This document shows positions 1 to 64,000 of a DNA stretch of 64,000 bases, piece by piece. Positions within the stretch are counted from its first letter, which is position 1; every line of letters starts with the position of its first letter. The notes beneath the pieces were generated by a model that made no database searches, was not told the origin of the DNA, and saw nothing but the letters and a program-made list of their open reading frames with translations. The DNA is from Burkholderiales bacterium (GTDB taxonomy: Bacteria; Pseudomonadota; Gammaproteobacteria; Burkholderiales; SG8-39): assembly GCA_014860445.1 (NCBI GenBank), contig JACZJT010000027.1, forward strand, positions 62,001-126,000, read 5' to 3'. The position numbers and the translations under genes were made by a program.

Positions 1-89
1 TACACGCGCCAATGCAGTTTGGCGGACAGGGCTACCAGCGTTTTGAAGCGTCTGAAAAATCGCTTCAGAGCGCCGGGCAATATCGACAT
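1..89 (-). CDS. 5' end of an unidentified gene, cut by the window edge
   Basis: An ATG on the minus strand at 89 (complement of 87-89) opens a frame that stays open for 29 codons to the window edge, preceded by a purine-rich AGAGAAAG at a suitable distance. The visible N-terminus begins MSILPGALKRFFRRF and is basic and amphipathic. The gene follows the FkbM-like gene on the same strand by about 30 bases, so it probably belongs to the same polysaccharide gene string. Too little is visible to assign a function; a glycosyltransferase or acyltransferase would fit the context but this is only inference. Confidence 0.5.
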   Translation of the reverse strand, partial: MSILPGALKRFFRRFKTLVALSAKLHWRV

Positions 90-122
90 TCGCTTTCTCT
101 TTTCAGCAATTCAACGCGACAC

Positions 123-974
123 TCAAACGGCGACGTACTTCTGATCCGCGATCAGCGCAAACTGCTTGTCGCTCGGCATTCTGAACCGGGTGTACTGGCT
201 CATGTTTTCAGCGAATCCTAGCGATTGAATCGCGTTCAGGAAATCGGCATCGAAGACGTCCGGATCGACAAAAAACGCATTGACCCCGTTTCGTTCGACC
301 GTGACGAACCGGTAGCCATGCGAACCGAACAGCTTGCGCCAAGCCGCGATGGAAACGCCATAGTAAAGCTGGGTCGGGTGCGCTTTGGTGGAAACGAAAT
401 TCTCCTGATATTCGATGGTCGTGCTTTGTTCGGGCCCGTACACGGAGTTGTACTCGACCACGAATATTTTGGGGCGCATCCCGCCGCTCAGTATAGCCTG
501 CGCAATGTAATAGTCGTTACCGTCGATGTCCAACGAAAAGACATCGGGATCGCGGTAAATCGACATCGGCAGCAGTTGCTTGACGCTCTCGAGGGTCACA
601 AACATGTTCTTGCATTCGACGCCGATACCATGTCCTTCGATCATCCTGCGGGCGCGCGCCGAGCGCGCCGGATCGCCATCGATCAATATCCCGCTGTATT
701 TTTCCGCCACGACGAGCCAGGCGGAGTTGTTTTCGATGCCGTCATAGGCGCCTATTTCGATCAGATATCGGTTGCTGTTTCTTAGTTGTCCGCGGAGTAC
801 ATCGAGTACGCCATCCTCGCCGTTCTGGCTGAACCCTGAAAATTCCCAAGTAGCCGGCTGCGTCAGGTTGATATTTCTCGCTTGCATCATCGCCGCGCCC
901 TTGCTCAGCGCGATAATGATTCGCTGACGATCCCGCAAGTCATACGCGAAATTGACTAGTCTTCTGATCATCAT
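123..974 (-). CDS. FkbM-family methyltransferase-like protein
   Basis: A 283-residue protein with the layout of the FkbM/SAM-methyltransferase family: a FSQNGEDGVLDVL segment near residues 47-59, a glycine-containing strand-loop YLIEIGAYDGIENN that corresponds to the S-adenosylmethionine motif I, an acidic ILIDGDP at the end of the next strand, and SLDIDGNDYYIA plus VVEYNS later. Such proteins commonly modify sugars or lipids in surface-polysaccharide loci. The start is supported by GGAGAA just before tandem ATG codons. It lies between the flippase gene (26-base gap) and the edge-truncated gene, all on the minus strand. Substrate unknown; some family members may not be active methyltransferases. 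Confidence 0.7.
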   Translation of the reverse strand: MMIRRLVNFAYDLRDRQRIIIALSKGAAMMQARNINLTQPATWEFSGFSQNGEDGVLDVLRGQLRNSNRYLIEIGAYDGIENNSAWLVVAEKYSGILIDGDPARSARARRMIEGHGIGVECKNMFVTLESVKQLLPMSIYRDPDVFSLDIDGNDYYIAQAILSGGMRPKIFVVEYNSVYGPEQSTTIEYQENFVSTKAHPTQLYYGVSIAAWRKLFGSHGYRFVTVERNGVNAFFVDPDVFDADFLNAIQSLGFAENMSQYTRFRMPSDKQFALIADQKYVAV

Positions 975-999
975 TTCTCCAATGGATGCAGGCGCGGAA

Positions 1000-2505
1000 T
1001 TACGCCGTCACCCCATGATTTCTTCCAAATGCGCTCCGCAGCGCGTCGCGCAGGGGGCGTGAAGCCGAAAGCGAAAGAGCGATCGCGGCAGCGGCCAGTA
1101 GTCCGGTGCCGGCCACTTTTACGTACGTCGGAATTGCGGACGGCTGGATGACATAGTGTCCGATCAGCCCCGCGAGTAGCGACAGGATCAACGGGACTCC
1201 AATATCCTGGAACAGCCACTTGCCTCCCACCCCTTTGAGCAATTGACGATGCGTTAGCCAGGATGTCAGACAAACGTATACCACGTGCAGAATAAGCCAC
1301 GCAATCGCGCCGCCCAGCGCGCCATAGGTCAGCGCGAAGTACACAACCAGTGGGACGAATATGGCCATCAAAATGGTGATGATCGTGAGAGGCAGGCGCG
1401 TCATTCCATAAGCCAATTGCAGGGCATAGGGGAGATAGGTTACGCCATGCAGAGCGCTACCGATCGCGAGTAAGGAAATGATGGGTGCGACATCCGCGGC
1501 GAGAGCGGGATTGCCGGTCCAGATTCGCACGAAATCCCCGGCAAAGACAGCGAGCAACATCGCGATCGGAAAAAGCACGGTTGCAAGCAAGCGCGTGCCC
1601 AACCGGTACAGTTTGGTCAATTGTTCCACATCCTCCTTGACGACAAGCGCGGAAAAGCGCGGGTAGACGACGTTAAAGATGGGTGTTATCAGAACGTAGA
1701 GCGCGCTTACAACGACCGTAGCGAGCATGTAGTGCGCAAACTCCTCCAATTCCAGCATCTTGCTGAGAATCACCTTGTCCAGTTGGGTGAATACGAGCGC
1801 GGCCAGACCGATGCCGCCCATGCCTGCGGAGAAGCGCCAGACGCGCTTCAGTCGATCAATGTCGAATTTGATCGTTTCCGTCCGTTCTATGATGCGCCAG
1901 GCCGCCCAGCGGATGCTCAGCGCATAAGCAAGGCCCACGCATGCCTGCCAAACGAAGAAAGCCTGAATCGTCGGTGACACGAATGCGAGCACCGCTATCG
2001 CGCCCAGGCTTCCGATAGTCGTCATCAATATGCTGATGCCGCTCGACACCGTCAAACGTTGTGCTCCGATCAATGCGCCCTGGTACAGACCAACCGGCCA
2101 GCGACACGCGACAACCAGGCCCATCAGCATTACTGCGTGCTCAACCGTTTGCCGTGAAAGATGCTTGGGCTGCAGCCAGTGTCCGGCGATCAAGTGAGCC
2201 AGCCCCGCAATCAGCAGCGCAATTACCACCGCCATGCACCAATAGACAAGCGCGAGCGTATGCAGCAGGCTGCCTGCTTCCTTCAGGCTTCCGGAGGCAG
2301 AACAACGCGCAACCTCCCGGTTGATGGTCGGAGCAAGCCCCATGTCGAGAAATTGGAGCAAGGCCTGGGTTGTCACGAAGAAACCGATCAATCCGTAGGA
2401 TTCGATTCCCAGATACTTTATGTACAGCGGAACCACTGCCAGCGCGATCAGGGCAGACCAGATCGAATTGGCCAGTCCCGCAAAGAGATTACGGCTGAGA
2501 CTCAT
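1000..2505 (-). CDS. Polysaccharide flippase, Wzx/MATE-like (MOP superfamily)
   Basis: A 501-residue, strongly hydrophobic protein with about 12-14 predicted membrane segments. The N-terminus (SRNLFAGLANSIWSALIALA, then VPLYIKYLGIESYGL) is typical of polysaccharide-biosynthesis flippases, which translocate undecaprenyl-diphosphate-linked oligosaccharides across the inner membrane. The motif YLGIESYGLIGF, followed by a membrane segment and an LDMGLAPTINREVAR segment, is the RfbX/Wzx signature region. The gene is on the same strand as the glycosyltransferase upstream (116-base gap with no gene seen in it) and the FkbM-like gene downstream. Which glycan it exports cannot be read from sequence. 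Confidence 0.85.
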   Translation of the reverse strand: MSLSRNLFAGLANSIWSALIALAVVPLYIKYLGIESYGLIGFFVTTQALLQFLDMGLAPTINREVARCSASGSLKEAGSLLHTLALVYWCMAVVIALLIAGLAHLIAGHWLQPKHLSRQTVEHAVMLMGLVVACRWPVGLYQGALIGAQRLTVSSGISILMTTIGSLGAIAVLAFVSPTIQAFFVWQACVGLAYALSIRWAAWRIIERTETIKFDIDRLKRVWRFSAGMGGIGLAALVFTQLDKVILSKMLELEEFAHYMLATVVVSALYVLITPIFNVVYPRFSALVVKEDVEQLTKLYRLGTRLLATVLFPIAMLLAVFAGDFVRIWTGNPALAADVAPIISLLAIGSALHGVTYLPYALQLAYGMTRLPLTIITILMAIFVPLVVYFALTYGALGGAIAWLILHVVYVCLTSWLTHRQLLKGVGGKWLFQDIGVPLILSLLAGLIGHYVIQPSAIPTYVKVAGTGLLAAAAIALSLSASRPLRDALRSAFGRNHGVTA

Positions 2506-2621
2506 AAGGCATCGTTCGCACCACCCGCAGACGGGGAGTGCAGCCTGTTCGTATCCAATTGCTTAGAATCCGTTGTCGGACGGCTCGTCCGGTCTGACCG
2601 TGTCGTCTTCACCTTCGGAGT

Positions 2622-3410
2622 CTATTCCTGCCGCAGCGCCATCAGCTTGGCGTACTTGTGAAAACTATTGCAGCACCCGATGGCAATGTGAACCAGGCCG
2701 GGCACGCCGTCGAGAAACCCCAGGCGCAGAACGTAGAATTTGGCGAAGCGCAGCGCCGGTGAGAGCAGCAGTTGAGCGATACCGCTTCGTTTTCCGGCTT
2801 TGAACAGTTCCTCAGCCTGCATGCTCGTGTAGCGATTCTGCTTGTCAAGATAGGCAGCGAGCGTTTCGGCCGAATCGTGCAGCAGGTCGCCCGCCAGGGA
2901 TGCCACGGGCGTATCAGTGAGCACTTTCTCGTGCACCGGGTCGTCGCTCCAGCGGGCATGCCTCCGGTCAAACAGGCGCAGGCTCCAGTCCGGATAGCCT
3001 TCCCCATGGCGCAGCCAGCGACCCATGAAGCGATTGCAGCGCGGCATGGTATAGGCCTGCGCCGCAGGCGCCGCCAGCGCGGCGAGGATGCTCGCGCGCA
3101 AAGGGACGCTTACGCGCTCGTCGGCGTCCAGGCACAGTACCCAGTCGTGGCGGGCCGCTTCGACCGCAAACTGCTTTTGCGGGCCGAAGCCCTTCCATTC
3201 CCGTCGCTGAATCACCCGGGCGCCGTTTCTTGCAGCGAGCTCTGCGGTGCCGTCGGTCGAGTCCGAGTCGACCACCACGATTTCGTCGGCGAAGGCGGCG
3301 CTCTCCAGGCAGGCGGCAAGCTGGGCGGCGGCATTTTTGGTGATGATGACGACCGACAATCGCTGGGAGGACAAGGGATCGGATACCTTATAATTTGCCG
3401 CTGGCTGCAT
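2622..3410 (-). CDS. Family 2 glycosyltransferase, WaaE/KdtX-like (LPS core)
   Basis: A 262-residue GT-A fold enzyme: LSVVIITKNAAAQLAACL at the start, VVVDSDSTDGT (nucleotide-sugar binding), and CLDADERV, which carries the metal-binding DxD. The C-terminal half (NRFMGRWLRHGEGYPDWSLR, then WSDDPVHEKV) matches the WaaE family that adds glucose or heptose-linked residues to the LPS inner core. It is divergent from waaC with only 29 bases between the ATG codons. An alternative start is the TTG at 3374, which would leave a cleaner promoter region for waaC; the first 12 residues look less conserved than the rest. Acts at the cytoplasmic face of the inner membrane. Confidence 0.85.
   Translation of the reverse strand: MQPAANYKVSDPLSSQRLSVVIITKNAAAQLAACLESAAFADEIVVVDSDSTDGTAELAARNGARVIQRREWKGFGPQKQFAVEAARHDWVLCLDADERVSVPLRASILAALAAPAAQAYTMPRCNRFMGRWLRHGEGYPDWSLRLFDRRHARWSDDPVHEKVLTDTPVASLAGDLLHDSAETLAAYLDKQNRYTSMQAEELFKAGKRSGIAQLLLSPALRFAKFYVLRLGFLDGVPGLVHIAIGCCNSFHKYAKLMALRQE
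3389..3394 (+). promoter_or_regulatory. Possible -10 element for waaC-waaA
   Basis: A perfect TATAAT lies 45 bases before the waaC ATG. No convincing -35 hexamer is visible 16-18 bases upstream. It sits inside the annotated N-terminal codons of the divergent glycosyltransferase, which is one reason to consider a shorter start for that gene. Call rests on the hexamer alone. Confidence 0.3.
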
Positions 3411-3439
3411 TCTAACAAAGCCTGCCGCGTTCCCAATCG

Positions 3440-4405
3440 ATGCCCAATATTCTGCTCATCAAGACCTCCTCGCTCGGCGACGTGGTGCACAACCTGCCGG
3501 TGGTGAGCGATATCCGCGCGCGTTTTCCGAACGCACGCATCGATTGGGTGGTGGAGGAGGCTTATCGCGACATCGTCGGCATGCACACGGGTGTGCACCG
3601 GGTGATTCCGGTGGCGCTGCGGCGCTGGCGCGGAAACGTGCTGAATCCCGCGCACTGGCGCGAATTCGGGCATTTCCGTCGCGCGCTGTCGGGCATGCGC
3701 TACGATTTTGTCATCGATACCCAGGGCCTGATCAAGAGCGCGCTGCTGGCGCGCGCCGCTTCGGGAACCCGCCACGGCTATGCGAGCGCGAGTGCGCGCG
3801 AGCCCCTGGCAGCGAAGTTCTATGACGTCGTGCATGTCGTCGCGCGCGATCTGCACGCCGTGCTGCGCAATCGCCGGCTTGCCGGTCTGGCGCTGGGGTA
3901 CAAGGTGCAGGCTGCGCCCGACTACGGCATTGCCGCACCGGCCGGGGCCGAGGAGCGCGGGCCTTACTGCATGCTGCTGCACTCGACCAGCCGCGCCGAC
4001 AAGCTGTGGCCGGAAGCGGCATGGGTGCAGCTGGGGGGCGAGATTGCGCGTCAGGGCTACTCACTGCTGCTGCCCTGGGGCGATGCGGCCGAGCGCGAGC
4101 GCAGTGAGCGCATCGCGGTCGCCTTGCCAGCCGCCGTGGTGCCGCCGGCGCTGGACATCCCCGGCATTGCAAGCATGCTATCCGGAGCGCATGCGGTGAT
4201 CGGTGTCGACACTGGCCTGACCCATCTGGCAGCCGCACTGGGCCGACCGGTGGTCGCGCTTTACTGCGACACACATCCCGGGCTTACCGGGGTGTACGCC
4301 GGCCACGGCGCGCGGGTGCGCAATCTGGGCGATCGTGACCTCATGCCCGAAGTTGGCGAAGTGCTCGCGGCTTTGCAGGAAGTCGCCGGCGAAAGCGCGG
4401 CATGA
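3440..4405 (+). CDS. waaC: Lipopolysaccharide heptosyltransferase I
   Basis: A 321-residue GT-B glycosyltransferase of family 9. The N-terminus ILLIKTSSLGDVVHNLP is the hallmark of WaaC, followed by IDWVVEEAYRDIV; the C-terminal domain has the nucleotide-sugar region HAVIGVDTGLTHLAAALGRP. The enzyme adds the first L-glycero-D-manno-heptose to Kdo2-lipid A at the inner face of the cytoplasmic membrane. Length is normal for the family. The stop overlaps the waaA ATG (ATGA), indicating translational coupling and co-regulation of consecutive core-assembly steps. Confidence 0.93.
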   Translation: MPNILLIKTSSLGDVVHNLPVVSDIRARFPNARIDWVVEEAYRDIVGMHTGVHRVIPVALRRWRGNVLNPAHWREFGHFRRALSGMRYDFVIDTQGLIKSALLARAASGTRHGYASASAREPLAAKFYDVVHVVARDLHAVLRNRRLAGLALGYKVQAAPDYGIAAPAGAEERGPYCMLLHSTSRADKLWPEAAWVQLGGEIARQGYSLLLPWGDAAERERSERIAVALPAAVVPPALDIPGIASMLSGAHAVIGVDTGLTHLAAALGRPVVALYCDTHPGLTGVYAGHGARVRNLGDRDLMPEVGEVLAALQEVAGESAA

Positions 4406-5682
4406 TCTGGCGCCTCGGCTATCGGCTGCTGCTCTGGCTGCTGTTTCCCTGGGCGCTGATCCACCTGTGGTGGCGCGGCCGGCGCCAGCCCGGCTACCGT
4501 GCGCATATTGCGGAGCGTTTCGGCTGGTATCACAACGCTGCGCCGAACCGGCCGGTGATCTGGCTGCACGCGGTATCGGTCGGCGAAACACGCGCGGCGG
4601 AACCATTGCTGCGCGCGCTGGCCGCGCGTTATCCAGGGCATGAATTTGTGCTCACGCAAATGACCCCGACCGGCCGCGAGACCGCGCAGCAGCTTTTTGG
4701 CAGTACGGCGACCATCGCCTATCTGCCATACGACTATCCCGCAGCCGTCGCGCGATTTCTGACGCGGTTCAGGCCCAGTCTGGGCATCCTCATGGAAACC
4801 GAGATCTGGTTCAATCTGGTCGGAGATTGCGCGCGGCGCGGCATTCCGCTGCTGCTTGCCAATGCGCGCATGTCCGAAAAATCGGCGCGTGGTTACGAGC
4901 TGGTGTCGCCGTTGACCCACGTTGCGCTGCGACGCCTCGCGGCGGTCAGCGCACAGACACGCGAGGACGCGCGGCGCCTCGAACACCTGGGGGCGCCAGC
5001 GGTGGAGGTCACGGGCAATCTCAAGTTTGATGTCGTGGTGGAACCGCGGCTACTGGCTCTGGGAGCAGTTTTCAGGCAGCGCATCGGCCCCCGTCCGGTA
5101 CTGCTCGCGGCAAGCACGCGCGAGGGCGAAGAGGAACTGGTGCTGGATGCGTACTCGCGCATTGGAATCGAGGGCCTGTTGCTGCTGCTGGTGCCGCGCC
5201 ATCCGCAGCGCTTCGACGAGGTCGCGGCGCTGTTGCAAAAGCGCAAGCTCGCCTATGCGCGGCGCAGCGAAGATGGTCTTCTGCCGCGGGATTGCCGCGT
5301 TCTGCTCGGTGACAGCATGGGCGAAATGGCGGCCTACTACGCGGCCTGCGATCTGGCCTTCATCGGCGGCAGCCTGTTGCCGTACGGGGGACAGAACCTG
5401 ATCGAGGCCTGCGCGGTCGGTCGGCCTTTGTTGTTCGGCCCGCACATGTACAACTTTTCCGAAGCATCGAGGTTGGCCCTGGACGGCGGTGCGGCGCTGG
5501 GGATTGTTGATGTGGTCGAATTGGCCGAGCGCGCCGAAGGGCTGCTCTCGGACCGCGCCGCGCTGGCGCGTATGTCGCAAGCGGCGCTCACGTTCAGCCG
5601 CGCTCACCAGGGCGCAACCGCGCGCAATCTGGCTATCTGCGAGCGCTTGCTGAAAGACGGCCGAAAAGCGGCTGCAAATTAG
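4402..5682 (+). CDS. waaA: 3-deoxy-D-manno-octulosonic acid (Kdo) transferase
   Basis: A 426-residue GT30 enzyme that transfers Kdo from CMP-Kdo to lipid IVA. It begins with a short hydrophobic membrane anchor (YRLLLWLLFPWALIHL), followed by the family motifs HAVSVGETRAAEPL, FVLTQMTPTGRE, ETEIWFNL, and in the C-terminal domain AFIGGSLLPYGGQNLIEAC, where the CMP-Kdo site lies. Length is as expected (about 420-430). It overlaps waaC by 4 bases and is convergent with tolC; a weak hairpin at 5718-5732 lies in the 79-base gap but lacks a clear U-tract. Essential for outer-membrane biogenesis in most Gram-negatives. Confidence 0.94.
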   Translation: MIWRLGYRLLLWLLFPWALIHLWWRGRRQPGYRAHIAERFGWYHNAAPNRPVIWLHAVSVGETRAAEPLLRALAARYPGHEFVLTQMTPTGRETAQQLFGSTATIAYLPYDYPAAVARFLTRFRPSLGILMETEIWFNLVGDCARRGIPLLLANARMSEKSARGYELVSPLTHVALRRLAAVSAQTREDARRLEHLGAPAVEVTGNLKFDVVVEPRLLALGAVFRQRIGPRPVLLAASTREGEEELVLDAYSRIGIEGLLLLLVPRHPQRFDEVAALLQKRKLAYARRSEDGLLPRDCRVLLGDSMGEMAAYYAACDLAFIGGSLLPYGGQNLIEACAVGRPLLFGPHMYNFSEASRLALDGGAALGIVDVVELAERAEGLLSDRAALARMSQAALTFSRAHQGATARNLAICERLLKDGRKAAAN

Positions 5683-5761
5683 GTTTCTTGCGGGGCCAGG
5701 CCCGGAAAGCAGGAGGGGAGGGGTTTCCCCTCGAATTAAGCGATATTCCGGGACGACATTC

Positions 5762-7090
5762 TCAGTTGGTGCTCAACAGGCGGTTTACCGCCTCCAGGTC
5801 GTCCTCGGTGAGCGTGCCGGACGCGGCTTTGAGCTTAAGTCCTGCCAGCAGCGTGTCGTAGCGAGCCTTCGCCAGATCGCGCTTGGTCGAGAACAGCTGC
5901 TGCTGCGCGTTCAACACATCGATATTGATGCGCACGCCCACCTCATATCCGAGCTTGTTCGAGTCGAGAGCACTCTGGCTGGACACCAGCGCCTGCTCCA
6001 GCGCGCCCACCTGCGCCATGCCGTTGTTGACGCCGAGATAAGCCTGGCGCGCCGCCTGCGCGGCGCTGCGGCGCGCAGTTTCCAGATCCTGGCGGGTCTT
6101 TTCCTGATTCGCTATGGCCTGGCGTACCAGCGAATTGACGCCACCGCCGGCGTAAAGCGGGATGGCGAGTTGCAATCCGATTACGGTGCTGGTGCTGTCG
6201 GTGCCTAGGTTTTGCGTGCCGGTTGTGCTGAAGCTGGACGAGTTGTGCCCGTAGCTGCCCACCAGATTGAGCGTAGGATAGTGGCCGGCGCGGCTGCGTT
6301 CGATTTCGCGCGTTGCGATTTCGAGCGCGGTTTGCTGGATGCGCACGGCGAAATTCTGCTCTTCGGCTCTGGTCACCCACGGCTCCATCGCATGGGGATT
6401 GGGCGGGCTAAGACCGGTCGCCGGCTTGAGCGGAGCGAGTCTTTCAGGAAACTTGCCGATGATCTGCTGCAGCGCGCTTTTCTTGATTTCGAGGTCGCTT
6501 TGGGCTGCAATTTCCTGGCTGGCGGAGAGGTCGAAACGCGCCTGCGCTTCGTGCGTGTCGGTGATGGTTGCCGTGCCGACCTCGAAGTTGCGCTTGGCCT
6601 GCGCCAGTTGCTCGGAAATTGCCGTTTTCTGCGCCTGGATAAAGGCGAGCGTGTCCTGGGATGCGAGCACATCGAAGTAAGCTTGCGCCACCCGTACGAT
6701 CAGATCCTGCGCCACCTGCGCGAAGACCGCTTCGGCCTGCGCCACTTTGAATCCGGCTTCCTTGTACAGCATGAAATTCTGCCAGTTGAACAGGGGCTGC
6801 GTCAGCGACAGGCTGTAGCCGTTGGTATTGCCATCGCGCGACGCGGACGGTAGCGCGTCGCGGTAATCGATGTCGATGTTGTTCATTTGCGTGAACCCGC
6901 TGGCGCTTATAGTCGGCCGCAGCACAGCGCGGCCCTGCGGCAGGCTTTCGCGCCCGGCATCACGCGCGGCCCGCGCCGAGGCGTAGACCGGGTCGTTGGC
7001 ACGCGCCTCGCGGTAGGTCTGTAGCAGGTCCGCGGCCGAGAGCGGCTGGCTGAACGCAAGTATGGCGAGGAAAATCGCGTGTCGTTTCAT
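5762..7090 (-). CDS. tolC: TolC-family outer-membrane efflux channel
   Basis: A 442-residue outer-membrane factor. The chosen ATG (complement 7088-7090) gives a clear signal peptide, MKRHAIFLAILAFSQPLSAA, and lies 7 bases after the rhodanese stop; an in-frame upstream ATG at 7141 would add 17 unconserved residues. The mature protein shows the internally duplicated OEP pattern: LLQTYREARANDPVYASARAA, then NGYSLSLTQPLFNWQNFMLYKEA, repeated in the second half as STVIGLQLAIPLYAGGGVNS, with long helical stretches between. It would form the trimeric channel for tripartite efflux pumps or type I secretion. Gene order pcm-rhodanese-tolC is common in betaproteobacteria. The RND pump further upstream is a plausible partner. 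Confidence 0.9.
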   Translation of the reverse strand: MKRHAIFLAILAFSQPLSAADLLQTYREARANDPVYASARAARDAGRESLPQGRAVLRPTISASGFTQMNNIDIDYRDALPSASRDGNTNGYSLSLTQPLFNWQNFMLYKEAGFKVAQAEAVFAQVAQDLIVRVAQAYFDVLASQDTLAFIQAQKTAISEQLAQAKRNFEVGTATITDTHEAQARFDLSASQEIAAQSDLEIKKSALQQIIGKFPERLAPLKPATGLSPPNPHAMEPWVTRAEEQNFAVRIQQTALEIATREIERSRAGHYPTLNLVGSYGHNSSSFSTTGTQNLGTDSTSTVIGLQLAIPLYAGGGVNSLVRQAIANQEKTRQDLETARRSAAQAARQAYLGVNNGMAQVGALEQALVSSQSALDSNKLGYEVGVRINIDVLNAQQQLFSTKRDLAKARYDTLLAGLKLKAASGTLTEDDLEAVNRLLSTN

Positions 7091-7097
7091 GTTGGGC

Positions 7098-7421
7098 TCA
7101 ATATCTGGGCATCGCGGGTTCAACCTGGTCTGCCCAGGCATTCACCCCGCCCTGTAGGTTATACAAATTGGAAAAACCGTTGCGCTCCAAAAACAGTCCC
7201 ACCTGGAAGCTGCGCGCGCCATGGTGGCAAATCAGCACGGTATCCGTGTCGCGATCGAGTTCCTGCGCCCGCGCCGGTATCGTGTTCATGGGTGCGAGCA
7301 TCGATCCCTCGATGCGGCATCTTTGGTATTCCCAGGGCTCGCGCACGTCGAGTAAAACCGGCGGCTTGCGCGCGCGGTCGCTCAGCCATTGCTGCAGCAG
7401 TTGCGGTGTTATCTGCGTCAT
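7098..7421 (-). CDS. Single-domain rhodanese-like sulfurtransferase
   Basis: A 107-residue rhodanese domain with the usual landmarks: LLDVREPWEYQRCRIEGS for the first half, and an active-site loop ICHHGARS with catalytic Cys65, followed by the FLERNGFSNLYNLQGGVNAWA ending typical of GlpE-like proteins. Probably cytoplasmic (no signal peptide). It sits between pcm (stop/start almost touching) and tolC (7-base gap), an arrangement conserved in betaproteobacteria, although no functional link between sulfur transfer and TolC is established by the sequence. Physiological sulfur donor unknown. Confidence 0.88.
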   Translation of the reverse strand: MTQITPQLLQQWLSDRARKPPVLLDVREPWEYQRCRIEGSMLAPMNTIPARAQELDRDTDTVLICHHGARSFQVGLFLERNGFSNLYNLQGGVNAWADQVEPAMPRY

Positions 7422-7423
7422 GT

Positions 7424-8086
7424 TCAGAAGCTGAAGCGTTCGCCCGTGAGCGCATTCGTGAGCGGAGCAATCCGCGTTTCCAGCACGTCAATGGAGTTAT
7501 AGACGCCGGAGCCGGTGCAGGTGACCAAGCGGGCGGCCATCACCGGAGGCTTGCCGACGACGGAGAACAAGCGCCCCCCGGGTTTCAGTTGCTGCAGCAG
7601 TTGCTGCGGCAGCTCGGGTGTCGATCCGGTGAGCACAATGATGTCGTAGGGCGCGTGCTTGGTCCATCCAAGCGCCCCGTCGCCAAGTTCCAGGGTCACG
7701 TTTTGAATGCCCGCGCGGCGCAGGTTTGCCTCGGCCGAGGTTTTCAGATCCGCGTTGATTTCCACGCTGTAGACATGCTGCGCACGGTACGCGAGCAGCG
7801 CTGCAAAATAACCGGAGCCGGTGCCGACTTCCAGGACCAAGTCGGTCGGTTTCACAACCAGTTCCTGCAGTATGCGCGCCTCCAGCTTGGGCTGCCACAT
7901 GCGCTCGCCATGGCCGATTGGAACCTCCAGGTCGGAGAACGCGAGCATGCGGTAGGCGGGAGGCACGAAATCCTCCCGCTTGACGGCGTAGAGCAGATCC
8001 AGAACGTTCTGGTCGAGCACCTCACACGGCCGGATTTGGTACTCGATCATGTTGAGGCGGGCTTGTTCGATGTTCATCGAAGACAT
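7424..8086 (-). CDS. Protein-L-isoaspartate O-methyltransferase family protein
   Basis: A 220-residue SAM-dependent methyltransferase of the PCMT family. Motif I is VLEVGTGSGYFAALLA, followed by VYSVEINADL and the KPGGRLFSVVG strand. PCMT repairs isoaspartyl residues in damaged proteins. This variant is the 'pcm-like' member found upstream of rhodanese-tolC in betaproteobacteria; it differs from classic Pcm by the N-terminal segment MNIEQARLNMIEYQIRPCEV, and it has an LTG in place of the usual TAA after the post-II strand, so catalytic equivalence to Pcm is not certain. First gene of a three-gene operon reading to tolC. Confidence 0.8.
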   Translation of the reverse strand: MSSMNIEQARLNMIEYQIRPCEVLDQNVLDLLYAVKREDFVPPAYRMLAFSDLEVPIGHGERMWQPKLEARILQELVVKPTDLVLEVGTGSGYFAALLAYRAQHVYSVEINADLKTSAEANLRRAGIQNVTLELGDGALGWTKHAPYDIIVLTGSTPELPQQLLQQLKPGGRLFSVVGKPPVMAARLVTCTGSGVYNSIDVLETRIAPLTNALTGERFSF

Positions 8087-8218
8087 GGCGTATCAACTCG
8101 CACGGGTGATTGGAAGGAAAGGGATTTTACCATCGTTTGCGCGGCGTCCCTGTGACCCTGGTCACACAGCAAACGCCGGCTCGCAACAGGCTGAGCAGGC
8201 CGGTTTTTCAGCATCGCG

Positions 8219-11200
8219 TCAGCCTTGGGCATCGCGGCCGGCGCTTAGGGCATCCGCATCGCGGTCCGAGCCGAAGCGGTTTTTCGCCCAAGTCGCCAGG
8301 TCGTCCAGGTAGGTGTAAATCACCGGCACCACAACCAGGGTCAGCAGCGTGGAAGTAATGATGCCGCCTATAACGGCGTGCGCCATCGGCGCTCGCTGCT
8401 CCGAACCTTCGCCTATGCCCAGCGCCAGCGGAATCATGCCGAATACCATGGCGAAGGTGGTCATGAGTATCGGCCGCAGACGGATGCGACCCGCCTCCAG
8501 GATGGCCTGCGCGCGCTCCCTGCCCGAGGCGCGCAACTGGTTGGTGAAATCCACCAGCAGAATCGCGTTCTTGGTCACCAGTCCCATCAGCATGACAAAC
8601 CCGATGATGGAAAAAATATTCAGCGTTGAGCGGGCGATCAGCAGCGCTAGCAACACCCCGATCAGCGACAGCGGCAGGGACATCATGATCGCCACCGGCT
8701 GCAGAAAGGAGCCGAACTGACTGGCCAGGATCAGGTAGATGAAAATCACCGCGAGCAGCAAGGCAGACAGCGCGTAGCCCATGGTCTCCTGGATGTCCTT
8801 GGTCGACCCACCCATGACGAAGCGATAGCCCGGCTGCGTCGGAACCTTGGCGAGCTGCGCGATGATTTCTTTGCCCAGGTCGCCGGCCGGCCGCCCCAGC
8901 GCATTCGCGGTGACCAGCACTTCGCGCGTAAGATCCTTCCTGTTTATCTGGGTTGCACCGAGAGTGGGCACAAACTCCGCAACCTGGCGCAGCGCCACCA
9001 TCTTCGGACTGCCGTCACTGCCCGCCTGGTTGCTGGCGATATAAATGCGGCCGAGATCACCCCTGTTTTCGCGTCCGCTTTTCGGCAGGCGTACTTTGAC
9101 ATCGTAGTTCTCGTCGTCGGGCGCTCTCCAGCTGGAAATCGCTTCACCCGCGAGCAGCGGCCGCAGCGCCTCGCCGATTTTTCCTACGCCCACGCCGAGG
9201 TCGCTCGCGAGGTCGCGATTGACGCGCACCGCCACCGTCGGTTTTGCTGCCTTGAGGCTGGAGTCGATATCCACCAGACCGGGGATAGCCCCCATGATCT
9301 TCCTAACCTCCCGCGAAAGCCGCTCGATTTCCGCCATGTCGGGCCCTTGCACCGAGACCTGCAGCGGCTTGCCGCTGCCCACGGGCGCATAGACGCCGAG
9401 GTTGGTGATTTCGATGCCGGCGATTTGCTGCAGGCGTTCGCGCATGCGCTTTTGCAGCTGCTTCAGGTTGGCTGCACGCTCACCGCGGTCCACCAGCCTG
9501 ACGAAAATCGTAGCGTAATTCTTGCCCGGCGTAGTTCCGGTGTTGACCGTGGCGTAGGTGTAGATCACCTCGGGAAATTCGCGCAGCGCCACGCCGGCTT
9601 GTTGCACCTTGTTTTGGGTGAGCAATAAGGAAGACCCCACCGGGGTGTTCATCTGCACCAGGATTTCGGCCAGGTCGGCTTCGGGCACGAATTCCGAGCC
9701 GATCTTCGGCACCAGCGCGAAAGCGCCGAGAAAGCTTGCAAACGCAATCGCGATGACGCTTTTTCGGTGCGCCAGCGACCAGGAAAGCAGGCCTGAGTAA
9801 CGTACGCTCACGCGCTGGATCATCTGCTCGTTCCAGTTCAGCATGCGCGCGAACCGGCCTTTTCCGTGTACGCCGTGTGCCGCGGGGTCGTACCAGACCG
9901 AAGACAGCATCGGGTCGAGGGTGAAGCTGACGAACATCGACAGCAGCACCGCCGCCGCCACGGTGATGCCGAACTGATGGAAGAATCTGCCGATGATGCC
10001 GCCCATGAAGCCGACCGGCAGGAACACCGCGACGATGGAAAAAGTCGTGGCCATCACGGCGAGGCCGATTTCCTGGGTGCCATCGAGCGCCGCATCATGG
10101 TGGCTCTTGCCCATGGCGAGATGGCGCACAATGTTTTCGCGCACTACGATGGCGTCGTCGATCAGCAGACCCACGCAAAGGCTCATGGCCATCAGCGTCA
10201 GCATATTGATGGTGAAACCCGCCGCATACATTACGAGGAAGGTGCCGATCAGCGAAATCGGCAGCGTGAGCCCGGTGATCACGGTGCTGCGCCAGGAATT
10301 GAGGAACAGGAACACGACGAGGATGGTGAGCGCGGCGCCTTCGAGCAGGGTGTGTCTGACATTGTTGACCGAGTTGCGAATACCACGCGAGGTGTCTCTC
10401 ACCACCTCGAGTCTGACGTCGGCGGGCAGTTGTGACTTGAGCGCGGCCACCACCCGCATCACGTTGTCCACGGTGTCGATGGTATTGGCGCTCTGCGATT
10501 TGACGATGTCCAGCGACACCACGCGCTTGCCGTTCACCAGCGCCGCGCTTTCTTCTTCCTCCTGACCGTCGACCACGGTCGCGACCTGCGACAAGAACAC
10601 CGGCTGGGCGCCGCGGCGAGCAACGATAATGCGGTTGAATTCATCGGGCCGCACGATGCGGCCCTGCACCTGAACCAGCATTTCCGAATCGCGCGTGGTG
10701 ACCGCGCCGGCGGGCAATTCCTGGTTTTCGCTGCGCACGGCGGCGATCACCTGATCGATGCCGACGCTCAGAGATTCCATTTCCGCGGGTTTGAGGAAAA
10801 TCTGAATTTCGCGCTTTACCCCGCCGACCAGGGTAATCTGGCCGACGCCGCGCGCCGTTTCGATGCGTTTCTTTACGACCTGATCGGCAAGCGTGGTGAT
10901 TTCCCGTAGCGGCCGGCTCTCCGATTGGAGGGCGAGCGAGACGATGGGCAGATCATCCGGATTGAAGCGGGTGACGCGCGGCTCCTTCACTTCCTTCCTG
11001 AAACCTATCTTGACGACGGCAACCTTCTCGCGCACGTCTTCCGCGGCAACACCGGGGTCGACGCTGAGGTCGAATTCGGCGATCACCACCGACAGGCCTT
11101 CGTAGGATCGTGACGACAGGGTCTTGATGCCGCTGATGGTGTTGATCGCCTCCTCGATCTTCCGGCTAATGTCGCTCTCGACGCTCTCGGGCGAAGCGCC

Positions 11201-11356
11201 GGGGTATTGCGTCTGCACCACCACGACCGGAAAGTTGATGTCGGGAAACTGCTCGACCGCGAGTCGCTGGTAGGCGAACAGGCCCAGCACCAGGAATGCC
11301 GCCATCATCATGGTGGCGAATACGGGATTCTTGATCGATATGCGGGTGAACCACAT
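8219..11356 (-). CDS. RND-family inner-membrane efflux transporter (HAE1-type)
   Basis: A 1045-residue proton-driven drug/solvent exporter. The ATG at complement 11354-11356 follows AGGAAATTCGCGTC and gives the classic start MWFTRISIKNPVFATMMMAA; an upstream in-frame ATG at 11419 would overlap the adaptor end. Twelve membrane segments in the 1+6+5 pattern surround two large periplasmic loops. Visible motifs include SPESVESDISRKIEEAIN in porter domain 1, LCVGLLIDDAIVVRENIVRH in TM4 with the acidic proton-relay residues, and GLVTKNAILLVDFTNQLR near TM10-11. It forms an operon with the adaptor (35-base gap) and TetR gene. Substrate cannot be inferred. Confidence 0.93.
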   Translation of the reverse strand: MWFTRISIKNPVFATMMMAAFLVLGLFAYQRLAVEQFPDINFPVVVVQTQYPGASPESVESDISRKIEEAINTISGIKTLSSRSYEGLSVVIAEFDLSVDPGVAAEDVREKVAVVKIGFRKEVKEPRVTRFNPDDLPIVSLALQSESRPLREITTLADQVVKKRIETARGVGQITLVGGVKREIQIFLKPAEMESLSVGIDQVIAAVRSENQELPAGAVTTRDSEMLVQVQGRIVRPDEFNRIIVARRGAQPVFLSQVATVVDGQEEEESAALVNGKRVVSLDIVKSQSANTIDTVDNVMRVVAALKSQLPADVRLEVVRDTSRGIRNSVNNVRHTLLEGAALTILVVFLFLNSWRSTVITGLTLPISLIGTFLVMYAAGFTINMLTLMAMSLCVGLLIDDAIVVRENIVRHLAMGKSHHDAALDGTQEIGLAVMATTFSIVAVFLPVGFMGGIIGRFFHQFGITVAAAVLLSMFVSFTLDPMLSSVWYDPAAHGVHGKGRFARMLNWNEQMIQRVSVRYSGLLSWSLAHRKSVIAIAFASFLGAFALVPKIGSEFVPEADLAEILVQMNTPVGSSLLLTQNKVQQAGVALREFPEVIYTYATVNTGTTPGKNYATIFVRLVDRGERAANLKQLQKRMRERLQQIAGIEITNLGVYAPVGSGKPLQVSVQGPDMAEIERLSREVRKIMGAIPGLVDIDSSLKAAKPTVAVRVNRDLASDLGVGVGKIGEALRPLLAGEAISSWRAPDDENYDVKVRLPKSGRENRGDLGRIYIASNQAGSDGSPKMVALRQVAEFVPTLGATQINRKDLTREVLVTANALGRPAGDLGKEIIAQLAKVPTQPGYRFVMGGSTKDIQETMGYALSALLLAVIFIYLILASQFGSFLQPVAIMMSLPLSLIGVLLALLIARSTLNIFSIIGFVMLMGLVTKNAILLVDFTNQLRASGRERAQAILEAGRIRLRPILMTTFAMVFGMIPLALGIGEGSEQRAPMAHAVIGGIITSTLLTLVVVPVIYTYLDDLATWAKNRFGSDRDADALSAGRDAQG

Positions 11357-11390
11357 GACGCGAATTTCCTGTCTTGTCTGCCTGTGCGTC

Positions 11391-12515
11391 TCAGTTGCGC
11401 TCAGGCGCGAGCTTGACAATCGCGCCGGGTTTCAGTGTGCCGGTGTTCGTGCGGACGATCCGGCTTTGCGCGTCCAGGCCGTCGAGGATCTGCACCACCC
11501 CTTCTTCCTCGTTCCTGATGCCGAGCTTCACCGCGCGCTGTTCCACCCTGTTGTCGGCGATGCGCAGCACATAGGGATTGCCATTTGCTTTACTCACGGC
11601 GGAGAGCGGCAGCACGAGCGCGGACTCGATCCGGCTCAGCGTTACGCTGCCTTTGGCGAACATGCCGCCCTTCAGCGCGTTGTCGCGATTGGGCAGCAGC
11701 GCATACACGAGGATGGAGCGCGAACCGGCTTGCGTCGCAGGGTTGATGCGATCAATGCGACCGCTGAATTCGCGTTCACCGAAGCCCTCGACGCGAAAGC
11801 CCACTTCCTGTCCGACGCGGATGCTGGGGATATCGCCGGCGGGCACCGCCGCCTCGACTTCCATTTCGGCAAGGTCCACCAGCGTGAGGATCTTTCCGTC
11901 GACCGGCAGCTTTTCGCCCGGCTGGGCGTGGCGCTGCGAGACGATGCCGGCCTGTGGCGCGCTGACCACGGTATCCGCAAGCGCTTTTTTCGCCAGAGCG
12001 ACCTGCGCTTCGAGTGCCTTCAGTTTCGCCTCAGACACCTGGTAGCTGCTCTGCACGCTGTCGAAGGCGTTTTGCGAGATGAACTTCTGCTGCAGCAGCG
12101 CCAGATTATTAGTGCGGTTCTTTTGCGCCAGAGCGAGCTGGGCACGGCCGGCCTCGAGGTCCGCCATTTTTTCGTCGAGGCGGGCCTGCGCGTCCTGCGC
12201 GTCGATGCGCGCGAGCGTTTGCCCGGGACTGACGGTCTCTCCTTCGCGCACCAGCAGCGACTTCAGTTCGCCCGCGACTTTGGCCTTGACGGTAGTCCAG
12301 TTGCGCGGTTGCAGCGTTCCCGTGATCGAAATCGACGTACGCATCTCGCGTATCTGCGGCTGTACCAGGTCGCTCGCGGCGAATTCGATTACCGGCGCGC
12401 TCGCCGGCTGGGCCGAGGCGATGCTGTTGTCGTGGGTAAGCAGAACGACGGCAACAACCGTTGCGGCGATCGCACCGGCCACCAGCCACCAGCGCTTATT
12501 TCTTCTTGCGGGCAT
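11391..12515 (-). CDS. RND efflux periplasmic adaptor (membrane fusion protein)
   Basis: A 374-residue HlyD/AcrA-type adaptor. The start at complement 12513-12515 follows GGAGAAAAAGC and overlaps the end of the TetR gene by 20 bases. After an N-terminal membrane helix (WWLVAGAIAATVVAVVLLT) come the lipoyl half-motifs VKAKVAGELKSLLVREGETV and SAPQAGIVSQRHAQPGEKLP, separated by a coiled-coil hairpin rich in Ala, Lys and Glu (about residues 110-170), then beta-barrel and membrane-proximal domains. It bridges the RND pump and a TolC channel across the periplasm. No lipobox is seen, so it is probably anchored by the N-terminal helix. Confidence 0.92.
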   Translation of the reverse strand: MPARRNKRWWLVAGAIAATVVAVVLLTHDNSIASAQPASAPVIEFAASDLVQPQIREMRTSISITGTLQPRNWTTVKAKVAGELKSLLVREGETVSPGQTLARIDAQDAQARLDEKMADLEAGRAQLALAQKNRTNNLALLQQKFISQNAFDSVQSSYQVSEAKLKALEAQVALAKKALADTVVSAPQAGIVSQRHAQPGEKLPVDGKILTLVDLAEMEVEAAVPAGDIPSIRVGQEVGFRVEGFGEREFSGRIDRINPATQAGSRSILVYALLPNRDNALKGGMFAKGSVTLSRIESALVLPLSAVSKANGNPYVLRIADNRVEQRAVKLGIRNEEEGVVQILDGLDAQSRIVRTNTGTLKPGAIVKLAPERN

Positions 12516-13170
12516 GCTTTTTCTCCGTCGGCTGTGGATTGCGCAGGCTGTGCAACAACATATCCAGATAGGATTCCAGGTAGTTCTCCGGCTCCGGCTG
12601 CTCCCGGGAACAGCAGGCAAATGAGTGGCGCCACACGGCCAGCATCACCAGGGGCGCAAGCGCCACGTGCACGAGATTGTCGACGCCGACCTCGCGGAAT
12701 TCGCCGGCCTCCACGCCGCGCCGGAGCACACGGCGAAACATGGACAAGGCGCGCAGGATTACTTCATCGTGATAAAACCTGGCGAGATCCGGAAAGTTAC
12801 CGGCTTCCGCGATGATCAGTTTCGGAATGCCGGCGACCTTGGTCGATCCGGTCAGTTCCCACCAACCGAGCACAAGCTGGCGCACCAGGTCGGCCGAGCT
12901 GCCGGAAAAATTCTCCACCAGCAGCTCCCCGTGTTGCAGCACCGGCAGTACATTGCCGCGTACCACCGCCTTGAACAGGTCTTCCTTGTTCTCAAAATAG
13001 AGGTAGAGCGTGCCTTTGCTCACACCCGCACGCGCTGCCACGTCGTCCAGGCGCGTGCTGGCGTAGCCGCGCTCCACGAATAGCTCGAGCGCGGCGGCGA
13101 TGATTTCCTCAGGGCGCGCATCTTTGCGGCGCGTCCAGCGGGGCTGCGACTTTTCTCGAGGGGCGTTCAT
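12496..13170 (-). CDS. TetR/AcrR-family repressor of the efflux operon
   Basis: A 224-residue regulator. The N-terminal helix-turn-helix is clear: PEEIIAAALELFVERGYA, then TRLDDVAARAGVSKGTLYLY and FENKEDLFKAVV. The C-terminal ligand domain is longer and variable, ending in a lysine/arginine-rich tail. It is the first gene of the TetR-adaptor-RND operon, and a perfect 14-base palindrome (13184-13197) lies 14 bases before its ATG, so it most likely represses its own operon and is released by pump substrates. Ligand not inferable. Confidence 0.9.
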   Translation of the reverse strand: MNAPREKSQPRWTRRKDARPEEIIAAALELFVERGYASTRLDDVAARAGVSKGTLYLYFENKEDLFKAVVRGNVLPVLQHGELLVENFSGSSADLVRQLVLGWWELTGSTKVAGIPKLIIAEAGNFPDLARFYHDEVILRALSMFRRVLRRGVEAGEFREVGVDNLVHVALAPLVMLAVWRHSFACCSREQPEPENYLESYLDMLLHSLRNPQPTEKKHARKKK

Positions 13171-13183
13171 AATGATTTATATA

Positions 13184-13197
13184 ACTGACCGGTCAGT
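13184..13197. promoter_or_regulatory. Palindromic TetR operator
   Basis: ACTGACCGGTCAGT is a perfect 14-base palindrome 14 bases upstream of the TetR start codon, flanked by AT-rich sequence. TetR/AcrR proteins bind such 10-20 base palindromes that overlap their own promoters. Assignment to the adjacent repressor is inference from position. Confidence 0.75.
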
Positions 13198-13315
13198 AAT
13201 GTATAGATTTCCGGCTATATCGTCAATCGACTCTTCCGGCATCGCACCCGGTGGCCCTCGGGCAACAGGGTGTAAGGCGCGCGCTACAGCAGTGAGGCCG
13301 ATTCGTCCTAGGGGT

Positions 13316-14251
13316 TCAGGCGGTGTTTAATTCCGTCCGCCGTCCCTGCGCGCCGCCTGTTTCCCGCGCCGCGCCGAGTTTCCAGGTAGCGGCGAGCACG
13401 TCGAGCATGGCCTTGATGACGGGGTCGCCCCTGCGTTCGGCGCGGTAGATGAACCACAGGTCGGTCTGGATCCGCACGTCGCGCCACAGGCACACTTCGC
13501 CTGCGCCTTCCTTTTCCAGCGCCAACTCTTCACGGATCAGCGACAGGCCGACGCCCGATCCGACAAGGTTCGCGATGACGAACTCCTGGTCGGCCTCCAC
13601 CACCTGGGTCGGCACGATGCCGTGCTTGTCGAACAGCGAACGCACCAGTTTGTGGTGAGTGCTGATCTGCGGGGTGACGATCCATGGCAAGGCCGCGATT
13701 TCGTCCCAGTCCGCGTCGACCACGCGGTCCTTCCAGGCAGCAGGTGCGGCGACGCGATAAACAATGCCTCGCAGCCGCAGTCCATCCATTCCGGGATGCG
13801 CTAGCGCACCAAAATAGAAACCTGCATCCAGTTCGCCGTCACGCACCTTGGCGAAAGCCGCGCCCGAGATCTCATGTTGCAACTCAAGCTGCAGCAGGGG
13901 ATGGCGCTCGACCATAATGCTGAGGAATTCGCCGATGCGGATCAGCCACGGATCAGTAAGCGTGCCGACGCTCACCGTGCCGCTTGTTTTGCCCTTGAGC
14001 GCACTCGCCTCATTGCGCAACCTCTGCGCCGCGGCGAGAACTTTCTCGGCGCCGGCGAGCAGACGCTGGCCGGCGAAGGTGAGTTCCATGCCGCCGGGTG
14101 TGCGTTCGAACAGCGCCAGCTCGAATTCGTCCTCCAGCGCCTTGATTTGCGCGCTGAGCGCAGGTTGACTGACGTGTATCTTCTCTGCAGCACGCGTCAG
14201 ATGACCGGCCTCGGCTACGGCAATAAACCCGCGTAATTGATAAAGCTCCAT
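13316..14251 (-). CDS. LysR-family transcriptional regulator
   Basis: A 311-residue LysR-type regulator. The winged helix-turn-helix occupies residues 1-60 (MELYQLRGFIAVAEAGHLTR, HVSQPALSAQIKALEDEF, LFERTPGGMELTFAG), followed by a linker helix and a periplasmic-binding-like effector domain from about residue 90. It is divergent from the small gene at 14453 across a 200-base gap, the usual arrangement in which a LysR protein controls the neighbour. The gap has AT-rich stretches but I cannot define a T-N11-A box with confidence. The TetR gene follows downstream on the same strand, separated by 145 bases. Effector unknown. Confidence 0.9.
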   Translation of the reverse strand: MELYQLRGFIAVAEAGHLTRAAEKIHVSQPALSAQIKALEDEFELALFERTPGGMELTFAGQRLLAGAEKVLAAAQRLRNEASALKGKTSGTVSVGTLTDPWLIRIGEFLSIMVERHPLLQLELQHEISGAAFAKVRDGELDAGFYFGALAHPGMDGLRLRGIVYRVAAPAAWKDRVVDADWDEIAALPWIVTPQISTHHKLVRSLFDKHGIVPTQVVEADQEFVIANLVGSGVGLSLIREELALEKEGAGEVCLWRDVRIQTDLWFIYRAERRGDPVIKAMLDVLAATWKLGAARETGGAQGRRTELNTA

Positions 14252-14452
14252 CCGTTTGCCGACTTTAACGTGGTGTTCAGACGCCTATTCTAGACCGATA
14301 ATACTGCATTGCAACATATATTTAGACTAGGTATAACTCTGGCCGATTGAATCAATTCAAACAAGCAATTGGATTATTGCCGGCGGAGCCCGTATGTTGT
14401 GTTCATTCAGCAGATTTACTACGCTGGTTCAATTAGATAGAAAGGATGGAAA

Positions 14453-14809
14453 ATGAGACTCTACCCGGAAATGTGCCCCGCTGAAAGCATCCCGCAAGCT
14501 GGTTTCCAAGCTCGAGAAGGTGCTGTCGGCGTATGGGAGAAGGCCGCATCCAAGGCATTTATTGTGCAAAGCAGTATTCGCTCGAAAAATCGTCCTGCGC
14601 CCCGAATCGATATTACTGGGATCGAGCAGCGGGCACGCGCAGCGCGCAGCGCCTGGATCGGCAGTAAGCTGAAATCCTATTATCAAGCCCTGGTTCTCAA
14701 ATTCGAGCGCGCCGGGGCGGCGGGGAGGGAAGATTACCTGGCCGCCTCACAAAGCCTTGCCGAGCTGGAAGAACGCATTCGTCGCCAAGAGCGCCTGAAC
14801 CAGCCCTGA
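14453..14809 (+). CDS. Small orphan protein, function unknown
   Basis: A 118-residue protein preceded by AAAGGATGGAAA, a good ribosome-binding site. The first half is Pro/Arg/Ala-rich without an obvious domain; the second half (about residues 57-118) reads like a real helical domain: RARAARSAWIGSKLKSYYQ, LKFERAGAAGREDYLAASQ, LAELEERIRRQERL. No signal peptide or membrane helix. I do not recognise the family. It is divergent from the LysR gene and is followed by a strong hairpin. An antisense frame at 14429-14686 exists but lacks coding character. Confidence 0.6.
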   Translation: MRLYPEMCPAESIPQAGFQAREGAVGVWEKAASKAFIVQSSIRSKNRPAPRIDITGIEQRARAARSAWIGSKLKSYYQALVLKFERAGAAGREDYLAASQSLAELEERIRRQERLNQP

Positions 14810-14831
14810 ATCCGGGGCCGAAATGCCTAAG

Positions 14832-14872
14832 CGACGCCGGCGCGTTCGATAGCCACGTACGCGCCGGCGTCG
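14832..14872 (+). terminator. Hairpin after the orphan gene
   Basis: A perfect 14-base-pair inverted repeat (CGACGCCGGCGCGT and its complement) with a 13-base loop lies 23 bases after the stop of the preceding gene. There is no run of T after it, so it may be an mRNA 3'-end stabiliser or a weak/factor-assisted terminator rather than a canonical intrinsic one. Confidence 0.5.
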
Positions 14873-14966
14873 TCCTGCGGTCACTCCCGTCGATAAACGT
14901 CTCGCGCGTCGGCGCGCATTGCGGATTGCAAAGGGTCAGTGATTGCGGTACCTTGGGCGCTCAACG

Positions 14967-17018
<2,052 letters not shown>

Positions 17019-17036
17019 ACCACCCCGGCCCGGTTG

Positions 17037-17067
17037 AAAACGGCGCGGTAACGCGCCGTTTTTTTCT
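17037..17067 (+). terminator. Intrinsic terminator after thiC
   Basis: AAAACGGCGCG, a GTAA tetraloop and CGCGCCGTTTT form an 11-base-pair stem that runs into a T-tract. It ends the thiC transcript 19 bases after the stop codon. Confidence 0.88.
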
Positions 17068-17111
17068 TCTGAAGCCGCTTTGGACCGTCGCCAGCGCTTA
17101 CAATCGCGCCC

Positions 17112-17936
17112 ATGGACATTGTCATCCTCATAAAAGCGCTGATCCTGGGCGTGGTCGAAGGTCTTACCGAATTTCTGCCGGTGTCCAGCACCGGGCATCT
17201 CATCCTCGCAGGCGACCTGCTTGATTTCAACGACGAGCGAGGCAAGCTGTTCGAGATCGTGATCCAGTGCGGCGCGATCCTGGCGGTATGCTGGGAATAC
17301 CGTGCGAGGATTGCGACCGTGATATCCGGTCTCGGCTCCAAGCCGGACGCGCAGCGCTTCGCCCTCAACCTCGCCATCGCCTTTACACCCCTCGCCGTGC
17401 TGGGCCTTGCGTTCGGAAAGGCGATCAAGGCGCAACTGTTCCAGCCGGTGCCGGTGGCGCTGGCGTTCATCGTCGGCGGCTTCATCATCCTTTGGGCGGA
17501 AAAGCGCAAACACACGGTGCGCATCCGTGAAGTGGAGGACCTGCACTGGACCGATGCCCTGAAACTGGGATTCGCTCAGGCGCTTGCACTGATTCCCGGA
17601 ACCTCGCGCTCCGGCGCCACCATCATCGGTGGACTTCTGTTCGGGCTGTCGCGCAAAGCGGCAACCGAGTTTTCGTTTTTTCTCGCGATACCGACGCTGT
17701 TCGCCGCCTCGGCGTATCAGTTGTACAAGGAGCGTGCGCTGCTTTCACTCGATGACTGGGGAATGTGGGCGGTCGGGTTCGTCGCGGCTTTCCTGTCAGC
17801 CTTCCTTTGCGTGCGCTGGTTGCTGCGCTACATTTCCAGCCACGATTTCACGCCCTTCGCGTGGTACCGAATCGCCTTCGGTCTGGCCGTACTGGGCACC
17901 GCCTACTCCGGAACGGTTAACTGGTCGGCGCACTGA
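17112..17936 (+). CDS. uppP: Undecaprenyl-diphosphatase
   Basis: A 274-residue polytopic membrane protein of the BacA/UppP family, which recycles the undecaprenyl-phosphate carrier for peptidoglycan, LPS and O-antigen synthesis and whose amplification gives bacitracin resistance. Both family motifs are present: [20 protein letters not shown] with the catalytic Glu pair near the N-terminus, and [20 protein letters not shown] with the catalytic Arg/Ser near residue 160-180. About eight membrane segments. It has its own region after the thiC terminator and is convergent with the GGT gene. Confidence 0.95.
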
Positions 17937-17990
17937 TCCTTTAGCCCCGGCTCCCGCGAGCAAGCAGCCGGCGGTCTATTTGCACCGAAG

Positions 17991-19592
17991 TCAAAACGCC
18001 GCGACCGCGCCGTCGGAGCGCGGGTCGGCGCCGCCTTCGAGCACGCCGTTGGCATGGCGCACGATCGCGCCCGCATGTCCCATGGTCTCGTCCCAGGCCT
18101 GCAGCACTTCCACCTCGTGGCCGTAGCGCTTGAGCCGCGCGATTACGTCTGGGGGGAAGCGCGCTTCCAGTTTGAGCGTGTCGCTGACCTGTCCCCAGGT
18201 GCGTCCTAGCAGCCAGCGCGGCGCGCTCACCGCTTCCTGCGGGTTCATGCCAAATAAGGCATAGCGGGTGAACACCGCGCTCTGGCTCTGTGGCTGGCCA
18301 TCGCCACCCATATTGCCGTAGACCATGCTGCGCCCGTCATCGAACAGCGCCAGCGCCGGGTTGAGCGTATGAAAGGGCTTGCGCATCGGTCGCAGAGCGT
18401 TCAAGGCCCCGTCGTCCAGCGAAAAGCTGCAGCCGCGATTCTGCCAGACGATGCCACTGTCTTTGAGCACCACGCCGCTGCCATACTCATGATAGGTACT
18501 CTGGATGAACGTCACGGCACGGCCCTCGCCGTCGGTCACGCCCATCCAGACCGTATCGGCCGGGTCCTTGCCCGCGCCCCAGGGCGCGGCCTTTTCGCGA
18601 TCAATCGCGTCCGCTAGCGCGCGTATTTTTGCAGGTTCGAGCAAGCTTTGGGCATCGACCTTCATGTATGCAGGGTCGGTGATACAGCAGTCGCGAATCG
18701 CGAAGGCCTGCTTGGTCGCCTCCACGCACAGATGCACATAATCCGCACCCGCGGGATCCAGTTTGCCGACTTCGAGAACATCCAGAATTCCCAGTATCAG
18801 CAGGGACACCATTCCCTGCGTCGGCGGCGTCATGTTGTACAAGGTGCCCAGCGAGTGTTTCAACGCCAGCGGCTCGCGCCATTGCGCTTGATGCTGGCGC
18901 AGGTCTTCCAGCGTCAGCGGGCTGCCCGCTGCCGCCAGGTCGCGCGCCAGCGATGCAGCCAGTTCACCCCTGTAGAAATCGTCCAGCCCCGCCTGGGCCA
19001 GGCGGCGCAAGGTCGCGCCCAGGCGTTTCTGGAAGAACACGCTGCCGATTGCGGGCGGCGCACCGTTCACAAGATAGGTATCGTCGAAGCCGTGCACACC
19101 TTTGAGCCCGTCCAGTTTTGCCCTTGTGGTTGCGTTCTGGCTGCGCGTGACCACAATGCCGCTCTCGGCGTAATGGATGGCGTCGGCAAACAGACGCGCC
19201 AAGGGCAGCTTGCCGCCGAGTTGTTTCCTGCTGAATTCGTAGGCTGCGTTCCAGCCGGAAATGGTGCCTGCGACCGTATTGGCGGCAACGCCGCCGCGAA
19301 ACGGTATGCTTTTCGTGATGCCGCTCTCGGCGTACCAGGCAATGGAGGCGGCCGCCGCGGCCGCGCCGCAGGCGTCGATGGCGCGCGGCGTCTGTCCGGG
19401 CACGTGGATCAGCCAGAACGCATCGCCGCCTATGGAATTCATGTGCGGATAGACCACGGCGATATTGGCCGCGGCGGCGATCATCGCCTCGACGGCGTTG
19501 CCGCCTTCGCGCAGGATGGCGAGTGCCGCCTGGGCGGCCAGCGCATGCGGCGCGACGGCCATGCCGCGGGTACTGCGAATTGAATTGAGCAC
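17991..19592 (-). CDS. Gamma-glutamyltransferase-family Ntn hydrolase
   Basis: A 533-residue protein of the GGT/T3 family. These enzymes self-cleave before a Thr that becomes the nucleophile of the small subunit; Thr347 in GKDPADTVWMGVTDGEGR is the matching position, and GNMGGDGQPQ corresponds to the oxyanion/substrate glycine pair region in the small subunit. The large-subunit start AVAPHALAAQAALAILREGGNAVEA is typical. Classic secreted GGT has an N-terminal signal peptide; none is obvious here, so this may be a cytoplasmic member (related to acylase-type or oxamate-amidohydrolase-type GGTs). Exact substrate undetermined. Single gene, convergent with uppP. Confidence 0.85.
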   Translation of the reverse strand: MLNSIRSTRGMAVAPHALAAQAALAILREGGNAVEAMIAAAANIAVVYPHMNSIGGDAFWLIHVPGQTPRAIDACGAAAAAASIAWYAESGITKSIPFRGGVAANTVAGTISGWNAAYEFSRKQLGGKLPLARLFADAIHYAESGIVVTRSQNATTRAKLDGLKGVHGFDDTYLVNGAPPAIGSVFFQKRLGATLRRLAQAGLDDFYRGELAASLARDLAAAGSPLTLEDLRQHQAQWREPLALKHSLGTLYNMTPPTQGMVSLLILGILDVLEVGKLDPAGADYVHLCVEATKQAFAIRDCCITDPAYMKVDAQSLLEPAKIRALADAIDREKAAPWGAGKDPADTVWMGVTDGEGRAVTFIQSTYHEYGSGVVLKDSGIVWQNRGCSFSLDDGALNALRPMRKPFHTLNPALALFDDGRSMVYGNMGGDGQPQSQSAVFTRYALFGMNPQEAVSAPRWLLGRTWGQVSDTLKLEARFPPDVIARLKRYGHEVEVLQAWDETMGHAGAIVRHANGVLEGGADPRSDGAVAAF

Positions 19593-19671
19593 AGAAAATC
19601 CGGAAGAACGACCAGTGCGCGATTCTACACAGTAAGCAGGGAGGCGGGTTCAAGCCTGGCCGCCTGAAGAA

Positions 19672-20124
19672 TCATCCCTGCTTCCAGGGCAGCCCGGCTG
19701 CCCGCCAGCCGCCCAGCAAATTGCGCTGGCCATTCGGGTCTTTGTCGCCCTCGAAGCCTTGCAGAATATTGTAGGCCCGACTGTAACCGTTCGCCGCGAG
19801 CGCGACGGCAGCGTGGTGCGAGCGCACGCCGCTGCGGCACAAAAGCATGACGGTCGCGTTTTTGTCCACCGATGCCTCGAATTCCGAGATGAAATCGAGA
19901 TTGCGATGGCTGTTCGGCCAGCGATTCCATTCGATCGCGACGCTGTCCGGTATTCGTCCGACACATTCCAGTTCCGCGCGGGAGCGAACGTCCACCAGTT
20001 TGCTTTCTGGCAGCGCGCACATTAATGCATGTGCTTCCTTGGGCAGCAGGGCGCCTGCGTAGGGCAGTTTCAGTTCCCGCCCGCGTTCGTGTGCTCTCGC
20101 GATTATTGCTTCTGGTGTTTCCAT
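19672..20124 (-). CDS. Rhodanese-domain protein
   Basis: A 150-residue single rhodanese domain with a short N-terminal helical extension (METPEAIIARAHERGRELKL). Landmarks are SKLVDVRSRAELECVGRIPD and the active-site loop LLCRSGVRSHHAA with catalytic Cys96. The ATG at complement 20122-20124 fits the family better than an upstream in-frame ATG at 20262, which would add a low-complexity 46-residue leader and reach into the glnA control region; neither has a strong ribosome-binding site. It is divergent from glnA. Specific sulfur acceptor unknown. Confidence 0.8.
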   Translation of the reverse strand: METPEAIIARAHERGRELKLPYAGALLPKEAHALMCALPESKLVDVRSRAELECVGRIPDSVAIEWNRWPNSHRNLDFISEFEASVDKNATVMLLCRSGVRSHHAAVALAANGYSRAYNILQGFEGDKDPNGQRNLLGGWRAAGLPWKQG

Positions 20125-20211
20125 GTCGGTATGCCCGTCGGACGGCCCTTGAGGGACCAAAGTATAGGCCGGAAGCGGGAAGGAGCGGGAATCGGGCGAC
20201 TGGATCGGCAT

Positions 20212-20258
20212 GGCACAACAATGGTGCATGTTTTTGTGTTTCGCACCAAACATGGGCG
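20212..20258 (+). promoter_or_regulatory. Two NtrC-type enhancer sites upstream of glnA
   Basis: GGCACAACAATGGTGCA (20212-20228) matches the NtrC dyad consensus TGCAC-N7-GTGCA in all but the flanks. A weaker second copy, CGCACCAAACATGGGCG (20242-20258), lies 30 bases further, about three helical turns, on the same helix face. They fall roughly 130 and 100 bases before the predicted start, close to the -140/-108 geometry of the enterobacterial glnAp2 enhancer. Confidence 0.65.
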
Positions 20259-20322
20259 TCACTGCGTGTATTCACAATCCGGGTTCCCTTATGGCACAAT
20301 GCTCTGCTCGTATTTCGTCCGA

Positions 20323-20338
20323 TGGCATGTTTTCTGCT
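20323..20338 (+). promoter_or_regulatory. Sigma-54 promoter of glnA
   Basis: TGGCATG-TTTT-CTGCT has the invariant GG (20324-20325) and GC (20336-20337) separated by exactly 10 bases, with two mismatches to the -24/-12 consensus TGGCACG-N4-TTGCT. Transcription would start near 20349, leaving a 48-base leader. The NtrC-like sites upstream and the ntrB-ntrC genes downstream support nitrogen-regulated control. Confidence 0.75.
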
Positions 20339-20396
20339 GTAATACCTCCGTATCCCGAAATCTATTGTCATTAACCGCTTCTTGAGGAGATTTTAA

Positions 20397-21812
20397 ATGG
20401 CTATGTCCCAGGCCGACGTACTGAAACAGATCAAGGACAAGGAGGTGAAGTTCGTCGATTTGCGTTTCACCGACACCAAAGGCAAAGAACAGCACGTGTC
20501 GGTTCCCGCCAAACAGTTCACCATGGAAAAGTTCGAAGACGGTCACGCCTTCGACGGCTCGTCGATCGCCGGCTGGAAGGGAATCGAGGCCTCCGACATG
20601 CTGCTCATGCCCGAGGCCGACACGGCACGCCTGGATCCGTTCACGGATGAAACCGTGCTGAACATCACTTGCGACGTGATCGAACCGTCCGATGGCAAGG
20701 GATACGATCGCGATCCGCGCTCGATCGCCAAGCGCGCAGAGGCCTACCTCAAGTCTACGGGCTTGGGCGACACCGCCTACTTCGGCCCGGAGCCCGAATT
20801 TTTCGTCTTTGATTCGGTGACCTGGAAAGTCGATATGTCCGGCTGCTTCGTGAAAATCGATTCCGAGGAAGCACCCTGGTCAAGCAGCAAGGAGTATGAA
20901 GGCGGCAACATGGCCCACCGCGCACCTGTGAAAGGCGGTTACTTTCCGGTACCGCCGGCGGATACACTGCAGGACATGCGCAATGCCATGTGCCTGGCGA
21001 TGGAGGCCCAGGGTGTGGAGGTAGAGGTTCATCACCACGAAGTCGCGGCGCCCGGCCAGTGCGAAATCGGCACCAAGTTTGAAAAGCTGGTAAAGCGCGC
21101 GGACTGGCTGCAGATCCTCAAGTACACGGTGTGGAACGTGGCTCACTCCTATGGCAAGACGGCCACCTTCATGCCCAAGCCGGTGGTCGGCGACAACGGT
21201 TCCGGCATGCACGTGCACCAGTCGGTGTGGAAGGGCGGCGAAAACATGTTCGCCGGCAACAAATACGCCGGCTTGTCCGATTTCGCGCTTTACTACATCG
21301 GCGGCATCATCAAGCACGCAAAGGCGCTGAACGCGATTACCAACCCCGGCACCAACTCCTACAAACGCCTGGTCCCCGGTTTCGAGGCGCCGATCAACCT
21401 CGCGTATTCGTCGCGCAATCGTTCGGCGGCCTGCCGCATTCCCTACGCCACCAACCCCAAGGGGCGTCGTGTGGAAGTGCGCTTCCCCGATCCGACCGCC
21501 AACCCTTATCTGTCTTTCGCCGCAATGCTGATGGCCGGATTGGACGGCGTGCAGAACAAGATCCACCCGGGGGATCCGATCGACAAGAATCTGTACGATT
21601 TGCCGGCTTCCCAGGCAAAGAAAGTACCGAATGTCTGCTCGTCGCTGGATATGGCGCTGGAACATCTGGCAAAGGATCATGAGTTCCTGACTCGCGGCGG
21701 CGTGTTTTCCGAGGCGATGATCGATGCCTATATCGGGCTCAAGCAGGAGGAGGTCACCCGGTTCCGCATGACCACTCACCCGCTGGAGTTCGATATGTAC
21801 TACAGCAGCTGA
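20397..21812 (+). CDS. glnA: Glutamine synthetase type I
   Basis: A 471-residue GS-I enzyme that condenses ammonia and glutamate with ATP, the entry point of nitrogen assimilation. Key motifs: [12 protein letters not shown] near residue 50, [27 protein letters not shown] (metal and substrate ligands), [10 protein letters not shown], and [20 protein letters not shown]. The C-terminal NLYDLP carries the tyrosine (about Tyr400) that GlnE adenylylates, so post-translational regulation is expected. The start follows GAGGAGATTTTAA; a second ATG two codons later is possible. Sigma-54 promoter upstream, terminator downstream, ntrBC beyond. Confidence 0.97.
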
Positions 21813-21827
21813 TCGACGCTTCCGTGC

Positions 21828-21860
21828 AAAAAAAAGGCGGGGACGTTCCCGCCTTTTTCC
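21828..21860 (+). terminator. Intrinsic terminator after glnA
   Basis: An A-tract, the stem AAAAAGGCGGG / CCCGCCTTTTT and a small loop form a strong hairpin flanked by T residues, 16 bases after the glnA stop. Confidence 0.88.
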
Positions 21861-21981
21861 ATCCCGATTCCGGGCCGGGCAGTCCGCTCTGGTCGACCGA
21901 TGTCTTAACCTTACAAAAACGATTTGAAATCAGCTGGATAATGGCATAGACTTAACCTTCATTCTGAATGACCTGGGTACT

Positions 21982-22473
21982 ATGCCACTACGCACCGCCC
22001 GAAGTATGAGCCTGATCGCTGCCCTCGCCAGCATGTTCTCGCTGCCTGCGCTGGGCGATACCTACAAGTGCGTAGACGCAAACGGCCGCGCCACTTACAC
22101 CAACATAAACGAGGAAATCCGCGGCAAGAACTGCACTTTTGTGAAAGGCGATAATGTTTCGGTGGTCCCCGCCATCAAGCCGGTGCAGAGCGCCAAACCG
22201 GGGCCGTCGCCACCGGGATTTCCCAAGGTGGATCCGGCGACCCAAAAAAACCGTGACGACGGAAGACGCAGAATTCTCGAAGGCGAATTGAGCAGCGAGG
22301 AGAAGGCGCTGATTGAGGCCAAGGCAGAGTTGACCCGACAGCAGTCAATTCGCAACGGCGACGAACGAAACTATCAACGCGTTCTCGACCGCTTGCAGAA
22401 GTACAAGGACGATGTGGAGCGGCACGATAAAAATGTCGCAGCTCTGAAAAGAGAGCTCGAAAACATCAAGTAA
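21982..22473 (+). CDS. DUF4124-type periplasmic protein with C-terminal coiled coil
   Basis: A 163-residue protein with a signal peptide (LIAALASMFSLPALG, cleavage before DTYKC). The segment DTYKCVDANGRATYTNI is the DUF4124 hallmark: a short beta domain with a conserved 'K-C/W-x-D-x-x-G-x-x-x-Y-T' pattern, found in many beta- and gammaproteobacterial envelope proteins. A Pro-rich linker follows, then a charged helical region (about residues 90-163) predicted to form a coiled coil. It lies between glnA and ntrB on the same strand, as often seen in betaproteobacteria. Function of the family is unknown. Confidence 0.8.
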   Translation: MPLRTARSMSLIAALASMFSLPALGDTYKCVDANGRATYTNINEEIRGKNCTFVKGDNVSVVPAIKPVQSAKPGPSPPGFPKVDPATQKNRDDGRRRILEGELSSEEKALIEAKAELTRQQSIRNGDERNYQRVLDRLQKYKDDVERHDKNVAALKRELENIK

Positions 22474-22546
22474 GCGGGTTGTTCGCCGGCGCGGCTTTTG
22501 TGCCGTGCAGCCCGGTCTTGCGTTCACTAACTCGCACTGACCCGAC

Positions 22547-23587
22547 ATGGCTACGAACCCTTATTCCGGCCTCGATCTGCTCGCTACCCCGGTCATTCTG
22601 GTAGACGACGAGTTGCGGGTCGCGCACGTGAATCCCGCGGCGGAAGACCTGTTTGCGCTCAGCTTGAGAAGCATATCCGGCCAGCTGCTGGCGCAGCTAT
22701 TCATCGATTCCGCCGAACTCACTGCGTGCCTGGAGGACGTCCTCGGGCAAAACTGGAGTTATACCGGGCGCGACCTGATCCTCACGCGACCGACGCAGGC
22801 GAGTCAGCATCTGAATTGTCTGGTCATGCCGATAGAGGATTCCGCCGTGCGGTTTCTGATCGAGTTTCGACCCATAGACCAGCAGCTTAAGCTGGCCCGC
22901 GAGCAGCGACAATTTGATCAGCAGCAGGCGAACCGCGAGCTCATACGCAACCTCGCGCACGAGATCAGAAACCCGCTTGGCGGTTTGCGCGGTTCTGCGC
23001 AATTACTTGAGCGCGAGTTGGAGCGGCCCGAGTTGCGCGAATATACCCAGGTCATCATCAAGGAGGCCGACCGGCTGCAGGCCTTGATGGATCGCTTGCT
23101 CACGCCGCATCGGCCGCCGAAATTTGCGGCACTGAACATCCACGAAGTGCTGGAACGGGTGCGGAGTCTGGTGCTGGCGGAATTCCCGGACCGCATCCGG
23201 ATCGAGCGCGACTACGACGCCAGCCTGCCCGACCTGCATGGCGACAAGGAGCAGCTGATCCAGGCGGTGCTCAATGTCGTGCGCAACGCGGCGCAGGCCC
23301 TCAACGGGACGGGGGAGATCGAATTGCGTACACGCGCCGCGCGCCAGGTGACGCTGGCCAAGCGACGCTACAAGCTGGCATTAGAATTGCAAGTGATAGA
23401 CAAGGGCCCGGGAATACCGGATGAGTTGCGCGAGCGGATTTTTTATCCCTTGGTATCGGGCCGAGACGGCGGTAGCGGACTGGGACTGACCTTGTCGCAG
23501 ACGTTCGTGCAGCATCACCATGGCACGATCGAATGCGACAGCGAGCCAGGCCGCACCTGCTTTACGATCATGCTGCCAATGGAGTAG
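22547..23587 (+). CDS. ntrB: Nitrogen regulation sensor kinase NtrB (NR-II)
   Basis: A 346-residue soluble histidine kinase. A PAS domain covers roughly residues 8-110 (TPVILVDDELRVAHVNPAAE), followed by the H-box NLAHEIRNPLGGLRGSAQLL with phospho-acceptor His138, and an ATPase domain with DKGPGIPDELRERIF and a GGSGLGLTLSQ G2 box. The lack of membrane segments fits NtrB, which is controlled by PII protein. It phosphorylates or dephosphorylates NtrC according to nitrogen status. Adjacent to ntrC with an 85-base gap and near glnA, its classical target. Confidence 0.94.
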   Translation: MATNPYSGLDLLATPVILVDDELRVAHVNPAAEDLFALSLRSISGQLLAQLFIDSAELTACLEDVLGQNWSYTGRDLILTRPTQASQHLNCLVMPIEDSAVRFLIEFRPIDQQLKLAREQRQFDQQQANRELIRNLAHEIRNPLGGLRGSAQLLERELERPELREYTQVIIKEADRLQALMDRLLTPHRPPKFAALNIHEVLERVRSLVLAEFPDRIRIERDYDASLPDLHGDKEQLIQAVLNVVRNAAQALNGTGEIELRTRAARQVTLAKRRYKLALELQVIDKGPGIPDELRERIFYPLVSGRDGGSGLGLTLSQTFVQHHHGTIECDSEPGRTCFTIMLPME

Positions 23588-23672
23588 AGGGGCGATGGAC
23601 CACGAGTAACGGCCGAGAGCGGGGTTTCCCGCGTCCGACTGTCCTCGATGTTTCATTGACCACCACCAAAAT

Positions 23673-25082
23673 ATGAAACCAGTCTGGGTCATAGACGACG
23701 ATCGCTCGATACGCTGGGTGTTTGAAAAGGCGCTGGCGCGCGAGGACATCCCGTACAAGACATTCGCCACGACGCAGGAAGCGCTCGATGCACTAAAACA
23801 GGGCGTGCCGCAAGTGCTGGTGTCCGATATTCGCATGCCCGGCGCCTCGGGTCTGGAACTGTTGCAAAGCGTCAAGCAAAGTCATCCCGGCCTGCCGATC
23901 ATCATCATGACCGCTTATTCGGATCTCGAATCGGCGGTCGCGGCCTTTCAGGGCGGCGCGTTCGAATACCTGCCCAAGCCGTTTGACGTGGATCAGGCGG
24001 TCGCGTTGATCCGCCGCGCAATCGGCGAGAGCATGCGCGAGGCCGAGGGCGAGGTGGCGCGCGAGACCCCGCCCGAGATACTCGGTCAGGCGCCTTCGAT
24101 GCAGGAAGTATTCCGCGCGATCGGCAGGCTGTCCCAGTCCAATGCAACCGTTCTCATTACCGGCGAATCCGGCACCGGCAAAGAACTGGTGGCACTGGCC
24201 TTGCATCGCCACTCCAGCCGCGCGGCAAAGCCCTTCGTGGCCATCAATACGGCGGCCATGCCCAAGGATCTGCTCGAGTCGGAATTGTTCGGTCACGAGC
24301 GCGGTGCGTTTACGGGCGCACAGGCGATGCGTCGCGGACGCTTCGAGCAGGCCGAGGGCGGCACCCTGTTTCTGGATGAAATAGGCGATATGCCGGCGGA
24401 ACTGCAGACCCGCCTGCTGCGCGTGCTCTCCGACGGACAGTTTTATCGCGTCGGCGGTCATCAGCCGATCAAGGCCAATGTCAGGGTCATCGCGGCCACG
24501 CACCAGGACCTGGAAGAGCGCGTGCGCCAGGGTTTGTTCCGCGAAGACCTGTTTCACCGCCTCAACGTGATCCGCTTGCGTCTGCCGAGCCTGCGCGAGC
24601 GGCGCGAGGACATCGGTTTGCTGGCCAAACACTTCCTTGTGAAGAGCGCGCAGCAACTTGGCGTAGAGGCGAAGCGGCTGTCGGTTGAAGCTATGGACTA
24701 TCTGGCTGTGCAGGATTTTCCCGGCAATGTGCGCCAACTCGAAAACTTGTGCCACTGGCTGACCGTCATGGCGGCGACGCAGGCTATTGAAATATCCGAC
24801 CTGCCACCGGAATTGAAACCGGGAGGCGGCACGGCGGCGGAATCGGATTGGGTATCTGCGCTTGAGCGCGAGGTGGAGCGCGCATTCGCGGGCGGCGAGA
24901 CGGCGATTCTGGACAAGTTTTCTCAAGCGTTCGAAAAAGCCGTCATTGGAACGGCGCTGGCGCGGACCGGAGGTCGGCGCATCGAGGCAGCCAACCTGCT
25001 GGGCATGGGGCGCAATACGATCACACGGAAGATCGCCGAGTTGCGGCTGGACGCCAAAAGCGGGGCGGACGAAGCTGTCTGA
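23673..25082 (+). CDS. ntrC: Nitrogen regulation response regulator NtrC (sigma-54 activator)
   Basis: A 469-residue three-domain activator: receiver ([17 protein letters not shown], phospho-acceptor Asp52 in VSDIRMPG), AAA+ ATPase with Walker A GESGTGKE, the sigma-54 contact loop GAFTGA, and Walker [10 protein letters not shown], and a Fis-type DNA-binding C-terminus ([20 protein letters not shown]). Phospho-NtrC binds paired dyads such as those at 20212-20258 and drives open-complex formation at sigma-54 promoters. Follows ntrB on the same strand. Confidence 0.96.
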
Positions 25083-25210
25083 GCCAAAGTCAGGGCTATC
25101 GTACGGTCTGCAATGCCGTAATCCGGAATGCAATTCGTATTGCGGAATGATCCACGGGGCAATAAAATAAGTCCCTTTTTCCCCGCAATCCGCAACCTGG
25201 AGTCCCACTA

Positions 25211-26806
25211 ATGAGCGAGAAATTTCCCGGCGGCGTGGAAATCCACGGCCCCATCACCCCGGAATTTGCCGAGATTCTGACACCGGAGGCCGTGGCGTTT
25301 GTCGCCAAGCTGTGCCGGAAATTCGAGGCGCGTCGCCAGGAACTGCTGGCCGCACGCACGGTGCGACAGAAGGAATTCGACGCCGGAAAAATGCCGGATT
25401 TCCTGCCGCAGACTGCAAATATCCGCAGTTCCGAGTGGACAGTCGCGCCGCAGCCCGCCGACATGCTCGACCGACGCGTCGAAATCACCGGGCCCACCGC
25501 GCGCAAGATGGTGATCAACGCGCTCAACTGCGGCGCATCAGTGTTCATGGCGGATTTCGAGGATGCGGACACGCCGACCTGGCATAACATGATGGACGGC
25601 CAGATCAATCTGCGCGACGCGGTGCGGCGCACCATTGCGTTGGACCAGGACGGCAAGAAATACAAACTGAATGACAAGACCGCGGTGCTGATGGCGCGGC
25701 CGCGCGGCTGGCATTTGAACGAAAAGCATATGCTGATCGACGGCAAACCGGTTTCAGGCAGCATCTTCGATTTCGGCCTCTATTTTTTCCACAACGCCAA
25801 AGAACTGCTCAAGCGCGGCACCGGCCCGTATTACTATCTCCCCAAGCTCGAATCCCATCTCGAGGCGAGGTTGTGGAACGACGTGTTCGTGATGGCGCAA
25901 TACGAACTCGACGTGCCGCAGGGTTCGATACGCGGGACGGTCCTCATCGAAACCATCCTCGCTTCGTTCGAAATGGACGAGATCCTGTGGGAACTGCGTG
26001 ACCATTCCGCCGGCCTGAACATCGGTCGCTGGGACTATATGTTCTCCTGCATCAAGAAATTCCGTTCGCACCAGGAGTTCTGCCTTGCCGACCGGGTGCA
26101 CGTTCGGATGACCGCGCGCTTCATGCGCGCCTACGCGCTGCTGCTGGTGAAGACCTGCCACAAGCGCCATGCTCCCGCGATGGGCGGAATGGCGGCGCAA
26201 ATTCCGATCAAGAACGATCCGGCGGCGAACGACGCGGCGATGGCGAAAGTGCGCGAAGACAAGCTGCGCGAAGTGACCGACGGCTGTGACGGCACCTGGG
26301 TCGCGCATCCCGGCCTGGTGCCGGTCGCCAAAGCCGTGTTCGACCAGTACATGCCCGGCGCCAACCAGTACGACCGGCAGCGTCCGGAAGTGAACATCAC
26401 GGCGAAAGAACTGCTCGACTTCGAGCCGGAAACGCCGATTACGGAAGGCGGGCTGCGCTACAACATTTCGGTCGGCATCCAGTACCTTGGCGCCTGGCTC
26501 GCCGGCAACGGCTGCGTGCCTGTGTACAACCTGATGGAGGATGCGGCGACTGCGGAAATTTCGCGCTCACAGATCTGGCAGTGGATCCGCTCTCCCAAGG
26601 GCGTGCTCGAAGACGGCCGCAAGGTGACCAAGGAATTGTTCCGCAGCCTGCTCGCCGAAGAACTGCCCAAGGTAAAAGCCGAGTTGGGCGAGGAGGGGTG
26701 GAAGTCGGGCAAATACGAACTGGCCGCGGAACTGTTCGCGAAAATCACCACCGACGACAATTACGTCGAGTTCCTGACCCTGCCGGCGTACGATCTGATC
26801 GACTGA
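25211..26806 (+). CDS. aceB: Malate synthase A
   Basis: A 531-residue malate synthase, condensing glyoxylate and acetyl-CoA to malate in the glyoxylate bypass. Length and motifs match isoform A rather than the longer isoform [33 protein letters not shown] (with the catalytic arginine), [33 protein letters not shown], and [15 protein letters not shown] with the C-terminal catalytic Asp region. Preceded by CTGGAG seven or eight bases before ATG. No isocitrate lyase gene in the window. It is convergent with xthA across a palindromic terminator. Confidence 0.95.
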
Positions 26807-26827
26807 GCGGCTTCTTGCGCCAATTGG

Positions 26828-26850
26828 ACGCCGGGCATGCCCGGCGTTTT
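26828..26850. terminator. Bidirectional terminator between aceB and xthA
   Basis: ACGCCGGGCATGCCCGGCGT is a perfect 20-base palindrome followed by TTTT on the plus strand, located in the 47-base gap between the two convergent genes. Confidence 0.8.
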
Positions 26851-26853
26851 CAT

Positions 26854-27621
26854 TTAGATGTTGATGTCGGCGACTACCGGTGCATGATCGGACGGGCGTT
26901 CGTTGCGGCGCGGCTCCAGGTCGATCCAGCTTGCGGTGCAATTCGCGCTGAGTTCCCGGCTGAGCAGAATATGATCGATGCGTAGACCCAGGTTGCGTTT
27001 GAATCCGTTCATGCGGTAATCCCACCAGCTAAAGGATTTCTCCGCCTGTTCGAACTGGCGAAAACTGTCGCTGAAACCCAGCCCGATCAGGCGGTGAAAG
27101 GCCTCGCGCTCCGGCGGGCTAACCAGAACATTGCCTTCCCAGGCCTTGGGATCGTGTACGTCGCGGTCCTCCGGGGCGATGTTGTAGTCCCCCAGCACCG
27201 CAAGCCGCGGGTGCCGAGCCAGTTCCTGTTCCAGCCAATGGGAGAAGGCTGCGAGCCAAGCGAGCTTGTAGCGGTATTTGTCAGAATCCGGACTCTGGCC
27301 GTTGGGTACATAGGCGCACACCAGGCGCACGCCATCCACATCAGCGCTGATGATTCTGCGCTGCGGGTCATCGAAACCTGCGATCCCCGGTGCAATATCT
27401 GCGGCCGGCTTCCGGCTCAGGATCGCGACTCCGTTATAGGTTTTCTGGCCCGAATATGCGGCGCAGTAGCCGGCCGCCTCGATCGCCGCGACCGGGAAAT
27501 TCGCGTCCTCCATCTTGAGTTCCTGCAGACACAGCGCATCCGGTTCGTGCTTCGCCAACCAGTCCAGAACCTGCGGCAAGCGCACTTTGAGCGAGTTGAC
27601 GTTCCAGCTTGCGATCCGCAT
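26854..27621 (-). CDS. xthA: Exodeoxyribonuclease III
   Basis: A 255-residue AP endonuclease/3'-5' exonuclease of the EEP superfamily, acting in base-excision repair. Motifs in order: [20 protein letters not shown] at the N-terminus, [13 protein letters not shown] with the metal-binding glutamate, [22 protein letters not shown], and the C-terminal [13 protein letters not shown] and [11 protein letters not shown] with the catalytic His. Length is normal. Divergent from the haem-sensor kinase gene across a 224-base gap. Confidence 0.95.
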
Positions 27622-27686
27622 AGGGAGATTATCTCGTTGTATTGCTGACGCATTGTACCCGCTGCCCGAATCTCCCTCTCCCGAGT

Positions 27687-27734
27687 TTGATGCCGGTCAA
27701 ACTTGCTGCATTGCGGAACTGCTAACCTTATGAT
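27687..27734 (+). promoter_or_regulatory. FNR/Anr-type box and possible promoter of the sensor-kinase operon
   Basis: TTGATGCCGGTCAA (27687-27700) matches the FNR/Anr consensus TTGAT-N4-ATCAA with one mismatch. A TATGAT hexamer at 27729-27734 is a good -10; this places the box centre about 47 bases upstream of the start, six bases more than the ideal class II spacing. The 224-base gap between xthA and the kinase holds no other recognisable feature. Confidence 0.5.
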
Positions 27735-27845
27735 TCTCGTAATACTTGGCTCGATTGCACAGCTTAAGCACCTTGGCTATGACTTTTTCCCGCCGCGCAG
27801 GCGCGCGCTGCATTTCCACGCACTTCAAAGACGGTTAGGGCCGGG

Positions 27846-29474
27846 ATGCAATCGAAAACCCTAAAGTTCAAGGTCGTCTTCTATCTGGCCGTAGCGTTGA
27901 CGCTGGCGATGCTGATCTTTATCGCCCTCGTCGTCCGGCACCAGCGCGATGAGTTGCTGCGCGAAGCAATTGAGCACGTCGGCCAGATTTCGGACGTCAT
28001 CAAGAAAAGCACCCACTTCGCCATGCTTGCCAACCAGCCGACCTATGTGGACAGCATCATCAAGGATGTGGGCAGCCACGGGAATCTGGAGAAAGTCAGG
28101 ATACTGGCCAAGGACGGCACCATTATTCACTCCACTTACCAGGCCGAACTCGGCTCAACGGTGGACCGCAAAGCCGAAGGCTGCGTCCTTTGCCACCGCA
28201 GCGATGCGCCGCTGGAGCCGATTCCGCAGACCCAGCGCACGCGGCTCTTTTCCACGCCGGACGGACGGCCGAGGCTGGGGGCGATGGACGTGATTCGCAA
28301 CGAACCCTCCTGCTATACCGCGAACTGTCATGTGCACAGCAAGGCGCAATCGGTACTGGGCGTCCTCGACATCGTCTATTCGCTTGATGACCTTGATCGA
28401 AAGATGCGCATCAACGCGATCAACATGGTTCTGCTGTCAATCGGATTCATCATCATCGCCGCCCTCAGCGTGGGGTTTTTCGTGCACCGACTGGTCTATG
28501 TGCCCCTGCGCGATTTGGAGGCTGGAGCCAGGCGACTGTCTTCTGGAAATCTGGACGAGACCATCCCGGTGCGCAGCCAGGATGAATTCGGCCAACTGGC
28601 GGGTTCGTTCAATTCCATGACCGTGGCGCTGCGCAATTCCCAGGCGGAACTGCGCGAATGGGGCCACACGCTGGAACAGAAGGTCGAGAAGCGAACGCAG
28701 GAATTGCGTATCGCCGAGGCCGAAACCGCGCGCACCGAGAAACTGGCATCGGTCGGCCTGCTTGCGGCCGGGATCGCGCACGAACTGAACAACCCGCTTA
28801 CCGGGGTGCTTACCTTCACCACCTTGTTGCGCAAAAAAATGCCGGAGGGAACCCCGGACGCCGAAGATCTCGATCTGGTAATCCGGGAAACCAAACGCTG
28901 CGCGACCATCATCAGGCGGCTCCTGGATTTCGCGCGGGAAAAAACCCCGGAGAAGAGTTTTGCCGATCTCAACCAGGTGATCGAAGACACGGCGCGGATT
29001 GTCGAGCGGCCCGCGTCATTTCGAGATATTGAAATTGCCATGAATCTCGACCCGAACCTGCCGCAGGTCTGGGTTGATGCCGACCTGATCAAGCAGGTCA
29101 TCATGAACATGTTGGTCAACGCCCAGCATGCGATCGAGCACGAAGGCAATATTACGGTTCGCAGCCGCCTGTTTCCGCAGCCGCGGAGTCCCGAGCCGGG
29201 AATGGAGCCGGTGAACATGGTGGAAATCTCCGTGATCGATACAGGATGCGGTATTCCGGAAAAAAACCTCAAGCGGATTTTCGATCCGTTTTTCACGTCG
29301 AAAGAAGTGGGCAAGGGCACCGGGCTGGGCTTGTCGGTGAGTCATGGGATCGTAAGGGCCCACGGCGGGGCCATCGAGGTGGAAAGCGTCGTCGGAAGCG
29401 GGTCAACCTTCCGCATTTATTTGCCCGTGGAACCTCCCGCGGGCGAGGCGCAAAGCAGCAGGAGCTATCAATGA
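27846..29474 (+). CDS. Haem-c sensor histidine kinase (first copy)
   Basis: A 542-residue membrane kinase. TM1 is about residues 9-30, TM2 about 192-213, with a 160-residue periplasmic domain between them. That domain holds a c-type haem motif CVLCH (113-117) and a second CX4CH motif, CYTANCH (156-162), the spacing known from cytochromes c3. After TM2 come HAMP (214-266), a coiled coil, HisKA with phospho-acceptor His312 in AGIAHELNNPLTG, and an ATPase domain with DTGCGI (465-470) and GTGLGL (491-496). It overlaps the sigma-54 activator gene by 4 bases, so the two form a pair. A redox-, oxygen- or NO-sensing role through periplasmic haem is inference. A paralogue is encoded at 35582. Confidence 0.85.
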   Translation: MQSKTLKFKVVFYLAVALTLAMLIFIALVVRHQRDELLREAIEHVGQISDVIKKSTHFAMLANQPTYVDSIIKDVGSHGNLEKVRILAKDGTIIHSTYQAELGSTVDRKAEGCVLCHRSDAPLEPIPQTQRTRLFSTPDGRPRLGAMDVIRNEPSCYTANCHVHSKAQSVLGVLDIVYSLDDLDRKMRINAINMVLLSIGFIIIAALSVGFFVHRLVYVPLRDLEAGARRLSSGNLDETIPVRSQDEFGQLAGSFNSMTVALRNSQAELREWGHTLEQKVEKRTQELRIAEAETARTEKLASVGLLAAGIAHELNNPLTGVLTFTTLLRKKMPEGTPDAEDLDLVIRETKRCATIIRRLLDFAREKTPEKSFADLNQVIEDTARIVERPASFRDIEIAMNLDPNLPQVWVDADLIKQVIMNMLVNAQHAIEHEGNITVRSRLFPQPRSPEPGMEPVNMVEISVIDTGCGIPEKNLKRIFDPFFTSKEVGKGTGLGLSVSHGIVRAHGGAIEVESVVGSGSTFRIYLPVEPPAGEAQSSRSYQ

Positions 29475-30898
29475 AAGCCAGGATACTGGTGGTCGACGAC
29501 GAAGAGATCGTCGTCAGAAGTTGCCTACGCATTCTGGGCGATGACGGCGAATATGAAGTCGAGGCAGTGCGGGACGGCATGGAGGCATTGAGGAAGATCG
29601 ACGAGAATCATTTTGACGCGCTCATCCTCGACATCATGATGCCGAAGATGGACGGGCTCGAGGTGCTGCGCCGGGTGAAAGAGACGCATCCTGACATCGA
29701 CGTCATCATGGTCACCGGACTGTCCCAGATCGAGACCGCGGTGCGCTCGATGAAGCTCGGGGCCTTCGACTACCTGTCCAAGCCCTTCGATCCTGACGAG
29801 CTCAAACTCGTGGTGAAACGTGCCATCGAGCGGCGCAAGCTGATGCAGGAGAACACGGAACTCAGGAGCGAAGTCAGCTCCAAGTACCGCTTCGAGAATA
29901 TCATCGGGGCCAGTCCGCAGATGCAGAACGTCTACCGGCTGATCGCGAAATGCGCGCCGACCAACAGCACGGTGATGCTGACCGGCGAGAGCGGAACCGG
30001 CAAGGAGTTGATCGCGCGCGCGATCCACTACAACAGCCTGCGCAAGGACAAGCCTTTCGTGGCGGTCGATTGCAATTCGCTCAGCGAGAACCTCCTCGAG
30101 AGCGAGATGTTCGGACACGTAAAGGGCTCGTTTACCGGCGCCGTAACCAACAAGAAAGGCATGTTCGAAGTCGCGGAAAGCGGGACTCTGTTTCTGGATG
30201 AGATCGGCAATGTCTCGCTTACCACCCAGGCCAAGCTCTTGCGCGTCATACAGGAACGGGAGTTCAAGGCGGTGGGCGATACGCGGACGCAGAGCGCCAA
30301 CTTCCGTCTGATCACCGCCACGAACAAGGATCTGAAGGCAATGGTGGCAGAAGGAACCTTTCGCGAGGATCTTTTTTACCGCATCAATATATTTCCCATT
30401 CCGATACCGCCGCTGAGGGAGCGTCGGGACGACATCGCACCTCTGGCTTTCCATTTTCTAAACGTCTTCAACGCGGAGTTGGGGAAGCAAGTCAGCGAGT
30501 TCTCCGAAGGGGCGATGAGCGCCCTGGTGCACCATGACTGGCCAGGCAATGTGCGCGAACTGGAGAATACGGTTCACCGCGCCGTGATCCTGGCCGCAGA
30601 CAAGGTCGTTCGGCAGGCGCACCTGACCAACATTGTCGACATGCTTCCGCGGCTCGATCTGGACGTCCCCATGACCAGCGACGAGCTCAAACGGATCAAG
30701 AAAGTGGCGCGGGAAAAGTCGGTGGAAAGCATTGAGAAACTGTTCGTTCTGGAGGCGCTCAAGCGCAACGCGTGGAACGTAACGCGAAGCGCCGAGGAAA
30801 CCGGAATGCAGCGCGCCAATTTCCAGGCGCTGATGAAAAAGTACGATATCCGCATCCGCGGTACCGAGCAAAATCCCGTCGACTCACCCTCCGAATAG
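29471..30898 (+). CDS. Sigma-54-dependent response regulator (NtrC family), partner of the haem kinase
   Basis: A 475-residue activator; the ATG at 29471 overlaps the kinase stop (ATGA), and codons upstream in frame are inside the kinase gene. Receiver at 1-120 with phospho-acceptor Asp54 in LILDIMMPKMDG; AAA+ domain with Walker A GESGTGKE (172-179) and sigma-54 loop GSFTGA (219-224, Ser in place of the usual Ala, which is tolerated in the family); Walker B LFLDEIGNV; Fis-like helix-turn-helix near the C-terminus (NAWNVTRSAEETGMQRANF). Its targets are probably sigma-54 promoters in the redox locus, but I did not find a convincing -24/-12 element there by eye. Confidence 0.9.
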   Translation: MKARILVVDDEEIVVRSCLRILGDDGEYEVEAVRDGMEALRKIDENHFDALILDIMMPKMDGLEVLRRVKETHPDIDVIMVTGLSQIETAVRSMKLGAFDYLSKPFDPDELKLVVKRAIERRKLMQENTELRSEVSSKYRFENIIGASPQMQNVYRLIAKCAPTNSTVMLTGESGTGKELIARAIHYNSLRKDKPFVAVDCNSLSENLLESEMFGHVKGSFTGAVTNKKGMFEVAESGTLFLDEIGNVSLTTQAKLLRVIQEREFKAVGDTRTQSANFRLITATNKDLKAMVAEGTFREDLFYRINIFPIPIPPLRERRDDIAPLAFHFLNVFNAELGKQVSEFSEGAMSALVHHDWPGNVRELENTVHRAVILAADKVVRQAHLTNIVDMLPRLDLDVPMTSDELKRIKKVAREKSVESIEKLFVLEALKRNAWNVTRSAEETGMQRANFQALMKKYDIRIRGTEQNPVDSPSE

Positions 30899-31331
30899 AT
30901 TTCGCGCTGTGTTGTAAGCAACCGGGGTGAGGCGCGACCCTCCTCGAGTTCACGCATTCTTTCCCAGCGGCAATCAGCCGCCGCATAACGGCCAGGCGCT
31001 TCTCATTGAACTCTGCCGGCCTCATGCAGAGTATCAAAACCCTCTTTGACAATTATCAAGCGGACGCGCACCGTCGCGCGCAAAATTTGATCAACCGATA
31101 TTCTTTTTTTATTGCTGCATGCGTTTTGCAGGGTGTGAATGAACAGGCTCAGGAAAGAAAACGACGACAGACGCGAGCGGTGGGCGCGAACTATCAAGCA
31201 ACCACCTCGCGCACGCTCAGGTCACCACCCGAAAGACGCAATCCACAATTCAACCGCTGTTCTCGGCGGGTCAAATCCGAAAGTTTTCATCGTACAGATT
31301 ATTGCTTGCCAAGCATTGACGGAGGCTTGAA
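30899..31331 (+). other. 433-base gap between the two regulator genes, with FNR-like box
   Basis: No well-supported gene lies here. Two overlapping small plus-strand frames (31006-31344, 31139-31330) are Arg-rich and have weak or no ribosome-binding sites. At 31046-31059 TTGACAATTATCAA matches the FNR/Anr consensus with one mismatch, and CAAAAT at 31081-31086 sits exactly where a class II -10 would be; the start would be near 31094, leaving a long leader of about 240 bases before the receiver-GcvH gene. The AT content rises here relative to the flanks. Confidence 0.5.
31046..31086 (+). promoter_or_regulatory. FNR/Anr-type promoter upstream of the redox complex genes
   Basis: TTGACAATTATCAA (31046-31059) centred 41 bases before the predicted start, with CAAAAT at 31081-31086 as -10. 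The half-site TTGAC is a common variant in Anr/Fnr regulons. Position and spacing are seen directly; regulation is inference. Confidence 0.55.
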
Positions 31332-32507
31332 ATGGTTCTCTTAATTGTGGTTCTCACCATCATTGTCTTCATACTGGTGGATTTTTCGCTGCGCGTATAT
31401 TTTCAAAGAAGGCAGGCGCTGAAACTCAAGAAAGAGCGCGAAGAAGCGCTTGATATTGGACTGAGGCTCGACTATTCGGAAGAGGCAAAAACGCTCAAAC
31501 GCGTGGAGGTCAAAGATCCGAAAGCGCGAATACTGGCCGTTGACGATGAGTCGATCATCCTGGACAGCTTCCGGAAGATTCTGGTCGTCGCGGGCTATAG
31601 CATCGATACGGTAGAAAAAGGCCGGGAAGCGCTGGGTCTGATTCTGAAGAATGAATACGACTTCGTCTTTACCGATCTGAAAATGCCGGAAATGGACGGG
31701 CTGGAAGTTACCAAGGCCGTGAAACACCTGCGTCCCGATATCGATGTGATCGTCATCACCGGCTATGCGTCGATCGATACCGCGGTAGAAACCATGAAGT
31801 ACGGGGCAATGGATTACGTCCAAAAGCCGTTCACAGAGGACGAGTTGATCCAGTTTTTCAACAAATCCGTGATCAAGCGCAGGGACCGCATCGAACGGGA
31901 AATGAAGCCGACTGTGCGGCTGATCACCGCTTCAACCACCGAATCAGGGTCGCGACGCGAATTCAACGTGCCCGCGGGAATCTTCGTTTCCCGCAATCAC
32001 ACCTGGGTCAATGTGGAAATGAACGGCATCGCTCGTGTTGGAATCGACGACTTCGTGCGCAAGATCATCAAACAGATCGACAAGGTGGAACTGCCCAAAC
32101 CAAACAAGGACGTAAAGCGGGGTGACCCGCTCTTCTCGATTACGCACAACGGACACACCATCGACGTCGCATCGCCGATCAGCGGAAAGGTCACAATGAT
32201 CAACAAGGAACATCTTGAACACCCGGATCTGATCGCGCTGAGTCCGTTCGAGTTGAGTTGGATGTGTTGCATCGATCCGTCCGACCTAGCGGAAGAATTG
32301 CACTCCCTGAAGATCGGCGCCGATACCATCAACTGGTATCGCGAGGAAATTGACAAATACGCCGAGCTCGCAAAAGGAATCGAACAGGACGGCGCCGCGG
32401 GAACGCCGACAGTCCGAGGCGCGGACAAGGCAGCAGATCAAAAAGCGGACGAAAGGCTGGTCGAAGCGTTTGCCAATGCCTTTCTGCGCCGGCGGATAGC
32501 AGCCTGA
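31332..32507 (+). CDS. Membrane-anchored receiver fused to a GcvH-like domain
   Basis: A 391-residue protein with an unusual order: N-terminal membrane helix (3-20), basic linker, a complete receiver (about 65-185; acidic pocket DDE at 71-73, phospho-acceptor Asp115 in VFTDLKMPEMDG, Lys165), then a domain resembling glycine-cleavage H protein (about 215-320): HTWVNVEMNGIARVGIDDF, KVELPKPNKDVKRGDPLFSI, DVASPISGKVTMIN. Counting back from the conserved PxSG, the lipoyl-lysine position is Gly274 (THNGHTID), so lipoylation is not possible at the usual site. No effector DNA-binding domain. SD GGAGG precedes ATG. It heads the redox-complex genes; it may couple kinase signalling to the membrane complex, but this is speculation. 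Confidence 0.85.
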   Translation: MVLLIVVLTIIVFILVDFSLRVYFQRRQALKLKKEREEALDIGLRLDYSEEAKTLKRVEVKDPKARILAVDDESIILDSFRKILVVAGYSIDTVEKGREALGLILKNEYDFVFTDLKMPEMDGLEVTKAVKHLRPDIDVIVITGYASIDTAVETMKYGAMDYVQKPFTEDELIQFFNKSVIKRRDRIEREMKPTVRLITASTTESGSRREFNVPAGIFVSRNHTWVNVEMNGIARVGIDDFVRKIIKQIDKVELPKPNKDVKRGDPLFSITHNGHTIDVASPISGKVTMINKEHLEHPDLIALSPFELSWMCCIDPSDLAEELHSLKIGADTINWYREEIDKYAELAKGIEQDGAAGTPTVRGADKAADQKADERLVEAFANAFLRRRIAA

Positions 32508-32549
32508 ACCGGTCGTAGGCGCTCAGTCGAATATCCGAAAGGGGTAGCC

Positions 32550-33080
32550 ATGTTCAAGTATCTCGCTGCAGCCGGCTCGTTGATTCTTCTCCTCGCGGTC
32601 AGCCTGCCGTGCAAATCGGACACACTCGCGATTCCGTCGGTAAAGAGCTTTCCTTCCTCGGTGGGCGAGGTGACGTTTACCCATGAGATGCACATCAAGG
32701 ACCGCGGGATCCAGTGCGTCGAGTGCCACCATTCGCTGAATGCAAAGCCCCTGGGCGCGCCGCGAACAGCAGATGTCAAATCCTCATCGGCCAAATGCCC
32801 GATAAATGTCAAGACGTTAAATACCCCTCATCCCGACTATTTCAAATCCTCCTCGATCAAATGCGCGATTTGTCATATCGATTCGGATACGACGAAAGAG
32901 AGTGCGTACACGTGCTCGGGATGCCATCGCACCAATCCGGTAAACATTGCCGATGAAACGCTCAGTTCGAAAGTGGTGGTTCACAAGCAGTGCTGGAAAT
33001 GCCACCAGGTGGGTGTGGGCAAGGAAGCCGGCAGCGCTTGCGAAAAATGCCATTCCGGCGAAAAAACCCTGGATCGATGA
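32550..33080 (+). CDS. Periplasmic pentahaem c-type cytochrome (cytochrome c3/c7-like)
   Basis: A 176-residue protein with a signal peptide (about residues 1-23) and five CXXCH motifs at 56-60, 105-109, 122-126, 148-152 and 164-168. Several additional histidines (THEMH, HH after the first motif, HPDY, VVHKQ) could serve as distal ligands, as in class III cytochromes. The first segment VGEVTFTHEMHIKDRGIQCVECHH has the cytochrome c7/c3 'F-x-H-x-x-H' pattern. It lies 42 bases after the receiver-GcvH gene and 37 before the ferredoxin gene, and probably is the periplasmic electron carrier or cytochrome subunit of the complex. SD is AAAGGGGTAGCC. Confidence 0.88.
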   Translation: MFKYLAAAGSLILLLAVSLPCKSDTLAIPSVKSFPSSVGEVTFTHEMHIKDRGIQCVECHHSLNAKPLGAPRTADVKSSSAKCPINVKTLNTPHPDYFKSSSIKCAICHIDSDTTKESAYTCSGCHRTNPVNIADETLSSKVVVHKQCWKCHQVGVGKEAGSACEKCHSGEKTLDR

Positions 33081-33117
33081 TATTCAGTCAATGCGCCGTA
33101 TCTAGATAGGACATATC

Positions 33118-34002
33118 GTGGATAGAAGACAGTTTTTCATGGCAACGGCTACCGTAGCTGCAGGCGGCGTACCCAACCTCAACATCAAAGCCGACACTGC
33201 GATACCGCCCAAGGAATTCGTGGGTGTACTCGTCGATACAACCCGGTGCATCGGGTGCAGGTCCTGCGAAGTCGCCTGCTCGGAAGCGCAGAGCAACTTT
33301 GTCCCGGATACGAAGAACGACAATGCACTTGAAAAGATCAGGGATACAAGCGAAAAGCAGTACACGATCGTGAATCGATTCGAAACGGAAAAAGGCCCTG
33401 TATTCGTAAAGAAGAACTGCCTGCATTGCTGGCAGCCCGCATGCGCGGCTGCGTGTTTAGTAAACGCAATGCTCAAGACCAAGGAAGGGCCGGTGACCTG
33501 GGACGGGGATAAGTGCATGGGATGCCGGTTTTGCATGATTTCGTGCCCGTTCGACATCCCGAAATTCGAGTATTCCGGGTGGAATCCGAGAATTATGAAA
33601 TGCACCATGTGCTACGAGCGATTGCAGGAGGGAAAGAAACCCGCCTGCGTGGAGGCCTGTCCGACGGACACCCTGATGTTTGGCCAGAAGAGAGAGCTGA
33701 TGGAAATTGCGCGGCATCGTGTGTACAGCCATCCGGACAAATATGTGCATCACATCTACGGTGAAAACGAAGTGGGAGGAACGGGCTGGCTGTACCTGTC
33801 CTCCGTTCCGTTTGACCAGATCGGGTTTAGAACCGACCTCGGAACCATACCCTATCCGGAATACACGAGAGAATTTCTTATTTCCATTCCGCTCATTGAA
33901 TTCGGTGTCCCGGCGTTCTTGCTGGCACTGAATATGCTGACAGATAGAAAAGACGAAGTGCGTGAAGAGGACGGCTGGACAGAGACAGGGGCGGACAAAT
34001 GA
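33118..34002 (+). CDS. Four-cluster ferredoxin subunit, HybA/HmcB-like, Tat-exported
   Basis: A 294-residue iron-sulfur protein. The GTG start at 33118 has TAGGA seven bases upstream and gives MDRRQFFMATATVAAG, a twin-arginine signal. Four [4Fe-4S] sets: Cys44/47/50/54, Cys101/104/109/113, Cys133/136/139/143 and Cys162/165/177/181, in the DmsB/HybA/NrfC arrangement. A C-terminal hydrophobic helix (about 253-273) would anchor it in the membrane, as in HybA. It overlaps the NrfD/HybB gene by 4 bases. Role: wires electrons between the cytochrome and quinone-reactive membrane subunit on the periplasmic side. No molybdoenzyme or hydrogenase partner is adjacent. Confidence 0.92.
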   Translation: MDRRQFFMATATVAAGGVPNLNIKADTAIPPKEFVGVLVDTTRCIGCRSCEVACSEAQSNFVPDTKNDNALEKIRDTSEKQYTIVNRFETEKGPVFVKKNCLHCWQPACAAACLVNAMLKTKEGPVTWDGDKCMGCRFCMISCPFDIPKFEYSGWNPRIMKCTMCYERLQEGKKPACVEACPTDTLMFGQKRELMEIARHRVYSHPDKYVHHIYGENEVGGTGWLYLSSVPFDQIGFRTDLGTIPYPEYTREFLISIPLIEFGVPAFLLALNMLTDRKDEVREEDGWTETGADK

Positions 34003-35195
34003 ATACAGCGGCAATCCCCACGAACGAACTTGTTCGGTTTGCGAAATTCTTCCTGCAGGAATTGAAGCCCCGCGGCAAGTGGCTGACCCCGTTCAATGTC
34101 ATTTCCATCCCGGTCATTCTCGTCGGACTGGTGATTCTCTATTTTCGCTTTACGCTGGGACTGGGGGCGGTCACCAACCTGTCTCAACAGTATCCGTTCG
34201 GGTTCTGGATCGGCTTCGACGTAATGACCGGTGTGGCACTTGCCGGCGGCGCTTATGTCCTCTGCTTCGTCGTATATGTGCTGAGAATTGAGAAATATCA
34301 TTCAATCCTCAAGGTGACGATACTGAACGGGCTGTTGGCGTACATTTTCTATTCGGGCGCTCTGTTGCTGGATTTGGGAAGACCCTGGCACATCATAAAT
34401 CCGATCATCGGAAACTCATTCGGATACAACTCCGTTCTGTTTCTGGTGGCATGGCACTTCCTTCTCTATACGGGCGCGCTGTTTCTGGAATTTTCGCCAA
34501 CCATTGCCGAGTGGGCGCACTGGGAAAAACTGCGCAAGTTTCTCACCAGCATGACGCTGGGCACGGTGATAGTGGGCATCACGCTCTCGATGCTCCACCA
34601 ATCCGGCATCGGCGCGATGTTTTTGATGGCCAAACCGAAAATTCATCCGCTCTGGTATTCCGAATACATCCCGCTCCTGTATTTTGTATCCAGCATTTTC
34701 GGTGGACTGGCGATGGTCATATTCGAGGGAACCATGAGTTCCAAGATCTTCAGCAACCTGATCGGCCAAAAAACCCACCATTCTCATAACGACATCATCC
34801 TGGGTCTGGCCAAGGGTGCGGCCATCACCATGTTTGTCTACTATTTTTTCCTGGCATTTATTTTCATGCACGGGGAAAAATGGACGCTGATCAATACGTC
34901 CTGGGGCTATTGGTATCTGGTTGAGGTGATCGGTTTTGTGCTGGTCCCGTGCTTTATGTTTGCCTACGGTGTGAGAAACAAGCGATTCGGCGTAATCAAG
35001 ACGGCGGCAATCATGACCGTGTTGGGCGTCATCCTCAACCGGCAGAATGTATGTCTGATCGCCTACAACTGGTATGTCGTGGACAAGTACTATCCGTCGT
35101 GGCAGGAGCTAACCGTGACGCTCATGGTTGTCTTTGTGGAAATATGGGTCTTCAGGTGGATAGTGACCCGCATGTCGGTATTCAGCAAGGAATAG
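33999..35195 (+). CDS. NrfD/HybB-family integral membrane quinone-interacting subunit
   Basis: A 398-residue polytopic protein, about ten membrane helices, matching HybB/HmcC/QrcD-type members (the shorter PsrC/NrfD type has eight). Recognisable segments: YPFGFWIGFDVMTGVALAGG, SGALLLDLGRPWH, MTLGTVIVGITLSMLHQSGI and LNRQNVCLIAYNW. Family members exchange electrons with menaquinone or ubiquinone and may move protons. It is coupled by ATGA to the ferredoxin gene and followed after 14 bases by a small one-helix subunit. Confidence 0.92.
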   Translation: MNTAAIPTNELVRFAKFFLQELKPRGKWLTPFNVISIPVILVGLVILYFRFTLGLGAVTNLSQQYPFGFWIGFDVMTGVALAGGAYVLCFVVYVLRIEKYHSILKVTILNGLLAYIFYSGALLLDLGRPWHIINPIIGNSFGYNSVLFLVAWHFLLYTGALFLEFSPTIAEWAHWEKLRKFLTSMTLGTVIVGITLSMLHQSGIGAMFLMAKPKIHPLWYSEYIPLLYFVSSIFGGLAMVIFEGTMSSKIFSNLIGQKTHHSHNDIILGLAKGAAITMFVYYFFLAFIFMHGEKWTLINTSWGYWYLVEVIGFVLVPCFMFAYGVRNKRFGVIKTAAIMTVLGVILNRQNVCLIAYNWYVVDKYYPSWQELTVTLMVVFVEIWVFRWIVTRMSVFSKE

Positions 35196-35209
35196 AGTAA
35201 GGATGCGCG

Positions 35210-35383
35210 ATGGAATATTACAGCTACATAAATATCTTCGAGACAAAAGGCCTGGCATATCTCCTGTTGTTGTCGTTTCTGGTTTTGGGTGTGCTCCTGA
35301 TCAGGTACCTCTCGGGCCCTGAAAGGAAGGACGCTGCACGGAAACGGGAAAGCGATTCGACAAACAGTTACGAAGGCTTTTAG
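35210..35383 (+). CDS. 57-residue single-helix membrane protein, HmcD-like small subunit
   Basis: A short frame with ATG at 35210 and TAG at 35381, 14 bases after the HybB-like gene, preceded by a purine-rich AGTAAGGATG. The product has a short N-terminal segment (MEYYSYINIFETKGLAYLL), one hydrophobic helix (about residues 15-33) and a charged C-terminus. Position directly after the NrfD-type subunit and the single helix match HmcD, the small subunit of the Hmc complex (about 47 residues in Desulfovibrio). Homology is suggested by context and topology only. It is too small for many automated gene callers. Confidence 0.65.
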   Translation: MEYYSYINIFETKGLAYLLLLSFLVLGVLLIRYLSGPERKDAARKRESDSTNSYEGF

Positions 35384-35581
35384 CTTGTCGAATTGGCGGA
35401 CCGGATATGCGGATGCGTATTGCGTCAACGCCCCGGCCTGTAGCATTCCAGTTGGCGCATGCGCATACGGCTTCGGCTAAAAGCCCTTTCTGCCCGGTGC
35501 GCGGCGTGTTTTGTCGGCCGTAACCGATCTCTTGAGTTAATTGACGCGCGATGATTTGAAGCATCGGCATCTGGAATCCAA

Positions 35582-37444
35582 ATGGTAACAAGAATAAGTT
35601 TAAGGCTGATACTAGCCGTCGGCGTATTCACCGTTTTTATCATCGGTGTATTTTCCTATTTCAGCATCGGTGCACAGACTGATGCACTGATTTCCCAGGC
35701 GGGAATACATGCGAACCAGCTGAGCGAGGCAATCAAGAACAGCACGCTTACCAGCATGCTGGAAAACAAAAGAGACGAAGTGCACGCGATCATCAATACC
35801 GTCTCTCACGACTCGAGTATTACGGAGATCCGGATACTCAACAAGGAAGGCGTCGTTACATTTTCTTCGCGCGGTGATTCGATCGGAAAATCGGTCGATA
35901 AGCATGCCGAAAGCTGCTACGCGTGCCATACGGCAAATGCGCCCTTGCAGAGGCTGCCGATCGACGAAAGAATGCGGATCTACCGGATCAGTCCGGATTC
36001 CCCGCGCATACTCGCCGTCATCAATCCGATTTACAACCAGCCGACCTGCCACCAGGCGGCCTGCCATGCGCACACCAAGGACCAAACCGTGCTGGGGGTG
36101 CTCGACATCAAGATGGACTTGAAGAATGTCGACCAGCAGGTGGAGGACAGCAAGTTCAGATTGATCATTTTTGCCGCCATCGCAATCCTCGCTTTGAGCG
36201 TGTTTATCGCTTATTTCGTCAGAAAATGGATCGGCAAACCCGTCAGGGAGTTGGTGAAGGCAACCAATCAGGTGAGCTCGGGGAATTTGAGTTACGAGAT
36301 AGAATCGCCCGGCAAGGATGAACTGGGAATACTCGCAAGGTCATTCAACAAAATGACCAAGAGCCTCGCGGAAGCCAAACAGCAGCTGTTTCACGCCGAC
36401 AAGATGGCGTCGCTTGGGAGGCTCGCAGCGGGTGTTGCGCACGAAATCAACAACCCGCTTACGGGTGTGCTGACGTACAGCAGCTTTCTTCTCAAGCGGA
36501 CCAAGGACAATCCGGAACTGCAGGAGAACCTCGAAGTCATCGTCCGGGAAACAATACGCAGCAGGGAGATCGTCAAGAGCCTGCTCGATTTTTCCCGGCA
36601 GTCTGTTCCGAAAAAGCACAGCGCGGACGTCAACAAGGTTTTGAAAAACGCGATCGAAGTGGTCGCAAGCCAGCTCTTGCTCAAGAAGATCGAGCTTGAC
36701 GCGCATTTCGATACGTCCCTGCCCGAAGTGAAAATCGATGCGAATCAGATTCAGCAGGTTTTCATAAACCTGTTTGTGAACGCCGCCGACGCGATCGGAG
36801 ACAACGGCGGCAAGATTTCCGTCGATGCTTCAGTGATATCGCTCTCGCCGCAGGGGCTGGCACAGATCAAGGCCGCAGTTTGCCCGAAAGGGCACGACCT
36901 GATGGACAGCGAACTGAAAATCTACGGCCTGCCGAGCGTGAAAGTAAAGATTGCAGCCAACGGCAATGTGGGCACCATAAACCTGGATCCGGTTTACGGA
37001 AAACACCGCCACGAATACGGCATCACGATCGAAAAAGGAAGGGAAGTGCGGGTTTCATGTCCGCAATGCAACGCTTCGTTGGTCGAGGAAAATGTCAAGT
37101 GTCCGGAATGCGGATCATCCGTCTGCTGTTTTGATGTCCTGTCAAACGGTAAATTCGAGGGCTGCACGAATCCGGAATGTGCCTGGCAACGATGGCAGGC
37201 AGTGGACGAAATCGGGCACAAGGAATTCATACAGGTAAAAATAGCCGATACAGGCCAGGGAATCCGAAAGGAGGATTTGTCGCGGATTTTCGAGCCGTTT
37301 TTCACCACCAAAGGCGAGCACGGAAACGGCCTCGGACTCGCGGTCAGCTGGGGAATCGTTGACAGCCACGATGGAACGATTAACGTCGAGAGCGAGCTGG
37401 GAACGGGAACGACGTTTATCGTACGCCTGCCTCTGCAAAAATAG
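35582..37444 (+). CDS. Haem-c sensor histidine kinase (second copy) with zinc-ribbon-like insert in the ATPase domain
   Basis: A 620-residue paralogue of the kinase at 27846. TM1 about 8-29, TM2 about 193-213; periplasmic haem motifs CYACH (112-116) and CHQAACH (156-162, CX4CH) are at the same positions as in the first copy. HAMP 214-266; HisKA with His287 in AGVAHEINNPLTG; ATPase N-box near 396-405 and G1/G2 boxes DTGQGI (556-561) and GNGLGL (581-586). Between N-box and G1 an insert of about 125 residues (roughly 419-545) carries Cys434, Cys493/496 (CPQC), Cys507/510 (CPEC), Cys515/516 and Cys528/533, resembling zinc-ribbon pairs. The corresponding place in the first copy has only a short loop. 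It has no adjacent cognate regulator, so may share one of the four receivers nearby. Confidence 0.87.
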   Translation: MVTRISLRLILAVGVFTVFIIGVFSYFSIGAQTDALISQAGIHANQLSEAIKNSTLTSMLENKRDEVHAIINTVSHDSSITEIRILNKEGVVTFSSRGDSIGKSVDKHAESCYACHTANAPLQRLPIDERMRIYRISPDSPRILAVINPIYNQPTCHQAACHAHTKDQTVLGVLDIKMDLKNVDQQVEDSKFRLIIFAAIAILALSVFIAYFVRKWIGKPVRELVKATNQVSSGNLSYEIESPGKDELGILARSFNKMTKSLAEAKQQLFHADKMASLGRLAAGVAHEINNPLTGVLTYSSFLLKRTKDNPELQENLEVIVRETIRSREIVKSLLDFSRQSVPKKHSADVNKVLKNAIEVVASQLLLKKIELDAHFDTSLPEVKIDANQIQQVFINLFVNAADAIGDNGGKISVDASVISLSPQGLAQIKAAVCPKGHDLMDSELKIYGLPSVKVKIAANGNVGTINLDPVYGKHRHEYGITIEKGREVRVSCPQCNASLVEENVKCPECGSSVCCFDVLSNGKFEGCTNPECAWQRWQAVDEIGHKEFIQVKIADTGQGIRKEDLSRIFEPFFTTKGEHGNGLGLAVSWGIVDSHDGTINVESELGTGTTFIVRLPLQK

Positions 37445-37556
37445 TCGTGATCCGGGGTGCGGTGGTCGACGCCCCGGCAGATATGCCGCGCCAGCAGTCG
37501 CGAAGCGCTACGCGAACCGGCCGCACGAGCCTGTATCGCTATTCCAGCATCCTCGT

Positions 37557-37598
37557 TTGATCAATATCAAGCCCCCGGGAACCACGCCGGCTTACCAT
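37557..37598 (+). promoter_or_regulatory. FNR/Anr class II promoter of the nonahaem cytochrome-cytochrome b genes
   Basis: TTGATCAATATCAA (37557-37570) is a perfect TTGAT-N4-ATCAA site. TACCAT at 37593-37598 is placed so that the box is centred at about -41.5, the class II activator position; transcription would start near 37605, 35 bases before the cytochrome ATG. The rest of the 195-base gap holds nothing else recognised. Confidence 0.75.
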
Positions 37599-37639
37599 AC
37601 GCGGTCATTGCCGCAAAGGCATGTAATTGGAGGCTGGGA

Positions 37640-38959
37640 ATGGGAAGTTCGCTGAGAAGAATCACGGCGATAAAAGCGCGATTGCATGCGCGATTGACCC
37701 TTGTCGTCAGGCTGGTTTTGGCTGCGGCAATGCTCTTCGCGGCGAGTCCGAGTTCCGGCGCGGCCGACAGCGCCATATCCCAGCTCGACGAACAGTGCCT
37801 GGCATGCCATTCCTCGAAGGGAATGGAGATGAAACTGGCGAACGGTGACGTGCTTTCATTGCAGGTGGAAGGCGCGGCGTTTGCGAAATCAGTCCATAGC
37901 AAGATCGGGTGTGCGGTCTGCCATGCGGATACCTCGTTCGAGAACCATCCCCCGATCAAGAGGAAGATCGCCGGCAGCCGCGAATATTCGCTCGCGATGA
38001 CGAAGGTGTGCGAATCCTGCCACGCGCCCGTCGCCAAGCAGTACGAGGGCAGCATACATGCGGCCCAACTCCGTGACGGCAACGCCTATGCGCCTGTTTG
38101 TACGGACTGCCACAGCCCGCATGCGGTGATGGCCAAGCAGGCCTATGAGGCGTCGACCGGCGCGCCCTGCAGCAAGTGCCACGATCCCATTTTCACCGCC
38201 TACACCGGCAGCGTGCATGGCCAGGCCACCCTGGGCTGCTCCAGCTGTCACAATGCCCACGACGTAAGCGCCGCGTCCAAGGGCGACAGGTTGAAGAGCG
38301 CCTGCCTGGGGTGTCACCAGGATGCGCTGGAAGCCCACCAGAAATGGCTGCCGAATGCCGGACGGCATTTCGACGCGGTGTCCTGTCCGGCGTGTCATTC
38401 ACCCAACGCAAAACGCAAGGTCGACCTCAGGCTTTATGACGCAGTGGCGAAAGAGCGTGTTGCCGAAAAAGAGGGTGTACCGCAGTTCGAAAGCCGTGCG
38501 CGCCTGGCCGACGCCAAGGGCGGCGGCCTGGACGCGCTGGCATTGCGTAGCCTGCTGCGCGGGTTCAATTCCGAGGGAACAGACACGACCCTGCGCGGCC
38601 GCCTCGAGGTCAGCACGGGCGTTGAAGCGCATCAACTCGTGCGCAGCGCGCAAGCGATTCGGGACTGCGCAAAATGTCACCAGCAGGGCGCCGATCCGTT
38701 CCAGAGCGTCACGGTTTCCATCGTCGGCCCCGACGGCAGACAGGTGCGCTATGGTGCAAAGCCCGAGGTCCTCAACTCCATCATTTCCGTGGATTCGGTA
38801 AGCGGGTTTTACGCTATCGGCGGGACCCGCATCAAACTGCTGGACTGGCTCCTCGCCCTTGCCGTGCTGGGCGGTATCGGCGCACCCCTGGGTCATATGA
38901 CGATCCGCTGGTTATTCAAGAAATACGCGAAGAGAATCAGCGGGAAGGAAGACTCCTGA
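37640..38959 (+). CDS. Membrane-anchored nonahaem c-type cytochrome
   Basis: A 439-residue protein with nine CXXCH motifs (53-57, 91-95, 124-128, 154-158, 177-181, 200-204, 222-226, 249-253, 343-347). The ATG at 37640 follows TTGGAGGCTGGGA; upstream in-frame codons cover the FNR promoter and are not used. A signal peptide ends near SGA-AD (about residue 41); a C-terminal helix (about 398-417) anchors the protein, leaving a short basic cytoplasmic tail. Eight haems are clustered in the N-terminal 250 residues, the ninth lies after a cysteine-free spacer. Probably receives electrons from the b-type cytochrome encoded next. Confidence 0.88.
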   Translation: MGSSLRRITAIKARLHARLTLVVRLVLAAAMLFAASPSSGAADSAISQLDEQCLACHSSKGMEMKLANGDVLSLQVEGAAFAKSVHSKIGCAVCHADTSFENHPPIKRKIAGSREYSLAMTKVCESCHAPVAKQYEGSIHAAQLRDGNAYAPVCTDCHSPHAVMAKQAYEASTGAPCSKCHDPIFTAYTGSVHGQATLGCSSCHNAHDVSAASKGDRLKSACLGCHQDALEAHQKWLPNAGRHFDAVSCPACHSPNAKRKVDLRLYDAVAKERVAEKEGVPQFESRARLADAKGGGLDALALRSLLRGFNSEGTDTTLRGRLEVSTGVEAHQLVRSAQAIRDCAKCHQQGADPFQSVTVSIVGPDGRQVRYGAKPEVLNSIISVDSVSGFYAIGGTRIKLLDWLLALAVLGGIGAPLGHMTIRWLFKKYAKRISGKEDS

Positions 38960-39029
38960 GTTATCGGGTACAGATTGACCCGAGTCCTCCGCAATCCGGC
39001 CGACACTGCAAAGTAAAAGGAACTAGGCA

Positions 39030-39668
39030 ATGCACAGAATTTATGTCCACCCGCTTCCAGTCAGGATTTGGCACTGGATCAACGCGTTCGGATTCGTGGT
39101 GATGATTTTCACCGGATTTCAGATCCGTTACATCGGATTGATCGATCTGGTGTCGTTCCGGACGGCGGTGGTCGTGCACGACTGGATCGGATTCGTGCTC
39201 ATCGGCAATTTCTTCATCTGGCTGCTCTACTATCTGTTTACAGACAAAATCCGGGTTTATCACCCCGAATTGAGCCCGATGAAGCATTTCCGCGCGAGCC
39301 TGCGCCAGGCCATGTTCTATGGCTACGGCATTTTCAAGGGCGACCCCAATCCACACCACGTCAGCGTCTACGAAAAATTCAATTCGATGCAGAGCATGAG
39401 CTACCAGGTCATCATGCTGCTGCTGGTGCCTTTGCAATTCTGGACGGGCGTGCTGTTGTGGGACGTCAAGCGCTTTTCCGGCATGATCGACATGCTCGGA
39501 GGGGTGCGGGTGGTGGACACCGCCCATGTGCTGATTTTCATCTTCTTCTCCGGTTTTATCTTCATGCACATCTACCTCGCGACGCTCGGCCACACGCGCA
39601 TGGCTCACATCAAGTCCATGTTCAACGGCTACGAGGAAATAGAGGAAGAGCCGGGCAGCGGCAAGTAA
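39030..39668 (+). CDS. Di-haem b-type cytochrome membrane subunit (cytochrome b561/FdnI-like)
   Basis: A 212-residue integral membrane protein with about four helices, in the formate-dehydrogenase gamma / Ni,Fe-hydrogenase cytochrome b family. His residues placed at the helix ends (HPLPVRIWHWINAFGF at the start, VVVHDWIGFVLIGNF, DTAHVLIFIFF, FMHIYLATLGH) are candidate haem b ligands. It follows the nonahaem cytochrome by 70 bases and is followed by a terminator. Likely passes quinol electrons to the anchored cytochrome; comparable in size to HmcE of the Hmc complex. Confidence 0.88.
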   Translation: MHRIYVHPLPVRIWHWINAFGFVVMIFTGFQIRYIGLIDLVSFRTAVVVHDWIGFVLIGNFFIWLLYYLFTDKIRVYHPELSPMKHFRASLRQAMFYGYGIFKGDPNPHHVSVYEKFNSMQSMSYQVIMLLLVPLQFWTGVLLWDVKRFSGMIDMLGGVRVVDTAHVLIFIFFSGFIFMHIYLATLGHTRMAHIKSMFNGYEEIEEEPGSGK

Positions 39669-39739
39669 GGCAAGCGCCCCGAACGTCTGGAGTGCAGGGC
39701 GACCCGGACTGTTGCAGGAGGCGGCGGCTTATCGCAGAC

Positions 39740-39774
39740 AAAAAAAGGGCGGGGATTTCCCCCGCCCTTTTTTG
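39740..39774. terminator. Bidirectional terminator closing the redox locus
   Basis: AAAAAAGGGCGGGG and CCCCGCCCTTTTTT form a 14-base-pair stem with a 5-base loop; A and T tracts on both sides make it work for the cytochrome b gene and for the convergent receiver gene. Confidence 0.9.
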
Positions 39775-39785
39775 TCGATGACATC

Positions 39786-40577
39786 TTACTCGGCGTCGGA
39801 GTGCTCGGCGATAGCCTTCGCACCGAGTTTGCCCCAGGCCTGAAAACCGAACCAGAGCAACATTACCAGTCCTACGATGGGTCCGGCGATGATGAATGCC
39901 AGCCCGATGAAAGGCGCCGCGAGGAATATGGCGGTGCTTTTCACGAAGCTTGATTTCGCTGGCGCTGTCGGTTCCAGCTTGGCCGCCTCTTCAGATTTTT
40001 TCTTCTGCGCCTGGAGGGCCATTCCCGCAAGCATCACCAGCCCGACAATCGGGAAGGCGAGGATGTAGGCGAGTCCGATAAACGGCGCCGCGAGGAACAG
40101 CGCGATATTCTTGACCACGCGCGCGACATTCTGCACCCTGCTCTGCGCGGGGACCGCGGCAGGCGCGATGACGGCCGGGGCCGCGTCCGCGCTTTGTTCC
40201 GCTGCGCTTTTTTCAGACAGGGCTTTTTGAGCGCTGTCCTCGATCATTTCCGGTGAAAGCGGTTTGCGCAGGAAGCCGGACACGCCTGCCGCCGCTGCGC
40301 GGGCTTCGTTCCCCGGCGAGCCGTAGCCGGTGACGATGACTACCGGCAGCCACGGACGGCGCTGTTTCACCTGTTCAGCCATGTCGAGGCCGCTCATCCC
40401 GGGCATCTTGATGTCGGTGAACACGAGGTCATAATTTTCCGTCTCGAGCTTGTCGAGCGCTTCCTGTCCGCTGGCCGCGGTAATCACCGCGTAGCCTTTG
40501 CCGGACAGTACGCGGTCGAAACTCCTGCCGACCACCGGGTCATCATCAACTACCAGAACTTTGTGTAAGGCACTCAT
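39786..40577 (-). CDS. Receiver domain fused to a tandemly duplicated membrane-hairpin domain
   Basis: A 263-residue protein. Residues 1-120 are a full receiver (VLVVDDDPVVGRSFDRVL; phospho-acceptor Asp55 in VFTDIKMPG; conserved Lys105). An Ala/Pro/Ser-rich linker leads to two near-identical hydrophobic repeats at about 156-190 and 213-247, each containing FLAAPFIGLA followed by a PIVGLVML half, separated by a charged spacer. Each repeat could form one long or two short helices. No DNA-binding domain. It lies directly downstream of the stand-alone receiver gene. Output must be at the membrane, possibly on the redox complex; this is inference. Confidence 0.82.
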   Translation of the reverse strand: MSALHKVLVVDDDPVVGRSFDRVLSGKGYAVITAASGQEALDKLETENYDLVFTDIKMPGMSGLDMAEQVKQRRPWLPVVIVTGYGSPGNEARAAAAGVSGFLRKPLSPEMIEDSAQKALSEKSAAEQSADAAPAVIAPAAVPAQSRVQNVARVVKNIALFLAAPFIGLAYILAFPIVGLVMLAGMALQAQKKKSEEAAKLEPTAPAKSSFVKSTAIFLAAPFIGLAFIIAGPIVGLVMLLWFGFQAWGKLGAKAIAEHSDAE

Positions 40578-40592
40578 GGCATTCTCCTTGTT

Positions 40593-41054
40593 TCAGTAAG
40601 TAAGATCGTTTGGTTTCCATCCGGAACCGGCCTGTGCGCCGGTCCCTTCTTCCGGTTCATTCCGGTCCCGGTGCAGGGACCACTTCTTCTGTGTCATCGC
40701 GCCGTTCGCGACATTGATTACGTCGTCGGGGCCGACCGGTTTCGCAAGATAATCGTATGCACCCAGGCGAACCGCTTCCTTGGCGGTCTCCACGGTCGGA
40801 TATCCGGTGATAATGACCACTTCGGTTTCCGGCCATCTTTGCTTTATCGTTTTGAGAACCGCCATGCCGTCCATCCCGGGCATGCGCAGATCGAGCAGTA
40901 CTACATCGGCCGGCCGTTGCTCCATGACATTCAGCGCTTCGTTACCGTCCCGAACCACCTCTACGTTGCAATGAACGCTTGCCAGCGTCCTGATATGGCT
41001 GAGCCGCACGACTTCTTCATCGTCGACCACCAGGATTTTTGTCTTCTCGTCCAT
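40593..41054 (-). CDS. Stand-alone response regulator receiver
   Basis: A 153-residue receiver: ILVVDDEEVVRLSHIRTL, phospho-acceptor Asp55 in VLLDLRMPGMDG, conserved Thr/Lys in VVIITGYPTVE and YLAKPVGP. The ATG at complement 41052-41054 follows GAGGAAGCGAAC; an upstream in-frame ATG adds an unconserved leader. After residue 120 there is only a short polar tail, so it lacks an effector and may act in a phosphorelay or by protein contact. It starts a two-gene unit with the receiver-hairpin gene 15 bases downstream. Confidence 0.87.
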   Translation of the reverse strand: MDEKTKILVVDDEEVVRLSHIRTLASVHCNVEVVRDGNEALNVMEQRPADVVLLDLRMPGMDGMAVLKTIKQRWPETEVVIITGYPTVETAKEAVRLGAYDYLAKPVGPDDVINVANGAMTQKKWSLHRDRNEPEEGTGAQAGSGWKPNDLTY

Positions 41055-41369
41055 GTTCGCTTCCTCGCAGGGTTTCTTTTGCTTATAGCTAACGCAACGA
41101 CCATGCCAACCACGCAAGACGGAGATATATGCTGTTGTTTATCAATGGACTAGACGCGAAAAGCAGGCTGAATGCGGCGCGTATCGAGGTGCCGGCACAA
41201 GCGCCGAAGTACATTATTTTTGTACCTCGTTCCTGCGCCGAATAAAGTTTCGCTGATAATTCAGACAGCTACGAACTATCCAGGCGAGTATTTTGTTTAT
41301 GCACCGCCAGGGACGGTGGTCTCGCGGGGAGGAATGGATTTGGCGCGGCGCCGCGCGCGCCGCCGGCGT

Positions 41370-43409
41370 TCAGGCTGCGGTCATGCCGCTATGGCGAAGC
41401 AGTGCGTCCACGTTGGGCTCACGCCCGCGAAAGGCCTTGAACGACTCAAGTGCAGGCCGGCTGCCGCCGACCGCGAGCACCTCGTCGCGAAAGCGCTGGC
41501 CGCTGCCGCCGTCCAACACGCCGTTCTCTTCGAACAGGCTGTAGGCGTCGGCCGAAAGCACTTCGGCCCACTTGTAGCTGTAATAGCCGGCGCTGTACCC
41601 GCCGGCGAAAATATGCGAAAAATTGTTCTGGAAACGGTTGTACGCCGGCGGGACCGCCACCGCGACCCGGCTGCGGATTTCATCCAGCAACTGCTGCGGG
41701 CTCTTGGCGCCCGTGGGATCGAAATCGTAGTGCAGATGCATGTCGAACAGCGCGAACTCGAGCTGGCGCACGGTCTGCATGCCGCTTTGGAAGTTTTTGG
41801 CGGCGAGCATCTTGTCGTACAGTGGGCGCGGCAGCGCTATGCCGCTGTCCGCGTGTGCGCTCATGTGCGCCAGCACTTCCCATTCCCAGCAGAAGTTCTC
41901 CATGAACTGGCTGGGCAGTTCGACCGCGTCCCACTCCACCCCGTGGATGCCGGACACGCCGATGTAGTCCACGCGGGTGAGCATATGGTGCAGACCATGG
42001 CCGAATTCGTGGAACAGCGTCAGCACCTCGTCGTGTGTGAACAGCGCGGGCTTGTCCCCGACGGGGGCCGAGAAATTACAGGTGAGATAGGCCACCGGAG
42101 TTTGCAATCGCGCGTCTAGCCTGCGGCGACTGATGGCCTCGTCCATCCATGCGCCGCCGCGCTTCGTATCGCGCGCATAGGGGTCGAGGTAGAACTGGCC
42201 GAGCAGCTTTCCCTCCGCGTCATTGATGCGGAAAAAACGCACGGCAGGATCCCAGGTTTCGGCCTGATCAGGCTGGATGCGCAGGTCGAATATCGACTCC
42301 ACCAGACGGAACATGCCCTGCATCACCTTGGCTTCGGGGAAATACTGCTTTACCTCCTGATCGGAGAAAGCGTAGCGCGCCGCACGCAATCGTTCCGAAG
42401 CGTAAGCGAGATCCCAGGCCTCGAGCTGCGCCAGGCCCAGCTCGGTCGCGGCAAAGCTGCTGAGTTCCGCATAGTCTTTCCGGGCGAAAGGCAGCGCCTT
42501 GGCGGCGAGGTCCTCCAGGAACTCGAGCACCTGCTGCGGCGTTTGCGCCATTTTCGGAACCAGCGAAACTTCTGCGTGGTTCGCGTAGCCCAGCAGCTGC
42601 GCCGCTTCGTGGTGCAGCCTGAGTATCCGCGTGATCAGTGACGTATTGTCGAATTCGGGTTTGCCGAATTCGCTCGCGCGCGTGACGTATGCCCGGTACA
42701 GTTGCTCGCGCAGTCCGCGGTTTTCCGCATATTGCATGAAAGGCACGTAGGAGGGAGCCTGCAGGCTGAATTTCCAGCCGGGCTTGCCGTCCTTGTCCGC
42801 CGCGGTACGCGCGGCTTCGATCACGTCGTTGGGAATTCCGGCAAGCTCGCTCCGGTCCTCGACGTAGAGCGAAAAAGCGTTGGTGGCGTCGAGCACGTTT
42901 TCGGAGAACTTTGTGGACAGCTGCGCAAGTTCCTCCGAAATGGCCGCAAAGCGCAGCTTCTTGTCCTGCGACAACTCCGCGCCGGAGAGACGGAAATCGC
43001 GGATCTCGTTTTCCACGATTCGGCGCTGCGCCGGTGACAACGCGGCGAATTCGGGCGCAGCCCTCAAGACCTTGTACTTTTCGAACAATTTCAGATTCTG
43101 GCCAAGTTCGGTGTAGTACTGCACGATCTTGGGCTGGTTCGCGTTGTAGGCCGCGCGCAGCTCGGGCGAATCGAGCACGCCGTGCAAATGCCCGACCGCG
43201 CCCCATGCGCGAGCCAACCGCTCGTTCGCATCCTCCAGCGGTGACACAAAGGCGGCCCAGGTCGCCGGCGTCTCCGCCTGGGTCAGCTTGTCGACGCACG
43301 CGCGGTTTTCCTCCAGCAGCCGGTCTATGGCAGACGCAACGTGTTCCGCCCTGATCGCCGCAAAACGCGGTAAGCCAGTGAAGTCCAGTAGTGGATTGAT
43401 GTCATTCAT
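41370..43409 (-). CDS. prlC: Oligopeptidase A (M3 metallopeptidase)
   Basis: A 679-residue cytoplasmic zinc peptidase. The active-site motif HEFGHGLHH lies near residue 466, with the downstream zinc-ligand region EWDAVELPSQFMENFCWE. N-terminal LPRFAAIRAEHVASAIDRLL and the length match PrlC/OpdA, which degrades oligopeptides and cleaved signal peptides. Single gene, divergent from aceE. The 252-base gap after it (41118-41369 on the plus strand) toward the receiver genes holds no gene I can support. Confidence 0.95.
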   Translation of the reverse strand: MNDINPLLDFTGLPRFAAIRAEHVASAIDRLLEENRACVDKLTQAETPATWAAFVSPLEDANERLARAWGAVGHLHGVLDSPELRAAYNANQPKIVQYYTELGQNLKLFEKYKVLRAAPEFAALSPAQRRIVENEIRDFRLSGAELSQDKKLRFAAISEELAQLSTKFSENVLDATNAFSLYVEDRSELAGIPNDVIEAARTAADKDGKPGWKFSLQAPSYVPFMQYAENRGLREQLYRAYVTRASEFGKPEFDNTSLITRILRLHHEAAQLLGYANHAEVSLVPKMAQTPQQVLEFLEDLAAKALPFARKDYAELSSFAATELGLAQLEAWDLAYASERLRAARYAFSDQEVKQYFPEAKVMQGMFRLVESIFDLRIQPDQAETWDPAVRFFRINDAEGKLLGQFYLDPYARDTKRGGAWMDEAISRRRLDARLQTPVAYLTCNFSAPVGDKPALFTHDEVLTLFHEFGHGLHHMLTRVDYIGVSGIHGVEWDAVELPSQFMENFCWEWEVLAHMSAHADSGIALPRPLYDKMLAAKNFQSGMQTVRQLEFALFDMHLHYDFDPTGAKSPQQLLDEIRSRVAVAVPPAYNRFQNNFSHIFAGGYSAGYYSYKWAEVLSADAYSLFEENGVLDGGSGQRFRDEVLAVGGSRPALESFKAFRGREPNVDALLRHSGMTAA

Positions 43410-43552
43410 AGCGATGATCTTTCGGTGTTCAATTGTCTGAGGAAGCGCGCGAGCGCCGATCGGGCAGTCCGGGAGCGGGCAATGCTAGCATGAGTGCGTC
43501 GGCGCGCGACGCCTGCGTCCCGCCGGAACGATGGCCTTGGGCTTGGTCACTG

Positions 43553-43558
43553 TATAAT
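43553..43558 (+). promoter_or_regulatory. Probable -10 element of the pyruvate dehydrogenase operon
   Basis: A perfect TATAAT, with TG immediately before it, lies 119 bases upstream of the aceE ATG in the prlC-aceE gap. No clear -35 hexamer is seen at the right distance, so an activator or the extended -10 may compensate. Nothing else recognisable is in the 267-base gap. Confidence 0.45.
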
Positions 43559-43676
43559 ATTCCAACGGAAATCCGTGATTTGAAACCAAAGCGGCTTGCG
43601 CGCTCCGTCCGCGCGAGGTCGTCGCCTCGTTAGACCGCTGGTAGTAAATCGCCACTGCAGCCGAGAAGGAGTTGCC

Positions 43677-46379
43677 ATGTCAGCCGTTCCCGATTTTCCC
43701 GCAGCCAACGATCCCGATTCCCTGGAAACCCAGGAATGGCTGGACGCGCTCGAAGCCGTGCTGGAGCGAGAGGGCGCCGAGCGCGCCCACTACCTGCTGG
43801 AAAAGCTGATCGACAAGGCGCGCCGCTCGGGCGCCTATCTGCCCTATAAGGCGCAGACCGCCTATATCAATACTATTCCGCCGCACATGGAGGAGCGCTC
43901 CCCCGGGGATGCCGCGCTGGAAGATCGCATTCGCGCCTACTGCCGCTGGAATGCGATGATCATGGTGGCCAAGGCGAACAAGGTCGAGGGTGATCTCGGT
44001 GGCCACATTGCCAGCTTTGCTTCCGTGGGAACGCTGTTCGGCATCGGACAGAACCATTTCTGGCACGCACCCAGCGCCGATCACGGCGGCGATCTGATCT
44101 ACTTTCAGGGACATTCCGCCCCGGGGATCTATGCGCGCGCCCTGCTCGAAGGACGCCTGAGTGCGGAACAGCTGGTCAATTTCCGCCGCGATGTCGACGG
44201 CACCGGCGTCACCTCCTACCCCCACCCCTGGCTCATGCCGGATTTCTGGCAGTTTCCCACGGTGTCCATGGGTTTGGGACCGATCCAGGCGATCTACCAG
44301 GCGCGCTACCTCAAGTACCTGCATGCGCGCGGCCTGGCCAACACCGAGAACCGCAAGGTCTGGGCTTTTCTGGGCGACGGCGAGACCGACGAGCCCGAAT
44401 CGCTGGGCGCCATTTCCATGGCGGCGCGCGAAAAGCTCGACAACCTGATTTTCGTCATCAATTGCAACCTGCAGCGACTGGACGGCCCGGTGCGCGGCAA
44501 CGGCAAGATCATCCAGGAACTGGAAGGCGATTTTCGCGGCTCGGGCTGGAACGTCATCAAACTGATTTGGGGCTCTTACTGGGACAAACTGCTGGCGCGC
44601 GACAAGGAAGGCATACTGCTGCGCGTCATGGAAGAGGCGGTCGATGGCGAGTACCAAAACTTCAAGGCCAACGACGGCGCCTTCGTGCGCAAACACTTCT
44701 TCGGCAAGCATCCGAAGTTGCTCGAAATGGTGTCGAAAATGAGCGATGCCGATATCTGGCGCCTCAACCGCGGCGGACACGATCCGCATAAAATCTACGC
44801 GGCCTACGCCGCCGCAGCGAAACACAAAGGCCAGCCGACGGTGATCCTCGCCAAGACGGTCAAGGGCTATGGCATGGGCAAGATCGGCGAAGGCAAGATG
44901 GCCACCCATCAGCAGAAGAAAATGGACGTCGACTCGATCCGCCAGTTTCGCGATCGATTCAACATCCCGATACCGGACGACAAGCTGGAGGAATTGCCCT
45001 TCTTTGTTCCGCCGGCCGATTCGCCGGAGATGAAATATCTGCATGCGCGCCGCCAGGCGCTGGGCGGCTACCTGCCCAGCCGCCGGCGCAAGGCCGACGC
45101 CGTGCCCGAGGTGCCGCCCCTGTCGGCGCTGGATGCGGTATTGAAGCCCACGGACCGCGAAATCTCCACCACCATGGCCTTCGTGCGCATACTCAATGCG
45201 CTCCTGCGCGACAAGAACCTGGGCAAGCACATCGTCCCCATCGTGCCCGATGAAGCGCGCACCTTTGGCATGGAAGGCATGTTCCGCCAGCTCGGCATTT
45301 ATTCCTCCGAGGGGCAGAAATACGTCCCGGTCGACCGCGACCAGGTGACCTACTATCGCGAGGATACGGCCGGGCAGATTCTGGAGGAAGGCATCAACGA
45401 AGCCGGCGCGTTCTGCTCATGGATCGCGGCGGCCACGTCCTACAGCACCACCAACGTCGTCAGCATTCCGTTTTATATTTTCTATTCGATGTTCGGATTG
45501 CAGCGCATCGGCGATCTGGCCTGGGCCGCAGGTGATCAGCGCGCGCGCGGATTCCTGCTGGGCGGCACTGCCGGACGCACCACCTTGAATGGCGAGGGCC
45601 TGCAGCACGAGGACGGGCATTCGCACATCCTGTCCTCCGTGATCCCGAACTGCATTTCCTACGATCCGACGTTCGGCTATGAACTCGCGCTGATTATCCA
45701 TGACGGCCTCACGCGCATGGTGACCAGGCAGGAAGACGTGTACTACTACGTTACCGTCATGAATGAGAACTACACCCACCCCGGCCTGCCCGAAGGTGCG
45801 GAAGAAGGAATTCTCAAGGGTATGTACCTGTTCAAGCCGGGACCCAAGCTCAAGGGAAAAACCGGCGCGGACAAGCCGCCCAGGGTCCAGCTGCTCGGTT
45901 CGGGCACCATATTGCGCGAGGTGATCGCCGCAGGCGAATTGCTGGAAAAAGACTGGGGCGTCAGCGCCGACATCTGGAGCTGCCCGAGCTTCACCGAATT
46001 GCGCCGCGACGGACTGGCCTGCGAGCGCTGGAACCTGCTGCATCCCGCGGAGGCGCCGCGCGAATCCTGGGTCGAGAAAAAGCTCAAGGACAGTGAAGGC
46101 CCGATCGTGGCGTCGAGCGACTACATGAAAACCTTTGCCGAACAGATACGCCCGTTCATTCCCGCGGGCCGGTCCTACCGGGCGCTCGGCACCGACGGCT
46201 TCGGCCGCTCGGACACGCGCGAGAAGCTGCGCGACTTTTTTGAAGTCGACCGCCACTGGGTCGCGCTGGCAGCGCTCAAGGCGCTTGCCGACCAGGGGAA
46301 GATCAAGACCTCGGTGGTTGCCGCCGCGATCAAGAAATACGGCATCGACCCGAACAAGCCGAATCCGGCAAGCGTGTAA
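43677..46379 (+). CDS. aceE: Pyruvate dehydrogenase E1 component (homodimeric)
   Basis: A 900-residue thiamine-diphosphate enzyme that decarboxylates pyruvate and acetylates the lipoyl group of E2. The start follows GAGAAGGAGTTGCC; upstream in-frame codons lack conservation. The ThDP motif is visible in the N-terminal half as FLGDGETDEPESLGAI...NLIFVINCNLQRLDGP (about residues 230-270), and LYNTxx-like VPIVPDEARTFGMEGMFRQLG begins the second domain. Length and single-chain form match the proteobacterial AceE class. First gene of aceE-aceF-lpdA-rpiA. Confidence 0.97.
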   Translation: MSAVPDFPAANDPDSLETQEWLDALEAVLEREGAERAHYLLEKLIDKARRSGAYLPYKAQTAYINTIPPHMEERSPGDAALEDRIRAYCRWNAMIMVAKANKVEGDLGGHIASFASVGTLFGIGQNHFWHAPSADHGGDLIYFQGHSAPGIYARALLEGRLSAEQLVNFRRDVDGTGVTSYPHPWLMPDFWQFPTVSMGLGPIQAIYQARYLKYLHARGLANTENRKVWAFLGDGETDEPESLGAISMAAREKLDNLIFVINCNLQRLDGPVRGNGKIIQELEGDFRGSGWNVIKLIWGSYWDKLLARDKEGILLRVMEEAVDGEYQNFKANDGAFVRKHFFGKHPKLLEMVSKMSDADIWRLNRGGHDPHKIYAAYAAAAKHKGQPTVILAKTVKGYGMGKIGEGKMATHQQKKMDVDSIRQFRDRFNIPIPDDKLEELPFFVPPADSPEMKYLHARRQALGGYLPSRRRKADAVPEVPPLSALDAVLKPTDREISTTMAFVRILNALLRDKNLGKHIVPIVPDEARTFGMEGMFRQLGIYSSEGQKYVPVDRDQVTYYREDTAGQILEEGINEAGAFCSWIAAATSYSTTNVVSIPFYIFYSMFGLQRIGDLAWAAGDQRARGFLLGGTAGRTTLNGEGLQHEDGHSHILSSVIPNCISYDPTFGYELALIIHDGLTRMVTRQEDVYYYVTVMNENYTHPGLPEGAEEGILKGMYLFKPGPKLKGKTGADKPPRVQLLGSGTILREVIAAGELLEKDWGVSADIWSCPSFTELRRDGLACERWNLLHPAEAPRESWVEKKLKDSEGPIVASSDYMKTFAEQIRPFIPAGRSYRALGTDGFGRSDTREKLRDFFEVDRHWVALAALKALADQGKIKTSVVAAAIKKYGIDPNKPNPASV

Positions 46380-46412
46380 GAAACCGTTGCAGCATGAATT
46401 CTGCAACGGCTT
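46380..46412 (+). terminator. Intercistronic hairpin 1 between aceE and aceF
   Basis: CCGTTGCAG and CTGCAACGG form a 9-base-pair core stem, extended to 12 of 13 pairs by the flanks, starting at the aceE stop. No T-tract follows. It may act as a partial terminator, attenuator or RNA processing site within the operon. Confidence 0.5.
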
Positions 46413-46424
46413 CATCTAGGGAAG

Positions 46425-46448
46425 TATGAGGGGATCGGTCCCCTCATA
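46425..46448 (+). other. Intercistronic hairpin 2 upstream of the aceF ribosome-binding site
   Basis: TATGAGGGG and CCCCTCATA form a perfect 9-base-pair stem with a 6-base loop, 13 bases before the aceF Shine-Dalgarno. With hairpin 1 it could protect the 5' end of a processed aceF transcript. Confidence 0.5.
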
Positions 46449-46473
46449 TCAACAGGATCTAAAAGGAACGACC

Positions 46474-47814
46474 ATGGCGAGCATCACGGAGATCAAAGTC
46501 CCCGACATCGGCGATTTCAAGGGTGTCGATGTCATCGAGATCCTGGTCAAACCGGGCGATACGGTGGCCAAGGAAGCGTCGCTGATAACGGTCGAATCGG
46601 ACAAGGCGACCATGGAGATTCCTTCCCCCGCAGCAGGCGTGGTGAAGGAACTCAAGCTCAAGATCGGCGACAAGGTGGCCGAGGGCAGCATGATACTGCT
46701 GCTGGAAGAAAGCGAAGGCGAGGCTCCCGCGGCGAAGGCGGCGGACACACCTGCCCCCGCACCCGCGCCTGCCAAGCCGGCCGCGGCGAGCGCGCCCGCA
46801 GCCGAGCCGGCGGCCCCGCCAATTCCCAAGCCCGCGCCGGTCCCGCTCGAACCCGTCGCGGAAGTGCCCGCGTTCCAGCCGCATGCCAGTCCTTCGGTGC
46901 GCAAGTTCGCGCGCGAACTCGGCGCCGATCTCGCAAAGATTCGCGGATCCGGTCCCAAGGGGCGCATCACCCAGGAAGACGTGCAGGCTTTCGTCAAGGG
47001 CGTGCTCACGCAGGCGCCGGCGGCCGCGACAGCGGCGCCTGCGGCGGCAGGCGGCGTTCCGTTCAATCTTCCGGACTGGCCGCAGGTGGATTTCGCCAAG
47101 TTCGGGCCGATCGAGCTGAAACCCCTGTCGCGCATAAAAAAGCTCTCGGGCGCCAATCTGCATCGAAACTGGATTTCCATCCCGCATGTGACGCAGTTCG
47201 ACGAAGCCGACATCACCGAGCTCGAGGCCTTCCGAAAGGACAGTGGTGCGGCGAGTGAAAAACAGGGCTTCAAGCTCACCATGCTCGCCTTCCTGATCAA
47301 GGCCTGCGTCACCGCCTTGCGCCAGTATCCGGAATTCAATGCCTCGCTCGACCGCGGCGGCGAGAATCTGGTGCTGAAAAAATATTTTCACATCGGTGTG
47401 GCGGTGGACACGCCGGACGGCCTGGTGGTGCCGGTGATACGCGACGCCGATCGCAAGGGCGTGTACGACCTCGCGCGCGAACTGGCGGAGGTGTCCAAGC
47501 TGGCGCGCGACAAAAAACTGAAGCCGGGAGACATGCAGGGCGGGACATTCAGCATCTCCAGCCTCGGCGGCATCGGCGGCTCGGCATTCACACCCATCAT
47601 CAATGCGCCGGAAGTGGCCATACTCGGCGTGTCCAGGTCCGCGATGCGCCCCGTTTGGGCCGGCGGCAAAGGCGAGTCCGGCCAGTTCGTGCCGCGGCTG
47701 ATGCTGCCGCTGTCGCTGTCCTATGATCACCGCGTCATCGACGGCGCCTCGGCCGCGCGCTTTACCTCTTATCTCGCGTCGGTGCTGTCCGACATCCGGC
47801 GTTCCTTGCTGTAA
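46474..47814 (+). CDS. aceF: Pyruvate dehydrogenase E2, dihydrolipoyl acetyltransferase
   Basis: A 446-residue E2 with one lipoyl domain (residues 1-80; lipoyl Lys44 in [11 protein letters not shown]), an Ala/Pro-rich swinging linker (about 88-140), a peripheral-subunit-binding domain (about 146-185: [20 protein letters not shown], then [11 protein letters not shown]), and the catalytic core ending in [16 protein letters not shown] with the active-site His. E. coli AceF has three lipoyl domains; a single one here is common in betaproteobacteria. The start after AAAGGAACGACC was chosen over an upstream ATG that lies within hairpin 2. Confidence 0.96.
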
Positions 47815-47867
47815 GGCCGGGCCGCGTTCCACCAAGTGCACATTATTCAACTGAAGCGGGGATACGC

Positions 47868-49667
47868 ATGAGCGACACAATCGAGGTCAAAGTCCCGGAC
47901 ATCGGCGACTTCAAGGATATCGATGTCATCGAGGTCCTGGTAAAGCCCGGTGACGCGGTGGAGAAGGAGACCTCGCTCATCACCGTGGAGTCCGACAAGG
48001 CGACGATGGAAATTCCTTCTCCGGCCGCGGGCGTGGTGAAGGAGATGAAACTCAAGGTCGGCGACAAGGTGTCCGAGGGCACGCTGATCATGTTGATGAC
48101 CGGAACAGGCGATGTGGCGGCGCCGCAAGAGGCGGCAGCGCCGAGCGCACAGGCGGCTGCTCCGGCTGCTTCGGCGGGGAAGTCTGAAAGCAGCGCGGGG
48201 GCCGCTACTACAAGTTCGGCACCGGCGGCGGTTCCCGCAGCAATATCGGAAAATGCGGACCTGCACGCGGAAGTCGTGGTCCTGGGTGCGGGCCCGGGCG
48301 GCTACACGGCAGCGTTTCGCGCCGCCGACCTGGGCAAGAAAGTCGTGCTGATCGAGCGCCATGCGACGCTGGGCGGCGTCTGCCTCAACGTCGGTTGCAT
48401 CCCTTCCAAAGCGCTGCTGCACGCGGCCAAGGTGGTGACGGAAGCCGAGGAACTGGCGCACTCCGGCATCACATTCGGCAAGCCCAAGATCGACATCGAC
48501 AAGCTGCGCGGATGGAAGGACACGGTGGTGGGCAAGCTGACCAAGGGCCTGGTGGCGCTGGCCAAGCAGCGCAAAGTGACGACGCTGCAAGGCGTGGGGA
48601 AATTCGAATCGCCCAATCTGATCGCGGTGGAGACGGCCGAAGGCGTAAAGCGCGTTTCCTTCGATGCCTGCATTATCGCGGCCGGTTCGCGCGTGACGCG
48701 GATTCCGGGCTTCCCTTACGACGACGCGCGCCTGATGGATTCGACCGGGGCGCTGCAGCTCGCGGACATCCCGCGGCGGCTGCTGGTGATCGGCGGGGGC
48801 ATCATCGGCCTGGAGATGGCTTGCGTCTACGATGCGCTCGGCTCAAAGGTGACGGTGGTGGAATTGGCCGACGGGCTGATACCGGGCGCCGACCGCGATC
48901 TGATCCGGCCGCTCGCCAAACGCATCGAGAAACGCTACGAGGCGGTTTACCTGAATACCAAGGTGGTGAAGCTCGAGCCCAAGGACGAGGGACTGCTTGC
49001 CAGTTTCGAAGGCGAGGTCAAGCCGCAGCAGCAAATGTTCAACCGCGTGCTGATGGCCGTGGGGCGCCGCCCCAATGGCGCTGACATCGGCGCCGACCGT
49101 GCCGGCGTCTCCGTCGACGCGCGCGGTTTCATCGCCGTGGACAAGCAGCAGCGCAGCAACGTGCCGCACATCTTCGCCATCGGCGATGTCTGCGGCGAGC
49201 CGATGCTCGCGCACAAGGCCACGCACGAGGCCAAGGTGGCGGCCGAGACCATTGCCGGTCACAAGGTCGCGTTCGACGCGATGACCATTCCATCGGTTGC
49301 CTACACCGATCCCGAAGTCGCCTGGATGGGCTTGACCGAAACCGAAGCGAAGAAGCAGGGCATCGCTTACGACAAGGCGAGCTTCCCCTGGGCAGCAAGC
49401 GGCAGGGCGCAGTCGATCGGCCGCGACGAGGGCGTGACCAAACTGCTCTACGACAAGACGAGCAAACGCATACTCGGCGCCGGCATCGTCGGCGTGAACG
49501 CCGGGGAACTGATCGCCGAAATGGTGCTCGCGCTGGAGATGGGCGCGGACATGGAGGACATCGGCCTCTCCATTCACCCCCATCCGACGCTTTCGGAAAC
49601 CCCGTTCTTCGCTGCCGAAATGGCGCTCGGCAGCATCACCGATTTGTACGCGCCCAAGAAATCCTAG
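47868..49667 (+). CDS. lpdA: Dihydrolipoyl dehydrogenase (E3) with N-terminal lipoyl domain
   Basis: A 599-residue flavoprotein. Residues 1-80 are a lipoyl domain nearly identical to that of the adjacent E2 (Lys44 in [11 protein letters not shown]), joined by an Ala/Ser-rich linker (about 85-120) to a full E3: FAD motif [20 protein letters not shown], redox-active disulfide [19 protein letters not shown] site [19 protein letters not shown], and the C-terminal HPHPTLSE with the catalytic His. Reoxidises lipoyl groups of the complex. The extra lipoyl domain is a known betaproteobacterial/neisserial architecture. 53 bases after aceF. Confidence 0.96.
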
Positions 49668-49685
49668 CCCGAATACGGAACAACG

Positions 49686-50348
49686 ATGACCCAGGACGAA
49701 CTGAAGCTCGCGGTTGCCCGCGAGGCGATCAAGTACGTGGTCGAGGACGCCATCGTCGGCGTCGGCACCGGTTCAACGGCCAATTTTTTCATCGACGAGC
49801 TGGCGAAAATCAAAAGCCGGATCGACGGTGCCGTGGCGAGCTCGCAGGCGAGCGCAGACAGGCTCAAAGCCCACGGCATCCGCGTGGTCGACCTGAACAG
49901 CGTGAACGAACTGCCCGTCTACGTGGACGGCGCCGACGAAATCACCGAGCACCTCGCGATGATCAAGGGCGGCGGGGGCGCGCTCACGCGCGAGAAAATC
50001 GTCGCCGCGGTGGCGCAGAAGTTCGTGTGCATCGCCGACGAATCCAAGCTCGTCGGCGTGCTCGGGAAATTTCCGCTGCCGGTGGAGGTGATCCCCATGG
50101 CGCGCTCCCATGTCGGGCGCGAACTGGTGAAGCTCGGCGGCCAGCCGGCCCTGCGCCAGGGCTTCACCACCGACAACGGCAACCTCATACTCGATGTGTA
50201 CGGCCTGGCCATTCTCAAGCCGATGGAACTCGAAGCCGAGCTCAACAACATCACCGGCGTGGTCACCAATGGCTTGTTCGCCCAACGCGGTGCCGACGTT
50301 CTGCTCCTCGGCACAGCTACCGGCGTTCGGACCGTGAAGAAAAAATAG
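49686..50348 (+). CDS. rpiA: Ribose-5-phosphate isomerase A
   Basis: A 220-residue RpiA interconverting ribose-5-phosphate and ribulose-5-phosphate in the pentose-phosphate pathway. Motifs: [16 protein letters not shown] (phosphate loop), [27 protein letters not shown] (active-site Asp, Glu and Lys; split here only for description), and [14 protein letters not shown]. Normal length. It follows lpdA by 18 bases, so it is likely cotranscribed with the pyruvate dehydrogenase genes. Confidence 0.96.
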
Positions 50349-50419
50349 CACCATGCGGGCGCGGTAACCAATCTGTCACAATATGTTGCTAGCCTGCCGG
50401 TCTGATGAGGGTTTTGGAA

Positions 50420-51112
50420 ATGACTGAACATATTTCGAAACAGTTCGACGCCGAACTGGAGGCGGTGCGCTCGCGTGTGCTGCAGATGGGCGGTCTGGTC
50501 GAAGAGCAGATCGTCCATGCCGTGGACGCGCTGGCCAGCGGCGATATTGCCGTCCTGGATCGCGTGATCGAGGACGATCACCGCGTGAACGCCATGGAAG
50601 TCGGACTGGACGAGAGCTGCAGCCATATCATCGCGCGGCGCCAGCCCGCGGCCGGCGACCTGCGCCTGGTCATGGCCATCATCAAAACCATCACCGACCT
50701 CGAACGCATAGGCGACGAGGCCGAGAAGATTGCGCGCATGGCCAAGCTCATCCACGGAGCGGAGCGTGCGCACCTGCCGCGGCTGGAACTCAAGCACGTG
50801 GCGAACCTCGCCCTGTCCATGCTGCGCAAGGCGCTGGACGCCTTCGCCCGGCTAGACGTCAATGCGGCGCTCGAGGTCGTGAAGCAGGATCGCGGGGTGG
50901 ACGACGAATTCCGCTCGATTCTGCGCCAGCTCATCACCCACATGATGGAAGACCCGCGCACCATCACGCGCAGCCTGGAGATCCTGTTCGTGGCCAAAGC
51001 CATCGAGCGCATCGGCGATCATTCCAAGAACATGGCCGAGTACGTGGTCTACATGGTGGAAGGCCGCGACGTGCGCCACATGCGGGACGAACACCACATC
51101 GAAGGCCTGTAG
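50420..51112 (+). CDS. phoU: Phosphate signalling/transport regulator PhoU
   Basis: A 230-residue all-helical PhoU, made of two three-helix repeats, each with the metal-binding E/D-x-x-x-D signature (RVIEDDHRVNAMEVGLDE in the first, KQDRGVDDEFRSIL in the second) and the repeated DLERIGDEAEKIAR / KAIERIGDHSKNMAEY pattern. It modulates PhoR kinase and the Pst phosphate transporter. The start MTEHISKQFDAEL at 50420 is chosen over the ATG at 50405 because GAGG lies at a better distance. No pst or pho genes are in the window, so it is detached from the usual cluster. Convergent with yggX. Confidence 0.93.
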   Translation: MTEHISKQFDAELEAVRSRVLQMGGLVEEQIVHAVDALASGDIAVLDRVIEDDHRVNAMEVGLDESCSHIIARRQPAAGDLRLVMAIIKTITDLERIGDEAEKIARMAKLIHGAERAHLPRLELKHVANLALSMLRKALDAFARLDVNAALEVVKQDRGVDDEFRSILRQLITHMMEDPRTITRSLEILFVAKAIERIGDHSKNMAEYVVYMVEGRDVRHMRDEHHIEGL

Positions 51113-51153
51113 CGCCCGTGTGCGGGCGTTCGCGCTAAGCGCTTCGAACGCGC

Positions 51154-51426
51154 CTATTTCTGCGGCGGTACGTAGCCCGCGGCCACGTCGGCGCCGCCGC
51201 CGAAGAAATGCTTCTCCAACTGCTCGGCCAGATATTTTCTCGCCGCGCTATCGGCCAGATTGAGGCGATTCTCGTTGATCAGCATGGTCTGGTGCTTGAT
51301 CCACTGCTGCCAGGCTTCCTTGGATACGCTTTCCCAAATGCGTTTTCCCAATTCACCCGGGTAGGGCGGGAAATCCATGCCTTCGGCCTCGCGGCCAAGC
51401 TTGATGCAATTAACCATTCTTGCCAT
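51154..51426 (-). CDS. yggX: YggX-family Fe(II)-trafficking / oxidative damage protection protein
   Basis: A 90-residue protein matching YggX across its length: [20 protein letters not shown] with the conserved single cysteine, [18 protein letters not shown], and [18 protein letters not shown]. It protects iron-sulfur enzymes from superoxide and has been linked to ferrous iron transfer. The ATG at complement 51424-51426 has AGGAG eight bases upstream; a GTG two codons earlier is less likely. Convergent with phoU. Confidence 0.95.
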
Positions 51427-51487
51427 TGCCACGACTCCTGTCGATGCGAGGCGCTATTTTAGCCTAAGAGGCCATTTCAAAATTAAC

Positions 51488-51567
51488 TGTCATTCCGAAG
51501 CCGAAGGCTGAGGAATCTGCTTTTTGATTGATTCAGAAGCAGATTCCTCGCTGCGCTCGGAATGACA
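51488..51567. repeat. Palindromic repeat element (REP/MITE-like)
   Basis: The outer arms TGTCATTCCGA (51488-51498) and TCGGAATGACA (51557-51567) are complementary, as are the inner arms GAGGAATCTGCTT and AAGCAGATTCCTC; only a short stretch in each arm differs. The 80-base unit forms one long imperfect hairpin. Similar 'GTCATTCCGAGCGCAGCGAGGAATCTGC'-type repeats occur in many bacterial genomes; here a single copy is visible, in the gap between yggX and pirin genes. Confidence 0.75.
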
Positions 51568-51620
51568 ATTTTGGGAATCGCCATTTTGCAACGCGCTCGA
51601 AGCAGTCCCGCTGGTTTCTT

Positions 51621-52502
51621 TCAACCCGCCGCTTTCGTCAGGTCGCCGCTTTGATAATCGCGTATCGCCTGCTCGATTTCCTCGCGCGTGTTCATGACGA
51701 AGGGCCCGTGCTGCACGATGGGCTCGCCCAATGGTTTCCCGGCGAGCAGCAGGAAGCGCGCGCCTTCGGGGCCTGCGCCCACTTCGACCCTGTCTCCCGG
51801 GCCGAGCAGACCGGCGCTGTGCGTGGCCAGAGTGCGTGCCGTTCCGGTGGCGCCGACGCTCGCGCCGCCTTCGAACACATAGATGAACGCGTTGCGCTCG
51901 TCGGACAGCGGCTGGACGAAGGCTGCGCCTGCCGGTAGTTCCACATCGACGTACAGCGGATCGGTGGTCAAGCCCTGGATCGGTCCCGCCACATCGCGTT
52001 CCTGCGAAACAAAGATGCCCGCGATGAGTTTTGCGCGGCCGCCGCCGGGCAGGTCGATGAGCGGAATTTCGCCGGGTTCAATATCGCGGTAGCCGGCAGG
52101 TTTCATTTTCTCGCGCGCCGGCAGGTTGATCCACAGCTGGAAGCCGCGCATGCGCCCGTGTTCCTGCTGCGGCATTTCCGAGTGGATGATGCCGCGGCCC
52201 GCGCTCATCCACTGCACGGCGCCGCTCTTCAGGTCGCCGCGATTGCCCATATGGTCTTCGTGCAGCATGTGGCCGTCGAGCAGGTAGGTGACCGTTTCAA
52301 AGCCGCGATGCGGGTGCGCGGGAAAGCCGGCAATGTAGTCGTTCGCGTCGAACGACGAAAATTCGTCCAGCATCAGAAATGGATCCAGGCGCGCGTAGGG
52401 GGACTGCCCCAGGCTGCGGCGCAGCCTCACGCCGGCGCCGTCGGAGGTCGCAACGGATTCGATGATTCTCTTCAGCGCGCGCGTGGTCGTTCCGGCATTC
52501 AT
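51621..52502 (-). CDS. Pirin-family bicupin protein
   Basis: A 293-residue pirin: LDPFLMLDEFSSFDANDYIA, PAHPHRGFETVTYLLDGHML (metal-ligand His residues and the pirin signature), HEDHMGNRG, then GAVQWMSAGRGIIHSE, and a second, degenerate cupin in the C-terminal half. Bacterial pirins can have quercetinase activity or modulate enzymes such as pyruvate dehydrogenase E1; which applies here is unknown. The ATG at 52502 overlaps the sseA stop (ATGA), so the two genes are translationally coupled. Confidence 0.9.
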   Translation of the reverse strand: MNAGTTTRALKRIIESVATSDGAGVRLRRSLGQSPYARLDPFLMLDEFSSFDANDYIAGFPAHPHRGFETVTYLLDGHMLHEDHMGNRGDLKSGAVQWMSAGRGIIHSEMPQQEHGRMRGFQLWINLPAREKMKPAGYRDIEPGEIPLIDLPGGGRAKLIAGIFVSQERDVAGPIQGLTTDPLYVDVELPAGAAFVQPLSDERNAFIYVFEGGASVGATGTARTLATHSAGLLGPGDRVEVGAGPEGARFLLLAGKPLGEPIVQHGPFVMNTREEIEQAIRDYQSGDLTKAAG

Positions 52503-53350
52503 GAGTTCGCTCCCGTTGCGATGGGCCGTGATGGATCCGTGATCCATTCGCTCCATGAGCCGACATACAGTTTGCCGCCCGGCATGCCGGCAATTTCCAT
52601 GGCGAGCAGATTGTGGCAGGCCGTGACCCCGGAGCCGCACATATGGATGGCTTCGTTCGGTGGCGATCCGCCGAGCAAAGGTTCGTAGAGCGCGCGCAGT
52701 TCTTCCGCCTTGAGGAAATTCCCGCGCATGTCGAGATTGTCCTCGTACGGCGAATTCAGCGTGCCCGGGATATGCCCCGCGACTTTATCGAGCGGCTCGA
52801 TGAAACCCGAAAAACGCTCTTCCGCGCGCGCGTCGATGATGACGCGTTTTTGTTCCAGGGCCTGCAGCATCGCAGGACTGTCTATCCAGAGATTGTCATC
52901 GGGCGCAGCGCGAAACGCGGCCGGCTGAATGAGGGGGGTGTCCGCGCCGAGCTCGCGGCCCTGTCTTTGCCATGCCGGAAAGCCGCCGTCGAGCAGCGCG
53001 ACGGCGTCGTGGCCCAGCCAGCGCAGCAGCCACCACAGTCGCACGGCCATCGCACCGAAGCTGTCGTCATAGACGACCACCTGCTTGTCGCCGTCCACGC
53101 CCCAGCGGCCGAGCTTGTCCGCGAGCAGGTTCGGATCGGGCAGGGGATGGCGGCCGCTTGCGGGTGTGATCGGCCCGCACAAGTCTTCCTCCAGGTGCGC
53201 ATAACGGGCGCCGGGTATGTGCGCCTTCACATACGCCTGGCGGCCCGATTCCGGCCGGGTCAGCGCAAAGCGGCAGTCGAAAATCAGCCATTGCGGATCG
53301 CGCAGATGCGCCTCCAGTTGTTCGGGGCTGACCAGGGTGGTGAATTTCAT
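52499..53350 (-). CDS. sseA: 3-mercaptopyruvate sulfurtransferase (two-domain rhodanese)
   Basis: A 283-residue tandem rhodanese. The C-terminal active-site loop CGSGVTA (Cys238) is the 3-mercaptopyruvate type (CG[ST]GVT) rather than the thiosulfate type (CRxGxR). N-terminal landmarks LIFDCRFALTRPESGRQAY and IPGARYAHLEEDLCG are typical. The ATG at complement 53348-53350 gives the family-like start MKFTTLVSPEQLEAHL; an in-frame ATG at 53389 would add 13 residues. Roles include cysteine degradation and sulfane-sulfur supply. Coupled to the pirin gene. Confidence 0.92.
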   Translation of the reverse strand: MKFTTLVSPEQLEAHLRDPQWLIFDCRFALTRPESGRQAYVKAHIPGARYAHLEEDLCGPITPASGRHPLPDPNLLADKLGRWGVDGDKQVVVYDDSFGAMAVRLWWLLRWLGHDAVALLDGGFPAWQRQGRELGADTPLIQPAAFRAAPDDNLWIDSPAMLQALEQKRVIIDARAEERFSGFIEPLDKVAGHIPGTLNSPYEDNLDMRGNFLKAEELRALYEPLLGGSPPNEAIHMCGSGVTACHNLLAMEIAGMPGGKLYVGSWSEWITDPSRPIATGANS

Positions 53351-53476
53351 CGTCTCGGTGGAATTTGTCACGTTTGCATTTTGCGACACAACAAGCGGCT
53401 TGCGCTAGCGTTTCTACGGACCCAAAATACGCTCCCTGCTTATTCCACGAGGCGGCGATGGCTATCACCGGGCACG

Positions 53477-54904
53477 ATGATTGACGAAATTCCGGCGCAG
53501 GAGCGCAGCGGCAGGCTGCTGCGCGCCGGATTGGGCGAGTCCGACGTGCAGTCCCTGCTGCGCGAACTGGCGGCGCCCGCCGCAGCGGGCTTTCCCGCGG
53601 ATTCCGCGCGGGTGGGCAAGGCCTGCCGCGATGGCCGCGCCCTGCTCGCGTGCCTCCCCGCACGATCGAAGCGCAATGCGGACGAACAGGCGGCGGGGCA
53701 TGCGCTGGTGCATCTGCTCGCAGAAGCGGTGTGGCGCTTTTTTCGCGCGTACCGACATCAGATCTACGACACGCTCACGGCCGGGCGCACGCGCGCCCTG
53801 CGTCTGGAGGATCTCGCCCGGGCCGGCGCCGACCTGCTTCCGGGGATCCTGCCGAGCGAATCCGAACTGGCAGAAGAAAGCCGGAATATGCAGGCCGACA
53901 AGGACGGGCTCGAAATCCACCAGGGTCTGTTCTTCGGTCAGCTCTTGAGCGACCGGGAGATCGGCCTGCATCTGTGTGCAGCCATGCTGTTGCCGACCGC
54001 TGCGGCGCGGGCGGCATTGGATGAGTTCCGCGCACGCGGCGAGCTCGACCTGGGCGCGGTGCGCGTACAGGCGCAGGGCGACGCCGGTTATCTCTATTTT
54101 CACCACCCGCGCTACCTCAACGCCGAGGACGACGAAACGCTTGCGGCCCAGGAGACTGCCTGCGACCTGATCCTGTTGCACCCGGGACTGCGCATGGGCG
54201 TGCTGCGCGGCGCGCCCGTCGATCACCCGAAATACAAAGGCAGGCGCATCTTCTCTGCCGGAATCAACCTGACGCGCATTTACAACGGCAAGCAAAGCTA
54301 TCTTTTCTACCTCACGCGCGACATGGGATTGTTGAACAAAATGTTTCGCGGCCTCCTTGCGACGGATGGAGAAGGCGGGCTCGTGCTGCGTCCGGAAGAA
54401 CCCGAGCAGACGCTGGAAAAGCCCTGGGTCGCGGCCGTCGACGGTTTCGCCATCGGCGGCGGCTGCCAGCTGCTGCTGGTCATGGACTATGTGATTGCGG
54501 AATCCGGCGCCTATTTCAGCCTGCCGGCGCGCAAGGAGGGCATCATTCCGGGCTGCGCCAATCTGCGCCTGCCGCGTTTCATGGGCGAGCGCATGGCGCG
54601 CGAGGCGATCATGTTCGACAAGACCTTCAGCGTCGATGACGCCGATGCGCGCACGCTGGTGAACGAGGTCCACCCGCGCGAGGACATGGATCGCGCGCTG
54701 GGCGACTGCATAGCGAATGCACTGGGCTCCGGAATGGTCAGCGCCGCCGGCAATCGCAAGGCGATCCGGATTCAGACCGAGCCCATGGACACTTTCCGCG
54801 CCTACATGGCGACCTATGCCTATGAGCAGGCGTTTTGCCATCTGAGCGAGCAACTGGTGCATAACCTGGAACGTCACTGGAACGCCAAGGAACGCAAACT
54901 GTGA
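53477..54904 (+). CDS. DpgC-like enoyl-CoA hydratase-superfamily protein (putative cofactor-free dioxygenase)
   Basis: A 475-residue protein. The N-terminal 200 residues are helical and not crotonase-like, as in DpgC. The crotonase domain has GRRIFSAGINLTRIYNGKQS (about 256-275, first oxyanion segment), PWVAAVDGFAIGGGCQLLLV (second oxyanion glycines), and PARKEGIIPGCANLRLPRF. These match (3,5-dihydroxyphenyl)acetyl-CoA 1,2-dioxygenase of glycopeptide-antibiotic producers, which uses O2 without metal or cofactor. No other dihydroxyphenylglycine genes are present, so the substrate here is probably another aryl-CoA. ATG 53477 was chosen because it begins the recognisable N-terminal region; its ribosome-binding site is weak. 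Confidence 0.75.
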   Translation: MIDEIPAQERSGRLLRAGLGESDVQSLLRELAAPAAAGFPADSARVGKACRDGRALLACLPARSKRNADEQAAGHALVHLLAEAVWRFFRAYRHQIYDTLTAGRTRALRLEDLARAGADLLPGILPSESELAEESRNMQADKDGLEIHQGLFFGQLLSDREIGLHLCAAMLLPTAAARAALDEFRARGELDLGAVRVQAQGDAGYLYFHHPRYLNAEDDETLAAQETACDLILLHPGLRMGVLRGAPVDHPKYKGRRIFSAGINLTRIYNGKQSYLFYLTRDMGLLNKMFRGLLATDGEGGLVLRPEEPEQTLEKPWVAAVDGFAIGGGCQLLLVMDYVIAESGAYFSLPARKEGIIPGCANLRLPRFMGERMAREAIMFDKTFSVDDADARTLVNEVHPREDMDRALGDCIANALGSGMVSAAGNRKAIRIQTEPMDTFRAYMATYAYEQAFCHLSEQLVHNLERHWNAKERKL

Positions 54905-54947
54905 TGGCGATGTTTGGGTATCAATCAAACAACCCGGGAGAATTTCG

Positions 54948-55154
54948 ATGAAAACGCTCATCGCTCTTGCCGCGCTCATCGCGCTGGCCGGCTGCGGCGT
55001 CGAGACCGCGAGCACCGCCGCAACGGCCACCGCGATGAAAAAGCAGGAAATCGAGCAGGGAAACAAAACCATGCAGCAGATGCAGCAGGATATCGGCAAA
55101 GCGATGGAACAGACTGAACAGACCAAGCAGCGGGCCGAAGAAGCGGCAAAGTAA
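54948..55154 (+). CDS. Small lipoprotein with helical tail
   Basis: A 68-residue protein with a lipoprotein signal peptide ending in the lipobox LAGC (Cys16). The mature part is Ala/Thr-rich followed by a Gln/Glu/Lys-rich helix (about 30-68) likely to be a short coiled coil. Preceded by GGGAGAATTTCG. Family unknown; size and composition resemble Lpp-like or entericidin-like small envelope lipoproteins. 43 bases after the DpgC-like gene. Confidence 0.75.
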   Translation: MKTLIALAALIALAGCGVETASTAATATAMKKQEIEQGNKTMQQMQQDIGKAMEQTEQTKQRAEEAAK

Positions 55155-55235
55155 ACGCTCGATGCGCCGGGCGGATGCAACAGCTGCCCGGCTACTACCT
55201 GCGGGGAAAACCGTGGAAATTTAGGGGTAGTGCGG

Positions 55236-55254
55236 AGCAGGCGCCGCGCCTGCT
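55236..55254. other. Hairpin between lipoprotein and hemerythrin genes
   Basis: AGCAGGCGC and GCGCCTGCT are 9-base complementary arms around a single base. No T-tract. It is followed immediately by a second small dyad, GCTGATAAGATCAGC (55252-55266). These could be operator or terminator-type structures before the hemerythrin gene. Confidence 0.35.
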
Positions 55255-55290
55255 GATAAGATCAGCCATCGCATTGCCATAGGAACCGAT

Positions 55291-55743
55291 ATGAGCTATC
55301 CCACCGAAGTGCTTCCCGCGCATCACAAACACTGCGACGATCTTTTCGTCGCTGCGGAGGAGGCGGTCCAGAGCGGCGATTGGACGGCGGCGACGCCCGC
55401 CTGCGCCCGCCTTTGCGATCAGATGAAGGCGCATTTCACGGCCGAGGAAGACACGCTGTTCCCGGCATTCGAGGCGGCCACCGGCAACAGCTCGGGCCCG
55501 ACCCGGGTAATGCGCATGGAGCATGAGCAGATGCGTCCGCTGCTGGCGCAACTGGAAGCGGCCTGCGCCGCGCAGGACGGCGAGGCCTACGCCGGCGCCG
55601 CCGAGACACTGCTGATCCTGATGCAACAGCACAATATGAAGGAGGAAAACATCCTCTATCCGATGTGCGATCAGGCGCTGGGCGCCGAGGCGGAGAAAAT
55701 CGGCGCAGAGATGAGCGCGCTGCTGGAACAGGGGCATGCCTGA
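55291..55743 (+). CDS. Hemerythrin-like HHE domain protein
   Basis: A 150-residue four-helix protein with hemerythrin-type iron ligands: HHKHCDDLF near the N-terminus, HFTAEEDTLFPAFE, EHEQMRPLLAQLE, and QQHNMKEENILYPM. The H-x3-E and H...HxxxE spacing supports a di-iron site for O2, NO or iron handling. AGGAACCGAT precedes ATG. It overlaps the DUF2249 gene by 8 bases, and a polytopic membrane protein follows, a grouping often seen with nitric-oxide or oxygen stress functions. Confidence 0.88.
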   Translation: MSYPTEVLPAHHKHCDDLFVAAEEAVQSGDWTAATPACARLCDQMKAHFTAEEDTLFPAFEAATGNSSGPTRVMRMEHEQMRPLLAQLEAACAAQDGEAYAGAAETLLILMQQHNMKEENILYPMCDQALGAEAEKIGAEMSALLEQGHA

Positions 55744-55957
55744 TCCGCGGGTGATCGACGGGCGCGATATGGAGGCGCCCGAGCCGCTGGAACGGGCGGT
55801 GGCGGAACTGGCGAGTCTCGCGCCCGGCGAGGAGTTGGTGATGCTGCTGCGCTGCGAGCCCCTGCCGCTGTACGCCATTCTGGATCGCAACGGATTTATC
55901 CATCGCTCCGAGCCGCGCGCCGACGGCAGCAACGAGATCCACATTAGCAAAGCCTGA
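55736..55957 (+). CDS. DUF2249-like small protein
   Basis: A 73-residue protein with the pattern VIDGRDMEAPEPLERAVAEL, then ELVMLLRCEPLPLYAIL, typical of DUF2249 (a TusA-like fold without certain catalytic residues). Such proteins are commonly encoded next to hemerythrin-domain and NO-related proteins. It overlaps the hemerythrin gene and precedes the membrane-protein gene by 11 bases. Function unknown. Confidence 0.8.
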   Translation: MPDPRVIDGRDMEAPEPLERAVAELASLAPGEELVMLLRCEPLPLYAILDRNGFIHRSEPRADGSNEIHISKA

Positions 55958-55968
55958 ATCGCGATTCG

Positions 55969-57297
55969 ATGCAGCCCACCCTGTCGTTCGAACAGGCGCC
56001 GCCGATCTCGGTGCCTTACCGTTTCTTTCTCACGGCACCGATGTTCGGCGCAGTGGCCGGGCTGATTCTGTTCTGGCTGGGCCCGGCCGCGCTGGAATCG
56101 CGCTGGGCACCCGGCGCCCTCGCGATGACCCACCTGATCGTGGTCGACTTCATGCTGCAGGCGATGTGCGGCTCGCTGCTGCAATTCGTCGCCGTCGTAG
56201 CCGGGGCCAACATCTGGCGGCCGCGCCTGGTCGCGACCGTGGTGCATCCGCTGATCACGGCGGGCGCGGTGTTCCTCGCGACGGCCTTCCTGCTGGAACG
56301 GCAGCTGCTGTTTCTTGCTGCGGCGTTCAGCTTCGCCGTCGCGCTGGGCGTGTTCCTGACGGTGATGGCGGTCGCCTTGCTGCGCACGCCGGCGCGCGGC
56401 ATGTCCATACACGTGCTGCGCCTGGCGGTGTTCGGGTTGCTGGTGACAGTCGTGCTCGGCGTGATCCTCGCCAGCACCCTGGGCATGCAGGACACCCTGC
56501 AATCGGTGTGGTCGCTGCTCACTTTGATCAATGTCCATGTCGCCTGGGGCCTGGGTGGCTGGGCCTTGATGCTGGTGATCGGCGTTTCCTACCTGGTGGT
56601 GCCGATGTTTCAACTCACGCCGGCCTATCCGGTGTGGTTCACGCGCCTGCTGCCCGCGGGCCTGTTGCTGGTGCTGTGTCTGTGGTCGCTGCAACTCCTG
56701 CCCGGACTTGCCGGTGCGCAGGCCTGGCAGTCTGGCGTGGGAATCGCGGGCGTGTTGCTCGCGGGGTTTTACGCCGTCACCACGCTCTGGCTGCAGGCGC
56801 GCCGGCGCCGCCGCCAGGCCGATGTCACGCTGATCTTCTGGCGCGGCGCCATGCTCGCGCTGCTGGCCTTGGCTGTGTCCTGGCTGGTATTCGAAGCGCT
56901 GCCCAGGCTCGGTAACCATGAACGCGCGCCGCTGTGGCTGGGCGTCCTCGCCTTGCCCGGCGTGTTCCTGTCCGTGATCATCGGCATGTTGTACAAGATC
57001 ATGCCTTTTCTCAACTGGCTGCATTTGCAGCAGCAGGGCGGCACCGCAATGCCGCCGCCGAACATGAAACAGATGATTCCCGAAGCTGCGATGCGCGGCC
57101 AGATGCGACTGCATTTCGCCGCGCTGCTGCTGCTGCTCGCGGCGGTGCTCTGGCCCGCAGTCGCGCGGCCGGCCGGATTGATCTTTACCGCTTCCTGCCT
57201 CTGGCTGGAATGGAACCTGGTCGGTGCAGCGCGCGTGTATGCGCGCTTTCGCGACAAGATTCGCGCCGCTAACGCCGCATCTTCAGCAGCGCCCTAG
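55969..57297 (+). CDS. Polytopic histidine-containing membrane protein (NnrS/haem-copper-oxidase-like context)
   Basis: A 442-residue protein with about 12 membrane helices and no large soluble domain. Conserved-looking histidines are set within helices or at their ends: MTHLIVVDFMLQAM, VVHPLITAG, MSIHVLRLAV, LINVHVAWGLGGW, PFLNWLHLQQQ. The helix count and in-membrane His pattern recall haem-copper oxidase subunit I and NnrS proteins, which co-occur with hemerythrin and DUF2249 genes, but none of their diagnostic motifs is complete. Last gene of the three-gene unit; convergent with the alcohol dehydrogenase (stop codons overlap). Possibly involved in NO/O2 response; function not established. 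Confidence 0.65.
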   Translation: MQPTLSFEQAPPISVPYRFFLTAPMFGAVAGLILFWLGPAALESRWAPGALAMTHLIVVDFMLQAMCGSLLQFVAVVAGANIWRPRLVATVVHPLITAGAVFLATAFLLERQLLFLAAAFSFAVALGVFLTVMAVALLRTPARGMSIHVLRLAVFGLLVTVVLGVILASTLGMQDTLQSVWSLLTLINVHVAWGLGGWALMLVIGVSYLVVPMFQLTPAYPVWFTRLLPAGLLLVLCLWSLQLLPGLAGAQAWQSGVGIAGVLLAGFYAVTTLWLQARRRRRQADVTLIFWRGAMLALLALAVSWLVFEALPRLGNHERAPLWLGVLALPGVFLSVIIGMLYKIMPFLNWLHLQQQGGTAMPPPNMKQMIPEAAMRGQMRLHFAALLLLLAAVLWPAVARPAGLIFTASCLWLEWNLVGAARVYARFRDKIRAANAASSAAP

Positions 57298-58421
57298 AAA
57301 ACGATCACCTGCCTGATCGCCTCGCCGTTGGCGAGACGGTCGAAGCCGAGGTTGATTTCGTCGAGTTTGATTCTATGCGTCACGAGTTTGTCGATCGGCA
57401 GCCGCCCGGCGAAAAAGAGTTGAATGTAGCGCGGCAGATCGCGCTGCGGCACGGCCGAGCCGAGGAAGCTGCCTTTGAGCGTGCGTTCCTCGACCACCAG
57501 ATTGGTAGCCGGCAAATTGAAGCTTTGCGTCGGATGCGTCAGGCTGACCGTGACCGTGGTGCCGCCCGGCCGGGTGATCTTGTATGCGGTCTCGAGAGCG
57601 GCAATCGCGCTGGCCGCTTCGATCGCAACGTCCACGCCGTTGCTGCTTGCGGCCTTGACCTTCGCGACGAGATCCGGATCGTCGGCGCGGAAGGTATGGG
57701 TGGCGCCGAGCGAGCGCGCGATTTCCAGTTTCGAATCGAGTTTGTCGATGGCGATGATCTGGCGCGCGCCCGCCGCCAGCGCGCCGAGCAGTGCCGACAG
57801 GCCCACGCCGCCGAGACCGACGATGGCCGCCGAGCTGCCCAGTTTCATCTGCGCGCAATTGATCGCAGCGCCGACGCCGGTGAGCACGGCGCAGCCGAAC
57901 AGCGCGGCGACATCGAGCGGTAGTGCCGGATCGACCTTGACGAGCGAACCACGCGCGAGCACGGCGTATTCGGCGAAGCAGGAAACGCCGGCCTGGTGGT
58001 TGAGCGGGCTCTTGTCGCTACGGTGCAGGCGGCGATGGCCGCCGAGCAGCGTGCCTGCGGCACCGGCCACAAAACCCGGCTCGCACAACGCCGGCCGGCC
58101 TTCGCGACAGGGCAGGCAGTGGCCGCAATTGGGCGCGAACACCAGCGCCACATGGTCGCCGCGCTCCAAACCCACCACGCCGGCCCCGAGTTCTTCGACG
58201 ACGCCGGACGCTTCGTGCCCCAGCACCATGGGCATCACCCGCGGCCGGTCGCCATTGATGACTGAGAGATCCGAGTGACACAAGCCCGCCGCCGCCATTT
58301 TTACCAGCACTTCCCCCGGTCCGGGCCCGTCCAGTTCGATGGTTTCGATGCTGATCGGCTTGGTCTTCGCGTAGGGCTGCGGTATTTGCATCTGGTTGAG
58401 GACGGCGGCGCGAATTTTCAT
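57294..58421 (-). CDS. Zinc-dependent alcohol dehydrogenase (MDR family)
   Basis: A 375-residue medium-chain dehydrogenase. Catalytic zinc site: GLCHSDLSVINGDRP (Cys, His) and GHEASGVVEELG; structural zinc lobe NCGHCLPCREGRPALC with four cysteines; NAD-binding GLGGVGLSALLGALAAGA. The overall form is class III/benzyl-alcohol-dehydrogenase-like (long-chain 370-380 residue type). Could oxidise aryl, allyl or aliphatic alcohols. A DUF1993 gene lies upstream on the same strand. Confidence 0.9.
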   Translation of the reverse strand: MKIRAAVLNQMQIPQPYAKTKPISIETIELDGPGPGEVLVKMAAAGLCHSDLSVINGDRPRVMPMVLGHEASGVVEELGAGVVGLERGDHVALVFAPNCGHCLPCREGRPALCEPGFVAGAAGTLLGGHRRLHRSDKSPLNHQAGVSCFAEYAVLARGSLVKVDPALPLDVAALFGCAVLTGVGAAINCAQMKLGSSAAIVGLGGVGLSALLGALAAGARQIIAIDKLDSKLEIARSLGATHTFRADDPDLVAKVKAASSNGVDVAIEAASAIAALETAYKITRPGGTTVTVSLTHPTQSFNLPATNLVVEERTLKGSFLGSAVPQRDLPRYIQLFFAGRLPIDKLVTHRIKLDEINLGFDRLANGEAIRQVIVF

Positions 58422-58457
58422 GCTGGTCTCCGGAGTGGGATTCTGATCGATGGGACT

Positions 58458-58964
58458 TCAGGGATTGCCGATATAGTCGCGCTTGGCGAGTTCGACGCCG
58501 TTGTGGCGCAGGATGTCGTATGCAGTCGTGGCGTGGAAGTAGAAATTCGGCAGCGCGAATCCGAGCAGATACTGCATGCCGTTGAACTTGACTTCGGTAC
58601 CCCCCAGCTTGAGCACGATGACCTTGTCTTCACTGCCGTCGATCTGCGCCGCCTGAATCGATTGCACGAATGCGACCGTTTTGGCGATGCGCGCTTTCAG
58701 ATCGGCGAAGTTCTGCTCCGTGTCTTCGTGCTTGGGAATCTCCACTCCGGCCAGCCGCGCCACGGCGCCTTTGGCGTTGTCGCAGGCGATGCGCACCTGG
58801 CTCATCAGCGGCAGCATGTTTGGATACAGGCGGCTGGAGGTGAATACCATGGGGTCGATCTTATTTGCGTCCGCATGGGCCTGCGCCTTGTCCAGAACGG
58901 CGGAAAGGTTGTTGAGCATATTGACGAAACGCGGCGCGCTCGCCTGGTACATGGAAATGGTCAT
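58458..58964 (-). CDS. DUF1993-family protein
   Basis: A 168-residue soluble helical protein: MYQASAPRFVNMLNNLSAVL at the start, DPMVFTSSRLYPNMLPL, and YLLGFALPNFYFHATTAYDI near the C-terminus, which is the DUF1993 signature. The fold is DinB-like (four-helix, with conserved His), suggesting thiol or metal chemistry, but no activity is established. Start after AGGACTGCCC. Confidence 0.88.
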   Translation of the reverse strand: MTISMYQASAPRFVNMLNNLSAVLDKAQAHADANKIDPMVFTSSRLYPNMLPLMSQVRIACDNAKGAVARLAGVEIPKHEDTEQNFADLKARIAKTVAFVQSIQAAQIDGSEDKVIVLKLGGTEVKFNGMQYLLGFALPNFYFHATTAYDILRHNGVELAKRDYIGNP

Positions 58965-59072
58965 GGGCAGTCCTGGTCGTGGTGGTTGGGGCAATGTCGG
59001 GTAGAACGGGCATTTTATCCGTCGCGGGCGGCGGGCTGCAAAAGATTCTCCCGGCTCACGCCGCGGCCAAGC

Positions 59073-59555
59073 TCATCGTGACAGCTGGCGATGCAGCAGT
59101 TCCAGCGCCGCCGCCGTGAACACGCGCATGTTCGCCAGCCGGTCGGTGTTGCCGGTCTCGAGGGTGATGGCTGCTTCCGCAAGCCCGGCAATCGCAATGC
59201 AGCTGTGGCCGGCGCTGTCGCCATAGGGGTTTCCGGTCGGACCCGCCGCGCCGGTTTCGGCCAGGCCCCAACTTGCGGAGAAGCGCGCGCTCGCGGTGCG
59301 CGCAAGCAGCAAGGCATAGGGCTCCGAGGCCGAGCGCATGCCGGTGACTGCCTCGCGCGGAAGCTGCATCAGGATCTCGCGCGCCTTGCGCGTGTACACC
59401 ACCGCTCCCCCGAGAAAATACGCCGAAGCGCCGGGCACGGCCAGCAGCACTGCAGAGAGCAAACCGCCCGCGGAGGATTCCGCGATGGCAATGGTTTCGC
59501 GGCGTTCCTTCAGCAGGGCCGCCACCTGCCCGGCCAGCGGCAGCAGTGTCTGCAT
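59073..59555 (-). CDS. pncC: Nicotinamide-nucleotide amidase (CinA C-terminal domain type)
   Basis: A 160-residue CinA-C domain protein: TIAIAESSAGGLLSAVLL with the catalytic Ser region, FLGGAVVYTRKAREI, and WGLAETGAAGPTGNPYGD. It deamidates NMN to NaMN in pyridine-nucleotide recycling. Stand-alone form (no N-terminal CinA/MoaB-like domain), as in E. coli PncC. Directly abuts the acetyltransferase gene upstream. Confidence 0.9.
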   Translation of the reverse strand: MQTLLPLAGQVAALLKERRETIAIAESSAGGLLSAVLLAVPGASAYFLGGAVVYTRKAREILMQLPREAVTGMRSASEPYALLLARTASARFSASWGLAETGAAGPTGNPYGDSAGHSCIAIAGLAEAAITLETGNTDRLANMRVFTAAALELLHRQLSR

Positions 59556-60149
59556 CTAGTCCCCGGACAGTTTGAATTGCAGATGCCGTTTTACCGCCGG
59601 CCATTCCTGCGCAATGATCGAAAACGTCACCGTGTCGCGCAGACTGCCGTCGGCATAGCGCTGATGGCTGCGCAAGATGCCGTCCTGCTTTGCGCCCAGG
59701 CGCTCAATGGCGCGGCGGCTGGCGAAATTGAAAAACCCGGTGCGGAATTCCACCGCGATGCAATCGAGCTTCTCGAACGCATGCGCGAGCAGCAGCAGCT
59801 TGCATTCGGTGTTGAGCGCGCTGCGCTGAACCGATTTCGCGTACCACGTGGAGCCAATCTCGACGCGGCGGTTTTTCGCGTCGATGTTCATGTAAGTCGT
59901 CATGCCGACGATCTTTCCGCTCGCGAGATTGCGCACCGCGAAGGGCAGCATTGAACCGGCCCCCTGCAGCGCGAGTCTGCGCGCGATCTCGTCGCGCATG
60001 CCTTCGGGCGAGGGCACTGCGGTGTACCAGAGCTTCCACAACTCTCCGTCGCGCACTGCGTCGACGAGCTCGTCGTGATGCGCGGCCGCGAGCGGTTCCA
60101 GCGCGGCGTGGCTGCCGCTGAGGCTAAGGGGTTCGGCAAACGCCGTCAT
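59556..60149 (-). CDS. GNAT-family N-acetyltransferase (RimJ/RimL-like)
   Basis: A 197-residue acetyltransferase. LEPLAAAHHDELVDAVRDG begins the fold; IVGMTTYMNIDAKNRRVEIG and the acceptor-loop STWYAKSVQRSALNTECKLL match the RimJ/L or aminoglycoside-type branch; the terminal helix FNFASRRAIERLGAKQDGIL is characteristic. Acceptor (protein N-terminus, amino acid or small amine) unknown. Stop codon immediately precedes the pncC start. Confidence 0.9.
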   Translation of the reverse strand: MTAFAEPLSLSGSHAALEPLAAAHHDELVDAVRDGELWKLWYTAVPSPEGMRDEIARRLALQGAGSMLPFAVRNLASGKIVGMTTYMNIDAKNRRVEIGSTWYAKSVQRSALNTECKLLLLAHAFEKLDCIAVEFRTGFFNFASRRAIERLGAKQDGILRSHQRYADGSLRDTVTFSIIAQEWPAVKRHLQFKLSGD

Positions 60150-60278
60150 GGTCGTGGTCTTTCGCTTGATGGTCGGGCAAACATATCACAGTTGCCGTGG
60201 ACAGGGCATTGAGCATTGGTGCGAGCGTCAGCGCCCGCTTTGCGGTGCTATCCTAGCTTTCCGCAAAGGAGCCCTAGA

Positions 60279-61064
60279 ATGAAACTCGAAGATACCCGCA
60301 CTGCCGCGGCCATACTGTTGCAGCACTGGCGGCAATCCACGCGCCTGCCCGAACTGCCGGCGCACTGCCGCCCGGGAACGCGCGCCGAGGGCTATGCGAT
60401 CCAGTACGAAATGGCAAAGCTGTCCGGTCAGAACATCGTCGGCTGGAAAATCGCGGCCACCAGCGCAGCCGGGCAGCAACACATCCAGGTGGACGGGCCG
60501 ATCGCCGGTTGCCTGCTCGCGGCGCGCGGGCGCGAAGGCGGTGCGCGCATTGCGCTTGCCGGAAACAATATGAAAGTCGCCGAAGCGGAATTCGCGTTCC
60601 GCATGGGCGGCGATCTGCCCAAGCGCCAGGCAAGTTACAGCGTGGACGAAGTGATCGCGGCCGTCGCCAGCCTGCATCCGGCAATCGAAGTGCCCGACTC
60701 GCGCTATGAGGATTTCACCCGCGTCGGCGCGCCACAATTGATCGCCGACCTTGCCTGTGGCTGTTGGTTCGCGATCGGCCCGGCGACCGATGCCGATTGG
60801 CGCAAAGTGGATCTGGCGCACCACGGCGTCGCGGCCTATCGCAATGGAGAACTTGCAGGCGAGGGCACGGGCGCCAAGGTGCTCGGCGACCCGCGCGCCG
60901 CGCTCGCCTGGATTGCCAACGAACTGTGCGCTTACGGCGAGGGACTGCGCGCCGGCGACGTCGTGATTACCGGCACCTGCCTGACGCCGGTGCCGGTTTC
61001 GGCGGAGGACAGCGTCAAAATGGATTTCGGCGAATTCGGTGCGCTCGAATTAGGATTTGGCTGA
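60279..61064 (+). CDS. 2-keto-4-pentenoate hydratase-family protein
   Basis: A 261-residue member of the fumarylacetoacetate hydrolase/MhpD-type superfamily. Recognisable are GYAIQYEMAKLSGQNIVGWK, KVAEAEFAFRMGGDLP (acidic metal ligands EAE), HPAIEVPDSRYEDF, and VVITGTCLTPVPVSAEDSVK. Such hydratases act in meta-cleavage degradation of aromatics (2-hydroxypentadienoate hydratase) or related decarboxylation. No other meta-pathway gene is adjacent. Start after AAAGGAGCCCTAGA. Confidence 0.88.
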   Translation: MKLEDTRTAAAILLQHWRQSTRLPELPAHCRPGTRAEGYAIQYEMAKLSGQNIVGWKIAATSAAGQQHIQVDGPIAGCLLAARGREGGARIALAGNNMKVAEAEFAFRMGGDLPKRQASYSVDEVIAAVASLHPAIEVPDSRYEDFTRVGAPQLIADLACGCWFAIGPATDADWRKVDLAHHGVAAYRNGELAGEGTGAKVLGDPRAALAWIANELCAYGEGLRAGDVVITGTCLTPVPVSAEDSVKMDFGEFGALELGFG

Positions 61065-61247
61065 TCGTCTATCAAGCGCCTGAACCAGCAGGTCAAGCGC
61101 AATGCCGAGCGCTTCCCGAATGACTTTGTATTTCAGCTAAGCCGCGCCGAGCGCGACGAGGTGGTTGCAAATTGCGGCCACCTTCTCCGGCTCAACTGTT
61201 TTCCGACGAGGCGACTGAGATCTCCAGCGCAAATGCGCACCCCATAA
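61065..61247 (+). pseudogene. ORF6N-domain gene remnant
   Basis: Directly after the hydratase stop, in the same frame and with no start codon, lies a 60-codon stretch ending at TAA (61245-61247). It reads IKRLNQQVKRNAERFPNDFV, then FQLSRAERDEVVANCGHL, which matches the ORF6N domain of phage antirepressor-type proteins ('LNQAVKRN.ERFP.DF.FQL'). After LLRLN the similarity breaks off, probably through a frameshift. The N-terminal half of the domain is missing. A decayed mobile-element or phage-derived gene. Confidence 0.7.
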
Positions 61248-61365
61248 CAGCGATCCGCGATTGCCGTATCGGTCCAGCTGCGCTACCCTACGCGCATCGG
61301 GGCGAGGCAGATCCCCGATGGCTTTTCGCCCAGACGGTGTCCCGTCCAAATCTGCGGCTCTCGCA

Positions 61366-62589
61366 ATGGAGCGGACCTTGGACACCATATCGAATAACGT
61401 AAATCGTCTTCTCCTCGCCAAGGGCTTGCGCTCGTTCGGCGACGGCTACGTGAGCCTGCTGCTGCCGCTGTACCTGCTGCAGCTCGGCTTCAGCCCCCTG
61501 CAAGTGGGCATCATCGCGACCACCACGCTGGTTGGCTCGGGTCTGCTCACGCTGCTCGTCGGTCTTCATGCCTGGCGCTATCACTATCGCAGCCTGCTGC
61601 TCGCCGCATCGGCGCTGATGGCGCTCACCGGTTTCGGTTTCGCGCTGCTCAGCGATTTCTGGCCCTTGCTGCTGGTCGCTTTGGTGGGAACGCTGAATCC
61701 GTCCAGCGGGGACGTCAGCGTGTTCATGCCCCTGGAGCATGCCGTGCTCTCGCGCGTCGTGGCCGACCGTCAGCGTACCGCCATGTTCGCGCGCTACAGC
61801 CTCATCGGCTCCCTGCTTGCCGCGGCGGGATCGCTGGCCGTGGCGCTGCCTGCGCTGCTGGCGAGTGTGAGCGGCATGTCTGCGGCGAGCGCCATGCAGG
61901 CGATGTTTTTGCTGTACGCGTTGATTGCAGGCGCCTCGGGCCTGGTCTATCGCGGACTGCCGGTGGCGCTCGCGGCGGAGGAGCGACAGCCGATGGCGCC
62001 GCTGCAGCAATCGAAAAAACGCGTGTACACGCTCGCGGCGCTGTTCAGCCTCGATGCGTTTGGGGGCGGTCTGGTGGTGCAGTCCATGGTCGCGCTATGG
62101 CTTTATCAGCGCTTCGGCATGTCGATGGCCACGGCGGGCGTGGTGTTTTTCTGGACGGGCGTGCTCAGCGCCGGCTCTTATCTCGTGGCCGTGCGCATCG
62201 CCGGCCGCTTCGGGCTGGTGAATACCATGGTGTTCACGCACATTCCATCCAGCCTCTGCCTGATCCTGCTGCCCTTCGCTCCCGGTCTGGGCTACGCGAT
62301 CGGGCTCCTGCTGCTCAGAAGCGCCTTGTCGCAGATGGACGTGCCGACGCGCAGCTCCTATGTGATGGCGATCGTGACGCCCGCCGAACGGCCGGCCGCG
62401 GCGAGCATTACCTCGGTGCCGCGCAGCCTCGCGGCCGCGGTGAGCCCGTTCCTTGCGGGCTGGATGCTGGGCCTGTCGAGCTTTGGCTGGCCGCTGCTGG
62501 CGGCGGGCGGCGTGAAGATTGTCTACGATCTTCTGCTGTTCGCGATGTTCAGGAAAATACGCCCGCCGGAAGAACATCGCCCTGACTAG
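61366..62589 (+). CDS. Major facilitator superfamily transporter
   Basis: A 407-residue MFS protein with 12 predicted membrane helices in two six-helix halves. LLLAKGLRSFGDGYVSLLLP is helix 1; GLLTLLVGLHAWRYHYR carries the usual basic loop between helices 2 and 3; ALSQMDVPTRSSYVMAIVTP occurs in the C-terminal half. ATG 61366 was chosen because family members begin shortly before 'RSFGDGY'; ATG 61318, which has GAGG upstream, is an alternative. Substrate unknown. Confidence 0.82.
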   Translation: MERTLDTISNNVNRLLLAKGLRSFGDGYVSLLLPLYLLQLGFSPLQVGIIATTTLVGSGLLTLLVGLHAWRYHYRSLLLAASALMALTGFGFALLSDFWPLLLVALVGTLNPSSGDVSVFMPLEHAVLSRVVADRQRTAMFARYSLIGSLLAAAGSLAVALPALLASVSGMSAASAMQAMFLLYALIAGASGLVYRGLPVALAAEERQPMAPLQQSKKRVYTLAALFSLDAFGGGLVVQSMVALWLYQRFGMSMATAGVVFFWTGVLSAGSYLVAVRIAGRFGLVNTMVFTHIPSSLCLILLPFAPGLGYAIGLLLLRSALSQMDVPTRSSYVMAIVTPAERPAAASITSVPRSLAAAVSPFLAGWMLGLSSFGWPLLAAGGVKIVYDLLLFAMFRKIRPPEEHRPD

Positions 62590-62638
62590 GCTCCGGAACA
62601 CCGCCTCCCTTGGGCCCGCTCGCGGGCGGTCCGATTGT

Positions 62639-63871
62639 CTAGATCAGCAGCGTCGCCAACCCCAGCAGCAGACCCATGCTGACCACGTCGGTTGCCGTGG
62701 TCAGGAAAATGCTCGAGGCCGTCGCCGGATCGAAACCGAAGCGTTTCAACGTCAGCGGCACCAGCGCGCCGCACACGCCGCTCGCGACGCAACTGCCGAC
62801 CAGCGCGAGCCACACGACCACGCTCAGCAACAGCGCGTTCGGATTGTTCTGGAGCGTCGCGATAATGAACATGCCCAACGCGGCCACGATGCCGGTGAAT
62901 GCGCCGTTCAGCGCGCCCAGCGACGCTTCCTTGGCCACCAGCCCCTGCGCCTTGCCGGTCCGCATTTCGCCCAATGTCATCCCGCGCAGCGTTACCGCCA
63001 GCGCCTGGCATCCGGTGTTGCCCGATTGCCCGGCCAGCACCGGCAGGAACAGCGCGAGGATGACCATGCGATCCACCGTGTCCTGGAACACCGCGACTAC
63101 GGCGCCCGCGACGAACGCGGTCGCGAGGTTGATCTGCAACCATGGATGGCGAAACTTGAAGCTGGTTCTGAGCGGGGTTGCCAGGCGCTCTTCTTTCTCG
63201 ACGCCAACCAGGCTGCCGACCTGGGCGGTGATTTCGAATGCCTGTGCCTCGAACATCGTCTGGCCGCGCACCAGACCAAGCAGCAAACCCTTCTCGTCGC
63301 AAACCGGGTACACCGGGTAATGCCGGTCCAGCACCTGCTTCATCGCGTCGCCCAATGCGAGGTCGGGCTTCAGGAAAAACACGTTGTTCAGCATGATGGA
63401 TTCGAGCGTGGCCTGCTCGTCGGCGAACAGCAGGTCGCGCATGGTTAGGATGCCCAGCAGTTTGCCCTTGTCGTCGGTGACGTAGCCGTAGGTAATAAGA
63501 ACCGCGCGCACCAGAGGGCGCAGTTGTTCAATGGTTTCCTTGACCGACATATGCGGACGAAACACCGCGCGCACCGGTTCCATCATGTGTCCTATGGTGC
63601 CGGATGCAAAGCCTTTGTTAGTCTCCCACTGGGCAACGTTTTCAGGGGGCGTCTCGTGTTTTACGCCATCGACCAGTCCGCCGGGGAGGCCGGCCAGCAG
63701 GTCCAGGGTCAGCGCCGGGCTGAGGGTATGCAATACGGCCGCGATGACTGCTGCCGGTTGCTCGGCCAGCAGTTCGGCGGCCTCCTTGGGTGCGCGCGCC
63801 TTTACCCGGCGTATCAGTTCGCTATGTTCGGCATTGGCGGCGGGCCCTGCATGCGTATCGGTTTCCGGCAC
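62639..63871 (-). CDS. mgtE: MgtE-type magnesium channel/transporter
   Basis: A 410-residue MgtE. A shortened N domain (about residues 1-90, Ala-rich), tandem CBS domains (about 95-215: VLITYGYVTDDKGKLLGIL and YPVYPVCDEKGLLLGLV), and the five-helix membrane domain with FLPVLAGQSGNTGCQALAV and the C-terminal TDVVSMGLLLGLATLL, where the channel-lining Asp lies. CBS and N domains act as a Mg2+-sensing gate. Typical MgtE is about 450 residues; the N domain is shorter here. The 129 bases upstream to the window edge hold no gene that I can support. Confidence 0.92.
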   Translation of the reverse strand: MPETDTHAGPAANAEHSELIRRVKARAPKEAAELLAEQPAAVIAAVLHTLSPALTLDLLAGLPGGLVDGVKHETPPENVAQWETNKGFASGTIGHMMEPVRAVFRPHMSVKETIEQLRPLVRAVLITYGYVTDDKGKLLGILTMRDLLFADEQATLESIMLNNVFFLKPDLALGDAMKQVLDRHYPVYPVCDEKGLLLGLVRGQTMFEAQAFEITAQVGSLVGVEKEERLATPLRTSFKFRHPWLQINLATAFVAGAVVAVFQDTVDRMVILALFLPVLAGQSGNTGCQALAVTLRGMTLGEMRTGKAQGLVAKEASLGALNGAFTGIVAALGMFIIATLQNNPNALLLSVVVWLALVGSCVASGVCGALVPLTLKRFGFDPATASSIFLTTATDVVSMGLLLGLATLLI

Positions 63872-64000
63872 GGAGATCTCCCTTTGGGAATTGGCGTGGA
63901 TGCTCCGGCGGAAGTATAGTGACTGTAGAAATGGCGCGGTGTTTTTTTGTCGCGACCGCGCAGGCCGGCCAGGGGACTGACTGGCCTGCTGCCGTTGCCT

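Follow-up and report, generated by a model that had tools for sequence, protein, structure and literature searches.

What is a response regulator to do with an output domain that resembles the lipoate-carrying H-protein of glycine cleavage, and that has lost the lysine to which lipoate is attached? The question is raised by a gene, here named RRG, in a 64,000-nucleotide stretch of a Burkholderiales genome (contig JACZJT010000027.1, positions 62,001 to 126,000; hereafter the window). An earlier note on this DNA, drawn from the sequence alone, took its product to be a membrane-anchored receiver fused to a GcvH-like domain, encoded directly in front of a redox complex. The ATG of RRG follows a GGAGG placed 6 bases 5' of it, and the features of the gene are listed here.

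31332..32507, +, RRG, membrane-anchored response regulator whose GcvH (H-protein) output domain has no lipoyl lysine, 391 aa
31335..31403, +, N-terminal membrane helix, about residues 2-24, with an F13-x3-D17-x3-R21 stripe
31530..31853, +, receiver domain, residues 67-174 (Pfam PF00072 Response_reg, E 7.4e-30)
31674-31676, +, codon of receiver Asp115
31824-31826, +, codon of receiver Lys165
31965..32351, +, H-protein (GcvH) domain, residues 212-340
32151..32153, +, Gly274, at the place of the lipoyl lysine by alignment to the genome's own GcvH
32424..32486, +, C-terminal helix, residues 365-385, a tail similar to the one in receiver-less relatives

A scan of genome contigs, from which the best 80 rows were kept, yielded at least 79 RRG loci, and the alignments described below comprise 83 RRG copies, including that of the window, all of them above a BLAST threshold applied to the GcvH domain. 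Two loci (L077 and L083) held fragments only and were left out, while the cut copy of L076 is among the 83, though too short for the tree. Among the matches listed, the homologues are 45-86% identical to RRG over the best segment, and their record titles include Betaproteobacteria, Lysobacterales, Woeseiaceae, Ignavibacteria, Calditrichota, KSB1, Gemmatimonadetes, Acidobacteria and Spirochaetes, as well as others. Within the source genome, a search with the family profile returned one full-length match, the RRG of the window, the remainder being receiver-only or GcvH-only. Occurrence in the source's own class is patchy, with RRG found in 1 of 274 genomes, that of the source itself. Among the 5000 best plasmid records, none had 80% of the RRG query covered in one place, the best places covering at most 66% at 27% identity.

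The reading of RRG as a receiver with a GcvH-like output was upheld for both domains. Asp115 and Lys165 were found where the earlier note had placed them, and RRG has the receiver with Asp, Thr/Ser and Lys by which response regulators are recognised; D115, T143 and K165 are each present in 83/83 aligned copies, an invariance that points to real phosphorylation. Pfam GCV_H matches residues 221-326 (E 9.5e-19; 67.9 bits against a cut-off of 22.2), and Response_reg and GCV_H were both matched in all 76 of the 83 copies that were scanned. The hammerhead fold expected of the output domain was likewise recovered in prediction: the modelled domain adopts the fold of H-protein, and the H-protein structures that it matches include complexes with T-protein and with lipoate enzymes. 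Eleven residues of the domain (G216, H223, W225, G232, G237, D239, D240, P255, P282, G285 and N291) are invariant in 83/83 copies. The NCBIfam cut-offs for GcvH are missed by RRG, which scores 60.4 against 115.85 bits for TIGR00527 and 68.6 against 117 bits for NF002270.

The source genome encodes a canonical GcvH on another contig, between ORFs read as gcvT and gcvP, and the lipoyl lysine of this protein aligns onto Gly274 of RRG, in agreement with the substitution that had been proposed. The window's RRG has no lysine at all at residues 264-285, residue 271 being threonine. The further proposal that Gly274 and His275 form a conserved RRG motif is rejected, as they occur in only 10/83 and 12/83 copies, respectively, in a variable loop; column 274 holds N in 18 copies, K in 11, G in 10, S in 10, T in 8, and other residues in the rest, and such a mixture implies that the lipoyl position is free to vary. 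A conserved, lipoylated lysine nearby in homologues, which the earlier note had named as a refutation of its reading, did not emerge, with the reservation that Lys271 is common (50/83) and Lys274 occurs in 11/83; the window's RRG has neither, and Glu271 together with Lys274 occurs in 0/83 copies. A looser search for E-x-x-K over residues 264-286 found 1/83 (ESRK in L079, two residues further on and out of register), and 17/83 copies have no lysine at 269-280.

Canonical GcvH, searched for with PF01597, is present in each of 15 RRG-bearing genomes, with the lipoyl lysine kept in 15/15. When canonical GcvH and RRG were aligned in pairs, a lysine fell at the lipoyl column of RRG in L105, L108, L110 and L112, the first of these being a gapped fragment of an alignment and the other three of the kind with Lys274 seen in 11/83 copies; in the same set, the L106 and L117 alignments are also gapped, and those of L111 and L116 have no match at the lipoyl column. 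Loss of the lipoyl site across the RRG family is supported by these alignments. One further residue of the domain, Cys312, is kept in 79/83 copies for no apparent reason; in the model it falls within the final strand of the domain (310-316), away from the loop tip, and it is absent from the aligned receiver-less relatives described below. A glycine cleavage neighbourhood for RRG was considered and rejected, no gcvT or gcvP being near RRG loci: GcvT and GcvP (N-terminal part) of the source genome gave no match at E 1e-3 in the ORFs of L002-L084.

The single N-terminal membrane helix of the earlier note was also borne out, with one hydrophobic helix at the N-terminus, modelled over residues 2-45 and hydrophobic over about 2-24. 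Its stripe is strongly kept in the 83 rows (F13 in 78, D17 in 79 and R21 in 81, with 2 rows gapped at each position). As these residues are spaced four apart on one helix face, which goes beyond the needs of a plain anchor, a membrane partner is likely, for which NrfD and HKz (see below) are candidates. The charge pattern places the receiver and GcvH side in the cytoplasm in 76/77 copies with a placeable helix motif, and both domains are predicted to be cytoplasmic. The Fe-S subunit encoded nearby, whose start reads as a Tat-like RRQFF, and the pentahaem cytochrome, whose N-terminus reads as signal-like, are probably periplasmic, so that direct contact by RRG would be limited to NrfD, the kinase or other membrane helices.

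The genes on either side of RRG in the window, in their order along the forward strand, are these.

27846..29474, +, second histidine kinase with CxxCH and CX4CH motifs (motifs from sequence reading)
29471..30898, +, NtrC-type sigma-54 response regulator (ORF 29246-30898, likely start 29471)
32550..33080, +, pentahaem cytochrome c7/c3-like (Pfam PF14522, PF02085; 5 CxxCH)
33118..34002, +, HmcB/HybA-like Fe-S protein with Tat-like signal (Pfam Fer4_11; NCBIfam HmcB 327.1 bits)
33999..35195, +, NrfD/HmcC-like membrane subunit (PF03916; NCBIfam HmcC 385.5 bits)
35582..37444, +, histidine kinase HKz, with an N-terminal CxxCH + CX4CH region, HAMP, HisKA and an ATPase with a Cys-rich insert
37457..38959, +, multihaem c-type cytochrome of the same gene run
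39030..39668, +, cytochrome b561-type membrane protein (PF01292, E 3.5e-25)

RRG thus lies between the NtrC-type gene and the pentahaem cytochrome gene, ending 42 bases before the latter, which is followed by the Fe-S and NrfD genes, and its position directly in front of the redox complex is as the earlier note described. The Hmc cut-offs are missed by both subunits (HmcB 327.1 against 420 bits, HmcC 385.5 against 550 bits). A window-wide search for sigma-54 promoters gave 20 matches at up to 2 mismatches, against 33.5 expected, and no inference is drawn for the DNA 5' of RRG. Beyond the run, on the reverse strand, 39786-40577 (-) encodes a response regulator whose C-terminal part looks, on reading the sequence, like two membrane hairpins, and the adjoining 40593-41117 (-) a short single-domain regulator.

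Two gene orders recur among the loci, one running Fe-S, NrfD, 13-haem cytochrome, HKz, soluble sister (a second receiver-GcvH protein, described below) and RRG, the other RRG, pentahaem cytochrome, Fe-S, NrfD and HKz. With neighbours labelled by BLAST to the window's genes and by Pfam on six representatives, the fetched stretches of the 77 loci besides the window's contain an HKz-like kinase in 73, Fe-S or NrfD in 65, and both in 63. Fe-S/NrfD genes are missing from 12/77, including L024, L032 and L080 with 5-8 kb upstream covered, and HKz from 4/77, including L011 with 8 kb covered on both sides. The 14 loci that do not have both are L008, L010, L011, L024, L025, L028, L030, L031, L032, L035, L039, L054, L059 and L080; 10 of these are cut where the missing gene would lie, and L011, L024, L032 and L080 are not plainly so. 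Window-type RRG copies have an HmcC-like NrfD downstream in 14/16, the other 2 having none, one of them the window's own short locus, while for the other 67 copies the nearest NrfD is of the other type in 43, HmcC-like in 10 and absent in 14. Five loci have two RRG genes; there the second copy is accompanied by HKz and the soluble sister, and the NrfD next to them is of the other type, indicating that RRG is paired more tightly with HKz than with a particular NrfD. NtrC-type genes occur somewhere in 18 fetched loci (19 members, all matching the NtrC of the window).

This pairing was also seen at the level of genomes. Among 148 genomes of one phylum, RRG is present in 14 and HKz in 15, with 14 common to both, and the locus of the lone HKz without RRG runs to a contig end (Fisher p 1e-18, kinship ignored). 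Nine further loci fetched from the 14 RRG genomes all contain Fe-S, NrfD, HKz and the soluble sister (9/9), although L127 and L131 seem to be duplicates of L048 and L026. The set already included the loci of the remaining 5 genomes. HKz is proposed as the partner kinase of RRG by linkage and co-occurrence only.

The HKz motifs CxxCH (112-116) and CX4CH (156-162) retain their Cys and His residues in 70/70 aligned copies, chosen by similarity to that of the window. Haem binding by HKz appears probable from these motifs, and its sensor region presumably lies outside the membrane. Both kinases of the window (27846-29474 and 35582-37444) have CxxCH and CX4CH before HAMP, and the cluster suggests, on its motifs, two c-type haem sensors in one place. 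Inserted into the ATPase domain of HKz is a stretch of some 130 residues, rich in Cys and resembling a zinc ribbon, where C434, C493, C496, C510 and C528 are conserved in 90% or more of 56 copies; two or more CxxC are found in the insert in 50/69 copies and three or more in 0/69, and the HKz of L029 gives a weak Zn_ribbon_Top1 match. The same protein matches the class 40H chemoreceptor sensor family PF21563 weakly (20.8 bits against a cut-off of 27). The whole-protein model of HKz is moderate (pLDDT 79.2, pTM 0.44), and its listed Foldseek and VIA structure matches are taken up by kinase domains, so that no claim is made on the fold of the sensor.

RRG is accompanied by two kinds of relative. 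Directly 5' of it in many loci stands the soluble receiver-GcvH protein, of about 265 aa and with no membrane helix, which is present in 59/77 loci besides the window's, anywhere in the fetched stretch. Pfam GCV_H matches it in 2/2 tested, its receiver Asp and Lys are kept in 60/60 aligned copies, and its lipoyl column, taken as residue 208 or 209 of the L012 copy, holds lysine in 2/60 or 1/60. In a tree of 149 GcvH domains, which has few columns and unsure inner forks, the membrane fusions group together (support 99/95; recovered in 98% of bootstrap trees), and the soluble sisters fall into a second group, which also holds two cut copies. The other relatives have no receiver: they are GcvH-like proteins of 220-230 aa with an N-terminal helix, encoded close to Fe-S, NrfD or kinase genes of the same sort.

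L119:7815-8483, receiver-less GcvH-like protein with N-terminal helix
L122:7465-8136, the same
L075:6748-7440, the same
L049:6197-6886, the same
L120:7784-8617, the same, a longer protein adjoining NrfD

In L119 and L122 the order is GcvH-like protein, Fe-S, NrfD, a protein of 242-259 aa, CxxCH kinase and NtrC-like regulator, and L133 has a receiver-less GcvH-like protein with an Fe-S gene. At L121:7534-11216, genes for a pentahaem cytochrome and a molybdopterin-type protein come after that of a GcvH-like protein. An in-register E-x-x-K is found in 0/7 aligned receiver-less relatives, L120 having a lysine at the lipoyl column, and all seven end in a C-terminal DGG and then a hydrophobic end, similar to the RRG tail. 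The F-x3-D helix feature of RRG is also present in L119 and L122. Since helix, GcvH-like domain and tail occur with and without the receiver, these three seem to be the core of the family and the receiver a module, the direction of gain or loss being unsettled.

Together, these findings would fit RRG as an HKz-driven, phosphorylation-controlled regulatory subunit of a quinol:cytochrome c complex, an explanation to which, taken whole, about an even chance is given, and in which we infer the phosphotransfer, the partner and the effect on electron flow. With its c-type haem region, HKz would detect redox or ligand conditions in the periplasm and phosphorylate RRG, as well as the soluble sister where present. 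The output of RRG would be protein binding, by an H-protein fold unable to carry lipoate, with the GcvH-like domain held at the inner membrane face by a helix that has a partner of its own. Phosphorylation of the receiver might then alter the contact of this domain with the NrfD/Fe-S/multihaem complex, or the assembly of kinase and complex, and electron flow would thereby be adjusted after translation. The linkage of RRG to the complex genes indicates association, not contact, and in some loci the kinases might in fact act through the NtrC-type regulators. A wider reading is put forward tentatively, with somewhat less than an even chance: that a class of NrfD-type quinol:cytochrome c complexes has an unrecognised subunit on the cytoplasmic side, namely the lysine-less membrane GcvH-like proteins, and that in one branch this subunit carries a receiver, making the activity of a respiratory complex, not transcription, the direct output of a two-component system.

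Several other explanations bear on the same evidence. RRG and its soluble sister might serve as a kinase scaffold or phosphate sink, the GcvH-like domain only dimerising or docking on HKz, with NtrC-type transcription as the output. This would suit the tightest link of RRG, that with HKz (14/14 genomes), the two receiver-GcvH proteins per kinase in many loci, the NtrC-type genes of 18 loci, and the NtrC-type gene that adjoins RRG in the window; it is nevertheless judged unlikely, because most RRG loci have no NtrC-type gene in the covered stretch, against Fe-S/NrfD in 65/77, and because the receiver-less proteins beside Fe-S/NrfD imply a role for the domain that needs no receiver. Those same proteins invite the converse proposal, that the membrane GcvH-like part belongs constitutively to the structure of the Fe-S/NrfD complex as one of its subunits, the receiver only aiding assembly or placement. 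While the receiver-less gene runs of L119 and L122, the helix feature that they share with RRG and the DGG...F tail common to both forms are what such a subunit would leave, the invariance of the receiver active site in 83/83 copies makes it distinctly improbable.

The remaining two concern what the H-protein fold might still do in its original capacity. It is very doubtful that the domain bears a cofactor or other covalent group elsewhere: the Lys271 of 50/83 homologues and the Cys312 of 79/83 are candidates, but the window's RRG has Thr271 and no lysine at 264-285, 17/83 copies have none at 269-280, and Cys312 is predicted in a strand, not at the loop tip, and is missing from the aligned receiver-less relatives. 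Nor does a decoy of the glycine cleavage system or the lipoylation enzymes, adjusting glycine or lipoate metabolism, appear credible; the close fold match, extending to structures with T-protein and lipoate enzymes, would allow it, but no GcvT or GcvP match was found in the ORFs of L002-L084, and the recurrent neighbours are redox genes. Were regulation of the redox complex by RRG correct, a haem-type kinase and a repurposed carrier fold would together provide a fast, post-translational adjustment of electron export, and RRG may let the cell adjust a respiratory electron-transfer complex by phosphorylation. The existence of this GcvH-like part both in fusion with a receiver and on its own allows a clean test.

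Compared with glycine cleavage H-protein (GcvH, PF01597), RRG shares the whole domain fold, as predicted, the Pfam match and several conserved alignment landmarks, and differs in having no in-register lipoyl lysine, a fused receiver and membrane helix, scores under the family cut-offs and no gcvT or gcvP nearby. Two NCBIfam families named as GcvH relatives touch the receiver-less proteins, not_gcvH (TIGR03077) matching 3/3 scanned and GcvH_rel_desulf (NF045810) 1/3, each well under its cut-off. Lipoyl/biotinyl-like domains without cofactor have a precedent in redox complexes, in NqrA/RnfC, through the N-terminal barrel-sandwich hybrid of NqrA (PF05896). Like NqrA, RRG has a carrier-like fold linked to a respiratory complex, and a weak NQRA_N match was found in 24/76 RRG copies, the window's not being among the matches listed; unlike RRG, the NqrA domain is not in a receiver protein.

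The complex genes resemble those of Hmc, HybAB-type and Melioribacter-type complexes in combining Fe-S, NrfD and multihaem cytochrome, and differ in the CxxCH kinase and receiver-GcvH proteins encoded alongside and in HmcB and HmcC scores below cut-off. For Melioribacter roseus, under which name the records of L048, L052 and L056 are titled, Fe-S/NrfD/multihaem complexes have been proposed to transfer electrons from quinol to periplasmic multihaem cytochromes (PMC9386147, citing earlier work). The haem-Cache sensors (sCache_heme, PF11845), described in PMC12889525 as having CXXCH in an extracytoplasmic sensor domain, are a likely parallel, by analogy, for the HKz sensor, with its CxxCH in a presumed extracytoplasmic region in 70/70 copies; PF11845 itself gave no match at E 0.001 to the two window kinases or the HKz of L029.

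For most response regulators the target is transcription or a second messenger. RRG is a response regulator, and so of a known kind, for which a GcvH output was not found described; its novelty in print is not established. The literature matches listed, mostly outside subscription journals and Galperin's output-domain review, contained no description of a receiver-GcvH protein, and the part of the archaeal census covered (PMC5847659) has no occurrence of glycine cleavage, GcvH or lipoyl. Like two-component response regulators with non-DNA output, RRG has an intact receiver and a kinase gene close by; unlike those known among the papers surveyed, it has a GcvH-type output and a membrane helix before the receiver.
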